44,324 nt of DNA from Rhodospirillaceae bacterium (GCA_902615805.1 CACMQH010000006.1:1-44324); one strand, 5' to 3'. Shown: positions 1 to 44,324, numbered from the stretch's first letter. The notes: a model not told the origin generated them from the sequence alone. Numbers and translations are program-made.

Positions 1-1605
1 ATATATGACAGAAATGATTTTATTCTTGCAGAAAATATTGAACAATATCAATTAATTTATAGATATACTAATACTAAAGATAAGTACGATCATTTAGTAC
101 AAATCTTTAAATACATCAAATTAGAGAAAAATAAAAAAGAAAAGTTATTAAAAGAGATAAGCTTAATTAAAAATGATTTTTTGCAAATTATTATAAAAAA
201 TGATTTATCATGGAAAGAGGTAGCAAAGATATCTTCTAATATTACAGAATTAAGAGGTGTATTTATACAAATGATATTACGCAGGTCATACAATTCTATT
301 TCTTCCTCACATATAGTAGGATATGTTAAGACGCCTGATAAGAAGGAATATCCTAAATTGGCAAATGTTCCTGGAACAGTAGTTGGTAAAATAGGCATTG
401 AAAAATCATATGATAAAAAACTTCAAGGTAAGTTTGGAATTAAAAAAGAAGAGGTTAATGCACATGGTAGAGTTGTAAAAGAAATTTCTAGAGTAAATGG
501 TATACCAGGTGAAGATATTAATGTTTCTATTTCAAGAGATTTACAAGATTTTTGCTATAAAAGGTTAGGAGATAATTCAGGTTCTATAGTGGTGCTCGAT
601 GTCAGAAATGGAGAACTTCTTTCTATGGTTTCTAAACCATCTTTTAATTCTAATGACTTTATTACAGCTATGTCTCAGGAAAAATGGGATAATATTATAA
701 AGGATGAACTTAATCCTATGTTTAATAGATCTAGCCTGGGAACATATCCTCCTGGTTCTATTTTTAAATTAATAGTTAGCATAACTGCTCTTAATGATAA
801 AAATTTTAATCCAGATAAAAAATACTTTTGCAATGGAGGTTTTAAGTTTGGTAATCAAATTTTTCATTGCTGGAAAGAAGGAGGTCATGGGTTTATTGAT
901 TGTAATGAAGCTATCTCAATGTCCTGTGATTGTTATTTTTATGACTTATCTTTGTATTTAGGTATAGAAAAAATTTCAGAAACAGCAAAAGTATTTGGGC
1001 TAGGAGCTAAGTATTTAGATCAAACTTTTCCTGCTTCAGAAGGAATTGTACCTAATAAAAAATGGAAAAAAAAAACATTTCAATCAGAATGGACCAAAAG
1101 TGATACTATAGTGGCATCAATAGGTCAGGGATTTGCCCTATCTAGTCCATTACAGTTAGCAGTTATGACTGCAAGAATTTGTACGAATGGTAGACTTGTA
1201 AATCCAAAAATTATAAAAAATAAAGAATATAATAAAAAATTTGATAAAATTTCTTCTTTAGAAGAAAAAATATACTCATATGTAAAGCAAGGTATGTATA
1301 ACACTGTAAATAATATTAATGGTACAGCCTATCAATCTAGAGAAATTAACCCCAATTACTTTATGGCCGGTAAAACTGCAACATCACAAGTTAGAAGAAT
1401 TACAATGAGAGAAAGAGAGGAGGGAATAATTAAAAATGAGGATTTACCCAGAAAAATGAGAGATCATGCTCTATTTGTAGGATATTTTCCGCATAATAAG
1501 CCTAGGTTTGCTTTTAGCATAGTAGTAGAACATGGTGGAAGTGGGTCACAAACAGCAGCTCCTATAGCTAGAGATATTTGCAAGAAACTTGTAAAGTTAA
1601 TATGA
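1..1605 (+). CDS. mrdA: Penicillin-binding protein 2 (peptidoglycan transpeptidase), 5' end outside window
   Basis: Periplasmic class B transpeptidase that cross-links peptidoglycan during side-wall elongation with RodA. The reading frame is open to base 1, so the N-terminal membrane anchor lies outside the window; about 534 codons are present of the roughly 600 usual. Numbering from the first base, the active-site motif SIFK is at S253-K256, the second motif is SCD at 308-310, and the third is K458-T-A-T, where the family normally has KTGT. The region after it (SQVRRITMRERE, then RDHALFVGYFP and VVEHGGSGS) matches the alphaproteobacterial PBP2 style. The stop overlaps the rodA start (ATGA). 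Identity is secure. The Gly-to-Ala change in the KTG motif is seen directly; its effect is unknown. Confidence 0.95.
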   Translation: MYDRNDFILAENIEQYQLIYRYTNTKDKYDHLVQIFKYIKLEKNKKEKLLKEISLIKNDFLQIIIKNDLSWKEVAKISSNITELRGVFIQMILRRSYNSISSSHIVGYVKTPDKKEYPKLANVPGTVVGKIGIEKSYDKKLQGKFGIKKEEVNAHGRVVKEISRVNGIPGEDINVSISRDLQDFCYKRLGDNSGSIVVLDVRNGELLSMVSKPSFNSNDFITAMSQEKWDNIIKDELNPMFNRSSLGTYPPGSIFKLIVSITALNDKNFNPDKKYFCNGGFKFGNQIFHCWKEGGHGFIDCNEAISMSCDCYFYDLSLYLGIEKISETAKVFGLGAKYLDQTFPASEGIVPNKKWKKKTFQSEWTKSDTIVASIGQGFALSSPLQLAVMTARICTNGRLVNPKIIKNKEYNKKFDKISSLEEKIYSYVKQGMYNTVNNINGTAYQSREINPNYFMAGKTATSQVRRITMREREEGIIKNEDLPRKMRDHALFVGYFPHNKPRFAFSIVVEHGGSGSQTAAPIARDICKKLVKLI

Positions 1606-2723
1606 ATTTATTAGAGTATAAATCATCAGGTAAGAATAAATTTTTACAAAACTGTAAAAGAATAAATTGGGAAGTAATTTGTATTTTATTTGTATTCTTT
1701 TTTACAGGTTGTGCCGTTTTATATTCTGCTTCGGGAGGAGATTTAAATCCACTAGTAAAAAACCACATAATTAAATTTATATTTTCTTCAATAGTTTTTA
1801 TTTTTATACTATTTATAAATCTTAAATTTATTAAAAGTCTAAGTTTATATTTTTATTTAATTAGTGTAGCTTTATTAATTTTTTTAATATTTTTTGGAAT
1901 AGAAAGTGCTGGTTCAAAAAGGTGGATTAGTCTAGGTTTTTTTTCAATTCAGCCATCTGAGTTTGCTAAGATATTTTTGGTGCTAGCTATAGCTAAATAT
2001 TATAGTGAAGTAGCATATATTAAAAATAACTCTTTGATTAAAAGTTTATTTCCAATCCTATTAATTTTAGTACCTTTTTTTTTAATAGTTAACCAACCAG
2101 ACTTAGGAACTAGTTTGCTTTTAATGGCTAATGGGTTGAGCATAATAATTGTTTCAGGTATTAATATATGGTTAATAGTAATTGGTCTAATTATCTTTAT
2201 ATCTTTAATACCTATAACATGGAATTTATTACATAATTATCAACAAAATAGAATACTTACTTTTCTAAATCCTGAAAATGATCCTCTTGGCAGCGGCTAT
2301 CATATAGCACAGTCAAAAATAGCAATAGGTTCAGGTGGTTTCACAGGAAAGGGATATATGCAGGGAAGTCAAAGTCAACTTGAATTTATACCTGAAATAC
2401 ATACAGATTTTGTATTTTCTATATTATCAGAAGAATTTGGTTTTTTAGGTTCTACTATAATAATTTTATTACATTTTTACTTATTTTTTTATGGTATGAA
2501 GTCTGGTTTTTATGCAAATAATGAGTTTGATAAATTAGTCGTTTTTGGTTTAACTATTAATTATTTTTTTTATTTTTTAATTAATATTTCAATGGTAATA
2601 GGTCTTGTTCCAGTAGTTGGAGTTCCTTTACCTATTATTTCTTATGGAGGCAGTTCTATGCTAGCCATTATTATTTCTTTTGCAATTATACAAAAAATAA
2701 ATATAAATAGAAAAGTTAGTTAA
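1602..2723 (+). CDS. rodA: Rod-shape determining protein RodA (SEDS glycosyltransferase)
   Basis: Multi-spanning inner-membrane SEDS-family peptidoglycan polymerase and partner of PBP2 in the elongasome. The 373-residue product is close to the family length. Visible hallmarks are AGSKRWISLGFFSIQPSEFAK, the NQPDLGTSLL segment, GSGYHIAQSKIAIGSGG, the FIPEIHTDFVFSILSEEFG segment and the C-terminal GVPLPIISYGGSSM. I chose the ATG at 1602 because it forms an ATGA overlap with the upstream PBP2 stop; a TTG 24 bases earlier is possible but would lie deeper inside PBP2. The mrdA-rodA pair is the standard operon. Its stop overlaps the stop of the convergent channel gene by a few bases. Confidence 0.95.
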   Translation: MNLLEYKSSGKNKFLQNCKRINWEVICILFVFFFTGCAVLYSASGGDLNPLVKNHIIKFIFSSIVFIFILFINLKFIKSLSLYFYLISVALLIFLIFFGIESAGSKRWISLGFFSIQPSEFAKIFLVLAIAKYYSEVAYIKNNSLIKSLFPILLILVPFFLIVNQPDLGTSLLLMANGLSIIIVSGINIWLIVIGLIIFISLIPITWNLLHNYQQNRILTFLNPENDPLGSGYHIAQSKIAIGSGGFTGKGYMQGSQSQLEFIPEIHTDFVFSILSEEFGFLGSTIIILLHFYLFFYGMKSGFYANNEFDKLVVFGLTINYFFYFLINISMVIGLVPVVGVPLPIISYGGSSMLAIIISFAIIQKININRKVS

Positions 2724-3619
2724 CTAACTTCTTTTAACTTTTTTTCCATAGTTTTAATTTGTTCTTCTGAAAGATTCATATCTTTAGCTATTTTGGTAAG
2801 TTTATTTCTTTCTGAAGAACTTATAACTCCATCCTGTAAAGCTTTAGATAATTCATTTTCATATTGGGCTTGCCTTCTTTTCAATTGATCAGTAAAACCT
2901 GATGCAAGTATACCAGAAGGAAGGGCAACAACACCAATACCAATTATAGCTATTATAGCGCCAAAAAATTTCCCCATTCCTGTCACAGGAGTAACATCTC
3001 CATATCCTATGGTAGTAAGAGTAGCAATTGCCCACCACATTGCTTCTGGTATAGAACTAAATTTATCTGGTTGTGCATCTTTTTCAAATAAATAAATACC
3101 TGTGGAAGCTATAAGCATAGCTATAGTTAGTAAAAACATTGCGGCTAGAAATGATTGTTTTTCTTCTTTTAAAACTCCTAATAACAGGTTCATTACTTTA
3201 AAGTATCTACTAAACTTTAGAAGTCTTAGCATTCTAAGAGCTCTTAAGATTCTTAGGTCTACTTCGAATATCATAGGGAGTAATCCAGATAATACCGCTA
3301 ATAAATCAATAATTGCTGGCCAAGTTGAGGCATATTTTAATCTTGTTATAAGTTTATTATTTTTAATCTTTTCTTCTACGCAAACCCAAATTCTTAAGAT
3401 ATATTCAATAAGAAAAACTACAGTTGAAAATCTCTCAAAAATCAAAAACTCTAATGCATACTTGGAATATATACTGTCAACCGTTTCTAATAGCACAGCT
3501 ACAATGTTAAAGATTATTAGGGTTATAAGAAAAATATCGGTATAAAAACTAACTTTGTCATTAGAATTACCTTTTTCTAGTATTTCCCAAATTCTTTTTC
3601 TAAGAGACTTTTTATTCAT
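2720..3619 (-). CDS. Voltage-gated-type potassium channel (six-TM)
   Basis: Inner-membrane cation channel of the Kv/KvAP-like ion transport family, 299 residues. Six membrane segments are readable: S1 about 27-45, S2 62-80, S3 100-118, an S4 voltage-sensor-like helix with basic residues every third position (R123, R126, R129, R132, K135, R138), the pore helix about 192-203, the selectivity filter TIGYGD at 203-208, and S6 about 217-242. The TIGYGD filter indicates K+ selectivity. A cytoplasmic helical tail of about 55 residues follows, ending KTMEKKLKEVS, which may oligomerise. It overlaps the small upstream gene by 8 bases and converges on rodA. Family assignment is firm; voltage gating is inferred from S4. 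Confidence 0.9.
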   Translation of the reverse strand: MNKKSLRKRIWEILEKGNSNDKVSFYTDIFLITLIIFNIVAVLLETVDSIYSKYALEFLIFERFSTVVFLIEYILRIWVCVEEKIKNNKLITRLKYASTWPAIIDLLAVLSGLLPMIFEVDLRILRALRMLRLLKFSRYFKVMNLLLGVLKEEKQSFLAAMFLLTIAMLIASTGIYLFEKDAQPDKFSSIPEAMWWAIATLTTIGYGDVTPVTGMGKFFGAIIAIIGIGVVALPSGILASGFTDQLKRRQAQYENELSKALQDGVISSSERNKLTKIAKDMNLSEEQIKTMEKKLKEVS

Positions 3620-3794
3620 TATTTATTTTGTTTGCAGAGCCTTGAATTGCTATAGCACCAATATTTTCAAAATCATCTTTATTTTTTTTTATTATACTTT
3701 CTAAAGTTTTTTTAATTTTTTCTTCTGCTTGTTCTTTAGAGTCTGCAGCAATTTTAATATTTCCGTTAATTATCCATTTTACATTATATTGCAT
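3612..3794 (-). CDS. Small conserved-looking protein, unknown function
   Basis: Sixty residues, starting MQYNVKWIINGNIKI. I do not recognise the family. The alternating hydrophobic start followed by an acidic/basic helix (DSKEQAEEKIKKTLESIIKK) and a second strand (IGAIAIQGSA) suggests a compact beta-alpha-beta fold. It has no signal peptide and no membrane segment. Its 3' end overlaps the channel start by 8 bases and it follows the Sel1 gene by 4 bases, so the four minus-strand genes from 5150 to 2720 probably form one transcript. The tight packing supports it being a real gene. Confidence 0.6.
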   Translation of the reverse strand: MQYNVKWIINGNIKIAADSKEQAEEKIKKTLESIIKKNKDDFENIGAIAIQGSANKINNE

Positions 3795-3798
3795 TTAA

Positions 3799-4761
3799 TC
3801 ACTCCATTTGAGTTTTTTTTGTTGATTTTATCATTTTATTAAATATTTCATTAGCCTCATTTTGTATTTCATCTAGATCTTTATTTTTTATTTTTTTGAT
3901 AATAGAATTTCTAGCTTTATCACTATTGGCTATATTTAAAGCAGATGCCACTGATAACCATAAATATGAATTATTATAATCTGGTTTTTTAGGAAAGGTT
4001 AAATGCCATTTTGCAAGTGGGATTACAGCATATACTTTTCCTTCATCAATTGCTTTTTCTAAATTATCTTTTACTTCACTTTCTATTTCTATTTTATTTT
4101 TATCACTAAGTTTTTTTTGATTATTTTTCATTAGTATTTCAGCTTTTTTTTGACCGTTAAGCATAGACATAACAGACCAATAATAAGCTCTATTAAAGTT
4201 TTGAGGAATTCCTTGCCCTTTATAATGCATTACAGCTAAATTATATTGCGATTTAGCATCACCTAAATCTGATAATTTTTCAAATTTATTTAGTGCTTGC
4301 TCATAATCATTCTTTCTATAAAGTATTATCGAATTTTCGAACTCTTTTTTCATATCAAATTTTTTAATTGGTAAACTAACTTCATTAATATCATTGGTAA
4401 GTATAACTTCGCACTTGCAAGAATTTTCTAACTTATAATATTCTTTCATTTTTTCACATCCGCTTACTGCTGCTATCTGCGATGCCTTTTTATTAGGTAT
4501 ATTTTGACTATAACCTAGAGCATCAAACATACCTGTTTCTAAAAAATCTTCAGTTAAACTGCTCCAATTAATACAAGCGGCGCCTGACCTATTTTCTAAT
4601 AGATCTTGAAATGGAATATCCCACTTATTCATACTTCTTATATAAGTATTTACAATATTATTTTTAATTGCTTCTTTATTTCTATTTTCTAAATTTGGTA
4701 TTTCTGCATATAAATAATTTATAACTAAAAAAAAATATATAAATGTTTTAAATAATACCAT
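3799..4761 (-). CDS. Exported Sel1-repeat protein
   Basis: A 320-residue protein with an N-terminal signal peptide (about residues 1-19, ending in a YA cleavage-like site). Two Sel1/TPR-like helical repeats are visible. The first is around residues 150-200, with the signatures NKFEKLSDLGDAKSQYNLAV and MHYKGQGIPQNFNRAYYW. A weaker second one around 240-290 has IPLAKWHLTF and SYLWLSVASAL. Sel1 repeats are protein-protein interaction scaffolds, so no enzymatic role is implied. Several cysteines in the N-terminal third (CINW, GCEKM, NSCKCEV) could form disulfides in the periplasm. The start codon shares one base with the stop of the upstream NHLP-like gene (TAATG), implying translational coupling with it. 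Confidence 0.75.
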   Translation of the reverse strand: MVLFKTFIYFFLVINYLYAEIPNLENRNKEAIKNNIVNTYIRSMNKWDIPFQDLLENRSGAACINWSSLTEDFLETGMFDALGYSQNIPNKKASQIAAVSGCEKMKEYYKLENSCKCEVILTNDINEVSLPIKKFDMKKEFENSIILYRKNDYEQALNKFEKLSDLGDAKSQYNLAVMHYKGQGIPQNFNRAYYWSVMSMLNGQKKAEILMKNNQKKLSDKNKIEIESEVKDNLEKAIDEGKVYAVIPLAKWHLTFPKKPDYNNSYLWLSVASALNIANSDKARNSIIKKIKNKDLDEIQNEANEIFNKMIKSTKKTQME

Positions 4762-5150
4762 TACCTTCCTGCTATCATAACAAGCTGTAAATGTAGTACC
4801 CTCATTTTAAACTTAATATTAGGCTTTTTTTCATAAACCACAATTCTTGGTCTATCGGAATTAGGTTTTTGAAACTCTAATGTCATTCCTTCAGGTAAAA
4901 ATATTCCATGATATTCTAGTGTTTTTTGAGGCTCATTTTTAAATGCATCCCTAAACTCAGCATCTATCCATATTCTTGCAAGCACTCTCCCTAATACATC
5001 GGGCAAAATAGATTGAACATCTTTTCTATTACTTAAATAAATAGTTTCATCAACTAAGGAGAAAGGCGTTTTTAATTCTCCTTTTTTAACTGGAACAGGT
5101 AGGGTATTTTTCTTAACTGGTACTAAGCTTTTTTCTTCTTTTTTACTCAT
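4761..5150 (-). CDS. Protein with NHLP / nitrile-hydratase-like leader domain
   Basis: A 129-residue soluble protein. The middle (about 55-105) reads VLARIWIDAEFRDAFKNEP, then LEYHGIFLPEGMTLEF and RIVVYEKKP. This follows the pattern of the nitrile hydratase alpha-like leader (NHLP) family: R-W-x-D-x-x-F-R, a DP/EP turn, GI-x-LPEG, then a strand before the end. In RiPP systems that domain is the leader of a precursor peptide. Here the tail after it is short, basic and hydrophobic, lacks Cys, and is not preceded by a Gly-Gly site, so a precursor role is doubtful. The N-terminus carries a Val-Pro-Val-Lys-Lys near-repeat. It is coupled by TAATG to the downstream exported Sel1 protein. The domain call is from pattern memory, not a search. 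Confidence 0.6.
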   Translation of the reverse strand: MSKKEEKSLVPVKKNTLPVPVKKGELKTPFSLVDETIYLSNRKDVQSILPDVLGRVLARIWIDAEFRDAFKNEPQKTLEYHGIFLPEGMTLEFQKPNSDRPRIVVYEKKPNIKFKMRVLHLQLVMIAGR

Positions 5151-5151
5151 A

Positions 5152-5163
5152 CTAAAATTTTAG
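5152..5163. promoter_or_regulatory. 12-bp palindrome in the divergent gap before the flagellar gene
   Basis: CTAAAATTTTAG is a perfect 12-bp palindrome in the 64-bp region between the divergent NHLP-like gene and the flagellar hook/rod gene. It could be an operator or simply chance in AT-rich DNA; no regulator is indicated. Confidence 0.2.
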
Positions 5164-5214
5164 CTTTATTGGTACTATTTTTGCAAGCATAACAAAAAAA
5201 GGAATATTTTTCAT

Positions 5215-6027
5215 ATGTTTACTATAACAAGGAATGGATTAGATGCAATCTCAAAAGATTTAGGTGTTATATCTAATAATATTGCTAATGCAGGTACTAA
5301 TGGTTTCAAAAGAAGTAGAACTGAATTTGTAGATTTTTACTCAAAGGCACTCTCTGATAGTCCTAACAATAAAGTAGGACTAGGATCACTTTTTCAGGGA
5401 AGTCAAAAAATTATGAAACAAGGCTCGCCTATTATGACAGGTGGTGCCCTTGATTTGAATATATCTGGAAGAGGTTTTTTTATACTATCTCCTAAAATAG
5501 GTGCTGATCCCAGGTTTACAAGGGATGGGTCATTTAGTTTAGATGCTTCTGGAAATTTAATTACAACTGATGGTTTTAATGTAGCAGGTTACAGAAGAGA
5601 TGAAGTAAATGGATTAATTACTACGTCAGCTGAACCTATAAATATTCCCTTATCTATAGAGAATATAGAGGGTAGAACTGTTAGTCTTACTGGAATTAAT
5701 ATTGATGCATATGGTAATATAGAGACAACTTATGGTCTGAATAATATTGTACAAAGAGGAAAAATAGCTTTAGCTAAATTTAATAATGATACTGAATTAA
5801 AATCAGTAGGTTCAAATGCTTTTCAAGCAACAAGTAAAAGTGGTTTGCAAATATTAGGAGCGCCACTTGAAGGTAATTTTGGAGAAATTATGTCTGGTGC
5901 ATTAGAAAGTTCTAATACAGATATAACTAATGAAATGGTTTCTATGATGAGAACACAACAAGCTTTTAATGGTAATGCAAGGATAATGCAAACTAGTGTC
6001 GATATTACTAGAAGGTTAATGGAATAA
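5215..6027 (+). CDS. Flagellar hook/basal-body rod family protein (FlgE/FlgF/FlgG type)
   Basis: Axial component of the flagellar rod or hook. The N-terminal rod signature SNNIANAGTNGFKRSRTEF is at about 20-38, and the C-terminal SSNTDITNEMVSMMRTQQAF followed by NARIMQTSVDITRRL is the family's coiled-coil polymerisation end. The central block (ALDLNISGRGFFILSP, then FTRDGSFSLDASGNL) is typical. The N-terminal wording and QGSPIMTGGALDL look most like FlgE, but at 270 residues it is the length of FlgF/FlgG and far shorter than a full hook protein. I leave the paralog open. A GGAA Shine-Dalgarno-like site lies about 10 bases before the ATG. It converges on the fliA operon with a 2-bp gap. Confidence 0.85.
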   Translation: MFTITRNGLDAISKDLGVISNNIANAGTNGFKRSRTEFVDFYSKALSDSPNNKVGLGSLFQGSQKIMKQGSPIMTGGALDLNISGRGFFILSPKIGADPRFTRDGSFSLDASGNLITTDGFNVAGYRRDEVNGLITTSAEPINIPLSIENIEGRTVSLTGINIDAYGNIETTYGLNNIVQRGKIALAKFNNDTELKSVGSNAFQATSKSGLQILGAPLEGNFGEIMSGALESSNTDITNEMVSMMRTQQAFNGNARIMQTSVDITRRLME

Positions 6028-6029
6028 TT

Positions 6030-6440
6030 CTAAATTATAGGAAATATTAATTTTAAATTTATTATTTCTAGCTTTATATTCTTATCTATACTTAATACAC
6101 CATGATTATTTACTGCTAAAGGTTTATTTAAAAATAAGATAATTTTTAGCTTTTTACTGTTATTTTTATTCAAAAACTTACTTATACTATCAAGTATATT
6201 TTCAAATTTTTCTTTTGAAAAATTTATTTCACCTACCATAACTGGTTTATCCATATTAATACTTATATAACTTGTAGATGAGTTTAACGTTTTTTTTAAA
6301 ACTAAATCGCATCTGCCTCTAGCAATATTTAGTAAGTCGCAAGAGAATAATAAAACATCACTGTTTTCATTAATATCTAATTTAAGATCAGATTTTGAAA
6401 CAAGCATTTCTAAACTTTTTACTTGTAGCCATTCACTCAT
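6030..6440 (-). CDS. Unknown protein at the end of the flhG-fliA operon
   Basis: A 136-residue protein I do not recognise. It has no signal peptide and no obvious membrane helix. It is rich in alternating beta-type segments (DVLLFSCDLLNIARGRCDLV, SISINMDK-like, KLKIILFLNKPLAV), suggesting a soluble mixed fold with two cysteines in the N-terminal half. It starts 3 bases after the fliA stop, so it is the last gene of miaA-flhG-fliA and may have a flagellar regulatory or assembly role. That role is inferred from position alone. Confidence 0.55.
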   Translation of the reverse strand: MSEWLQVKSLEMLVSKSDLKLDINENSDVLLFSCDLLNIARGRCDLVLKKTLNSSTSYISINMDKPVMVGEINFSKEKFENILDSISKFLNKNNSKKLKIILFLNKPLAVNNHGVLSIDKNIKLEIINLKLIFPII

Positions 6441-6443
6441 AGT

Positions 6444-7151
6444 TTAAATAATATTTTTTATTTCATTTCTTAATTTTTTTATAGCAAAAGATTTTATTTG
6501 TGAAATTCTACCATTTGTTAATTCTAAAATTTTTGCTATCTCATATACATTTAGTTCTTCTACATAGTAAAGTTGTATTACCAATGCCTCAACTTTTTCT
6601 AGTTTTTTGAGTGCTTTTAGTAAAGCATTTCTTAACTCTAATTCATTAAATTTTTCTTCAGGATCATTTTCCTTAGATAAAAACCATATCGAAAACTCAT
6701 CATATACTGCCTCTAAGTTCTCTAATTTATTTGCGGCAAATGCTTCTTTCCATTTATGTAATTCATTTATATCTATATCAAGCTCTTGTATTAACTCATG
6801 ATCATGTGGGTCTCTATTTAAATTTTTTTGTAATTTTTCAAATGATTTTTCATATTTTTGTTTATTAACTATTGTGGTTCTGCACAAGTTTGAATTTTTT
6901 CTTAAAAAATCAACTATTTCGCCTTTGATTCTTATACGTGCATAGCTTGAAAATGTAACACCTGGCTTTTCTATAAAGTTTTCTGCTGCAGTTACTAAAC
7001 CAAGCATACCTATTTGTATTAGGTCATCTATTTCTATAATATTTTTTACTCTACCGTGATAATGCCAAGCTATTTTTTTTACAAGGTTTAAACAGCTTTT
7101 TATTAACGTTTCTTTATTTTCTGAGTTAATACTTTGATAGGATATAGCCAT
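6444..7151 (-). CDS. fliA: Flagellar sigma-28-type RNA polymerase sigma factor
   Basis: A 235-residue sigma-70 family factor of the FliA/WhiG group that directs transcription of late flagellar genes. Region 2 is clear near residues 24-90 (KKIAWHYHGR, IDDLIQIGMLGLVTAAENF, then FSSYARIRIKGEIVDFLRKN). Region 4 near 185-232 carries the helix-turn-helix (LNVYEIAKILELTNGRISQI). Region 3 is present but divergent (ELIQELDIDINELHKW). It lies 4 bases after flhG, the usual partner in flagellar number control. An alternative reading as another group 3 sigma is possible, but the flagellar neighbours favour FliA. Confidence 0.88.
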   Translation of the reverse strand: MAISYQSINSENKETLIKSCLNLVKKIAWHYHGRVKNIIEIDDLIQIGMLGLVTAAENFIEKPGVTFSSYARIRIKGEIVDFLRKNSNLCRTTIVNKQKYEKSFEKLQKNLNRDPHDHELIQELDIDINELHKWKEAFAANKLENLEAVYDEFSIWFLSKENDPEEKFNELELRNALLKALKKLEKVEALVIQLYYVEELNVYEIAKILELTNGRISQIKSFAIKKLRNEIKNII

Positions 7152-7155
7152 TTAT

Positions 7156-7938
7156 TTAATTTTTTGTATTGTTAAAAAATTTTATTCCATTATGTCTATT
7201 TTTAGAAGCATTATTTATATTTGTAGATAGTCTATTAAATAAACTTACTACACTTTTATTTTTTTTATTTAATACTATTGGTTGTTTTTTTAAAACAGAA
7301 TCTCTAATTTCTTTAATGTTTAATAGACTACCCACATGAGCTAAGTTTATATCATAAAATTTTGTTACTATGTCATTAAATTTCTGAAAAACTAGCTTAC
7401 CTTGATGTTCACTGCTAACCATATTTGTAATAACACAAAACTCTTTAAATTTTAATTCTAAATTACAAGCTTTTATTAAAGTAAAAGCATCCATAAAACT
7501 TGTAGGCTCATTAACTAAAACTATTAATATTTTATCTGATGCAGATATCATATTCAGAGCCATTTCATCAGCTCCAGCACTAACATCTACAAATAAATGA
7601 TCAACTTTTTTAGATAAAGTATCAAAGCTTCTAATAAAATTGAATTTTTTCTTTTTATCAATAGTCAAAAGCTCTGTAATGCCTGACCCCCCAGATAGAA
7701 ATTGAATATTATTAGGTCCTTTAACTATTGCACTTTCTAAACTAAGATTGCCATCAATCACATCCCTTACTGATGTTTTGGGGTTGATTCCTAGTAATAT
7801 ATGAGCATTTGCCATACCCATATCTGCATCTAATAACAAACAATTACTTGATCTAGCTTGAGTAAGGGCTAAATTTACTGATATTGTTGTTTTACCAACA
7901 CCACCTTTTCCGCTAGCTATAGCTAGTGTTTCTGACAT
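7156..7938 (-). CDS. flhG: MinD-like flagellar number regulator ATPase FlhG
   Basis: A 260-residue cytoplasmic P-loop ATPase of the MinD/ParA family. The deviant Walker A (KGGVGKTT) is at about residues 11-18; LLLDADMGMANAHILLG follows, and VDVSAGADEMALNM supplies the switch/Walker B region. FlhG-type proteins limit flagellar number and repress flagellar gene expression, usually together with the GTPase FlhF. No flhF is present here. It is flanked by miaA upstream (8-bp gap) and fliA downstream (4-bp gap). The product ends in a basic Asn/Lys-rich tail instead of a clear MinD membrane-targeting helix. A generic MinD-like role is the alternative, less likely given fliA next door. Confidence 0.85.
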   Translation of the reverse strand: MSETLAIASGKGGVGKTTISVNLALTQARSSNCLLLDADMGMANAHILLGINPKTSVRDVIDGNLSLESAIVKGPNNIQFLSGGSGITELLTIDKKKKFNFIRSFDTLSKKVDHLFVDVSAGADEMALNMISASDKILIVLVNEPTSFMDAFTLIKACNLELKFKEFCVITNMVSSEHQGKLVFQKFNDIVTKFYDINLAHVGSLLNIKEIRDSVLKKQPIVLNKKNKSVVSLFNRLSTNINNASKNRHNGIKFFNNTKN

Positions 7939-7946
7939 ATATTTTC

Positions 7947-8711
7947 CTAAAAGTTTTCTTTCATATATTTAGCTAAAATATCTGAATTAGTAAATGATAA
8001 TGAATCAACTATAGATCTGGTGCCACTTACTAAGCCAACTTTACCATTTAATTCTTGAACCAATCCTTCTTCTAACATTTCAATAACTCTTTTTTTTATA
8101 TTTAACCTTACTCTATTCTTATCTGGACAAATCAGTACTTTAAAAAAATCATAGTCACTAGTTTTTTTATTTTTTGAATGAAAGTAAGTGATATTCTTTT
8201 TTGTTTCAAAGTAAACTTCAAGTAATTTAGATATTCTGAATTTGTCAGCAATATTTAATTTAAGTGAATATTTTTTATCAACTTTTGCTATTAAATTTAA
8301 TAAGTCTGCATCACTTATACTTTGTAACAATAAACTTACTTTTTCTTTAGTAGTTGTTGATATTTTAGGCATATTATTTACACCTTTACATAAAAACTCT
8401 AAATATAAACCTGAACCTCCTACTACAATAGGAATTTTGTTATTTTTTAAAAGTTTTTCTATTTTAGTATTAGTATCATTCAACCATTTTATAGCATTAT
8501 ATTTTATATTAGTTTCTACATAACCATAAAGATGGTGAGGAATGAGTTGATAATCATTTTTTTTAGGTTGTGAAGTAAGTATAGAAAAATATTTATAGAC
8601 CTGCATACTATCGGCATTAATTATTTCACCATTAACTAACTTGGCTAAATTTAGAGAAAATTTTGATTTGCCAGATGCGGTTGGTCCGCCTACAATAATT
8701 ATTTTTTTCAT
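7947..8711 (-). CDS. miaA: tRNA dimethylallyltransferase MiaA, C-terminally short
   Basis: Transfers dimethylallyl to A37 of tRNAs that read U-starting codons. The P-loop GPTASGKS is at 9-16, NADSMQVYKYFSILTSQP follows, then PHHLYGYVE and the VVGGSGLYLEFL segment, all MiaA hallmarks. At 254 residues it lacks about 45-60 residues found in typical MiaA. After EMLEEGLVQEL the sequence departs (LVSGTRSIVDSLSFTNSD) and stops, without the usual AIG-x-x-E...YAKRQxTWFRN block. Only 8 bases separate the stop from flhG, so this is not an obvious frameshift with the tail left behind. The start is 27 bp from the divergent serB start. Confidence 0.88.
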   Translation of the reverse strand: MKKIIIVGGPTASGKSKFSLNLAKLVNGEIINADSMQVYKYFSILTSQPKKNDYQLIPHHLYGYVETNIKYNAIKWLNDTNTKIEKLLKNNKIPIVVGGSGLYLEFLCKGVNNMPKISTTTKEKVSLLLQSISDADLLNLIAKVDKKYSLKLNIADKFRISKLLEVYFETKKNITYFHSKNKKTSDYDFFKVLICPDKNRVRLNIKKRVIEMLEEGLVQELNGKVGLVSGTRSIVDSLSFTNSDILAKYMKENF

Positions 8712-8738
8712 TATTTAAATATATATATATTATTTATT

Positions 8739-9638
8739 ATGAGTTATAAATGTTTTCAATTTGTACTAACTTTAGTTGCAACTAATGAGAAAAACTATAA
8801 AGATTGTATAGCTTTTATAAAAAATATTTTTAATGAGAGAGAAGTTTTAGTTTCTCAGTCAAAAAATCTATCTAACCTTGTATTAGATATTTACTTTACC
8901 TGTAATCTTGATGATTTCAATTTTATGAGAAAAAAAATATATAGCTTAAATAAAAAAGCTGATTTATTGATGCAAAAGGTAGAATATAGAAAAAAAAAGC
9001 TAATAGCATGTGATATGGATATGACTATAATAAATGTAGAAACTATTGATTTAATTAATGATCACCTGTTAAAAAACAACCAAATTTCAAATATTACTAA
9101 AAATGCAATGAGTGGTAATATGAGTTTTGGGAAGTCTATAATAATTCGCACTAAACTACTGAAAGGAATAAAAAAGTTAGAAATAATTAATTTGATTAAT
9201 AAAATAAATATTAATGAGGGTGTTGAAAGTGTTATAAGAACTATGAATAGTTATGGGTATCATACCATACTCATTTCTGGAGGCTATGATTTAATAGCTA
9301 ACATTATAGGTAAAAAAGTTGGATTTAAGGAAATTAGGTGTAATATTTTAGAAGTTGTAAATAATAAATTAACTGGAAATTTAGGAAATACAATTTTAGA
9401 TAAAAAAGGAAAGTTATTTTATTTAAAAAATAGTATTAAAAAATTAAATATTAAAAAAGATGTTACTCTAGCTGTTGGTGATGGTGATAATGATATTGAT
9501 ATGATTAAATATTCAGGCCTGGGAGTAGCCTGGAATGCTTATAAAAAAGTTAAACTAGCAGCAGATGTGAGTATAAAATTTAGTTTTAAATCTCTGCTAT
9601 ATTTTCAGGGATATTCTGATAAAGAAATATTAAATTAG
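8739..9638 (+). CDS. serB: Phosphoserine phosphatase SerB
   Basis: Last step of L-serine synthesis: phosphoserine to serine. A 299-residue HAD-superfamily enzyme with an N-terminal ACT-like domain (about 5-80). Motif I is DMDMT with D92 as nucleophile and D94 as acid/base (the family usually has DMDST). Motif II is LISGGYD with S180, and the Mg-binding motif III is GDGDNDIDM at 247-255. The start region (TTTATTATG) has no Shine-Dalgarno-like sequence and is only 27 bp from the divergent miaA start. The 3' end overlaps the convergent degP stop by 4 bases. Confidence 0.95.
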   Translation: MSYKCFQFVLTLVATNEKNYKDCIAFIKNIFNEREVLVSQSKNLSNLVLDIYFTCNLDDFNFMRKKIYSLNKKADLLMQKVEYRKKKLIACDMDMTIINVETIDLINDHLLKNNQISNITKNAMSGNMSFGKSIIIRTKLLKGIKKLEIINLINKININEGVESVIRTMNSYGYHTILISGGYDLIANIIGKKVGFKEIRCNILEVVNNKLTGNLGNTILDKKGKLFYLKNSIKKLNIKKDVTLAVGDGDNDIDMIKYSGLGVAWNAYKKVKLAADVSIKFSFKSLLYFQGYSDKEILN

Positions 9639-11086
9639 TTTAATTTCAAAGCAACAAAGTTAATATTACCTTGTCTATTAATAAGTAATAAAACACCTTT
9701 TTTAGAACCTTTAAGGGAATTCATAATTTTTCGAAAAGTGTTAATATCATTGACAGAGGATTGATTTATCTCCTGTATAATATCCCCTGGTCTTATTCCT
9801 TTAATTTCAGCATCTGTATTTTGTTCAACCTTAGTTACAAGTAACCCTGATACATTTTCTGGAATATTTTGCCTCATCCTTATATCTTTAGTTATAGATG
9901 ATAAAGTTATGCCTAATTGCTCAGAATAATCACTCTGAAGTGTATCTGGGACCGTATTTTCTTTACTTTCTTGAATTTCTTTTTTCTCTTCTTTCATTTC
10001 AGCAATAACTATATTAAGTGTTTTTTTCTTCTCATTACGCCATATTGTTACTCTTGAATTAGAATCTACTTTAGTTTCTGCAACAAGTCTTGGTAACTTT
10101 CTCATTTCAGTAACTTCACTGCCATTAAAATCAAGTATTACATCACCAGGTTTTATGCCTGCCTTTTCTGCAGGACTGTTTGGAATAACGCTAGCTACAA
10201 GAGCTCCATATGGTCTATCTAATCCAAGACTTGACGCTAAGTCTTCAGTAACTGTTTGAATTCTCACACCCAACCATCCTCTGATAGTACGTCCATACTC
10301 CTCTAATTGTTCAACTATATTTTCAGCTAATGCTGATGGAATAGCAAAACCTATTCCAACGCTTCCACCTGATGGTGAGTATATAGCTGTGTTCACTCCA
10401 ATAACTTGACCTTTAAGATTAAAAAGAGGTCCACCAGAGTTTCCTCTATTAATAGAAGCATCAGTTTGAATAAAGTCATCAAAAGGACCTGCATTAATGT
10501 CTCTTGCTCTTGCTGAAACTATTCCAACGGTAACTGTATTAACAAGTCCAAAAGGATTACCTATAGCCATAGCCCAATTACCTACTTTTACTGCGTCAGA
10601 ATTACCCCAACTAACAGCTTTTAACTTGATATCAGTTTTAACTTTAAGTAGTGCTAGATCAGTTTTAGCATCAGCACCAACTAATTTAGCTTGTAAAGTT
10701 TTACCATCGTGAAGTACAACGGTGATTGAGCTTGCACCTGCTATAACATGATTATTAGTTACTATTAAACCTTTATCATCAATAATAAAACCAGAACCTT
10801 GTGCTGTTTCGTTTCTTCTAGGCCTTTGTGGAGGTGTGTTTTGTCTAGGAATACCTCTTCTCTCAAAAAAATCTTTGAAAAAATCTTCAAATGGGGATCC
10901 AGGGGGAAACTGAGGAGCTCTAGGTTGATTAACAGATTCTCTAGAAATGATTACAGAAACACTAACAACTGATGGTATAAGCTCATCTGCCAATTCAGAA
11001 AAATCCGGTTGTTCTATGGATGAAACTATAGATATTTTCATCACAAATAAAAAAACTAAGAAATATTTTTTATAAATTTTAAGCAT
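9635..11086 (-). CDS. degP: Periplasmic Do-family serine protease/chaperone DegP
   Basis: Envelope quality-control HtrA protease, 483 residues. Signal peptide is at about 1-23. A proline-rich LA-loop-like insert lies at about 55-92 (PQFPPGSPFEDFFKDFFERR). The trypsin-like domain has the triad H113 (TNNHVIAG), D143 (TDLALLKV) and S217 (GNSGGPL). Two PDZ domains follow at about 265-365 and 385-480 (RGWLGVRIQTV, then GLLVTKVEQN). It sits downstream of hflK-hflC-DUF2065 on the same strand, the usual alphaproteobacterial order linking FtsH regulation with periplasmic proteolysis. The naming DegP versus DegQ/MucD is a matter of convention here. Confidence 0.95.
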   Translation of the reverse strand: MLKIYKKYFLVFLFVMKISIVSSIEQPDFSELADELIPSVVSVSVIISRESVNQPRAPQFPPGSPFEDFFKDFFERRGIPRQNTPPQRPRRNETAQGSGFIIDDKGLIVTNNHVIAGASSITVVLHDGKTLQAKLVGADAKTDLALLKVKTDIKLKAVSWGNSDAVKVGNWAMAIGNPFGLVNTVTVGIVSARARDINAGPFDDFIQTDASINRGNSGGPLFNLKGQVIGVNTAIYSPSGGSVGIGFAIPSALAENIVEQLEEYGRTIRGWLGVRIQTVTEDLASSLGLDRPYGALVASVIPNSPAEKAGIKPGDVILDFNGSEVTEMRKLPRLVAETKVDSNSRVTIWRNEKKKTLNIVIAEMKEEKKEIQESKENTVPDTLQSDYSEQLGITLSSITKDIRMRQNIPENVSGLLVTKVEQNTDAEIKGIRPGDIIQEINQSSVNDINTFRKIMNSLKGSKKGVLLLINRQGNINFVALKLN

Positions 11087-11110
11087 ATGATTTTACATTA
11101 CGTTTATAAT

Positions 11111-11296
11111 TCATTTTCGGATTATCCACAACAAAACAATTCCTATTAAAACTGAAACACCACCAATCATTCTTATCTTATTTTCTGGATATATTGTAAT
11201 TATTTGCAAAATTTTTTTAAGCCTTTTAGGAGAAGAAAATAGTAAAAGCCCCTCTAATATAAAAATCAATCCAATAGCAGATAAAAAATCAAGCAT
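11111..11296 (-). CDS. DUF2065 (YjeT-like) small membrane protein
   Basis: A 61-residue inner-membrane protein with two predicted helices (about 3-19 and 42-59) separated by a basic loop (SSPKRLKKILQ). The pattern LEGLLLFSSPKRLKK, then IRMIGGVSVLIGIVLLW, fits DUF2065/YjeT, which is typically encoded between hflC and degP, as here. Its function is not established. Confidence 0.85.
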   Translation of the reverse strand: MLDFLSAIGLIFILEGLLLFSSPKRLKKILQIITIYPENKIRMIGGVSVLIGIVLLWIIRK

Positions 11297-11310
11297 GACT
11301 TAGTACGTTG

Positions 11311-12177
11311 CTAGTTACCCTCGGCATTACCAAAAAATTCAAAAAAATCACTTTTTGGTGATAGGACCATAGTAGTATCTCCTTCAGTAAGCGCTTTACT
11401 ATAGGCTTGCATAGCTCTGTAAAAGGCAAAAAAGTCGGGATCTTGATTAAAGGCCTTACCTAAAATCTTATTTTTTTGTGCATCTCCTTCACCTCTTAAT
11501 ATATCGCTATCCCTTTGAGCTTCAGCTAATAAAACTGTTTTTTGTTTTTCTGATTCAGCAGTAATAAACCTAGCTTTTTCATTACCAACAGCCCTTATTT
11601 GTGCTGCTTCTTGTTGCCTCTCAGTTTGCATTCTTCTATAAATAGCTTCAGAGTTTTCAGAAGGTAAATCAGCCTTTTTGATCCTAACTTCTTGTATAGA
11701 AATACCGAATTGCGTGGCTCTAACAGAAACCAACTCTGAAACCTCTTGCATCAATAGCTCTCTTCTATCAGAAATAACTGCCTCTAATGGAACTTTACCT
11801 AAAACTGCTCTTAAACTATTATTTACCACTGAACCCAACCTATTGTTTAAAGCAGCTTCAAACCTTACTGTTTGATAAAACTTAAGTGGATCTATTATTT
11901 TATATCTAACAAATGCATCTACTATTAACCTTTTTTTATCAGCGGCTATAATTTCCTCCGCACTGTTATCAAAAAGTAAGATTCTTTTGTCAAACTTAAC
12001 AATATTTTGTGCCAGTGGAATCTTGAAATTTAACCCAGGTTCTTTAATAACTCTAATAGGTTCTCCAAATTGAAGAACAAGTGACTGTACCCTTTGCTCT
12101 ACAAAAAATAGTGAGTTGTATGCCAATACAGTTAATACAACTATAAAACTAAGTAAAATAACAAATCTTTTTTTCAT
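11311..12177 (-). CDS. hflC: FtsH-protease modulator HflC
   Basis: A 288-residue SPFH/prohibitin-family protein with one N-terminal membrane helix (about 4-22); the bulk is periplasmic. The SPFH domain (FVEQRVQSLVLQFGEPIRV onward) and the coiled-coil region with repeated Ala/Glu/Arg (RRMQTERQQEAAQIRAVGNE) are typical. With HflK it forms the large cage around FtsH and restrains degradation of membrane proteins. Its start shares one base with the hflK stop (TAATG), so the two subunits are translationally coupled. Confidence 0.95.
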   Translation of the reverse strand: MKKRFVILLSFIVVLTVLAYNSLFFVEQRVQSLVLQFGEPIRVIKEPGLNFKIPLAQNIVKFDKRILLFDNSAEEIIAADKKRLIVDAFVRYKIIDPLKFYQTVRFEAALNNRLGSVVNNSLRAVLGKVPLEAVISDRRELLMQEVSELVSVRATQFGISIQEVRIKKADLPSENSEAIYRRMQTERQQEAAQIRAVGNEKARFITAESEKQKTVLLAEAQRDSDILRGEGDAQKNKILGKAFNQDPDFFAFYRAMQAYSKALTEGDTTMVLSPKSDFFEFFGNAEGN

Positions 12178-13286
12178 TATTGTGCCTCGCTATTCTTTTT
12201 AAGAGATTTATTTAATTCTGGTAATGGCAGGTAGGGCAATACTCCTGAACCACTGTCATTATCAATAATTACTTTATTCATATTTTGCATTACCTTTTCC
12301 ATTGTTTCTAAATAGATTCTTCTTCTAGTAACGTCCTTTGCTTCTTTGTATTCATTGTAGACAGATAAAAACCTCTTTGATGCACCATCCGCAATAGCGA
12401 TCACTTCTTGCTTATAAGCTTCAGCACTCTCTCTAATTTTAGATGCTTCACCTTTTGCCTCTGGAACTATTCTATTTGCATAAGCTTGAGCTTCATTAAT
12501 TAATCTTTCTTGGTCTGCTCTAGCTCTTTGTACATCCTTAAAATCATCAATTACAGCAGGTGGTGGATCTGACTTTTGCAATAATAATGATGAGACCGTT
12601 ATACCGCTTTCATTTCTATCTAAAATTTTTTGCAGAGACTCTTGTGCTTCCTGCCTAACTTGATCTCTTCCTTCTGCTAAAGCAAAATCAATGTTTGTCT
12701 TCCCTATTACTTCTCTCATAACACTTTCTGCACTATCTTTAATATTTTTTTCAGGGTCTCTAATATTGAATACATATTTTGCAGCATCAGAAACAAACCA
12801 TTGCACAACAAAGTTAATGTCAACAATATTCTCATCTCCTGTTAACATTAAACTTTCTTCATCAACATTTCTGATGGATCCTGTATTTTGACTTCTAAAG
12901 CCTATCTCAACACTTCTGGTTGTAGTAACTGGAACTTTGATTACCTTTTCAATAGGAGACGGAATATGATAATTTAGACCAGGGCTACTTATGGAAACAT
13001 ATTTTCCAAACCTTAAAACTACTCCTTGTTCCTCAGGACTTATAGTATAAAATCCACTCATAAGCCATAAAAAGCCTAGTACCAAGAAACCCATAATGAA
13101 GCTTTTGGGTCCTTTTGAAAAAAAATTTTCCACTTTCTCTTTAAACTGATTTAGCATTTTGTCTAAATCATCTCCCTTATTTTTAGGATTCCAATTATTA
13201 CCACCATTATTATTATTATTGTCTTTTTTTCCCCAAGGATTGTTTTCCCCATTCCAAGGCCCATTGTTTTTATTATCCCAAGGCAT
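12177..13286 (-). CDS. hflK: FtsH-protease modulator HflK
   Basis: A 369-residue SPFH-family partner of HflC. The N-terminus is a long Asn/Gly/Trp-rich cytoplasmic stretch (MPWDNKNNGPWNGENNPWGK and the following NNNNN run), as in other HflK proteins. A membrane helix follows at about 62-80, then the SPFH domain (ISPEEQGVVLRFGKYV) and a coiled coil (QRARADQERLINEAQAYAN). It is the first gene of the minus-strand hflK-hflC-DUF2065-degP unit, whose promoter must lie in the 92-bp gap shared with mrp. Confidence 0.95.
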   Translation of the reverse strand: MPWDNKNNGPWNGENNPWGKKDNNNNNGGNNWNPKNKGDDLDKMLNQFKEKVENFFSKGPKSFIMGFLVLGFLWLMSGFYTISPEEQGVVLRFGKYVSISSPGLNYHIPSPIEKVIKVPVTTTRSVEIGFRSQNTGSIRNVDEESLMLTGDENIVDINFVVQWFVSDAAKYVFNIRDPEKNIKDSAESVMREVIGKTNIDFALAEGRDQVRQEAQESLQKILDRNESGITVSSLLLQKSDPPPAVIDDFKDVQRARADQERLINEAQAYANRIVPEAKGEASKIRESAEAYKQEVIAIADGASKRFLSVYNEYKEAKDVTRRRIYLETMEKVMQNMNKVIIDNDSGSGVLPYLPLPELNKSLKKNSEAQ

Positions 13287-13378
13287 AATTTTCCTTTATA
13301 TTTGAAATTAATTTAACTAAGTTATTTATATATATATATTGTAGAAGTCATTTTCAATAATAACAACAGGAAAAAAGT

Positions 13379-14329
13379 TTGAAAGATAAAATTATAAATT
13401 CCTTCAGCAATGAACTTAGAGAAGTGGTTGAAGATATTATTATCAAAGATCAAAAAGTTTTTATTACTTTAAAAGCTGAAAATCCTAATCAAGCAAAAGA
13501 ATTAAAAAATTTAAAAATAGAATGCGAAAATAAGATATCAAACTTAAATTTATTTAATGAAATAAATATAACATTCACAACAACTAAGAAAAAATTTTCA
13601 AAAATTATTGCAGTATCAAGTTGTAAAGGAGGAGTTGGAAAGTCTACCCTTTCAGTGCATTTAAGTTTGTCATTAAATAGTCTCGGGAAAAAAGTAGGTC
13701 TTTTAGACGGAGATATTTATGGTCCTTCCCTACCCCGAATATTAAACCTTAATTCAAAACCAGACGTTCAGAAAAATAAAAAAATAATTCCACTGAATTA
13801 TAAAAATATTGAAGTTATGTCAATAGGTTTCTTAATAGACCACAAGAAACCATTAGTTTGGCGTGGACCTATGTTACAAAGTGCTATTATGCAACTAATT
13901 AATGATGTTGCTTGGAGTGATTTAGATTATTTAGTTATTGACTTTCCTCCTGGCACTGGCGATACGCAGTTAACACTAATGCAAAAGTTGAAAATTGATC
14001 ACGCTCTAATAGTAACGACTCCTCAAGATATAGCCTTATCTGATACCAGAAAAGGTATAAATATGTTCAAAACCTTTAATGTACCAATATCAGGTATTGT
14101 TGAAAATATGAGCTATTTTATGTGTAATAAATGTGATGAAAAACATTATTTGTTAGGAAAAGGCGGTGGGGAAAAACTTTCAAAGGAATTTGACGTCAAA
14201 TTGTTAGGTCAAATACCATTTGATAAAAAAATTTCTGAAAACTGTGACTCTGGCACGCCTGATTTAATTCAATCAAACGTACAATTAAAAAAAATATATG
14301 ACGATATTACTAAAAAACTAATTACTTAA
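13379..14329 (+). CDS. mrp: Mrp/ApbC-family Fe-S cluster carrier ATPase
   Basis: Cytoplasmic P-loop ATPase that carries and transfers Fe-S clusters, 316 residues. A short N-terminal MIP18-like domain (about 1-65) precedes the nucleotide-binding domain with CKGGVGKS at 82-89, [13 protein letters not shown] near 108-120 and the switch [14 protein letters not shown]. The cluster-bridging pair CNKC (C249, C252) is intact. The start is a TTG with AGGAAAAAAG upstream; I see no in-frame ATG nearby that would fit better. It diverges from hflK and overlaps convergent thyX by 8 bases. Confidence 0.93.
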
Positions 14330-15239
14330 GTAGTTGCTGCAATTCTTCCCATTCTCTATTAGTAAGTCCTGTATTATTTTTATTAACCTTCTTACCTTTA
14401 ATTAATTCTTTAATCACCTGTAATGCTTCTTGGGATAATTCTGCTGAATTCAACATATACGAGCAGAATGCTTTATAGGTTATCGGAACCCACTTTTTTA
14501 AAATTTTAATTAGAACATCTGCATAAGCTCTAATCTCAAATTGTGAATGATGGTCAGCTCTTAAAGATAAAAAATGCATAAAATTATGTAAATCTATTTT
14601 CCAATACCATTCAGTATATGTATTTAAAGTTAGATTTATTCTTGCTAACTCTCTAGACAAACTATCCCTAGTTTCATCATATCCTTGGGTATTATTTTCA
14701 TTAAGCATCCATAAATAGTTATTGTAGCATCTGGTTGAGTCATCTTTTAAAATCTTAATGATCTTAGCTGCTAAATCCTCGTTAATTTTTTTTCCTCTTC
14801 CTTGTTTATTTGAAGAAGACTGTTCTGCTAAATTAGCAATTTTTGGTATATAAAATTCATCTTCCAAAATAGAGTATCTTGCAGAATATTCATTAACGTT
14901 TGCTGTCCTATGTCTTATCCATTGTCTAGCTATGAAAATAGGTAATTTAACATGTAATTTAATTTCGCACATTTCGAATGGTGTTGTATGTTTATGTCTC
15001 AGTAAATATCTAATTAAACCTTCGTCTAAAGATTTTTTTTTAGTACCTTTACCATAAGAAACTCTTGCAGCCTGCACAATAGAACTATCATTTCCCATAT
15101 AATCTACTATTCTTATAAAACCTTTATCTAAGACCTTAAAAGGTTGATAAAGAACCTTTTCAAGAGCTAGAGCTACTGGTCTAACTGTCGTATTTTTATT
15201 TAATTGAATTTGATTTTGAGCATTTTTTTTTTTTTTCAT
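14322..15239 (-). CDS. thyX: Flavin-dependent thymidylate synthase ThyX
   Basis: Makes dTMP from dUMP using FAD/NADPH and methylene-tetrahydrofolate. A 305-residue protein with the ThyX signature [13 protein letters not shown] at 109-121 (consensus RHRxxxxNExSxR). [19 protein letters not shown] precedes it, and [18 protein letters not shown] supplies the C-terminal substrate-binding part. The N-terminus is a lysine-rich run of about 20 residues ([10 protein letters not shown]), longer than needed; a later start is possible. The presence of ThyX implies no need for a dihydrofolate-producing ThyA cycle, a common trait in small alphaproteobacterial genomes. Confidence 0.95.
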
Positions 15240-15480
15240 ATCAACATACTAATTTTATAATAAAAAAAATCAAATTAAACTTTAATGCTTTACATATTTC
15301 CTTATAATAAAAGTGTTATTAATTTAACTATGACGATAAACGGTGCGTGTAATAGGCGGACTGGACCCGGGGGCGGTACCCGGCGCCTCCACCACGAGGG
15401 GGCGAAACAGGATCGACAGGCGTTGAAAAGCGTAACTCTTCGTTCGGTATTGTACCACCGCAAAGGACAAAATTATAAAT

Positions 15481-15519
15481 GCAAACGACAATAGTCGTGA
15501 TGTTGCATTAGCAGCGTAG
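15481..15519 (+). other. tmRNA proteolysis tag reading frame (ANDNSRDVALAA, stop TAG)
   Basis: From resume codon GCA the frame encodes ANDNSRDVALAA and then TAG. With the alanine carried by the tmRNA, the full tag is AANDNSRDVALAA, 13 residues. It keeps the AANDN start and the hydrophobic-AA end recognised by SspB-alpha/ClpX and ClpXP respectively. The middle is unlike the Caulobacter tag and one residue shorter. Confidence 0.9.
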
Positions 15520-15576
15520 AGCTGTTAATTTAACAATGCAGTAAACTCCTAAATTGGTCACACATTTTAGGCGGGG

Positions 15577-15608
15577 TTTGAAGGCACCTGGCAACAGAAG
15601 CCTTCAAA
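15577..15608 (+). other. 9-bp hairpin at the tmRNA 3' end
   Basis: TTTGAAGGC (15577-15585) pairs perfectly with GCCTTCAAA (15600-15608) around a 14-base loop CACCTGGCAACAGAA-like segment typical of alphaproteobacterial tmRNA. There is no following T-run, so it looks like a tmRNA structure and not a terminator. The sspB ribosome-binding AAGG begins two bases later. Confidence 0.7.
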
Positions 15609-15623
15609 AAAGGTATAAATGAA

Positions 15624-16088
15624 ATGAATAAAAAAGATATATTTTTAGATTATAAAAGCTTAATAAAATCTAGCTTAATAGATGTTATTAAACATGCACT
15701 AAAAAAAACCTCAGAATATGGTATTTCAAATGGCCATCACTTTTATATAACTTTTGATACCACTGATTCTAAAAATCAAATTCCAGAATATTTAAAAAAA
15801 GATTATCCAAAAACTATGATGATAGTAATTGAAAACGAATTTTGGAATTTGAAAGTAGAGCAAGAATATTTTTCTGTTGATCTGAAGTTTAAAGGAAAAG
15901 TTGATCATTTAAGAATCAATTTTTCATCTCTTAAAACTTTCGTGGATCCCTCAGTATCTTTCACCTTAAATTTAGATATTGAAGATAAAATTATTTCTAA
16001 AAAACCTAAAGATAAAAAAAAAGTATTGAAAAAAAAGCAGTTAGAAAATAAAAGCAATGTAATTTTTTTAAAACCAAAGAGTACTTAG
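15624..16088 (+). CDS. sspB: ClpXP adaptor SspB, alphaproteobacterial type
   Basis: A 154-residue adaptor that tethers ssrA-tagged proteins to ClpXP. The folded domain (about 12-120) has GHHFYITFDTT, IPEYLKKDYPKTMMIVIEN-like segments and FWNLKVEQEYFSVDLKFKG, as in SspB-alpha. A lysine-rich linker follows (KKPKDKKKVLKKKQ) and a C-terminal NVIFLKPK-type tail suited to docking on the ClpX zinc domain. It starts 12-15 bases after the tmRNA hairpin, with AAAAAAGG upstream of the ATG, and is followed after 2 bases by fumarase. Placement beside ssrA supports the call. Confidence 0.88.
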   Translation: MNKKDIFLDYKSLIKSSLIDVIKHALKKTSEYGISNGHHFYITFDTTDSKNQIPEYLKKDYPKTMMIVIENEFWNLKVEQEYFSVDLKFKGKVDHLRINFSSLKTFVDPSVSFTLNLDIEDKIISKKPKDKKKVLKKKQLENKSNVIFLKPKST

Positions 16089-16090
16089 AT

Positions 16091-17710
16091 ATGGCAGAAA
16101 GCTTTTCGTATCAAGAAATATTTAAAATAAATGACGACAAAATAGAATTTGAAAAAGTCTATCCTTTTGAAGGAGACTTGGTAAACTTTAATAAAAAAAA
16201 GTTTTTATTTATAAAAGAAAATAGTTTACAAAAATTCTCAAAACTGGCATTTTACAACATTTCTCATTATCTTAGATCAAGTCATTTATCTAAGCTAAAA
16301 AAAATAATCAATGACAATGAAGCATCAAATAATGATAAATTTGTTGCTTTTTCACTTTTAAAAAACGCTAATACAGCAGCAGGAGGTATTTTACCTATGT
16401 GTCAAGATACCGGTACTGCAATAATTTTAGCAAAAAAAGGACATAATATAGTTACCTCTGGTAAAGATGCTTATTACCTATCTCAAGGAGTATATAAATG
16501 TTACTTAAAAAATAATTTAAGATATAGTCAAGTAGCTGCAAAAAGTATGTATGAAGAAAAAAATACTAAAAATAATCTTCCGGCACAAATAGATATTTAT
16601 TCTGAAGGAAAGGATGAATATAAGTTTTTATTCATTGCAAAAGGAGGTGGGTCAGCAAATAAAACGTTTTTATTTCAAGCTACCCCTTCAGTGCTTAAAA
16701 CAAAAAAGATTTTAGAGTTTCTAAAACCTAAAATAGCTTCTATAGGAACTTCAGCTTGTCCTCCATATCATTTAGCTATAGTCATTGGAGGCTTGTCTGC
16801 TGAAATGAATTTAAAAACTCTAAAACTAGCTACTTGCCATTATTTAGACAGTATTCCTAAAAAAGGCAATTACAAAGGAATAGCATTTAGAGATATTAAA
16901 ATGGAAAAAAATATTTTAAAGATAACACAAGATTTAAAGATTGGCGCCCAATTTGGAGGAAAATACTTTTGTCATGATATTAGAGTAATAAGACTTCCTA
17001 GACACGGAGCAAGTTTACCAATTAGTATTGGTGTATCATGTGGAGCAGATAGACAGATTATTGGAAAAATAAATAAAAATGGTATGTTTTTAGAAAAACT
17101 AGAAAAAAATCCTTCTAGATATCTTCCTAGAGTTAATGTAAAAAAACTAACTAAAAAAGAAATAGTTATAAATTTAAATAAACCTATTAAAGAAACCATT
17201 ATAGAACTATCTAAACTCAAGATCAAAACTAGATTATTGTTAAATGGTACTCTTATTGTAGCTAGGGACATAGCTCATTCTAAGTTAAAAGAAGAGTTAG
17301 ATAAAGGTAAACCCTTACCTAGCTATTTTAAAGAAAACCCTATATATTATGCTGGTCCAGCTAAAACTCCTAAGGGTTACAGTACCGGTTCTTTCGGGCC
17401 AACAACAGCAGGAAGAATGGATGCCTATGTAGAGCAATTTCAAAAAGCAGGAGGAAGCCTAATAATGTTAGCAAAAGGTAATAGGTCTTTGTTAGTTAAA
17501 AAAAGTTGCGAAAAATATTCAGGTTTTTATTTAGGCTCTATAGGAGGTCCAGGTGCAGAATTAGCAAGAAAAAATATTACTGAAGTTAAATGTATTGAAT
17601 ACCCAGAATTAGGAATGGAAGCAATTTGGAAAATAACAGTTAAAGATTTTCCAGCTTTTTTAGTAATTGATAATAAAGGAAATGATTTTTATGAAAACCT
17701 AATCAGTTAA
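16091..17710 (+). CDS. fumA: Fumarate hydratase, class I (Fe-S)
   Basis: TCA-cycle enzyme interconverting fumarate and malate using an oxygen-sensitive [4Fe-4S] cluster. At 539 residues it is the full single-chain class I length. The three cluster cysteines are in place: C104 (LPMCQDTGTA), C223 (TSACPPYHLA) and C317 (GVSCGADRQ). The C-terminal beta domain shows YYAGPAKTPKGYSTGSFGPT and TAGRMDAYVEQF, which are diagnostic. It follows sspB by two bases and overlaps the convergent GST stop by 4 bases. Confidence 0.95.
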   Translation: MAESFSYQEIFKINDDKIEFEKVYPFEGDLVNFNKKKFLFIKENSLQKFSKLAFYNISHYLRSSHLSKLKKIINDNEASNNDKFVAFSLLKNANTAAGGILPMCQDTGTAIILAKKGHNIVTSGKDAYYLSQGVYKCYLKNNLRYSQVAAKSMYEEKNTKNNLPAQIDIYSEGKDEYKFLFIAKGGGSANKTFLFQATPSVLKTKKILEFLKPKIASIGTSACPPYHLAIVIGGLSAEMNLKTLKLATCHYLDSIPKKGNYKGIAFRDIKMEKNILKITQDLKIGAQFGGKYFCHDIRVIRLPRHGASLPISIGVSCGADRQIIGKINKNGMFLEKLEKNPSRYLPRVNVKKLTKKEIVINLNKPIKETIIELSKLKIKTRLLLNGTLIVARDIAHSKLKEELDKGKPLPSYFKENPIYYAGPAKTPKGYSTGSFGPTTAGRMDAYVEQFQKAGGSLIMLAKGNRSLLVKKSCEKYSGFYLGSIGGPGAELARKNITEVKCIEYPELGMEAIWKITVKDFPAFLVIDNKGNDFYENLIS

Positions 17711-18360
17711 GTTTGTAAAATATTTTTGACATTTTTAACAACTTTTTTTGAACTCTCTCTTTTAGGCACCAAAATGCCTGCTTTACAAGCTTTTCTTCTC
17801 TCCATTTGATCCATCCATCTAGATAAATTATCTAAATTAGATATATCAATACCTGCCCAAAAATATATTTTAATCCAAGGCCAAGTTGCTATATCAGCAA
17901 TTGAGTATTCTCCACATATCCATTTATTGTCTTGTAATTGTTTATCTAGTACTTCATATAACCTTCTACACTCATTTTGATAACGAGATATAGCAACTGG
18001 TATTTTTTCATCCATATACCTAAAAAAAACATTAGCCTGTCCCTGCATTGGTCCTATTGCAGACATTTGAAACATTAACCACTGCATAATCTCAGTTCTT
18101 TTCTCCTCAAAAAAAAATTTATTATATTTAATAGCTAGATAATAAAGAATAGCACCACTTTCAAAAATAACTTTATTATTTTCATTATCTTTTAATACTG
18201 GTATTCTTCCATTGGGATTCAATTTTAAAAACCATTCTTCTTTTTGCGTTTGCTTACCTAAGTCAATTTTATGTACTTTGTATTTAAGTTTCAGCTCTTC
18301 TAACATAATCGATACTTTATAACCATTAGGTGTTGCTGATGTGTAAAGATCAAAACTCAT
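17707..18360 (-). CDS. Glutathione S-transferase, Nu/YfcG-like
   Basis: A 217-residue cytoplasmic GST with an N-terminal thioredoxin-like domain (1-80) and a helical C-terminal domain. TSATPNGYKVSIMLEEL, LNPNGRIPVLKD and FESGAILYYLA are the glutathione-site motifs; the TPNG turn is the pattern of the Nu-class YfcG/YghU disulfide reductases. The C-terminal domain has WICGEYSIADIATWPW. It is the last gene in the dapA-smpB-gpx-asmA-gst run, coupled to asmA by a TAATG junction. With the neighbouring peroxidase it suggests a thiol/peroxide-defence function. Confidence 0.88.
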   Translation of the reverse strand: MSFDLYTSATPNGYKVSIMLEELKLKYKVHKIDLGKQTQKEEWFLKLNPNGRIPVLKDNENNKVIFESGAILYYLAIKYNKFFFEEKRTEIMQWLMFQMSAIGPMQGQANVFFRYMDEKIPVAISRYQNECRRLYEVLDKQLQDNKWICGEYSIADIATWPWIKIYFWAGIDISNLDNLSRWMDQMERRKACKAGILVPKRESSKKVVKNVKNILQT

Positions 18361-20264
18361 TATTCCAATAAATTCTCAATAATATCATTAAATTTGTTAT
18401 CTAGTTTATCTTTAATAACTTTTTTCATTTTTTTTTCTAATATATCTCCAAGTAACTGTTCTGTTTTTGCTTTATTATAATCTAGAGAGGTTTGTATATT
18501 CTTTATATTACCTTTAAAGTTTACATTAAAAAGAGATAATAATTTATTATTTTCATTATTATAGTTTAAATTGATATTAATATTATTAGAAGCTAGTTCA
18601 TAGAGACCCGTAGCAGTAATTTTATTGTCATCTAATAAAATATTAGTTTTGGGAAGCTTTAAATTGCCGTTTTTAATTCCAACAGACATTTCTTGATTTT
18701 TTAGACTAGTATTTCCCTTAAAAACATTTTTATTTAATTCTAATAAGTCTTCAACATTTTTTATGTCTAAGATACTTGATTTCAATTTCTTTAAATTTAA
18801 ATCATTAATTAAAATATTTTTAGTATTTAACTTCAACTCACCATTTAGTTGTTTAAATATTGAATTTTTATCTTTTACATTAGTATTACCTTCAATAAAA
18901 AAATTCAATGAACCTGATAATCTACTAAAGCCCATATAATCATTTACTTTTTTAATATTTAAATTTTTCGCATTTATAACAAACGTAGATAATTTTTTCT
19001 TGTTTATTTTTGATTTAACTGTGAGTTTGTCTACAAAATTACTGTTTAGTTTTGCAGATATATTTAAATTATTTTTTTTAGAAAATTCAGCTTCTACTTT
19101 TTTAATATTATGACTTTTATAGACTATTTCTTTTGCATTGAAATTGCCTTTAATATCATAAAACTTTAATGTTTGAAAAATATTATCTACAATATGATAT
19201 TGTTTACTTTTATCAGGATCATTAATATTATTTTTTTCATCTTGTACTTCAATAGGTTTCTTATTATTACTGAATAATAATAATTTATCTAAATCCAACA
19301 TATCAGTAGTCAGATCAACTCTAACAATATTAATTTTATTTTTTTTTATTAAATCTCCCTTAAAGTTTACTAGAGCTTTTTTATTAATGAGTTTGCCGTT
19401 ATTAAATTTTATAGATTTATCTGTAAAAGATACCTTAGCGTCTAATTTTAAAGACTGATCACGTAAATAATTATTTTTAACAAAATTGCTAAAGTTATTA
19501 ATCTTTAAGTCTATATCACTTTCGCCACTAATAGAGTTTGCATTAATATTAGTATTGTTATTTAGCTCTAAACCTTTTCCATTAATAAAACCCCTTATGT
19601 TAATATTTTCATTTAGGTAATTTATATCATAGGAGAATTTGATTTTATCCTCTTTATAAGAAATATTTCCGTCTAAGAAATATTCACTATTATTTTTGTA
19701 GCTTAATCTGACATTTATATCTTCAAATTTATTTTTTTTATTTTCAATATTAGTTAATATTAAAGCATTTACTATGTGTAATGAGTTGATATTTAATGGA
19801 TTTAATTTTCCTTGATTATTCTTATTATCCTTATTTTTTATATCTCTTGTTGAATCTTGTTTAATTTCTTCTTTCTTATTTTTACTAAATGCTATTTCCC
19901 AATTATATTTTTCATTTTTTTTTTTTGTAATGTATATAGTAGGTTTAACTATTTTTACTGAATTAAATAGTAATTCACCTTTTAACAATGGGAAAAATTT
20001 TGGGGATATTAGTAACTCTTCACTTTGAAAAAGATTTTCTCCATCATTAGATACAAAGCTTATATCTTTAACTGATAACCTTAGTCCAGATAAAAAAGAA
20101 AGACTTATATCTCCAGCAATCTTTAAAGTATTATTTGTTTTATTATAGAATAAATTTTCTATCTTTCCTTTATAATTGTTGATATCAAACAAGGAAGGCA
20201 TCAGAATGATAACTGATAGACTAATACCTAAAATAGATAAAAAAGTATAAAAAATGACCCTCAT
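18360..20264 (-). CDS. AsmA-family envelope protein
   Basis: About 634 residues from the ATG at 20264. One N-terminal membrane helix (MRVIFYTFLSILGISLSVII) is followed by a long periplasmic beta-rich domain. The start of the mature part (LMPSLFDINNYKGKIENLFY) and LKIAGDISLSFLSGLRLSVK match the AsmA N-terminal pattern. AsmA-like proteins are bridge-like lipid transporters between inner and outer membranes. A longer TTG-initiated form (20297) would overlap the peroxidase gene by 23 bases; the ATG has GGA upstream and is preferred. The sequence is very rich in Asn/Lys, in keeping with the AT-rich genome. Confidence 0.8.
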   Translation of the reverse strand: MRVIFYTFLSILGISLSVIILMPSLFDINNYKGKIENLFYNKTNNTLKIAGDISLSFLSGLRLSVKDISFVSNDGENLFQSEELLISPKFFPLLKGELLFNSVKIVKPTIYITKKKNEKYNWEIAFSKNKKEEIKQDSTRDIKNKDNKNNQGKLNPLNINSLHIVNALILTNIENKKNKFEDINVRLSYKNNSEYFLDGNISYKEDKIKFSYDINYLNENINIRGFINGKGLELNNNTNINANSISGESDIDLKINNFSNFVKNNYLRDQSLKLDAKVSFTDKSIKFNNGKLINKKALVNFKGDLIKKNKINIVRVDLTTDMLDLDKLLLFSNNKKPIEVQDEKNNINDPDKSKQYHIVDNIFQTLKFYDIKGNFNAKEIVYKSHNIKKVEAEFSKKNNLNISAKLNSNFVDKLTVKSKINKKKLSTFVINAKNLNIKKVNDYMGFSRLSGSLNFFIEGNTNVKDKNSIFKQLNGELKLNTKNILINDLNLKKLKSSILDIKNVEDLLELNKNVFKGNTSLKNQEMSVGIKNGNLKLPKTNILLDDNKITATGLYELASNNININLNYNNENNKLLSLFNVNFKGNIKNIQTSLDYNKAKTEQLLGDILEKKMKKVIKDKLDNKFNDIIENLLE

Positions 20265-20274
20265 ATTTAGAGTC

Positions 20275-20814
20275 CTATCCTTTAATTTTTTCCTCAATTA
20301 TCTTGATTAACTTATCGCTTTTAGGTTTAGTCAGAGAGGAATATGAGTTTACTACTTTTCCTTCTTTATCAATCAAAATTTTATGAAAATTCCATTTAGG
20401 TTTAATCCCATGTTCTTCTTTTAACCATCCATATAGTGGATGTTTTTCACTTCCTATCACCTCTTCAATTTTAGTCATAGGAAAAGTTATGTTAAAATTA
20501 GTTTCACAAAAATCCTTAACTTTGTCTTCAGAAGTGTGTTCTTGCATAAAACTATTAGATGGAATACCTAATACAACTAGGCCTTTGTCTTTATACTCAT
20601 CATGTAATTCTTGCAAACCAGTATATTGTTTTGTAAAGCCGCACATTGAAGCAGTATTTACCAGAAGAACTACTTTACCTTTATAATTTTTTAAAGGCAT
20701 TTTATTTCCCTCAATACTTTCAAATTCATAGTTATAAAATTCTGAACTCATAGATACAAACGAATATAAAAATAATTTAATAACGATAATAGTAATTTTT
20801 AACATAATAATCAA
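20275..20814 (-). CDS. Glutathione peroxidase family, exported, Cys type
   Basis: A 179-residue thiol peroxidase. The peroxidatic site NTASMCGFTKQYTGLQ contains Cys58 in place of selenocysteine. GIPSNSFMQEHTSE supplies the resolving/Gln region (the common FxxQEPG is altered, with no Cys there), and KWNFHKILIDKEG the Trp/Asn motif. The first about 22 residues are hydrophobic (MLKITIIVIKLFLYSFVSMS), so a periplasmic location is likely. It follows smpB by 11 bp in the dapA operon. Family is certain; physiological reductant unknown. Confidence 0.9.
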   Translation of the reverse strand: MIIMLKITIIVIKLFLYSFVSMSSEFYNYEFESIEGNKMPLKNYKGKVVLLVNTASMCGFTKQYTGLQELHDEYKDKGLVVLGIPSNSFMQEHTSEDKVKDFCETNFNITFPMTKIEEVIGSEKHPLYGWLKEEHGIKPKWNFHKILIDKEGKVVNSYSSLTKPKSDKLIKIIEEKIKG

Positions 20815-20825
20815 TCATCTCCATT

Positions 20826-21278
20826 TTAATTAATATTTTTTAGTAATCTCTTTTTTTGAATATTCCAATCTTTTTTCTTTTTCACTTCTCTTTTATCGTA
20901 CAATTTTTTACCTTTAGCAATAGCAATTTCTACTTTAGCAATTCCTTTATTATTAAAATATAGTTTTAATGGTACTATAGTCATTCCTTCTTTTTCTATT
21001 TTACCCTGAAGCTTTGATATTTCTTTTTTATGAACTAATAATTTTCTTACTCTTTTAGAATTTAATTTAGAATAGCCTGAAGCTTTCTCATAATTCGATA
21101 TATCCGAGTTAACTAAAAAAAGTTGCCCTTTCTTTGCCTCAGCATATGCTTCTTTTATACTAGCTTTACCAACCCTTAATGATTTTACTTCATCACCTGT
21201 TAGTTGTATACCTGCCTCTATTTTTTCTAAAATAAAATACTCAAAAAAAGCTTTTTTATTATTTGCAACTATTTGCAT
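20826..21278 (-). CDS. smpB: SsrA-binding protein SmpB
   Basis: A 150-residue OB-fold RNA-binding protein that delivers tmRNA to stalled ribosomes. Typical blocks are EKIEAGIQLTGDEVKSLRVG, KASIKEAYAEAK, and LVHKKEISKLQGKIEKEGMT. The basic C-terminal tail (KKKDWNIQKKRLLKNIN), which probes the empty mRNA channel, is complete. Coupled by TAATG to dapA, the usual neighbour in alphaproteobacteria. The tmRNA itself is about 5 kb away. Confidence 0.96.
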   Translation of the reverse strand: MQIVANNKKAFFEYFILEKIEAGIQLTGDEVKSLRVGKASIKEAYAEAKKGQLFLVNSDISNYEKASGYSKLNSKRVRKLLVHKKEISKLQGKIEKEGMTIVPLKLYFNNKGIAKVEIAIAKGKKLYDKREVKKKKDWNIQKKRLLKNIN

Positions 21279-22162
21279 TAATCGAAAGTTATATTTAAAT
21301 CTTTTAATACATTATCTACTATAAGTTCATTTTTCTCTAAAATCTTACAAAGAGGTAACCTTAACTCATAATTACATATTCCTAACTTGAAGGCAGCATA
21401 TTTTACAGGGCAAGGGTTAGCCTCTAAAAAAAGAGCATTGTTTAAACTAAATAGTTCTGTATCTATCTTCATTGCTTGCGAAATATCTCCTGCAAACCAA
21501 GATTTATGTAAATCAGTAACTTTTTTAGGTACTATATTTGCAGTAACAGAGATTACTCCGTCACCTCCTTGAGCTAAAAAAGCTAATTGAGTGGCATCCT
21601 CTCCAGATAATTGATAAAATTTCTTATGTTTAATATATTTTTTAAGATAAGTTGGTCTGCTTAAATCATTAGAGGCATCTTTAATTCCAATTATATTTTC
21701 GTGTTCTGATAGCATTTCAATAGTTTCATTACTCATATCTACTACACTTCTACCAGGAATATTATAAATAAAAATAGGAAGATCTACAGTATCAGCTATC
21801 TTTAAAAAATGTTTTTTTAGTCCTTCTTGGCTTGGCTTATTATAGTAAGGTACTACTACTAATGCACTATCTGCACCACACTGCTTTGCGTGTTTAGTTA
21901 ATGATACTGCTTCTTTAGTTGAGTTTGAACCAGTACCTGCAATTACTTGAAGTCTACCACCAGATGTTTCTACTGCTAATTCAACCACTTTTTTGTGCTC
22001 ATCATGACTTAAGGTTGGAGACTCTCCTGTAGTACCACAAGGCACAATACCCTGAGTGCCTTGCTTTATGTGCCATTCAATTATTTTAATAAAACTCTTT
22101 TCATCAAATATATCATCTTTAAAAGGTGTTATTAATGCACAATAAGATCCTTGATATTTCAT
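21278..22162 (-). CDS. dapA: 4-hydroxy-tetrahydrodipicolinate synthase DapA
   Basis: First committed step of lysine/diaminopimelate synthesis: pyruvate plus aspartate semialdehyde. A 294-residue TIM-barrel lyase with GTTGES at 43-48, the catalytic Tyr133 (FIYNIPGRS) and the Schiff-base lysine K161 (IGIKDAS). It is the first gene of the minus-strand five-gene operon; its start is 35 bp from the divergent transglycosylase gene, so promoters for both must fit there. Confidence 0.97.
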   Translation of the reverse strand: MKYQGSYCALITPFKDDIFDEKSFIKIIEWHIKQGTQGIVPCGTTGESPTLSHDEHKKVVELAVETSGGRLQVIAGTGSNSTKEAVSLTKHAKQCGADSALVVVPYYNKPSQEGLKKHFLKIADTVDLPIFIYNIPGRSVVDMSNETIEMLSEHENIIGIKDASNDLSRPTYLKKYIKHKKFYQLSGEDATQLAFLAQGGDGVISVTANIVPKKVTDLHKSWFAGDISQAMKIDTELFSLNNALFLEANPCPVKYAAFKLGICNYELRLPLCKILEKNELIVDNVLKDLNITFD

Positions 22163-22197
22163 TTTACTCTCTTTTAAATTTTTTATAGATTATTATT

Positions 22198-24180
22198 ATG
22201 CCATATTTTAGAATTTTTATAATATTTTCTTTGCAAGTTTTATTTATTAATTTATTAAATGCAGATGATAAATATTCTAAAAGCTTAAACTTAAATGAAG
22301 AAAAAATATTTAAACTTTCCTTAAAGTCTGGTGATCAAAAAAAATGGGCTAGATCACTAAAAGGAATTGAAAAAATTAATGATAAGGTAGCTAGAAAAAT
22401 AATAATTTGGAGATGGCTTATTGCTAATGATGGAGTATCTTCAAAAAAAGATCTAGAAAACTTTTATCAGTCCAGCACAACATGGCCAAAGATTGATAAA
22501 GTAAAAGCAAAAATTGAAAGCAAAAAAGTAACAAATGACATTAAAAAAACATTAGATTGGTTTCAAGAAAACCCACCAATTACTCCTATTGCAAAAATTA
22601 AACTTAGTGAAATATTAATTAAAAATAATTTTATTGAAGAAGGTAATTGGCTTTTAAAAGAAGTATGGGTAAATAGTAGTTTTAGTTATTCAGAGGAAAA
22701 ATATATTTTAAAAAGTTATAAGAATATTATTACTAACTCTGAAAACACAAAAAGATTAGAAAATTTAATCTGGAAGAAACAATGGAGTAGTGCAAATAGA
22801 CAACTAAAAAGAGTCTCTTCAGATATAAAGCAGTTTTCAATAGCAAAAATTAAACTTTCTAGAAGAAGAGGAAATGTTGATCAAGCTATTAAGAATGTAC
22901 CAAAAAATTTAATTAACGAAGAGTCATTAATTTATGAAAGAATAAAATGGAGAAGAAAAGCTAGACTTGAAAAACCTTCTCTTGAATTACTATTGTCATA
23001 TTATGGAGAATATTCTTATCCAAAGAAATGGTGGAGAGAAGTTAATTATCATACAAGAAAACAACTTAGCTATAAAAATTATAAATTAGCAACAAAAATT
23101 CTAGAACAATATAATTTATCTAGTAAAGATTATTTATCAGAAGCACAGTGGCTTGCAGGCTGGGTATCTCTAACATTTAATAAGGATCCTAAGTCAGCTT
23201 ATAAATATTTTTCTAAAATGTTTCTTGAAGTTAAAACGCCTATTTCAAAAGCTAGAGCATCCTATTGGGCAGGAAAAGCATCAGAAGAATTAGGCAACAG
23301 AGAAGATTTAAAAATATGGTACGAAAGAGCAGCTGCTTTCCCAGCTACTTTTTATGGACAATTAGCTTTAAAAAAATTAAATAGAGAATTATTTTTGCCT
23401 GCTCAAAGTATTGAATTTAATCAGAATGAATTTAAAAAATTTAAAGAAAATGAATTAGTAAGAGCATTAATTCTGCTGTTACAAGTAGAAAATAGAAAAT
23501 TATCTAGAATATTTGCAATGCATTTAGTTACTCAAGCTAAAAATACTAAGGATATTTTAATGCTTTCAAAAATACTTAATGATTTTAATCAAGTCTCATT
23601 TTCTATATTTGTTGGAAAAAAAGCTATTTACAACAACATTTATATTCCTAGTTTAAATTTTCCCGTGCCAGATACAGAATTAATGAATTTAATTAATAAA
23701 AATACTGAAATTCCTTTGCCTGTTACTTTAGCAATTACAAGACAAGAAAGTGCTTTTGATATCAAAGCAAAAAGTAGAGCAGGAGCTAGAGGTTTAATGC
23801 AATTAATGCCAAGAACTGCAAGAATAACTGCTAAAAAGAATAACTATAAATATAAAAGAGTTTATTTAACTTCTAGACCAGCTTATAATGTCAAGATAGG
23901 ATCATTTTATTTTAAAGAAATGCTTAATAAATTTAATGGCTCCTATGTACTAGCTCTGGCAGCTTATAATGCAGGACCAAGCAGAGTAAACAGATGGCTA
24001 AAAACATATGGTGATCCAAGAAAAAATGAAATAGACCCTGTTACATGGATGGAATTAATACCTATAAGCGAAACACGAAACTACGTACAAAGAGTTATTG
24101 AAGGAATATATATGTATAGAATGCTAGTAAAAAATGAAAAAGACCTAAACTCGCCAATTAAACAGTTGAAATTGTTTTAA
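22198..24180 (+). CDS. slt: Soluble lytic murein transglycosylase (Slt family)
   Basis: Periplasmic enzyme that cleaves glycan strands to 1,6-anhydro-muropeptides. A 660-residue protein with a signal peptide (about 1-22), a long superhelical U-domain with repeated alpha-helical hairpins (for example YWAGKASEELGNREDLKIWY), and a C-terminal goose-lysozyme-like domain. The catalytic glutamate is E517 in ITRQESAFD, followed by SRAGARGLMQLMP and LALAAYNAGPSRVNRWL. Full length for the family. Confidence 0.95.
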   Translation: MPYFRIFIIFSLQVLFINLLNADDKYSKSLNLNEEKIFKLSLKSGDQKKWARSLKGIEKINDKVARKIIIWRWLIANDGVSSKKDLENFYQSSTTWPKIDKVKAKIESKKVTNDIKKTLDWFQENPPITPIAKIKLSEILIKNNFIEEGNWLLKEVWVNSSFSYSEEKYILKSYKNIITNSENTKRLENLIWKKQWSSANRQLKRVSSDIKQFSIAKIKLSRRRGNVDQAIKNVPKNLINEESLIYERIKWRRKARLEKPSLELLLSYYGEYSYPKKWWREVNYHTRKQLSYKNYKLATKILEQYNLSSKDYLSEAQWLAGWVSLTFNKDPKSAYKYFSKMFLEVKTPISKARASYWAGKASEELGNREDLKIWYERAAAFPATFYGQLALKKLNRELFLPAQSIEFNQNEFKKFKENELVRALILLLQVENRKLSRIFAMHLVTQAKNTKDILMLSKILNDFNQVSFSIFVGKKAIYNNIYIPSLNFPVPDTELMNLINKNTEIPLPVTLAITRQESAFDIKAKSRAGARGLMQLMPRTARITAKKNNYKYKRVYLTSRPAYNVKIGSFYFKEMLNKFNGSYVLALAAYNAGPSRVNRWLKTYGDPRKNEIDPVTWMELIPISETRNYVQRVIEGIYMYRMLVKNEKDLNSPIKQLKLF

Positions 24181-24231
24181 ACTTATATCTGATATATTTT
24201 ACTTTTCTGTAATCTCCTATATTATAAACTA

Positions 24232-25098
24232 ATGATTTTCTTAAATTGTCCTTTTAATGAAAAAGATGAATGTAAAGCCTTAGGAGGTAAATGGGACGCA
24301 GAAAGAAAAAAATGGTATGTTCCTGACGGAATAGATGCTTCTAGTTTTCAAAAGTGGATTGAAAGTGATAAGAAAGAAGAAATTTTAACACATAACAAGC
24401 TAAAAAAAGTAATAGAATTATCTCCCTCTTCTTTAGACTTTCAGATTAATAAATGTCATAGATGCTTTTATTTATCAAAAAAACTAAATATACAGACTAA
24501 TAATTTTCCTCCACCTGTATTTAATCAGTTAGATTTGATACAAAAAGATTATTTTATTAATAAAGATACTAGTTTTATTTCAGAAAAACTTCCTAAAGGT
24601 AGATTTTTACAAGACAATGAATTACCAAAAAAAATTTCATCGAGTTTGCTTAAAGATAACAAGGGAAGAGACTTTAAATTAGTAGGAATACCAGATTTAG
24701 TAATAGAATTTGAAGATAAAACTTATGGAATTATTGACTTTAAAACTACAAAAATATCTGAAAAAAAAGCTGATTTTTATAAATTTCAATTAGAAGCTTA
24801 CGCTACTATTTTTGAATATCCTGGTGAAATTAATTCTATAAAAACACCATTACTAAGCCCTGTTAAAAAATTAGCAATTCTTCAATTTGACCCTCTTAAA
24901 ATAGAGAATAAAAATGGTATGAATTGTAATTTTATTTTTGATATGGGTTATGTGGAATTAGAAAATAGAATTTATGAAAAGTTAATTGATAGAGTCACTT
25001 TAGCTTTAGATATTTTACAAATGAATGAACCACCTGTAATTAATGAAAACTGTAATGATTGTAATTTTTTTAAGAAACAATCTCAGCTTATTATCTAA
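24232..25098 (+). CDS. DUF5710 plus PD-(D/E)XK (RecB/Cas4-like) nuclease-fold protein
   Basis: A 288-residue two-domain protein. Residues 1-42 (MIFLNCPFNEKDECKALGGK, WDAERKKWYVPDG) match DUF5710, a small module often fused to DNA-processing enzymes. The rest resembles the RecB-type PD-(D/E)XK fold: GIPDLV near 163, then GIIDFKTTK supplying the D-x-K pair, and a QLEAY motif downstream. Paired cysteines CHRC (about 73-76) and CNDC near the C-terminus resemble the Fe-S staple of Cas4/AddB nucleases, although the spacing differs. The next gene begins at the base after its stop. Probable DNA-repair or processing nuclease; substrate unknown. Confidence 0.75.
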   Translation: MIFLNCPFNEKDECKALGGKWDAERKKWYVPDGIDASSFQKWIESDKKEEILTHNKLKKVIELSPSSLDFQINKCHRCFYLSKKLNIQTNNFPPPVFNQLDLIQKDYFINKDTSFISEKLPKGRFLQDNELPKKISSSLLKDNKGRDFKLVGIPDLVIEFEDKTYGIIDFKTTKISEKKADFYKFQLEAYATIFEYPGEINSIKTPLLSPVKKLAILQFDPLKIENKNGMNCNFIFDMGYVELENRIYEKLIDRVTLALDILQMNEPPVINENCNDCNFFKKQSQLII

Positions 25099-25578
25099 AT
25101 GTTAAAAAAAATTATACAAATATCTAAGGAAGTATACTTACATATGGGTGGTTTAAATTTTGATGAAAAAGATTTTCAGCTAGCTTTAGGATATGAATTA
25201 GATAAGTCAAAAATTGATTATATGAGAGAAATTAGCTTAGAAGTCTTTTATAAAGATATACCTGTGAAGCTTGGTTCTCCTGATTTTTTTTTAAATAAAT
25301 CAAAACCTCCTTTAATATTAGAGTTAAAATTAAGTTCATCTATACAGAATAGTCATAGACAACAATTAAAAATGTATTTAGTTTCGATAAAAAGAAAACC
25401 AAAATCTGTCGTTGCTAAAATAAAACATGGTATGATTATAAATTTTTTAAAAGAAGACTCTTCAGTAGCCAAACACTTAGAAAATAAAAATAAAAAAAAC
25501 CATATAGAGATTGAATTCTATGAAATTAATGAGGCTGAAGAGCTTTATCTATTGAATTCTTATAAAGGGTTTGTTTAG
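25099..25578 (+). CDS. PDDEXK_3 / GxxExxR-like nuclease-fold protein
   Basis: A 159-residue protein beginning at the base after the previous stop. LALGYELDKSKIDYMREISL, then VFYKDIPVKLGSPDFFL and PLILELKLSSSIQNSHRQQL resemble the GxxExxR/PDDEXK_3 domain: E-x(n)-D-x(n)-E-L-K, with D at SPDFF and ELK as the catalytic-type triad, followed by QLKMYL. The first part reads GGLNFDEKDFQLALGYEL where the family usually has G-x-x-E-x-x-Y. A cooperating pair with the preceding nuclease is likely from the gene junction. No substrate can be named. Confidence 0.65.
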   Translation: MLKKIIQISKEVYLHMGGLNFDEKDFQLALGYELDKSKIDYMREISLEVFYKDIPVKLGSPDFFLNKSKPPLILELKLSSSIQNSHRQQLKMYLVSIKRKPKSVVAKIKHGMIINFLKEDSSVAKHLENKNKKNHIEIEFYEINEAEELYLLNSYKGFV

Positions 25579-25627
25579 TTTAAAATCTTTAATTAATTGG
25601 TATTACTAATAAAAATAAAAGATGTTA

Positions 25628-26152
25628 TTATATAAATCTTACGGCAAAAATCATTGCTACACTGTAAAGCATTATCATAATTATTATAGATGTAGCGTTA
25701 AAATGCTTGGTTATGGATGCCTTTGTCATTTGAGTAGCTTGATACAATAAATCGGGCCATGTGTAAGATACGAAATCACCCTGCGTAAATATTGCTTTAA
25801 TTCTTCCTTGGTTATCTACAACTGGTAGCCTTCTAAATCTGTCATTTGACATTGTTCTCAACCAAGATAACACCTCGTCATCTTCTTTACCCACTCTTGG
25901 GTTAGCCGTCATAATCTTTTCTAACCTTGTTCTATCGGCATTTAGCTTTTTATTAACTAGTTTTTTTAGTATATCTCTTTCAGTGCAAATACCTATGACT
26001 TTATTTTGATTATCTACAATAACAACTGAACCATAATTCTTTTCAGACATAATATTAACAGCCTTAGCAACAGTGTCTGTTTTTTTAAATGTGATAGGTT
26101 GTGGCTTAGACTTATATTCCGGTCTGTCTTTTAATTTATATCCTCTTTCCAT
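25628..26152 (-). CDS. CBS-pair protein with C-terminal membrane anchor
   Basis: A 174-residue protein with two CBS motifs (about 22-75: KAVNIMSEKNYGSVVIVDNQ and VIGICTERDILKKLV; about 85-135: NDRFRRLPVVDNQGRI and KAIFTQGDFV). CBS pairs bind adenine nucleotides. The C-terminus has a hydrophobic segment (SIIIMIMLYSVAMIFAVRFI), suggesting tail anchoring to the inner membrane. It lies 37 bp after tupA on the same strand, so it may be co-transcribed with the tungstate importer. A link to transporter control is only inference. Confidence 0.8.
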   Translation of the reverse strand: MERGYKLKDRPEYKSKPQPITFKKTDTVAKAVNIMSEKNYGSVVIVDNQNKVIGICTERDILKKLVNKKLNADRTRLEKIMTANPRVGKEDDEVLSWLRTMSNDRFRRLPVVDNQGRIKAIFTQGDFVSYTWPDLLYQATQMTKASITKHFNATSIIIMIMLYSVAMIFAVRFI

Positions 26153-26189
26153 AGCCTATATACTATTATAATCAAAAAAAAGATCAATA

Positions 26190-26984
26190 TTATTCGATAA
26201 AAAACAATTGCTGATTTTTATTTTTAAAATTTATAATATTTTTTTTAGATTGATCAGATAACAACCAAATTAAAACTCTATTAGCAAGCTTATATTTGCT
26301 TTGAGGACATTTATCTTTATTTATTATATGTGCATTATATCTATTAATTAAGAAGTCTTCATTATCTGAATAAATTATAAAATCTAATTTATTCTTAAAA
26401 GAGAGCCAAGTAGCTTTATCAGTAAAAGTATAAGCATTTAAACCTACAGCAGTATTTATAGTGGCTCCCATACTAGTCCCTGTTTCTAGATACCAATTTA
26501 CTGAAAATTCGGATGAATTCAGATATAAACTTTTCCAAATCATTTTTTCTTTGTAGTCTGTACCTGAATTATCTCCTCTAGAAATAAAAAGGCTTTTTGT
26601 CTCAAAAATTTTTTTAAAAGCACTTTTAACTTTTAAATTACCAATCTTTGCAGGATCATTTTTAGGACCAATTAATATATAATAATTATGCATGATATAA
26701 TATTTTTTTTTAGAAAAACCGCTATCCATAAAAATTTCCTCTTGTTGCGGACTATGAACAATTAGTAAATCTCCATCACAATTCATAGAGTTTCTTATTG
26801 CTGCACCAGTTCCTACTGCCACTACATTTACTTTTATACCTAAATCTTTATAAATTAACGGCAGGATATAATCATAAAACCCTGAGTTTTTTAAGGAAGT
26901 AGTAGATTGTAAAATTATGCTATTTTCTGCTTTTATAACTGAGATAAAAAAATAAATAAAAATTAAAACAATAAAACTTTGCAT
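26190..26984 (-). CDS. tupA: Tungstate-type ABC transporter substrate-binding protein
   Basis: A 264-residue periplasmic protein with a signal peptide (about 1-19). The binding-protein core reads QSTTSLKNSGFYDYILP, VNVVAVGTGAAIRN, DLLIVHSPQQEE and the later GDNSGTDYKEKMIWKS and YLETGTSMGATIN segments, close to TupA. It is the last gene of tupB-tupC-tupA, separated by 2 bp from tupC. Family members can bind tungstate or molybdate; the preference cannot be read here. The N-terminal TTS block normally starts TTTST, and is slightly altered. Confidence 0.88.
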   Translation of the reverse strand: MQSFIVLIFIYFFISVIKAENSIILQSTTSLKNSGFYDYILPLIYKDLGIKVNVVAVGTGAAIRNSMNCDGDLLIVHSPQQEEIFMDSGFSKKKYYIMHNYYILIGPKNDPAKIGNLKVKSAFKKIFETKSLFISRGDNSGTDYKEKMIWKSLYLNSSEFSVNWYLETGTSMGATINTAVGLNAYTFTDKATWLSFKNKLDFIIYSDNEDFLINRYNAHIINKDKCPQSKYKLANRVLIWLLSDQSKKNIINFKNKNQQLFFIE

Positions 26985-26986
26985 TA

Positions 26987-27712
26987 TTAAACAATTAATT
27001 TGCCAGCCATAAAAAGCTTGCCTTCTTTTGACTTTGGTTTAGAAAAAAATATTTTTGCACCTGTAAACTCACACATTTTTCCTTTATTAATGAATATAAT
27101 ATCATTAGCCAATCTTTTTGCCTGTAATAAATCATGGGTGACTGCTATTACCTTTGTCCCTTGTTGATTAACCTCTTTAATAATTTTTTCTATTATTTGA
27201 ATAGAATAAGGGTCTAAATTAGAGGTTGCTTCATCTAAAAATAGAACTTTAGGTAAAGTTACAATTGCTCTAGCAAGAGATAACCTTTGTTTCTCTCCAC
27301 CAGACAAAAGTATAGCATTCTCATTAACTAAATTTAATAAATCTACTCTTTTTAAAACTTTCAATATTTTTTCTTTATTTATTATTTTAGTTCTCTGTTG
27401 TAGAGCAAATGAAATATTTTTAAAAACAGATCTTCTTAATAATATAGGAGATTGAAAAACCATAGATTGTTGTTTTCTAATACTTGTATTTAGAGTTTTA
27501 TTTGCAAAAGTAACTTCAGAAGTGCTATCACTTATTAATCCATGTAAAAATTTTAAAAATAAAGTTTTACCAGCTCCATTTGGACCTAAAATAATTGTGA
27601 TACCTCTTGCTTTGATTTCACAAGAAATATCACTAAGTAATTTTCTTTGTCCTTTTTCAAAGTTTAGCTTCTTTACTTTTATAGGCATTAAAATATTTTT
27701 TTTACTTACCAT
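26987..27712 (-). CDS. tupC: Tungstate-type ABC transporter ATP-binding protein
   Basis: A 241-residue ABC ATPase. Walker A GPNGAGKT, signature LSGGEKQRLSLARA, Walker B KVLFLDEATSNLDP and the H-loop AVTHD are all intact. It overlaps tupB by 11 bases and is followed two bases later by the binding protein. Energises the TupB permease at the cytoplasmic face. A later start (MPIKVKKLNFEKG, about 8 residues in) is possible. Confidence 0.9.
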   Translation of the reverse strand: MVSKKNILMPIKVKKLNFEKGQRKLLSDISCEIKARGITIILGPNGAGKTLFLKFLHGLISDSTSEVTFANKTLNTSIRKQQSMVFQSPILLRRSVFKNISFALQQRTKIINKEKILKVLKRVDLLNLVNENAILLSGGEKQRLSLARAIVTLPKVLFLDEATSNLDPYSIQIIEKIIKEVNQQGTKVIAVTHDLLQAKRLANDIIFINKGKMCEFTGAKIFFSKPKSKEGKLFMAGKLIV

Positions 27713-28412
27713 AATACCTATCCTTAATGTTATATTTTTTATAAGTTACTATTAGGTTTATGGTGATAGATGTAATTAAAAGTATAATTCCCAAAGCTAG
27801 TGCCAAAGAAAGCTCACCTTTTGAGGTTTCCATTGTAATAGTAGTCGTCATTACTCTGGTAAGATGATCTATATTTCCTCCAACAATTATTACAGCTCCT
27901 ACTTCAGAGATACCTTTTGCAAGACCAGCTAAAACTACAGTAATTAGTGAATATCTTGCATCTATAATATAAGCTTTAATAGTAGTAATTTTGGGTGTGA
28001 CTAAAGAAACAAATAAATCATTATAATTTTCTTGAAGATCCTCTATGATTTGTGTTGTTAAACCTGCAATGATAGGCAGAATTAATATAATTTGTGCTAT
28101 AATCATAGCAGTAGGAGTATAAAGAATTCCTAACCAACCAAAAGGACCAGACCGAGATAAATTAATATAAACAAATAGACCTACAACTACAGGTGGTAAA
28201 GACATTAAGGAATTAATTATACCTATTAAAAGATTTCTTCCCTTAAATGTCTGAGTAGCCAAAAAAGTACCTAATGGCAAACCTATCAAACATGAAATAA
28301 GTAATGCTATTATTGTTACTTTAAAAGATAAGAAAAAGACCTCTATAAGCTTTTTATCAAAGCTAAATATTAAATTTATAGCTGTAAAAATTGAATTCCA
28401 GTAAATTTCCAT
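27702..28412 (-). CDS. tupB: Tungstate-type ABC transporter permease
   Basis: A 236-residue inner-membrane permease with five or six hydrophobic segments. The ABC permease cytoplasmic loop is seen as ARYSLITVVLAGLAKGISEV (EAA-like). The motifs NSLMSLPPVVVGLFVYINLS and GPFGWLGILYTPTAMI are typical of the molybdate/tungstate permeases. First gene of the three-gene importer. Tungstate uptake would serve W- or Mo-cofactor enzymes such as formate dehydrogenase; none is in the window. Confidence 0.88.
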   Translation of the reverse strand: MEIYWNSIFTAINLIFSFDKKLIEVFFLSFKVTIIALLISCLIGLPLGTFLATQTFKGRNLLIGIINSLMSLPPVVVGLFVYINLSRSGPFGWLGILYTPTAMIIAQIILILPIIAGLTTQIIEDLQENYNDLFVSLVTPKITTIKAYIIDARYSLITVVLAGLAKGISEVGAVIIVGGNIDHLTRVMTTTITMETSKGELSLALALGIILLITSITINLIVTYKKYNIKDRYYGK

Positions 28413-28458
28413 AAAATGACTTTATTATTATAAAAAAGTTATATTAAATTTTATTATA

Positions 28459-28881
28459 CTAAAATTCTATTTTTTTAATTTTATTTTTTTCAGTATCTAT
28501 TAAAATTAAATTTTTATTATTAAATACTTTAGAGTATTCTAATAATTGCCTTCTAGTATTAATTTCTTCAATTGAAGCTGCCTTTCCTGACTTTACCTCT
28601 GCTATAAACTTTTTCTTACCTTTAGATACAATCAAGTCTGCTCTAATAAAAAAGTTTACTGTTTCATCATCCTGTAATAATTTTCCTTTTGCTGTAGTTT
28701 GAAAACTTTCAATTTTATATCCATTCTTTTTTAATAATTTAATAGCTTTTTGTTCAGCTTTTTTTCCCTTTCGTTTATATAAATAAAATTTGATATTTTT
28801 ATATACTTCTTTTATCTTCCATCCTAAATAAAGAAAAAAAAAGATTAAAATTATTAATAAAAAAATTTCTAGATTTGACAT
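28459..28881 (-). CDS. Membrane-anchored PD-(D/E)XK-fold nuclease-like protein
   Basis: A 140-residue protein with an N-terminal membrane helix (about 5-22, IFLLIILIFFFLYLGWKI), then a basic stretch (YKRKGKKAEQKAIKLL). The fold resembles Holliday-junction-resolvase/NERD-like nucleases: AEQKAIKLLKKNGYKIESF, RADLIVSKGKKKFIAEVKSG. The D at RADLIV and E-x-K in AEVKSG are the expected metal-site residues. Followed after 6 bases by the exported HNH gene, and preceded by 46 bp from tupB. DNA substrate and membrane role are unknown. Confidence 0.7.
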   Translation of the reverse strand: MSNLEIFLLIILIFFFLYLGWKIKEVYKNIKFYLYKRKGKKAEQKAIKLLKKNGYKIESFQTTAKGKLLQDDETVNFFIRADLIVSKGKKKFIAEVKSGKAASIEEINTRRQLLEYSKVFNNKNLILIDTEKNKIKKIEF

Positions 28882-28887
28882 TTATTT

Positions 28888-29349
28888 TTAATTTTTAAGT
28901 TTTATAGAACAATTATTAAATAAATCAGTGTCATTGTTTTTAAAAGATAGGTTATATTTTTTTTTTATCTTAAAATAAATATTAACATAATTACAAAAAT
29001 TAATAATTTCATATTCTAAACCTTTTTTATCATTACTTCTTCTTAAAAAATCTTTAGGAGTTGCTGACCCTTTTGAGCTATTTATTCTGTGACAGGCGGG
29101 AACATGATTTTCTTTATCGTTTGCAAACTCTTTTTTTCTCTCCAGGGTCCATTTAAAAGCACCACTATCAAAAGCATCTTTTAATGAAACAACATGGTCT
29201 ATATTAGTTTTACAATGTTTTTTTGTATAATATCCTATTTTAGTTTTTGTAGGATATGAGTGAAAATGAAAAAAATTTCTATTATATTTATTTTCCGCAT
29301 TTATCTTAGAAATAAAAAGAAAAATTAAGGTAATATAAAATATTTTCAT
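28888..29349 (-). CDS. Exported HNH / DUF1524-like nuclease
   Basis: A 153-residue protein with a signal peptide (about 1-18, ending INAE). The core IDHVVSLKDAFDSGAF, then ANDKENHVPACHRINSSKGS and ATPKDFLRR, follows the secreted HNH/DUF1524 pattern: D-H for metal/base, N and H for the second and third motif positions, and the SKG block. Together with the upstream cytosolic-facing nuclease-like protein it makes a two-nuclease pair. The role could be DNA scavenging (nutrient P or N) or defence; position does not decide. Confidence 0.75.
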   Translation of the reverse strand: MKIFYITLIFLFISKINAENKYNRNFFHFHSYPTKTKIGYYTKKHCKTNIDHVVSLKDAFDSGAFKWTLERKKEFANDKENHVPACHRINSSKGSATPKDFLRRSNDKKGLEYEIINFCNYVNIYFKIKKKYNLSFKNNDTDLFNNCSIKLKN

Positions 29350-29380
29350 TACCTTAATTTAGTATTTATTCTTAATAAAA

Positions 29381-29923
29381 TTAAGTAGATTCTCTTATTG
29401 ATCTAATATTTAAATAATGTGCTCCTAGCAAAATTAAACCACCTAATACTGTAAATATAGTTTCAAGTGTCTCTCCAATGCCTCCATGTTCATGATGTCT
29501 ATGTTCAGCTTCCTCATGATGAGTAGCCTCTTTATGCCCTGCTTCTTCATGATGAGTAGCCTCTTCGTGCCCTGCTTCTTCATGATGAGTAGCCTCTTTA
29601 TGGCCAATATGACTGCTCTCTGAACCGAAGTTAATATCATGCATAAAGATTGCACCCACAAGAAGGGATAAACCTATAACAGCTAAACTTATGCACTTAT
29701 AATTATGATGTACTCTCAAAGACTTAGCCATTGCAAATAAACTAATTGGAACTGCAAACAATACTAATATAACATGTACTTTTTCATTATTTATCCATAA
29801 AGATGCGAAACTAGGAATCATTAATATAATTACTGGCAAAGCAATACAATGCAATATACAGCAAAGTGAAAGACATATGGATAGTTTATCGCTAAATTGT
29901 TTTTTTACTTGTGCAATATTCAT
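29381..29923 (-). CDS. MerC-domain membrane protein with His repeat
   Basis: A 180-residue inner-membrane protein. Four hydrophobic segments and the Cys motif LSLCCILHCIALP (about 19-31) resemble MerC, a mercury/metal transporter family. Between segments three and four is a His/Glu-rich insert: three 11-residue units of the type GHKEATHHEEA, then HRHHEHGG. Such His loops bind Zn/Ni. It lies 18 bp after the outer-membrane gene and is part of the arm opposite zur, so metal (probably zinc) uptake under Zur is the favoured reading. True Hg resistance is unlikely because no merR/merA is near. Confidence 0.75.
   Translation of the reverse strand: MNIAQVKKQFSDKLSICLSLCCILHCIALPVIILMIPSFASLWINNEKVHVILVLFAVPISLFAMAKSLRVHHNYKCISLAVIGLSLLVGAIFMHDINFGSESSHIGHKEATHHEEAGHEEATHHEEAGHKEATHHEEAEHRHHEHGGIGETLETIFTVLGGLILLGAHYLNIRSIREST
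29507..29605 (-). repeat. Three 33-bp in-frame repeats encoding the His-rich insert
   Basis: Three near-identical 33-bp units (29507-29539, 29540-29572, 29573-29605), each encoding G-H-[KE]-E-A-T-H-H-E-E-A. Differences are confined to a few positions (for example the Lys/Glu codon). Copy-number variation by slippage is plausible, in multiples of 11 residues that preserve the frame. Confidence 0.9.
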
Positions 29924-29941
29924 AATTAATTCTCTTAAATT

Positions 29942-31270
29942 TTAATGGTCATGTCCGTCATGTCCACCAGAACCCAAATACATAATGTACTGAAAAATAA
30001 CTTGATTATCAACCATTTCAGCTCTTGGTGTTTCATGATTAAGTTGTAACCTCATAACCGATGCAGAGTCAAACTTCCACTCTGACATAATAGAATGAGT
30101 TTCAGGATCATTACCTGCCGGATCTAATGCACTACCAACAAGTCCAGTAGGAGCATCAGCAGGCAATAATTTACCATATCTATAACCAAGACTTAAATGC
30201 TCGTTAAACTGATTTACTAAAGATAAATAATAACCGCCATCATTATCATCAAATGCTACATTTCCTGTTGATTCTTCACTATCTGCGAAAGTACCATCTT
30301 GATTTCTATAAAAATATTCAGCACTTATTTTTAATTTCTGGTTAGAATTATATGAGTTTTCATAATCTAAATTTATAATAGATAAATCACTATCCCCACT
30401 AAATGTTACAGTATCTTCATTACCCAATCTTGCATTAGGCGATCTTGATTTTCCTGATAAATGATACAGATTAAAAGCCAATTCTTCGGTATTTGAGAGA
30501 TTTAAAGTAGATTTATAAAAGGCTGACCAAGCATCACTTCCAGTTCCCTCACTACCTGCAGTATTACCAAAAGGAAAGTCCTCTCCTCTAAAAATTCCAA
30601 ACCCGATTTCTGATGATCCTAGTAAGTATGAAGCTTCTAAACCATCATCATTATAAGCTTTATTTAAAAAAACTCTATAAGGTAATGGTCTATCTGCAAA
30701 ATCATCAGCATGAGCATGCTGAGGATTTAAAACACCTACATTCCAAAAAGCCCTACCAAATTTAAAAAAAGTATTATCTAGAAAGCTTCCATCTAAAGTT
30801 TCTACATATGCTTCTTCTAGCTCTATCTTATCTGCTCCATCTTCTCTAACAATTGCAGCTGTAAGAGATCCGCTAAATTTTTCGCCTATGTCTGAATTAA
30901 TTATTAACTCAGACTCTCCAATGAATAATCCTTCTCTTCCTCTTTCACCTTCATGTGCAGTACCAAAACCCTTTGGTTCCACCTCTCCCTCTCTAGTGTA
31001 AGCCATATATTTACCATTTAATACGGCCTCTATATTGAAGCTGCTTTCTTCAGAGTGTCCATCATGATGATCAGCTACTTTAGTATCTTGTTTAGCCTTC
31101 TCATTCTCTAATTTTTCTATTTTCGCTTCTAAAGCTTCAATTTTATTTTCATAAATTTCTTTAATCTGCTTAAATTCATTTTTTAAGTCAGACACTTCTT
31201 TATTTATATCAGCACTTAAATTTTTTATAAAAAAAATGCTAATTAAAACAACCACTATATACTTGTTCAT
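29942..31270 (-). CDS. Porin-like outer-membrane protein with His-rich N-region and C-tail
   Basis: A 442-residue exported protein: signal peptide about 1-20, a coiled coil (EIYENKIEALEAKIEKLENE, then KAKQD), a His stretch ADHHDGHSEESS, and a beta-barrel-rich body with a porin-like block FGRAFWNVGVLNPQHAHADD and many short amphipathic strands. The last strand reads VIFQYIMYLG, followed by an extra tail GSGGHDGHDH, unusual because outer-membrane barrels normally end in an aromatic residue. First gene of the leftward transcript from the zur gap and followed by the MerC protein. Zinc/metal passage across the outer membrane is an inference from the His motifs and context. Confidence 0.7.
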   Translation of the reverse strand: MNKYIVVVLISIFFIKNLSADINKEVSDLKNEFKQIKEIYENKIEALEAKIEKLENEKAKQDTKVADHHDGHSEESSFNIEAVLNGKYMAYTREGEVEPKGFGTAHEGERGREGLFIGESELIINSDIGEKFSGSLTAAIVREDGADKIELEEAYVETLDGSFLDNTFFKFGRAFWNVGVLNPQHAHADDFADRPLPYRVFLNKAYNDDGLEASYLLGSSEIGFGIFRGEDFPFGNTAGSEGTGSDAWSAFYKSTLNLSNTEELAFNLYHLSGKSRSPNARLGNEDTVTFSGDSDLSIINLDYENSYNSNQKLKISAEYFYRNQDGTFADSEESTGNVAFDDNDGGYYLSLVNQFNEHLSLGYRYGKLLPADAPTGLVGSALDPAGNDPETHSIMSEWKFDSASVMRLQLNHETPRAEMVDNQVIFQYIMYLGSGGHDGHDH

Positions 31271-31341
31271 AAATCTTCCCTTTTCTAAATTATTTAAGCT
31301 TAAGTGAGTTTAAGCTAAATAACTGATAACATTTTTGCAAT

Positions 31342-31355
31342 ACTATTGCAATAGT
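31342..31355. promoter_or_regulatory. Perfect 14-bp palindrome, candidate Zur operator
   Basis: ACTATTGCAATAGT is a perfect inverted repeat in the 131-bp region between the divergent porin-like gene and zur. A partly similar TTTTTGCAATA is just to its left and a TTTAAGCT direct repeat further left. A Fur-family operator is usually an AT-rich dyad of this size, so this is the best candidate to control both arms. It is not the textbook alphaproteobacterial Zur consensus. Confidence 0.4.
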
Positions 31356-31401
31356 GTAAATTATTTATTGATATATTTTTTTTTTATATTACTTTTAGTC
31401 T

Positions 31402-31836
31402 ATGGATATTACAAATACCGAAAATTTACTTAATTATTGTTTAATGAAAAAAAAGTCTTTAACTCCATCTAGGACTTTAGTTATAAAAACATTATCAAAG
31501 CACAAAAAACCAATATCTGCATATGAATTAAGAGACGAGATTAATAATAATGGAGATGTTAGTATAAATATTTCACAAATATATAGAGTTTTAGAGTTTT
31601 GGATAGATTTAGGACTTATCCATAAAATTTCTTCAATTAATAAATTTTTACTGTGCATTACACCAGAAGAAAAACATACCCATATGCTGAACTTTTGCAC
31701 TGTTTGTGAAAAAGTATTTGAAACATGTAATGAACAAATGGGGTTAAATTTAAAAAAAAGTACAGCTAAGCTTGATCTTGCTTTTAATAATACTCGCTCT
31801 GTAGAAATACCTGTTATTTGTCCTCAATGTAGTTAA
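31402..31836 (+). CDS. zur: Fur-family zinc uptake regulator (Zur type)
   Basis: A 144-residue metal-sensing repressor. The winged-helix part is SRTLVIKTLSKHKKPISAYE onward, with INISQIYRVLEFWIDLGLIH for the recognition helix and wing. The metal domain reads KHTHMLNFCTVCEKVFETC, and the protein ends VICPQCS, giving the two CxxC sites that hold the structural zinc. The H-x-H and Cys arrangement plus the flanking His-rich transport genes indicate Zur, not Fur. It diverges from the porin-like gene and its stop shares a base with the next start (TAATG), so it likely autoregulates. Confidence 0.88.
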   Translation: MDITNTENLLNYCLMKKKSLTPSRTLVIKTLSKHKKPISAYELRDEINNNGDVSINISQIYRVLEFWIDLGLIHKISSINKFLLCITPEEKHTHMLNFCTVCEKVFETCNEQMGLNLKKSTAKLDLAFNNTRSVEIPVICPQCS

Positions 31837-32216
31837 TGGAACATCTATTAGAACATTACCTTTATGGGTTTTCGGCTAATTTAAGAGGCTTTGTATTTGG
31901 TTTCTTTCATGCTGCAATTATGATCTTAGGATATTACACGGGTTGGAGCATAAATAGATTTCTTAAAATAATTTCTAATGGTTATATAGCGGGGATTTTT
32001 GGTGCTGCCTTATCACATGTAGTTGCAGATGTTATAGCAAGTTTTTTAGATCCTCATATTAGAAAAATGGTATTAGGAATAGTATTAGGAGGAATTGTTC
32101 CTTTGTTTTTTATTCCAATACTTGAAAAGTATGTTGTCAAAAGTAAACACCACATTGTTACTGGAGATCATGAAGATATAAAAAAAGATTTAAAAAGTCA
32201 TAAAAATAATACATAA
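31836..32216 (+). CDS. Small membrane protein in zur operon, unknown function
   Basis: A 126-residue protein with about three membrane helices (approx. 14-34, 47-68, 76-98; for example FFHAAIMILGYYTGW and GIVLGGIVPLFFIPIL). His residues sit at both ends (MEHLLEHY and SKHHIVTGDHED) and there are conserved-looking polar residues in helix two (ALSHVVADVIASF). It is translationally coupled to zur by TAATG and followed 12 bp later by zrgA. I do not recognise the family. Position and His content suggest a zinc-transport or sensing accessory. Confidence 0.6.
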   Translation: MEHLLEHYLYGFSANLRGFVFGFFHAAIMILGYYTGWSINRFLKIISNGYIAGIFGAALSHVVADVIASFLDPHIRKMVLGIVLGGIVPLFFIPILEKYVVKSKHHIVTGDHEDIKKDLKSHKNNT

Positions 32217-32228
32217 AGGAGAATTTAA

Positions 32229-32798
32229 ATGAAATTTTTTATTAGTTTACTATTAATGTTTAGCTTTTACAGTTTTGCCGAAGATGACCATCATAATCAT
32301 GATCATAGTCATGACCACACTAATGAGGAAAGTTCCAAGAAAGATAAAAAATCTCTAGATGCTCACGTTCATGGTGTCAGTATTCTTAATTTAGTGCAAG
32401 ATATGAAACAGTTATCATTTGAATTTGAGATGCCTGGTTTCGACGTAGTTGGCTTTGAATATAAAGCAAAGAAAAAAGAAGATATAAAAAAAGTAAGAAA
32501 TGCATTAGGTATACTATCTGATTATAATAATATGATTGATGTACCTGCTAACGCAAATTGTAAAGAAGAAAAAAGCTCTGCAAAGGTTATTAATGAAGGT
32601 TCCCATTCAGAATTTATAAGTCAATATTTATTAATTTGTGAAAAAATATCTTCAATTAAAAATATACAAATTAAATATTTTGATAGCTTTCCATTTAGTA
32701 AAGAACTTACCATAAATCTAATTACTAAAAATAAAAAAATGGCTCAAACTATTAATAGACAAGACAATATAATTAATGTTGATGGGTATTTTAATTAA
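32229..32798 (+). CDS. zrgA: ZrgA-like (DUF2796) zinc-uptake periplasmic protein
   Basis: A 189-residue exported protein with a signal peptide (about 1-17) and a His-rich N-terminus (DDHHNHDHSHDHTNE). The DUF2796 signature LDAHVHGVSILNLV, then LSFEFEMPGFDVVGFEYKAK is clear. ZrgA in Vibrio is a periplasmic zinc-acquisition protein of the Zur regulon, encoded with an ABC transporter. Here it is preceded by GGAG (Shine-Dalgarno) and followed 5 bp later by an ABC ATPase. Strong context with zur. Confidence 0.82.
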   Translation: MKFFISLLLMFSFYSFAEDDHHNHDHSHDHTNEESSKKDKKSLDAHVHGVSILNLVQDMKQLSFEFEMPGFDVVGFEYKAKKKEDIKKVRNALGILSDYNNMIDVPANANCKEEKSSAKVINEGSHSEFISQYLLICEKISSIKNIQIKYFDSFPFSKELTINLITKNKKMAQTINRQDNIINVDGYFN

Positions 32799-32803
32799 CT
32801 TAG

Positions 32804-33481
32804 ATGAATAACGTTATAGAAATAAATGACCTACTATTTGAATGGAATAATAAAAAACAATTTAGTTTAAAGATTAAAGAACTAAAAGTACAAAATAAAC
32901 AAAAGATTATTATCTTTGGCAGAAGTGGTTCAGGAAAATCAACACTACTTAATTTGATTAGCGGAATTTTATCTCCCACTAATGGTACTTTATGTATAAA
33001 AAATACAGAAATAAATAAATTATCTCAAAAAAAAAAAGATCAATTTAGAGCTAATAACATTGGAGTTATATTTCAACAATTTAATATCTTAAATTATTTA
33101 TCTCCCCTTCAAAACATATTGTTACCTTGTTTTTTTACACAATTTAAGAAAAATAATAAAGAATACTTTTATGACAGAACTTTTGCTTTAGCTCAAAAGT
33201 TAGATATAAAAAAAAATATTTTATTGCAAAATAATTCTAAAGATTTATCTGTAGGGCAAAAGCAAAGAATAGCTATTTTAAGAGCAATTATAAATAAGCC
33301 ATTCTTAATACTTGCCGATGAAGCAACATCAGCTCTTGATGAAAATAATAAAAATGACTTTATTAATCTTCTTATGAATTTATGTGATGAAGAAAAAATT
33401 ACCTTACTCATGGCAAGTCATGACACATCGTTAGAAAAGAATTTTGATACGTCCATTAATTTAGAAAAAGTTTTATTGTGA
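32804..33481 (+). CDS. ABC ATPase, LolD/MacB type, of the ZrgA cluster
   Basis: A 225-residue ATPase. Walker A is GRSGSGKST, the Q-loop region is VIFQQFNILNYLSPLQNI, Walker B is LILADEATSALDE, and the H-loop is MASHD. The ABC signature is degenerate: DLSVGQKQRIAILRA, with LSVGQ in place of LSGGQ. Overall architecture matches the LolD/MacB-type exporters/mechanotransmission ATPases. It pairs with the FtsX-like permease encoded directly after it (2-base gap). In Vibrio an equivalent ATPase/permease pair accompanies ZrgA. Confidence 0.85.
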   Translation: MNNVIEINDLLFEWNNKKQFSLKIKELKVQNKQKIIIFGRSGSGKSTLLNLISGILSPTNGTLCIKNTEINKLSQKKKDQFRANNIGVIFQQFNILNYLSPLQNILLPCFFTQFKKNNKEYFYDRTFALAQKLDIKKNILLQNNSKDLSVGQKQRIAILRAIINKPFLILADEATSALDENNKNDFINLLMNLCDEEKITLLMASHDTSLEKNFDTSINLEKVLL

Positions 33482-33482
33482 A

Positions 33483-34730
33483 ATGAAAATATTAATTAAT
33501 ATTGCTTTTCAATCTTTATTAAGTAGAAAAATTACAGTTTTTTTAACTATAATCTCATTAACCATATCTATAGTATTATTTTTATCTATAGATACATTAA
33601 GGTTAGGGGCAAAAAAAAGCTTCTTCGGAAATGTTAAATCTGGTGATTTAATACTAGGAGCTAGATCTGGAGAGGTTCAATTATTACTTTACTCTTTATT
33701 TCAAATTGGCAGTCCTACTAATAATATTAGTTGGGAAAGCTATCAGCAAATTTCAAAAATGCCAGAAATAGATTGGATCATCCCTATTTCTTTAGGTGAT
33801 AGTCATAAGCAATTTAGAGTAATGGGTACAACAAAAAAATATTTTGAAAAGTTTTCTTATAGAAAAGATAAAAAATTACAGTTTCAATCTGGAATATATT
33901 TTGAAGATACTTTTGATGTTGTGATAGGAAGCGATGTGGCAGAAATTTTAAATTATAAATTAAATGATAATATTATAATTGCTCATGGAATAGCATCACA
34001 ATCTTTACATGATGAGTTCCCTTTTAAGATAAAAGGGATATTAAAAAAAACTGGAACCTCAACAGATAAGCTAGTATTAGTAAGTCTTGAAGCACTAGAA
34101 GCCATTCACAAAGATTGGAAAACTGGGTCAAAGCTACTTTCTAATACTAAAAGCAAAGAAAAAGAAACCAAAGGTTTAGACCTAACTCCTAAAGAAATAA
34201 CTGCAGCTGTAATTAAATTAAAATCTCCTATCACCATATTTAAAGTACAAAGAGAAATTAATGACTACCAAATAGAACCTTTACAAGCAATTATTCCAGG
34301 TATTGTGCTTACTAAACTATGGCAGATAGTTTCAATAACTGAAAATATAATGTTATCAATATCAAGTATGGTAATTATAAGTTCTATTATAGGAATGATA
34401 GCAATACTATATTCTAACCTAAACATTAGAAGAAAAGAAATGGCACTTCTTAGAATAGTAGGTGCCTCCCCTAAAAATATTTTTACGTTGATGATGTTTG
34501 AAGCATTCTTAATATCTTTTTTTAGTATTATATTTGCTGTTGTTTTAGTTCAAATAGCTAGCTTTATTTTTTTTCCTTTATTAGATAGGCAGTTTGGTAT
34601 TTTTCTAGAACAGAAATTATGGAATGCTAGGAATTTATATTTTTTAAATTTAGTTTTGATTTCTTCATTATTAGTAAGTATATTTCCAAGTATTCAAGCT
34701 TTTAGAAAATCTATTAATGATGGTATTTAA
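33483..34730 (+). CDS. FtsX-like permease (MacB/LolC type) of the ZrgA cluster
   Basis: A 415-residue inner-membrane protein with four membrane helices: one at the N-terminus (about 15-37), then three at the C-terminus (about 280-305, 335-360, 380-400), separated by a large periplasmic domain. The C-terminal LNIRRKEMALLRIVGASPKN is the FtsX coupling signature. Typical mechanotransmission ABC permease layout. Overlaps the next gene by 14 bases. Cargo probably concerns ZrgA or zinc, by context only. Confidence 0.82.
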   Translation: MKILINIAFQSLLSRKITVFLTIISLTISIVLFLSIDTLRLGAKKSFFGNVKSGDLILGARSGEVQLLLYSLFQIGSPTNNISWESYQQISKMPEIDWIIPISLGDSHKQFRVMGTTKKYFEKFSYRKDKKLQFQSGIYFEDTFDVVIGSDVAEILNYKLNDNIIIAHGIASQSLHDEFPFKIKGILKKTGTSTDKLVLVSLEALEAIHKDWKTGSKLLSNTKSKEKETKGLDLTPKEITAAVIKLKSPITIFKVQREINDYQIEPLQAIIPGIVLTKLWQIVSITENIMLSISSMVIISSIIGMIAILYSNLNIRRKEMALLRIVGASPKNIFTLMMFEAFLISFFSIIFAVVLVQIASFIFFPLLDRQFGIFLEQKLWNARNLYFLNLVLISSLLVSIFPSIQAFRKSINDGI

Positions 34731-35268
34731 AGTGCAATTGGTTCTAAAATTCTTTTTTCAATGTTTAGTAGTATTATTATTATTTTTGAACAATGTTCAC
34801 AGCGATGATAGTATAAGGCTAAAGTGGTTAGAGTTAGTTCCAAAATATGCTTATGACTTTGTTCCTGAGTCTGGGGTTACTGAAGAAATGTGGGAAGATG
34901 AAATATTTTTACAAAAGGTAGAAAAGGCAGGCCTTTTAATAAATGATGAAGTGGTAGGAAAAAAAATTCAAATAGATGGTTTTATGGTACCTCTAGAATT
35001 TGACTATGGAGAAGGCTTAACAGTAGAAGAGTTTGTCTTGGTACCTGATGCAGGTATGTGTATACACGTTCCTCCTCCCCCTCCAAATCAAATGATTTTT
35101 GTTAAACTAAAAAAACCGGAAAAAGTTAGGTTTATGTACCAGCCAATTCTTATTGAAGGAGTTTTAAAAAAAACTCCTCCTGTGAAAGATGTATATAATA
35201 GTATTTATGAAGTTTCTGCGGAGAGTATAAAAGATATAGATATGGAAGATTTATATTATGAAGATTAG
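34717..35268 (+). CDS. DUF3299 exported protein of the ZrgA cluster
   Basis: A 183-residue protein with a signal sequence (about 1-28). The DUF3299 core is QIDGFMVPLEFDYGEGL, then EEFVLVPDAGMCIHVPPPPP and NQMIFVKL, in which C and H of the GMCIHVPPPPPNQ motif could bind metal. Such proteins recur next to ZrgA and ABC permeases in proteobacterial zinc loci. The start codon overlaps the permease's 3' end; a second ATG three bases later is equally possible. Confidence 0.78.
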   Translation: MMVFKVQLVLKFFFQCLVVLLLFLNNVHSDDSIRLKWLELVPKYAYDFVPESGVTEEMWEDEIFLQKVEKAGLLINDEVVGKKIQIDGFMVPLEFDYGEGLTVEEFVLVPDAGMCIHVPPPPPNQMIFVKLKKPEKVRFMYQPILIEGVLKKTPPVKDVYNSIYEVSAESIKDIDMEDLYYED

Positions 35269-35277
35269 AATAAAAAA

Positions 35278-36081
35278 ATGTTAAAGCAAGCTATTGATTT
35301 TTTTGAAGAATCACAAGACATATATAAAATATTATTTAATATTTCAGAAAATAGCCTAAATACTATAACACAATTTAAACATTGGTCTTTTAATGATATT
35401 ATACGACACCTCCATGTATGGAATATAGCTGCCTACAAGTCTTTACAAGGAGATATTGAATGGGAAAGTTTTAATAATAATTTACAAACTTTTTTTAAAG
35501 AAGGAAAAAAATTAAGTGATTTCGAAAAATCTATAACAAAAAATTTAAAAGGAAAAAACTTACTTAATATATGGCAAAGTACTTTTAAAAATGTATCGGA
35601 AGAGTTTAAAAAAGAGTCTCCAAAAAAAAGAGTAAAATGGGTTGGTCCTGATATGAGCGTCATCTCATCAATAAGTGCAAGACATATGGAAACTTGGGCA
35701 CATTCACAAGCAATTTATGACTCACTTGGAAAAGTACGTAATAATAAAGATAGGATTTTAAATATAGTTATAATAGGTAATAATACTTTTGAATGGACAT
35801 ACAAGGTAAATAATAGAGAAATACCAAGTGAAAAACCTTATCTTAAGCTAATTTCTCCGTCTGGAAAAGTTTGGGAGTTTAATGACCCTTCAAATAAAGA
35901 AAGAATAGAGGGATTAGCTGAAGAATTTTGTCAAGTTGTTACACAAGTAAGAAATATAAAGGATGTAAATTTAAAGTTAAGTGGCAAAACCTCCACTCAG
36001 TGGATGTCAATTGCACAATGCTTTGCTGGCAAAGCTTCTTCACCTCCATTACCTGGTACTAGAAAGTTAATAACACAATAA
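35278..36081 (+). CDS. TIGR03084-like, DinB-fold metal-binding protein
   Basis: A 267-residue cytoplasmic protein. A four-helix DinB/MDMPI-type bundle is indicated by WSFNDIIRHLHVWNIAAYKS and ISARHMETWAHSQAIYDSLG; His46-like in IRHLHVW, together with the RHMETWAH His pair, forms the usual metal triad. The C-terminal sterol-carrier-like part is FCQVVTQVRNIKDVNLKLSG, ending CFAGKASSPPLPGTR. This is the pattern I recall for TIGR03084. It follows DUF3299 by 9 bp; whether it belongs to the zinc system or is only co-located is open. Confidence 0.65.
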   Translation: MLKQAIDFFEESQDIYKILFNISENSLNTITQFKHWSFNDIIRHLHVWNIAAYKSLQGDIEWESFNNNLQTFFKEGKKLSDFEKSITKNLKGKNLLNIWQSTFKNVSEEFKKESPKKRVKWVGPDMSVISSISARHMETWAHSQAIYDSLGKVRNNKDRILNIVIIGNNTFEWTYKVNNREIPSEKPYLKLISPSGKVWEFNDPSNKERIEGLAEEFCQVVTQVRNIKDVNLKLSGKTSTQWMSIAQCFAGKASSPPLPGTRKLITQ

Positions 36082-36104
36082 TATTAACTTTAAATAATTA
36101 AATT

Positions 36105-36278
36105 TTATTTAATTTTTTTAAGAATTAAAACTAGTGTAACAAATATAAGTGTAAGAAAAATTTCTATATAAAAACTAAAAAATATATAAATACTTATTAG
36201 AATTATAGCCACTATTGTAATATATAATAATGCTTGTTGAATATTTTCAGAGTTTAAAAATTCTTTTATTTTATTCAT
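36105..36278 (-). CDS. 57-residue two-helix membrane peptide
   Basis: An ATG at 36278 opens a 57-codon frame: MNKIKEFLNSENIQQ, then a hydrophobic run ALLYITIVAIILISIYIF, a short turn, a second run FLTLIFVTLVLIL, and KKIK before TAA. A basic tail after the second helix suggests both termini in the cytoplasm. No homolog is known to me. It occupies the otherwise gene-free strip after the zinc cluster and is too short for routine gene calling. Confidence 0.5.
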   Translation of the reverse strand: MNKIKEFLNSENIQQALLYITIVAIILISIYIFFSFYIEIFLTLIFVTLVLILKKIK

Positions 36279-36346
36279 TTTTTATTATACAAAACATTTA
36301 AAATTATAAAAAGTATTGTTATAATTTATACAGTAAATAAATTAAA

Positions 36347-36520
36347 ATGAAAATAATACTTTTAATAAAAATAATAACAGCATTTAGTTTTTTTTTAATT
36401 AGTTGTAGTGATGAAAATCAAAAAAAAAGCAATTATAAAAAAAAAACTGATATACCCTTAACAGGACAATCAATAGATAAAAAAGTTAATCCTAGTAAAA
36501 AAGTAAGCGACTTTTATTAA
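36347..36520 (+). CDS. Small lipoprotein
   Basis: A 57-residue frame starting at an ATG at 36347. It has a lysine at residue 2, a hydrophobic stretch LLIKIITAFSFFLISC with a lipobox L-I-S-C (Cys20), then a Ser/Asp/Asn/Lys-rich hydrophilic tail (SDENQKKSNYKKK, ending KKVSDFY). Predicted type II signal processing to an outer-membrane or periplasmic lipoprotein of about 38 residues. Divergent from the two-helix peptide, and its stop is 13 bases before the convergent flavoprotein stop. Function unknown. Confidence 0.6.
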   Translation: MKIILLIKIITAFSFFLISCSDENQKKSNYKKKTDIPLTGQSIDKKVNPSKKVSDFY

Positions 36521-36533
36521 TGAAAAAATTTGG

Positions 36534-37715
36534 TTAAGCATGCTGACCTGCAACAAAACCTGATGACCAAGCCCATTGAAAGTTATATCCACCTAAATGT
36601 CCTGTAATATCAACAACTTCTCCAATAAAAAATAATCCTGGATGTTTTTTACACATCATAGTTTTTGATGATAACTCATTAGTATCTACACCACCTAAAG
36701 TAACCTCAGCAGTTTTATAACCTTCTGTTCCTATTGGCTCAACAATCCAGTTATTAATTGAATCTGATAATTTTTTTATATTTTTATTAGATAATTCACC
36801 AATATTTCCAGCTATTTGATTTTCCTCACATATTATATTTGCTAACCTTTTGGCTAAGAAAGAATTTATAATAGAGTTAATATTCTGTTTAGGAGAAGTA
36901 TTTCTTTTGTCTAATAAAAAGTTGAATATATTTTTTTCTGGACAAAGATCTATATTAAGACTTTCTCCTTCTTTCCAATAAGAAGATATTTGTAAAATTG
37001 ACGGTCCACTTAATCCTCTATGTGTGAAAAGCATTCCTTCTTCAAAGAGGGTTTTCTTAAAAGATATTATAGCATTTGCGGAAACTCCTGCTAATAGTTT
37101 ACATTTATTTAGTATTTTTTCATTAAAAGTAAGCGGTACTAAAGCTGGAACTGTATCAATAACATTTAGATTAAATTGTTTAGCTAAATCGTATCCAAAT
37201 TTACTTGCTCCTATTTTTGGAACTGATAATCCTCCAGTAGCCACTATTAGTGAACTACTTAAATATGTTTTGGAATTATCTCGAGTAATAAAAATTTTAT
37301 CTTTATAACTTACCTTTATAACCTTGGTATCTATTTTCAAAACGACATTAGCTAATTTACATTCATTCAATAACATATCTATTATTTCTTGTGCACTATT
37401 ATCACAAAATAGTTGTCCTAATTTTTTTTCATGATATTTGATTTTATATTTTTTTACTAAATCAATAAAATCTTCTTGATTGTATTGATTTAGAGCTGAA
37501 ATAATAAAGCTTGGGTTTTTAGAAATATATTTGATTGGACTAGCATTTAAATTAGTAAAATTACATCTACCTCCTCCAGAAATCCTAATTTTTTCTCCTA
37601 TCTTTTTTGAATGGTCAATTAATAATGTCTTTCTTCCTCTTTTACCGCACTCTATGGCACTCATCATGCCAGCAGCCCCAGCTCCAATAATCACAACGTC
37701 ATATTTTTCATACAT
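36534..37715 (-). CDS. HI0933/BaiN-family flavoprotein
   Basis: A 393-residue FAD-dependent oxidoreductase. The Rossmann motif is YDVVIIGAGAAGMMSAIECG (about 5-24), followed by the family signature KIRISGGGRCNFTN. LIVATGGLSVPKIGASKFGY is the central block, and GEVVDITGHLGGYNFQWAWS with SGFVAGQHA the C-terminal FAD site. HI0933-like proteins (YhiN, BaiN) are widely distributed; substrates are mostly unknown. The stop is 13 bp from the small lipoprotein gene. Confidence 0.92.
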   Translation of the reverse strand: MYEKYDVVIIGAGAAGMMSAIECGKRGRKTLLIDHSKKIGEKIRISGGGRCNFTNLNASPIKYISKNPSFIISALNQYNQEDFIDLVKKYKIKYHEKKLGQLFCDNSAQEIIDMLLNECKLANVVLKIDTKVIKVSYKDKIFITRDNSKTYLSSSLIVATGGLSVPKIGASKFGYDLAKQFNLNVIDTVPALVPLTFNEKILNKCKLLAGVSANAIISFKKTLFEEGMLFTHRGLSGPSILQISSYWKEGESLNIDLCPEKNIFNFLLDKRNTSPKQNINSIINSFLAKRLANIICEENQIAGNIGELSNKNIKKLSDSINNWIVEPIGTEGYKTAEVTLGGVDTNELSSKTMMCKKHPGLFFIGEVVDITGHLGGYNFQWAWSSGFVAGQHA

Positions 37716-37743
37716 ATTAGGAATAGTACACTAATGAATAAAT

Positions 37744-38757
37744 TTAGTTTAATAAAACCTTATCTAACTCTGAATAAAATTTTTCAAAATCTTCAATTTG
37801 AGGTAGATGTCCCAAACCATTTAATTCTATCAGCCTGATATTATTATTTATTTTTTTTGTTCTTTTTCCAAGCAAATCATATCTACCTAGCTCATAAATA
37901 ATACCAGCTTTTTTCCAATTTCTTCCTGGTCCTGTACGATCCCTAGTGCCTATTATTAAAGAAACTGGTACTTTAAAGTTTTTAAACTCTTCAATAACTG
38001 ATCCAGTAAAAATCATATCATAAGTATTAGCACTTATTTTTGCTAAGGACTTCCAATCTTTTCCATTTACCCAACCAATAAGATGAGAAGCAAGCAATTC
38101 ATACTTTTTATTCCATTGCCCATCATAGTAATTTTTCTTTTGATAATTAATAATATTTTCCGGTTTAAGCTGTAATTCTTTATTATAAAAGAAATTAATA
38201 TCTTTATATTCTACATATTCAAGATAATTTTCTAAACCTATAGGATTGATTAATATTAAGTTAGAAATAATATCTTCATACATTAAAGAAAATCTAGATG
38301 CTAGCATACCCCCCATTGAATGTGCTATTAGTTGTGTAGAAGAAATATTTAACGAGTCTAATAGTTTTCTTGTGTTTAAGGCTAGAGTTTCAAATGTGTA
38401 TTGATAATTTAAAGGTTTAGAAGATTTACCAAAACCTATTTGATCTGGGATAAGTACTGCATAACCTAGAGAGTTTAATTTTAAAGCAATTTCTTTCCAA
38501 TAATTACTAGTAAAGTTTTTTCCATGCAATAAAGTTACAGTTCCCTTTTTTTTATTATTTGAAGGCAAATACATATATGCCATTTCTAAATTTATGCCTT
38601 GTGAAGCAAAATCAAAAATCTGGACCTTAGAAAAGTATTCATAACCTGTTAAAGATTTGTCGTACTGATAATTTTCAGCATAAGCAAATTGCCAATTATA
38701 TATGATAAAAATTAAAAAAAATACTAAAAGATGATGTTTTTGTTTTATATTAATCAT
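37744..38757 (-). CDS. Exported alpha/beta hydrolase
   Basis: A 337-residue protein with a signal peptide (about 1-27, ending AYA). Alpha/beta-hydrolase landmarks: oxyanion LLHGKNFTSNYW, nucleophile elbow AHSMGGM, an acid in IIGTRDRTGPGR, and the catalytic His in GLGHLPQIE. The pre-fold region YLPSNNKKKGTVTLLHG is typical of epoxide-hydrolase/haloperoxidase-like members. Substrate not identifiable. It follows the flavoprotein start by 28 bp on the same strand. Confidence 0.85.
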   Translation of the reverse strand: MINIKQKHHLLVFFLIFIIYNWQFAYAENYQYDKSLTGYEYFSKVQIFDFASQGINLEMAYMYLPSNNKKKGTVTLLHGKNFTSNYWKEIALKLNSLGYAVLIPDQIGFGKSSKPLNYQYTFETLALNTRKLLDSLNISSTQLIAHSMGGMLASRFSLMYEDIISNLILINPIGLENYLEYVEYKDINFFYNKELQLKPENIINYQKKNYYDGQWNKKYELLASHLIGWVNGKDWKSLAKISANTYDMIFTGSVIEEFKNFKVPVSLIIGTRDRTGPGRNWKKAGIIYELGRYDLLGKRTKKINNNIRLIELNGLGHLPQIEDFEKFYSELDKVLLN

Positions 38758-38844
38758 AACCTAAAAAATTAAATTATAATTACTATAAATAAATTGCAAT
38801 ATCTAGTTATGTAAATTTAACTGTATCTATATTTATACATAAAT

Positions 38845-39099
38845 TTAAAAACTGTATTTATCAGCTTTAGCCTCTGTTTGATATGCATTTAAAATCAATT
38901 TAGCTATTAATTTTTTATTACTTAAAGATAGACCTGCTAACTCTTTATCTAATAAACACTTACTTTTATTTAAGGTTTTTGAGAACTCAGAGTTCTTACC
39001 TAACCATATTTGAACATCATTATTAAGTAGGAAATTTTTACCATCACAAGCTAATAAATTAAAACTTAAAAAACTAAAAATTATTATTAAAAATTTCAT
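38845..39099 (-). CDS. Small exported Cys protein, family A (copy 1)
   Basis: An 84-residue protein with a signal peptide ending LLAC (about 1-18). The mature part has two cysteines (C at the start, and KCLL) and the pattern GKNSEFSKTLNKSKCLL, LAGLSLSNKKLIAKLILNAY. The same pattern (GK-x-S-x-F, KC-x-L, LI-x-x-x-Y) occurs in the gene at 41876-42115, so the two are paralogs. LLAC could be a lipobox or a normal Ala-Cys cleavage site. Function unknown. Confidence 0.6.
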   Translation of the reverse strand: MKFLIIIFSFLSFNLLACDGKNFLLNNDVQIWLGKNSEFSKTLNKSKCLLDKELAGLSLSNKKLIAKLILNAYQTEAKADKYSF

Positions 39100-39231
39100 A
39101 TTACTTCCTTTTAGTTGTGATAATAAACTTTTAAACTATATTTAATAGACCAATTAGGGTTATACTTATAATCAAATAACAGCTAGATATATTTGATTAG
39201 CGTAAACGAAGGTTGCATTTTTAAAAAATTA

Positions 39232-39744
39232 TTACTTTTTCTTCATATAATTTTTTATATTTGCATCATAATGATATAGTGCTTTATGAGCATCAGCTAA
39301 CCCAGCTAACTTACTTTTTTCGTATTTGCTTTTACAATATAGCAGCCAGAAATTTATTCTTAGCTCAGTTGGTAATATTAAAGTTTGTCTTTTGTTATCT
39401 ATATTAATTTTAGTAAACAGCCATTTTTCTTCTATTGAGTCATTTATAATCCTAGTTAAAGCAGTTCTAGATATGTTTACTGTATTATTTAAAACTGAGA
39501 TTGAACAAGGAATATTCTCATAAAAATATATAATTATATTTCTATGAATAATATATTTTTCAAAGGTGGAATAAATATAGTTAAGAAATCTTTGATGTTT
39601 TTTCATTAATTCTTTGTCTTGGTTATACCAAGCTAAATCTTTAATCTTATTTTTATAGTATCCCTTTGTAAAATCCATACTTTCAGACTTAGCAACTTTT
39701 TTTGCATATTCTAACATTAAAAAATCTCTATAATCTTCAGTCAT
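39232..39744 (-). CDS. Winged-helix-type transcriptional regulator
   Basis: About 170 residues from the ATG at 39744 (an upstream ATG at 39783 would add MYIIFINNIKYIN). The middle carries a helix-turn-helix: CSISVLNNTVNISRTALTRI, INDSIEEKWLFTKINIDNKR and QTLILPTELR as the wing, in the style of MarR-like winged helices. The N-terminal half is helical (MLEYAKKVAKSESMDF). The subfamily is not determined. It sits beside the family B secreted proteins and may control them; a 7-bp inverted repeat lies in the divergent gap. Confidence 0.5.
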   Translation of the reverse strand: MTEDYRDFLMLEYAKKVAKSESMDFTKGYYKNKIKDLAWYNQDKELMKKHQRFLNYIYSTFEKYIIHRNIIIYFYENIPCSISVLNNTVNISRTALTRIINDSIEEKWLFTKINIDNKRQTLILPTELRINFWLLYCKSKYEKSKLAGLADAHKALYHYDANIKNYMKKK

Positions 39745-39895
39745 ATTTATATACTTTATATTATTAATAAAAATAATATACAAATTAAATGTATAGAATA
39801 TTAACTTCAGAAATTTTTTTTTTTGCTTTTGCTGCTTTGCATATCTTTAAAAAAAATAATAAGTAAAGTTAGTTGTTATATTTTTAATTAGGAAC

Positions 39896-39915
39896 TTGTA
39901 ATACTATAATTACAA
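39896..39915. promoter_or_regulatory. 7-bp inverted repeat in the regulator/secreted-protein gap
   Basis: TTGTAAT (39896-39902) and ATTACAA (39909-39915) flank a six-base spacer in the 260-bp gap between the divergent winged-helix regulator and the first family B gene. It could be an operator for the adjacent regulator. AT-rich background makes chance likely. No other gene or RNA is seen in this gap. Confidence 0.25.
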
Positions 39916-40004
39916 AGAATTACTTATCCATTTTTTCTCCCTAGTAAGTGTTAGTAATTCTTTTTTTTTGTCTAAAAAAATTATTTAGGTTAAAATATAC
40001 ACAT

Positions 40005-40460
40005 ATGAAATTACTAGTTGTTTTATTTTATATTATTATTGGAAACTTTAGTCTTTATGCCATTGAACTAGAAATAGAAGTAATAGGGAAAACTACTAGA
40101 CAAAATAGTATAGATCTACCAAGTGGAAAAAAATATGTATCCTTTAGACATGAAGGAGGATTTAAAAGCACATTAGCTAAATACGGAAGTTACTTTTGTG
40201 AAGGCTCTATTTATTATAATAAGAAGAATTTACTTGAAAGCATGAATCTGTTTTGTGAATTAACTGATCAAAATGGAGATAAACAATACACTACAGGAAA
40301 AAGAAGATTAGGTTCAGAAGTTGATATTGCCCTAGGACAAACTGTTATATTCGATGCAAGTGGTTTTTGGAAAAAATATATAGGTTTAGAATGTACATAC
40401 GTAATTGAATATGTTAATGATATTTTGTTTTCTCCACAAAAATGCAAAATGCCTAATTAA
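40005..40460 (+). CDS. Exported protein, family B (copy 1, four Cys)
   Basis: About 151 residues from the ATG at 40005, where a signal peptide starts (MKLLVVLFYIIIGNFSLYAI); a 19-residue upstream extension from 39948 lacks signal features and is rejected. The mature domain: LEIEVIGKTTRQN, HEGGFKSTLAKYGSYFCEGS, LFCELTDQNGDKQYTTG, GLECTYVIEY and QKCK. Four cysteines are present. Two more copies lie on the minus strand at 40830-41324 and 41330-41809. A beta-barrel fold is plausible from the strand/Gly pattern. Function unknown. Confidence 0.65.
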   Translation: MKLLVVLFYIIIGNFSLYAIELEIEVIGKTTRQNSIDLPSGKKYVSFRHEGGFKSTLAKYGSYFCEGSIYYNKKNLLESMNLFCELTDQNGDKQYTTGKRRLGSEVDIALGQTVIFDASGFWKKYIGLECTYVIEYVNDILFSPQKCKMPN

Positions 40461-40480
40461 ATAGATAATTAATACTTATA

Positions 40481-40828
40481 TTAAAGCAAAGAACATTGTT
40501 TTGTGGAAATAAGATCAAAACTTTGATTATCATCTTTTGACTTGGAAAATATTTGAATTGTAAGTTTATTTAAATTAAATATTTCTTTATAAAGAACATT
40601 TTTATTTGTTTTAGCGCTGATATAAATAATTCTTTCTTTTGTATCAATTTTATCAATTTTATTATTATATAATAATTGCCAATTATTATTTTTTTTAATA
40701 TAAACATCTTTGTTTACAATATTATACTCAAAATCAGAACCATAATTATTAGGACAAACCCAAAAAACTGAACTAAATGTCTTATGGTTAAATAGAAAAA
40801 TAGTTAGAATAAAAAAAATATTTTTCAT
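40481..40828 (-). CDS. Small exported protein, unknown
   Basis: A 115-residue protein with a signal peptide (about 1-19, MKNIFFILTIFLFNHKTFSS). The mature part has two cysteines (WVCPNNYG near the start and KQCSLL at the end) that could form a disulfide tying the ends, and an alternating strand pattern (EYNIVNKDVYIKKNNNWQLL). It follows family B copy 3 by 1 base and may share its transcript. No family recognised. Confidence 0.5.
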   Translation of the reverse strand: MKNIFFILTIFLFNHKTFSSVFWVCPNNYGSDFEYNIVNKDVYIKKNNNWQLLYNNKIDKIDTKERIIYISAKTNKNVLYKEIFNLNKLTIQIFSKSKDDNQSFDLISTKQCSLL

Positions 40829-40829
40829 A

Positions 40830-41324
40830 TTATTGTTTTATCAATTGTAATCTTTCAAAAGCAATATCAGAAACTTTGCATTTAGTATTAGTAAAAGATG
40901 TAGATTTAAAAAAGTTTATTGCATATATGCATTTAGTCCCTACTAATTCTTCAATTTCTTTTGAAGCTGCATTTACAGTAAATGTTCCTGTTCCTTGTTC
41001 AAATTCTTTACTATTTCTAGAACCTTGAATATACATTTTTGATTCATTTTGGAAAATAATCTCTGCACTAAAAAAATGTTGTTTAATCTTATTATTATTT
41101 AGTTCAAAACTAGCTAGTGCATTCCAATTCCCATAATTACCGAGATTATCAGTAAACGATCCATCAAGTTTAAGTAAATTGAAATTATTTCCTTCTGAAT
41201 AATTATGTTTATCATTATTAACTACTTTAGCCTGCAAATTAATTAAGTAATCTTTGGAAACTAAATTAAATGTTGGGAGTAATATTAAAATAATAAGTAA
41301 TAAAGATTTTTTATTTTTTATCAT
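40830..41324 (-). CDS. Exported protein, family B (copy 3, two Cys)
   Basis: A 164-residue exported protein (signal about 1-23). Aligns with the other two copies: GSFTDNLGNYGNWNAL against GGFTDNFGNYGNSHCY, QGTGTFTVNAASKEI, GTKCIYAINF and TNTKCKV. The two N-proximal cysteines of the other copies are both replaced (Ala in NAL and FSAEI), while the two C-proximal cysteines remain. That joint loss suggests the missing pair forms one disulfide. Sits 5 bp after copy 2. Confidence 0.6.
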   Translation of the reverse strand: MIKNKKSLLLIILILLPTFNLVSKDYLINLQAKVVNNDKHNYSEGNNFNLLKLDGSFTDNLGNYGNWNALASFELNNNKIKQHFFSAEIIFQNESKMYIQGSRNSKEFEQGTGTFTVNAASKEIEELVGTKCIYAINFFKSTSFTNTKCKVSDIAFERLQLIKQ

Positions 41325-41329
41325 TAAGA

Positions 41330-41809
41330 TTATTTTTTTAATTTATCAAAAACTGTTTTAGTTAGTTTGCATTTGCTTAAACTAAAATAACTCTGATTTA
41401 AGTATCTAGTTGAAAATACACATTTAGTATTTATTAAATTTTTATAAATACCTGTTCCATCTACTATTACGGCTGTACCAACTCCTGCGGCCATCTCTGT
41501 TTCAGACCTAGTAAATTCACCCCACCACTTATTTCCATTTTGGTCAACCGTTTCACAAATAATCTTAAAATTTAGAGCAACTTCTTCTTTAGTTTTAATT
41601 TTTCCATAACAGTGTGAATTACCGTAATTACCAAAATTATCTGTAAATCCACCTGAATTTTCATATAGTAGATATACAGTACCGTTATTTAATTGCATTT
41701 TTTTAGAATTAGACTTTCCAATTACTTCTACAGATAAGTAGTATTTATTATTATCAGTAGCAAACAGCGATTGTGCAACAATACTTATTAAAACTATTAA
41801 AATTTTCAT
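41330..41809 (-). CDS. Exported protein, family B (copy 2, four Cys)
   Basis: A 159-residue exported protein (signal about 1-17). Conserved features with copy 1: YYLSVEVIGKSNS, GGFTDNFGNYGNSHCYGKI, IICETVDQNGNKWW, GVGTAVIVDGTGIYKN, NTKCVFSTRYLNQ and SKCKL. Four cysteines. Its downstream neighbour is copy 3, and its upstream neighbour is the family A copy 2 on the same strand, so the four minus-strand genes from 42115 to 40481 may be one operon. Function unknown. Confidence 0.62.
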   Translation of the reverse strand: MKILIVLISIVAQSLFATDNNKYYLSVEVIGKSNSKKMQLNNGTVYLLYENSGGFTDNFGNYGNSHCYGKIKTKEEVALNFKIICETVDQNGNKWWGEFTRSETEMAAGVGTAVIVDGTGIYKNLINTKCVFSTRYLNQSYFSLSKCKLTKTVFDKLKK

Positions 41810-41875
41810 ATCATCTGTTAATTATATTTAATTAGATGATAATAACAGAATGTTGGTATTAATATAAAATAATAA

Positions 41876-42115
41876 TTAATTATCTATTTTATATGTTTTT
41901 GCTATCAAATTTGCTATTATTTCTCTTTGTTCTTGTGGTAATGGCTTTAATGCTTCCTCCAAAACACACTTACCCTGTTTGTAGGCATCATAAAACTGGG
42001 ATTTCTTGCCCATTAATTTGCTTGAATTATCTGTAGGGTTTTTATCAAAAAACTCGCAAGCTATAGTTAAATTTGAAAAAAATAGTATACTAATTATTGT
42101 TATTAAATATTTCAT
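41876..42115 (-). CDS. Small exported Cys protein, family A (copy 2)
   Basis: A 79-residue protein; signal peptide ends TIAC (about 1-20). MGKKSQFYDAYKQGKCVLEE and LPQEQREIIANLIAKTYK align with the copy at 38845-39099 (GKNSEF...KCLL...LIAKLILNAY). Both keep a Cys at the mature N-terminus and a second in KC-x-L. Lipidation is possible but TIAC is a weak lipobox. Function unknown. Confidence 0.6.
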   Translation of the reverse strand: MKYLITIISILFFSNLTIACEFFDKNPTDNSSKLMGKKSQFYDAYKQGKCVLEEALKPLPQEQREIIANLIAKTYKIDN

Positions 42116-42184
42116 TGAAACTCCTTAAAGTATTTAATACGCTTGTATTTGCCTTTAGTTCACTTTATTTAATAAATATTTATA

Positions 42185-42613
42185 TTAAGAATTAATATAT
42201 TCTCTTAAATGTTTAGTTTCAAAAGCATAATTTTCTATAATTCTATTAACTACATCACCAATTGACACAATACCAAGTAATTTATGCTGTTCCATGATTG
42301 GTATATGCCTTATTTTATTTTCATTCATTATTTCCATTAGTTCTTTTGAAGAAGAATTTTTATTACAAAAGATTATATTTTTTGTCATAACATCTTTAAT
42401 CTTAATTGTGTTATTATTTAATATCATTTTATAGTTTCTAACTAAATCCCTCTCAGAAACTATACCTACAGGGTAATTGGACTCTAGAGATGTTACTACA
42501 ACACAACCAACTTTATTTTTGTTAAGGGTATCAACTAAATTTTTAACAGAACTATTTTCATCTAAAGTAATACAAGTTCTTTTCATTAACTTTTGTACTA
42601 AAGTTTCTGGCAT
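42185..42613 (-). CDS. CBS-pair protein
   Basis: A 142-residue soluble protein of two CBS motifs and little else: VKNLVDTLNKNKVGCVVVTS with VGIVSERDLVRNY, and SSKELMEIMNENKIRHIPIM with LLGIVSIGDVVNRII. Such stand-alone pairs bind AMP/ATP and act as energy sensors. It is coupled by TAATG to the upstream HPF-like gene. No membrane anchor, unlike the CBS protein at 25628. A role in energy-dependent control of ribosome hibernation is suggested by the coupling only. Confidence 0.85.
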   Translation of the reverse strand: MPETLVQKLMKRTCITLDENSSVKNLVDTLNKNKVGCVVVTSLESNYPVGIVSERDLVRNYKMILNNNTIKIKDVMTKNIIFCNKNSSSKELMEIMNENKIRHIPIMEQHKLLGIVSIGDVVNRIIENYAFETKHLREYINS

Positions 42614-42981
42614 TATCTCAAATTATATAAAAGAAAACTGTCTTTAAGTAATCTTATTTGTTTATTCCCCTTATTCTCATTCTTTATTTTTCTGTAATGT
42701 CTTCTTAATATTTTGCTAAGATGTATAATTGCCAAGTTTAAAGCATCATAAGGAAGTTTGGCCTTTCCCGTAGCTTCATAACCAGCACTTTCAGATAATA
42801 CTATCTTTAGTTTTACTTTATAATAATATTTTCTTTTTATTATATTTGAACTGTAGCTGATAGCCTTTACTGCATATTTACTTACTACTTCAGAAAATTT
42901 TTTTTTACAATAAAGAGAATAATTATTTCCAATTTTTATATTTTGTCCTGAAACTTTTTTATATACATTAGATTTAATCAT
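42613..42981 (-). CDS. Short HPF/RaiA-like ribosome hibernation protein
   Basis: A 122-residue basic protein. VSGQNIKIGNNYSLYCKKKF, EVVSKYAVKAISYSS, VKLKIVLSESAGYEATGKAK, LPYDALNLAIIHLSKILRRH and YRKIKNE match the N-terminal S30AE domain of HPF (V-S-G-x-N-I-x-I, G-x-A, D-x-x-x-A, LRR-YK-K). The C-terminal dimerisation domain of long HPF, usual in alphaproteobacteria, is absent. Moderately divergent but the order of motifs is convincing. Coupled to a CBS protein. Confidence 0.6.
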   Translation of the reverse strand: MIKSNVYKKVSGQNIKIGNNYSLYCKKKFSEVVSKYAVKAISYSSNIIKRKYYYKVKLKIVLSESAGYEATGKAKLPYDALNLAIIHLSKILRRHYRKIKNENKGNKQIRLLKDSFLLYNLR

Positions 42982-43010
42982 TAAAAGTATACTAGCATAT
43001 TTTGATATTT

Positions 43011-43060
43011 ATGTAAATATTTGTAAAAATATATAAAAATATTGTAAATTTTGTAAATAT
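43011..43060. repeat. Four TTGTAAA-type direct repeats upstream of the small membrane gene
   Basis: TGTAAATAT (43012-43020), TTGTAAAAAT (43021-43030), TTGTAAATT (43042-43050) and TTGTAAATAT (43051-43060) occur in 49 bp within the 104-bp divergent gap. They could be operator iterons or AT-rich chance. Confidence 0.3.
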
Positions 43061-43085
43061 ATATATAATATTTGTGATTTTTTAA

Positions 43086-43327
43086 ATGTGTGCTTTAAAT
43101 TGGTCACATTATAAAGAAATAATCCCTGACAGTTTAAATCACCAGATTATCGAGAGGTAGGTGAATTACATTTGGGGTTAGATAAAGATAGAGAAAGAAG
43201 ACTTGCTAGTACTGGTAAATGGTTTGAACCAGGCGTCAAAACAAAAACTAATATCTGGTCTGTTATAGTATTGCCAATAATATTAATAATAAGTCTTTTA
43301 TTTACGGTCTTTATAGCTTTAAACTAA
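43086..43327 (+). CDS. Small membrane-protein gene split by a -1 frame change at U UUA AAU
   Basis: An ATG at 43086 opens MCALNWSHYKEIIPDSL, then the frame ends at TAG (43158). The -1 frame, closed upstream by TGA at 43127 and with no ATG or GTG before the conserved-looking part (TTG at 43172 is the first candidate), encodes SPDYREVGELHLGLDKDRE, RRLASTGKWFEPG, VKTKTNIW, then a membrane helix SVIVLPIILIISLLFTVFIA and stops at 43327. The two frames meet at TTTAAAT (43133-43139), a canonical slippery heptamer in phase. Either real -1 frameshifting, a one-base loss (TTTAAAAT would be in frame), or a sequencing error. Confidence 0.55.
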
Positions 43328-43390
43328 AATAAGACCAAGTTTTAATCAAAAAAACAAAATTTAGCATATTTTGTTAATAGTATGATTTTT

Positions 43391-43678
43391 TTAAATTTGC
43401 TTACAATGAAAATACTTAGTTTCCTCAGGTTTATTGTAATCTGTTTTATAAGAATATTTTAAATATTTTTTGTTATTTTCATCATACTCTACTTTAACCT
43501 CTACAGGATAATTATATGTTAACTTGATAAGATCAGAATGAATTTGATCTAGATTAAGTTCACATTTTTCTATTGTATCGTGCAAAATAGGTCTTAAATA
43601 AACCGGAGCCTTTGTTTCTATTTTTGATGAGCTAATGATTACTGTAATTAAAATCCACATAAGATAAAGATCTTTCAA
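43391..43678 (-). CDS. Small exported protein, unknown
   Basis: A 95-residue protein with an N-terminal hydrophobic segment (MWILITVIISSS, possibly starting at the second Met, residue 8). The mature region has a LRPILHDTIEKCELNLDQIH helix and strand pairs (PVEVKVEYDENNKKYLKYSY), ending FHCKQI; two cysteines could pair. No family recognised. It follows the O-antigen ligase-like gene by 33 bp on the same strand. Confidence 0.5.
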   Translation of the reverse strand: MKDLYLMWILITVIISSSKIETKAPVYLRPILHDTIEKCELNLDQIHSDLIKLTYNYPVEVKVEYDENNKKYLKYSYKTDYNKPEETKYFHCKQI

Positions 43679-43711
43679 AAGTTTATTGTTATAAATATAA
43701 TCTATACCTAT

Positions 43712-44324
43712 CTATTTTTGTAAAAGCTTATATAGAATATTATAAATTAATATATTAATAAATATAATAGATATCCACCATATTTGCCAAAACCCATAAC
43801 TAAATTGTCCTATTAAAAATATTTGAAACAAGGAAACTAAACTAAATGCAGCATATTTACTATTTATTTTTTTAATTTCATATATTTGATTTATAATATT
43901 ATATAAAAATATATAAAATAAAATAATTCCTAAAACACCTAATTCTAACCATAATTGCAAAATACTATTATGAGGATGTAATGGTATAGCTGATAACATT
44001 TTATTTTCATTATTTATGATTTTATATTGATCCCCAATGACTCTAGAAGAAAATATACCATGACCGAATAGAGGTTTTTCTAAAATTTTTTCTTTAGAAA
44101 AGCTCCAAATTACTCTCCTATGTATAATTTTTTCTTCTAATGTTAATGCATAATAATTTAGAGTATACAAAAATATAGGGATTTTTTTATCTGCTTTATA
44201 TAAGGCATTAAAAGCCATTTCATAAAATGTACAGCAGAAGCCTAATCCTTGTTTAGCAGCATCACTGAAACCCATATTACCACTTCTAACATTCCTAGCT
44301 AAGTTTTCTAAATTTGTATTATTT
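43712..44324 (-). CDS. O-antigen ligase/polymerase (Wzy/WaaL) family, 5' end outside window
   Basis: The C-terminal portion of a multi-spanning membrane protein; the reading frame stays open to the window's last base, so about 204 codons are seen of the roughly 400 usual. The family hallmarks are HRRVIWSFSKEKILEKPLFG, GHGIFSSRV, and LHPHNSILQLWLELGVLG, the periplasmic loop with the HxHN motif, followed by three hydrophobic segments. It transfers or polymerises surface glycans at the periplasmic face. The ATG at 44275 is internal, not the start. Ligase and polymerase cannot be told apart here. Confidence 0.8.
   Translation of the reverse strand, partial: NNTNLENLARNVRSGNMGFSDAAKQGLGFCCTFYEMAFNALYKADKKIPIFLYTLNYYALTLEEKIIHRRVIWSFSKEKILEKPLFGHGIFSSRVIGDQYKIINNENKMLSAIPLHPHNSILQLWLELGVLGIILFYIFLYNIINQIYEIKKINSKYAAFSLVSLFQIFLIGQFSYGFWQIWWISIIFINILIYNILYKLLQK

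What the first reader, a model, noticed from the sequence alone, without database searches (positions are those of the whole stretch)
29381..36081. A compact candidate zinc-acquisition island spanning all envelope layers
A zur-type regulator is flanked by His-rich proteins for each compartment: a porin-like outer-membrane protein, a His-repeat MerC inner-membrane protein, a ZrgA-like periplasmic protein, a LolD-like ATPase, an FtsX-like permease and a DUF3299 protein, plus an unrecognised three-helix protein coupled to zur. The ZrgA/ABC/DUF3299 set resembles the Vibrio Zrg zinc system, but the pairing with a His-tailed porin and a MerC protein looks like an uncommon arrangement. Assignment of zinc is from family memory and context; no ZnuABC is present in the window.
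Basis: partly seen in the sequence, partly recalled or inferred. Interest (0 to 1): 0.7.

Follow-up and report, generated by a model that had tools for sequence, protein, structure and literature searches.

The report
Zur-controlled zinc island with swapped importer
In a small-genome marine alphaproteobacterium, one zinc-sensing switch sits between two gene sets that together cover both cell membranes, and the usual zinc importer ZnuAB, which accompanies this outer-membrane channel in every other lineage examined, has been replaced by the rarer Zrg system plus two unproven membrane proteins.

Summary
The genes are real and correctly placed. The regulator keeps all eight zinc ligands of E. coli Zur. 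Between zur and the divergent porin lies a 15-bp operator, TGCAATAcTATTGCA (31336-31350), conserved in seven genomes; the only other exact copy in this genome precedes a ZigA-like COG0523 zinc chaperone, so the zinc assignment now has evidence beyond family names. The porin belongs to an unnamed family that stands directly before znuA-znuB in 30 of 30 other loci checked, some behind a canonical Zur box. Only in this lineage is it uncoupled from Znu: ten genomes (one 97%, one 91% complete) lack ZnuA and ZnuB. The unrecognised protein (TM3) belongs to a family of streamlined Alphaproteobacteria, sometimes next to zur, COG0523 genes or a TonB receptor, mostly in genomes without ZnuB, ZrgA or ZIP. 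Whether Zrg imports zinc (Vibrio) or exports a metallophore (Pseudomonas) is disputed; Zrg without Znu makes that testable. Transport roles are inferred, not shown. A new variant of a known kind.

The parts
29381..29923 (-). MerC-family inner-membrane protein with a His-rich loop between helices 3 and 4
   Evidence: PF03203 1.5e-20; adjacent to the porin in all 7 genomes with the block; CxxHC motif shared with MerC of other Zrg loci
29942..31270 (-). zinc-linked outer-membrane porin, predicted 16-strand barrel, N-terminal helix, His-rich tail
   Evidence: model, fold match, relatives stand before znuA-znuB in 30 of 30 other loci
31336..31350 (.). Zur operator TGCAATAcTATTGCA (7-1-7 palindrome), inside the 17-bp perfect palindrome 31335-31351
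   Evidence: aligned in 7 genomes; only two such sites in the genome, control 0; second one before DsrE-COG0523; related boxes in g7 and other families
31402..31836 (+). zur, zinc uptake regulator
   Evidence: E. coli Zur 1.5e-13; 8 of 8 zinc ligands, invariant in 7 orthologues
31836..32216 (+). TM3, small membrane protein of an unnamed family, candidate inner-membrane zinc carrier
   Evidence: 93% mean identity, the best conserved of the island proteins aligned; family in 16 of 385 class genomes; invariant H25, H61, D65, D72
32229..32798 (+). zrgA, periplasmic zinc-binding protein
   Evidence: PF10986 2.2e-30; V. cholerae ZrgA structure 7.6e-25
32804..33481 (+). zrgC-type ABC ATPase
   Evidence: PF00005 6e-29; position between zrgA and the permease
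33483..34730 (+). zrgB-type MacB/FtsX permease
   Evidence: PF12704 and PF02687
34717..35268 (+). DUF3299 periplasmic protein (ZrgE-type)
   Evidence: PF11736 6e-28; also closes porin-znuA-znuB in genus g7
35278..36081 (+). TIGR03084/MDMPI-fold metal-binding protein, last gene of the run; doubtful member
   Evidence: TIGR03084 254.6 bits, cut-off 248; 9 bp after DUF3299; nearby but not adjacent in most genus g5 loci

Best explanation
This is a Zur-repressed zinc-starvation locus in which the inner-membrane importer ZnuAB, the usual partner of this outer-membrane porin, is replaced by a Zrg-type system. Shown by sequence: a zinc-sensing Zur, one conserved operator between two divergent units, conservation of the block, and absence of ZnuA/ZnuB from the lineage. 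Inferred mechanism: with enough zinc, Zn-Zur sits on the 15-bp operator and silences both units; in zinc shortage it lets go. Rightward, Zur, TM3, ZrgA, ZrgC, ZrgB and DUF3299 are made; leftward, the porin and MerC. Zinc enters through the porin, is captured in the periplasm by ZrgA and the His-rich loops, and crosses the inner membrane through the ATP-driven ZrgBC complex, with TM3 and/or MerC as further carriers. A second operator controls a COG0523 GTPase that allocates scarce zinc. My step confidences: Zur and operator 0.93, zinc as the metal 0.9, porin in zinc entry 0.8, ZrgBC as importer 0.6, TM3 as carrier 0.4, MerC as carrier 0.4.
For: Zur ligands 8 of 8. Operator conserved, two sites genome-wide, second one before COG0523 in five genomes. 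Block intact in 7 genomes of two genera. Porin before znuA-znuB in 30 of 30 other loci (Pfam check), several behind canonical Zur boxes. ZnuB 0 of 10 and ZnuA 0 of 10 in g1/g5, present in g2/g7; no ZIP above cut-off. ZrgA matches the V. cholerae zinc-binding protein, needed for growth in low zinc there (PMC9820375).
Against: No expression, binding or transport data for this lineage. The window's genome is 75.5% complete, so its own absences are weak; they rest on G005 (97%) and G006 (91%). The P. aeruginosa homologue of ZrgBC is reported as a MacB-type exporter (PMC11481552). MerC and TM3 roles are guesses from context. Gene trees do not resolve how the replacement happened.
Confidence: 0.72

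Rival explanations
1. The locus is zinc-regulated, but the ZrgBC pair is a MacB-type exporter or mechanotransmission pump; zinc enters the cytosol through TM3 or MerC, and ZrgA and DUF3299 serve the pump.
For: The permease is MacB/FtsX-type; P. aeruginosa PA4063-PA4066 was assigned export of cobalt-pyochelin (PMC11481552). TM3 occurs in ten genomes with neither ZnuB, ZrgA nor a ZIP above cut-off, sometimes behind a Zur box.
Against: zrgA is needed for growth in low zinc in V. cholerae when znuA is missing (PMC9820375) and zrgA loss impairs V. parahaemolyticus (PMC9817125). No metallophore gene was seen in the stretch read here; MacA and TolC partners were not searched genome-wide.
Confidence: 0.2
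2. The target metal is not zinc (cobalt, manganese or mercury), or MerC marks a mercury-resistance locus.
For: MerC is named for mercury transport; P. aeruginosa Zrg homologues affect cobalt.
Against: Zur-specific ligand set; operator shared with a ZigA-like GTPase; porin family tied to ZnuAB; no merA, merR or merT gene among the annotated neighbours.
Confidence: 0.05
3. A chance neighbourhood of unrelated metal genes without joint function.
For: Porin-znuAB and zur-zrg clusters are separate in genus g8.
Against: Same arrangement in 7 genomes of two genera with diverged flanks; one shared operator; the porin family is independently zinc-linked.
Confidence: 0.03

Closest known systems
ZrgABCDE of Vibrio cholerae and V. 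parahaemolyticus
   Same: ZrgA (PF10986), separate ABC ATPase and MacB/FtsX permease, DUF3299, Zur control
   Different: No DUF2607 ZrgD; zur, TM3, a porin and merC are part of the locus; no ZnuABC in the lineage, whereas Vibrio has both
PA4063-PA4066 of Pseudomonas aeruginosa
   Same: Homologous four-gene set, Zur-regulated
   Different: There it is assigned export of cobalt-pyochelin next to several other zinc importers; here it stands without Znu or ZIP
Zur-regulated ZnuABC clusters with an upstream porin (unnamed family, 30 loci)
   Same: Same porin family and, in some, a canonical Zur box in front
   Different: In the window lineage the partner is MerC plus divergent zur-zrg, and the box reads TGCAATA instead of TGTTATA
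MerC mercury transporter family
   Same: PF03203 above cut-off
   Different: Long His-rich loop, no mer genes beside it, placed behind a Zur operator
General porins (OmpE36, DcaP)
   Same: Fold of the predicted model; an N-terminal coiled coil in DcaP is from my own knowledge
   Different: About 10% identity, His-rich tail, zinc-linked neighbours

Membership tests
Zur (Fur superfamily) | regulatory site His77, Cys88, His96, Glu111 and structural Cys103, Cys106, Cys143, Cys146 of E. coli Zur | tested here: met
   H74, C85, H92, E107, C99, C102, C140, C143; invariant in 7 orthologues
Zur (Fur superfamily) | 7-1-7 palindromic operator at own promoter and at zinc genes | tested here: met
Zur (Fur superfamily) | NCBIfam equivalog cut-off for E. 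coli-type Zur (PRK11639) | tested here: not met
   68.4 of 167 bits; zur-like proteins of other lineages also score only 63-80, so this names an E. coli-type subset, not the family
Zur (Fur superfamily) | zinc-dependent DNA binding | not testable with these tools
   needs protein
Zrg zinc system | ZrgA domain PF10986 | tested here: met
   106 bits, cut-off 27.4; V. cholerae ZrgA structure 7.6e-25
Zrg zinc system | separate ABC ATPase and MacB/FtsX permease next to zrgA | tested here: met
Zrg zinc system | DUF3299 protein (ZrgE) | tested here: met
Zrg zinc system | DUF2607 protein (ZrgD); optional, since V. fischeri and P. profundum lack it | tested here: not met
   no such match; TM3 is unrelated by sequence
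Zrg zinc system | NCBIfam ZrgA equivalog cut-off (NF047873) | tested here: not met
   115.7 of 185 bits; I therefore say Zrg-type, not the Vibrio equivalog
Zrg zinc system | zinc uptake function | not testable with these tools
   disputed between species
MerC (PF03203) | Pfam domain above cut-off | tested here: met
   74.2 bits, cut-off 27.6
Mercury-resistance (mer) system | merR, merA or merT beside merC | tested here: not met
   neighbouring genes are porin, zur, zrg, HNH and tungstate genes
ZIP or MntP transporter (for TM3) | Pfam cut-off | tested here: not met
   best ZIP 7.5e-5 and MntP 7.7e-5 among 14 members; in the window protein both are below their cut-offs
ZnuABC importer in this lineage | ZnuA (PF01297) and ZnuB (PF00950) genes | tested here: not met
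   0 of 10 g1/g5 genomes for both; present in g2/g7 relatives

The most novel reading that the evidence does not exclude
TM3 is an unnamed family of minimal, Zur-regulated inner-membrane zinc importers of streamlined Alphaproteobacteria. It would serve in genomes with no ZnuABC, Zrg or ZIP, and here it is built into a locus in which Zrg, MerC and TM3 together replaced ZnuAB behind a retained zinc porin.
Probability: 0.28. Interest if true: 0.78.

Novelty: new variant of a known kind. Interest (0 to 1): 0.56.

Why it matters
Zinc is very scarce in surface seawater, and high-affinity zinc uptake was reported as the exception among metal-uptake traits that streamlined SAR11 cells have otherwise minimised (PMC4771312). 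Here another small-genome marine lineage appears to use Zrg in place of the standard importer while keeping the outer-membrane channel, the regulator and the chaperone. Because it has Zrg but no ZnuAB and no ZIP above cut-off, it can separate the two published views of Zrg (importer in Vibrio, exporter in Pseudomonas). It also gives two unnamed families, a zinc-linked porin and TM3, a concrete context, and suggests how zinc crosses the outer membrane without a dedicated TonB receptor.

Tried and rejected
TM3 structure: pLDDT 51, unusable; no fold claim is made. Porin and permease trees: the window lineage is one clade on a long branch among unresolved forks, so vertical replacement and transfer cannot be told apart; the MacB-like permease of genus g7 does not group with the window's, so I do not call g7 a direct intermediate. 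A regular-expression search for a ZnuC near porin-znuAB failed its own positive control (it missed the ATPase of L085) and was discarded. One-mismatch operator hits near cytochrome, phosphoglycerate kinase and molybdopterin genes in relatives were judged chance. ZIP or MntP identity for TM3: below cut-offs. Mercury resistance: rejected, no mer genes nearby. Literature: text searches gave no held paper that ties MerC to Zur (the MerC matches in PMC2770081 were the author name Merchant).

Full report
Observation. Pfam identifies MerC, a Fur-family regulator, ZrgA, an ABC ATPase, a MacB/FtsX permease and DUF3299, all above curated cut-offs. Two proteins have no database identity: the porin-like protein and the small membrane protein after zur, here called TM3. 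Genes of the rightward unit overlap or lie at most 12 bp apart, and porin and merC are 18 bp apart, as expected for two operons.

The regulator is a Zur by its metal sites. Its best solved relative is E. coli Zur (4mtd, 1.5e-13). The paper on that structure gives the ligands as His77, Cys88, His96, Glu111 and Cys103, Cys106, Cys143, Cys146 (PMC4219657). Transferring the alignment gives H74, C85, H92, E107 and C99, C102, C140, C143, eight of eight, and all are invariant in seven orthologues. It does not reach the NCBI equivalog cut-off (68 of 167 bits), nor do zur-like proteins of other lineages (63-80 bits).

The operator. The 131 bp between porin and zur contain a perfect palindrome, TTGCAATAcTATTGCAA, the best conserved stretch in an alignment of seven genomes, in the 7-1-7 form of Fur-family boxes. 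The window holds one site, exact; shuffles give 0.52 sites with up to two mismatches. In the whole genome there are two sites with up to one mismatch, both exact, and the reversed-pattern control gives none in ten genomes. The second lies about 25 bp upstream of a DsrE-like gene (just below the Pfam cut-off) followed by a COG0523 GTPase; the same operon carries the box in four relatives. The GTPase scores 592.5 bits on the zinc-chaperone ZigA model, cut-off 600; Zur sites before COG0523 genes are well documented (PMC2770081). In several other lineages the canonical TGTTATGTTATAACA stands before porin-znuA-znuB or before zur-TM3, and in genus g7 of the window's own family the TGCAATA form precedes zur, the ATPase gene and the porin. 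I infer that regulator and box changed together within this family.

Conservation of the block. Among 28 genomes of the order, merC-porin<>zur-TM3-zrgA-zrgC-zrgB-DUF3299 is complete in seven genomes of two genera, with differing flanks. Named relatives are marine single-cell genomes and MAGs deposited as Rhodospirillaceae bacterium AG-422-C09 and AG-919-A04, Alphaproteobacteria bacterium TMED93 and Candidatus Pelagibacterales NP101 and SP81.

The porin. It has no family model. AlphaFold gives a 16-strand barrel with an N-terminal helix at moderate confidence, and Foldseek matches general porins such as OmpE36 and DcaP. A profile finds relatives in 38 of 385 genomes of the class and in a Methylococcaceae MAG. 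In every other locus long enough to read, 30 of 30, the next two genes are ZnuA and ZnuB (Pfam check). This is a zinc-linked outer-membrane family, and its partner in the window lineage is the exception. In genus g7, DUF3299 closes the porin-znuA-znuB cluster, which suggests that DUF3299 is a general zinc-import accessory and not specific to Zrg.

Loss of Znu. ZnuB and ZnuA are absent from all ten genomes of genera g1 and g5, including one 97% and one 91% complete, while g2 and most g7 genomes have them and lack ZrgA. No ZIP above cut-off is found. Most genomes have two TonB-dependent receptors, none at a Zur box found here. Genus g8 has both systems in separate places. Gene trees do not show how the exchange happened.

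MerC. Four other Zrg-bearing genomes have a MerC gene beside COG0523; three have an intact Zrg operon and two have zur in the same stretch. They share a CxxHC motif in the first helix. MerC in zinc-shortage loci is therefore recurrent, though its substrate and direction are unknown.

TM3. Relatives occur in 16 of 385 genomes of the class, nearly all of 0.8-1.6 Mb. Invariant residues include H25, H61, D65 and D72. Neighbours include zur in two near-complete single-contig genomes, COG0523 in two, and a TonB receptor directly upstream in another. Four of thirteen loci outside this family have a Zur box at the gene or its operon; nine show none. Ten of fourteen re-tested genomes lack ZnuB, and those ten also lack ZrgA in the class search and a ZIP above cut-off. 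TM3 is a candidate zinc carrier, not a proven one; similarity to MntP and ZIP stays below cut-offs.

How it probably works. Shown: regulator identity, operator, gene order, conservation and absences. Inferred: repression with zinc and release without it, zinc passage through the porin, periplasmic capture by ZrgA, and energised uptake by ZrgBC with help from TM3 or MerC. The weakest step is ZrgBC. V. cholerae needs zrgA for growth in low zinc when znuA is missing (PMC9820375), but the P. aeruginosa homologue is reported as an exporter of a cobalt-pyochelin complex (PMC11481552). A lineage with Zrg and without Znu or ZIP favours import, or else demands that TM3 or MerC be the importer; both can be tested in E. 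coli K-12.

Novelty. Zur-regulated zinc uptake and Zrg are known. The replacement of ZnuAB behind a retained zinc porin, the altered Zur box and the TM3 family were not found described in the literature searched here. I file it as a new variant of a known kind.

Noticed in passing
L025:8767-9285 (G000 contig C12, about 30.8 kb): A second, solo ZrgA gene, divergent from an unknown 154-aa gene, an AhpC-type peroxiredoxin and a carboxymuconolactone decarboxylase-family (AhpD-like) gene. Relatives G005, G006, G017 and G018 have a solo ZrgA too; upstream G006 has a perfect TGATAATgATTATCA box and G005 a TGCAATA-type box.
   Followed up: partly
L122:7564-8324, L128:6899-7728, L124:5777-8246, L120, L125: TM3 homologues in streamlined alphaproteobacterial genomes without ZnuB, ZrgA or ZIP, beside zur, COG0523 genes or a His-rich TonB receptor.
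   Followed up: partly
L085:600-6933 (genus g7): zur, a MacB-like ATPase and permease pair without ZrgA, then porin-znuA-znuB-DUF3299 in one run, with Zur-type boxes before zur, the ATPase and the porin.
   Followed up: partly
L111-L114, L169-L188: Porin-znuA-znuB clusters show no adjacent ABC ATPase by profile, so ZnuC must be elsewhere or shared.
   Followed up: no
window 26190-28412: A tungstate-type (TupABC-like) ABC transporter next to the island (TupA 5.5e-55, TupB 6e-45, below equivalog cut-offs); conserved beside it in genus g1 only.
   Followed up: partly
window 28888-29349: A small secreted-looking protein with a GmrSD_C/HNH-type domain (1.3e-5), next to merC also in several genus g5 genomes.
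   Followed up: no
window 35278-36081: A TIGR03084/MDMPI metal-binding protein ends the rightward run; in most genus g5 loci it lies a few genes further on.
   Followed up: no
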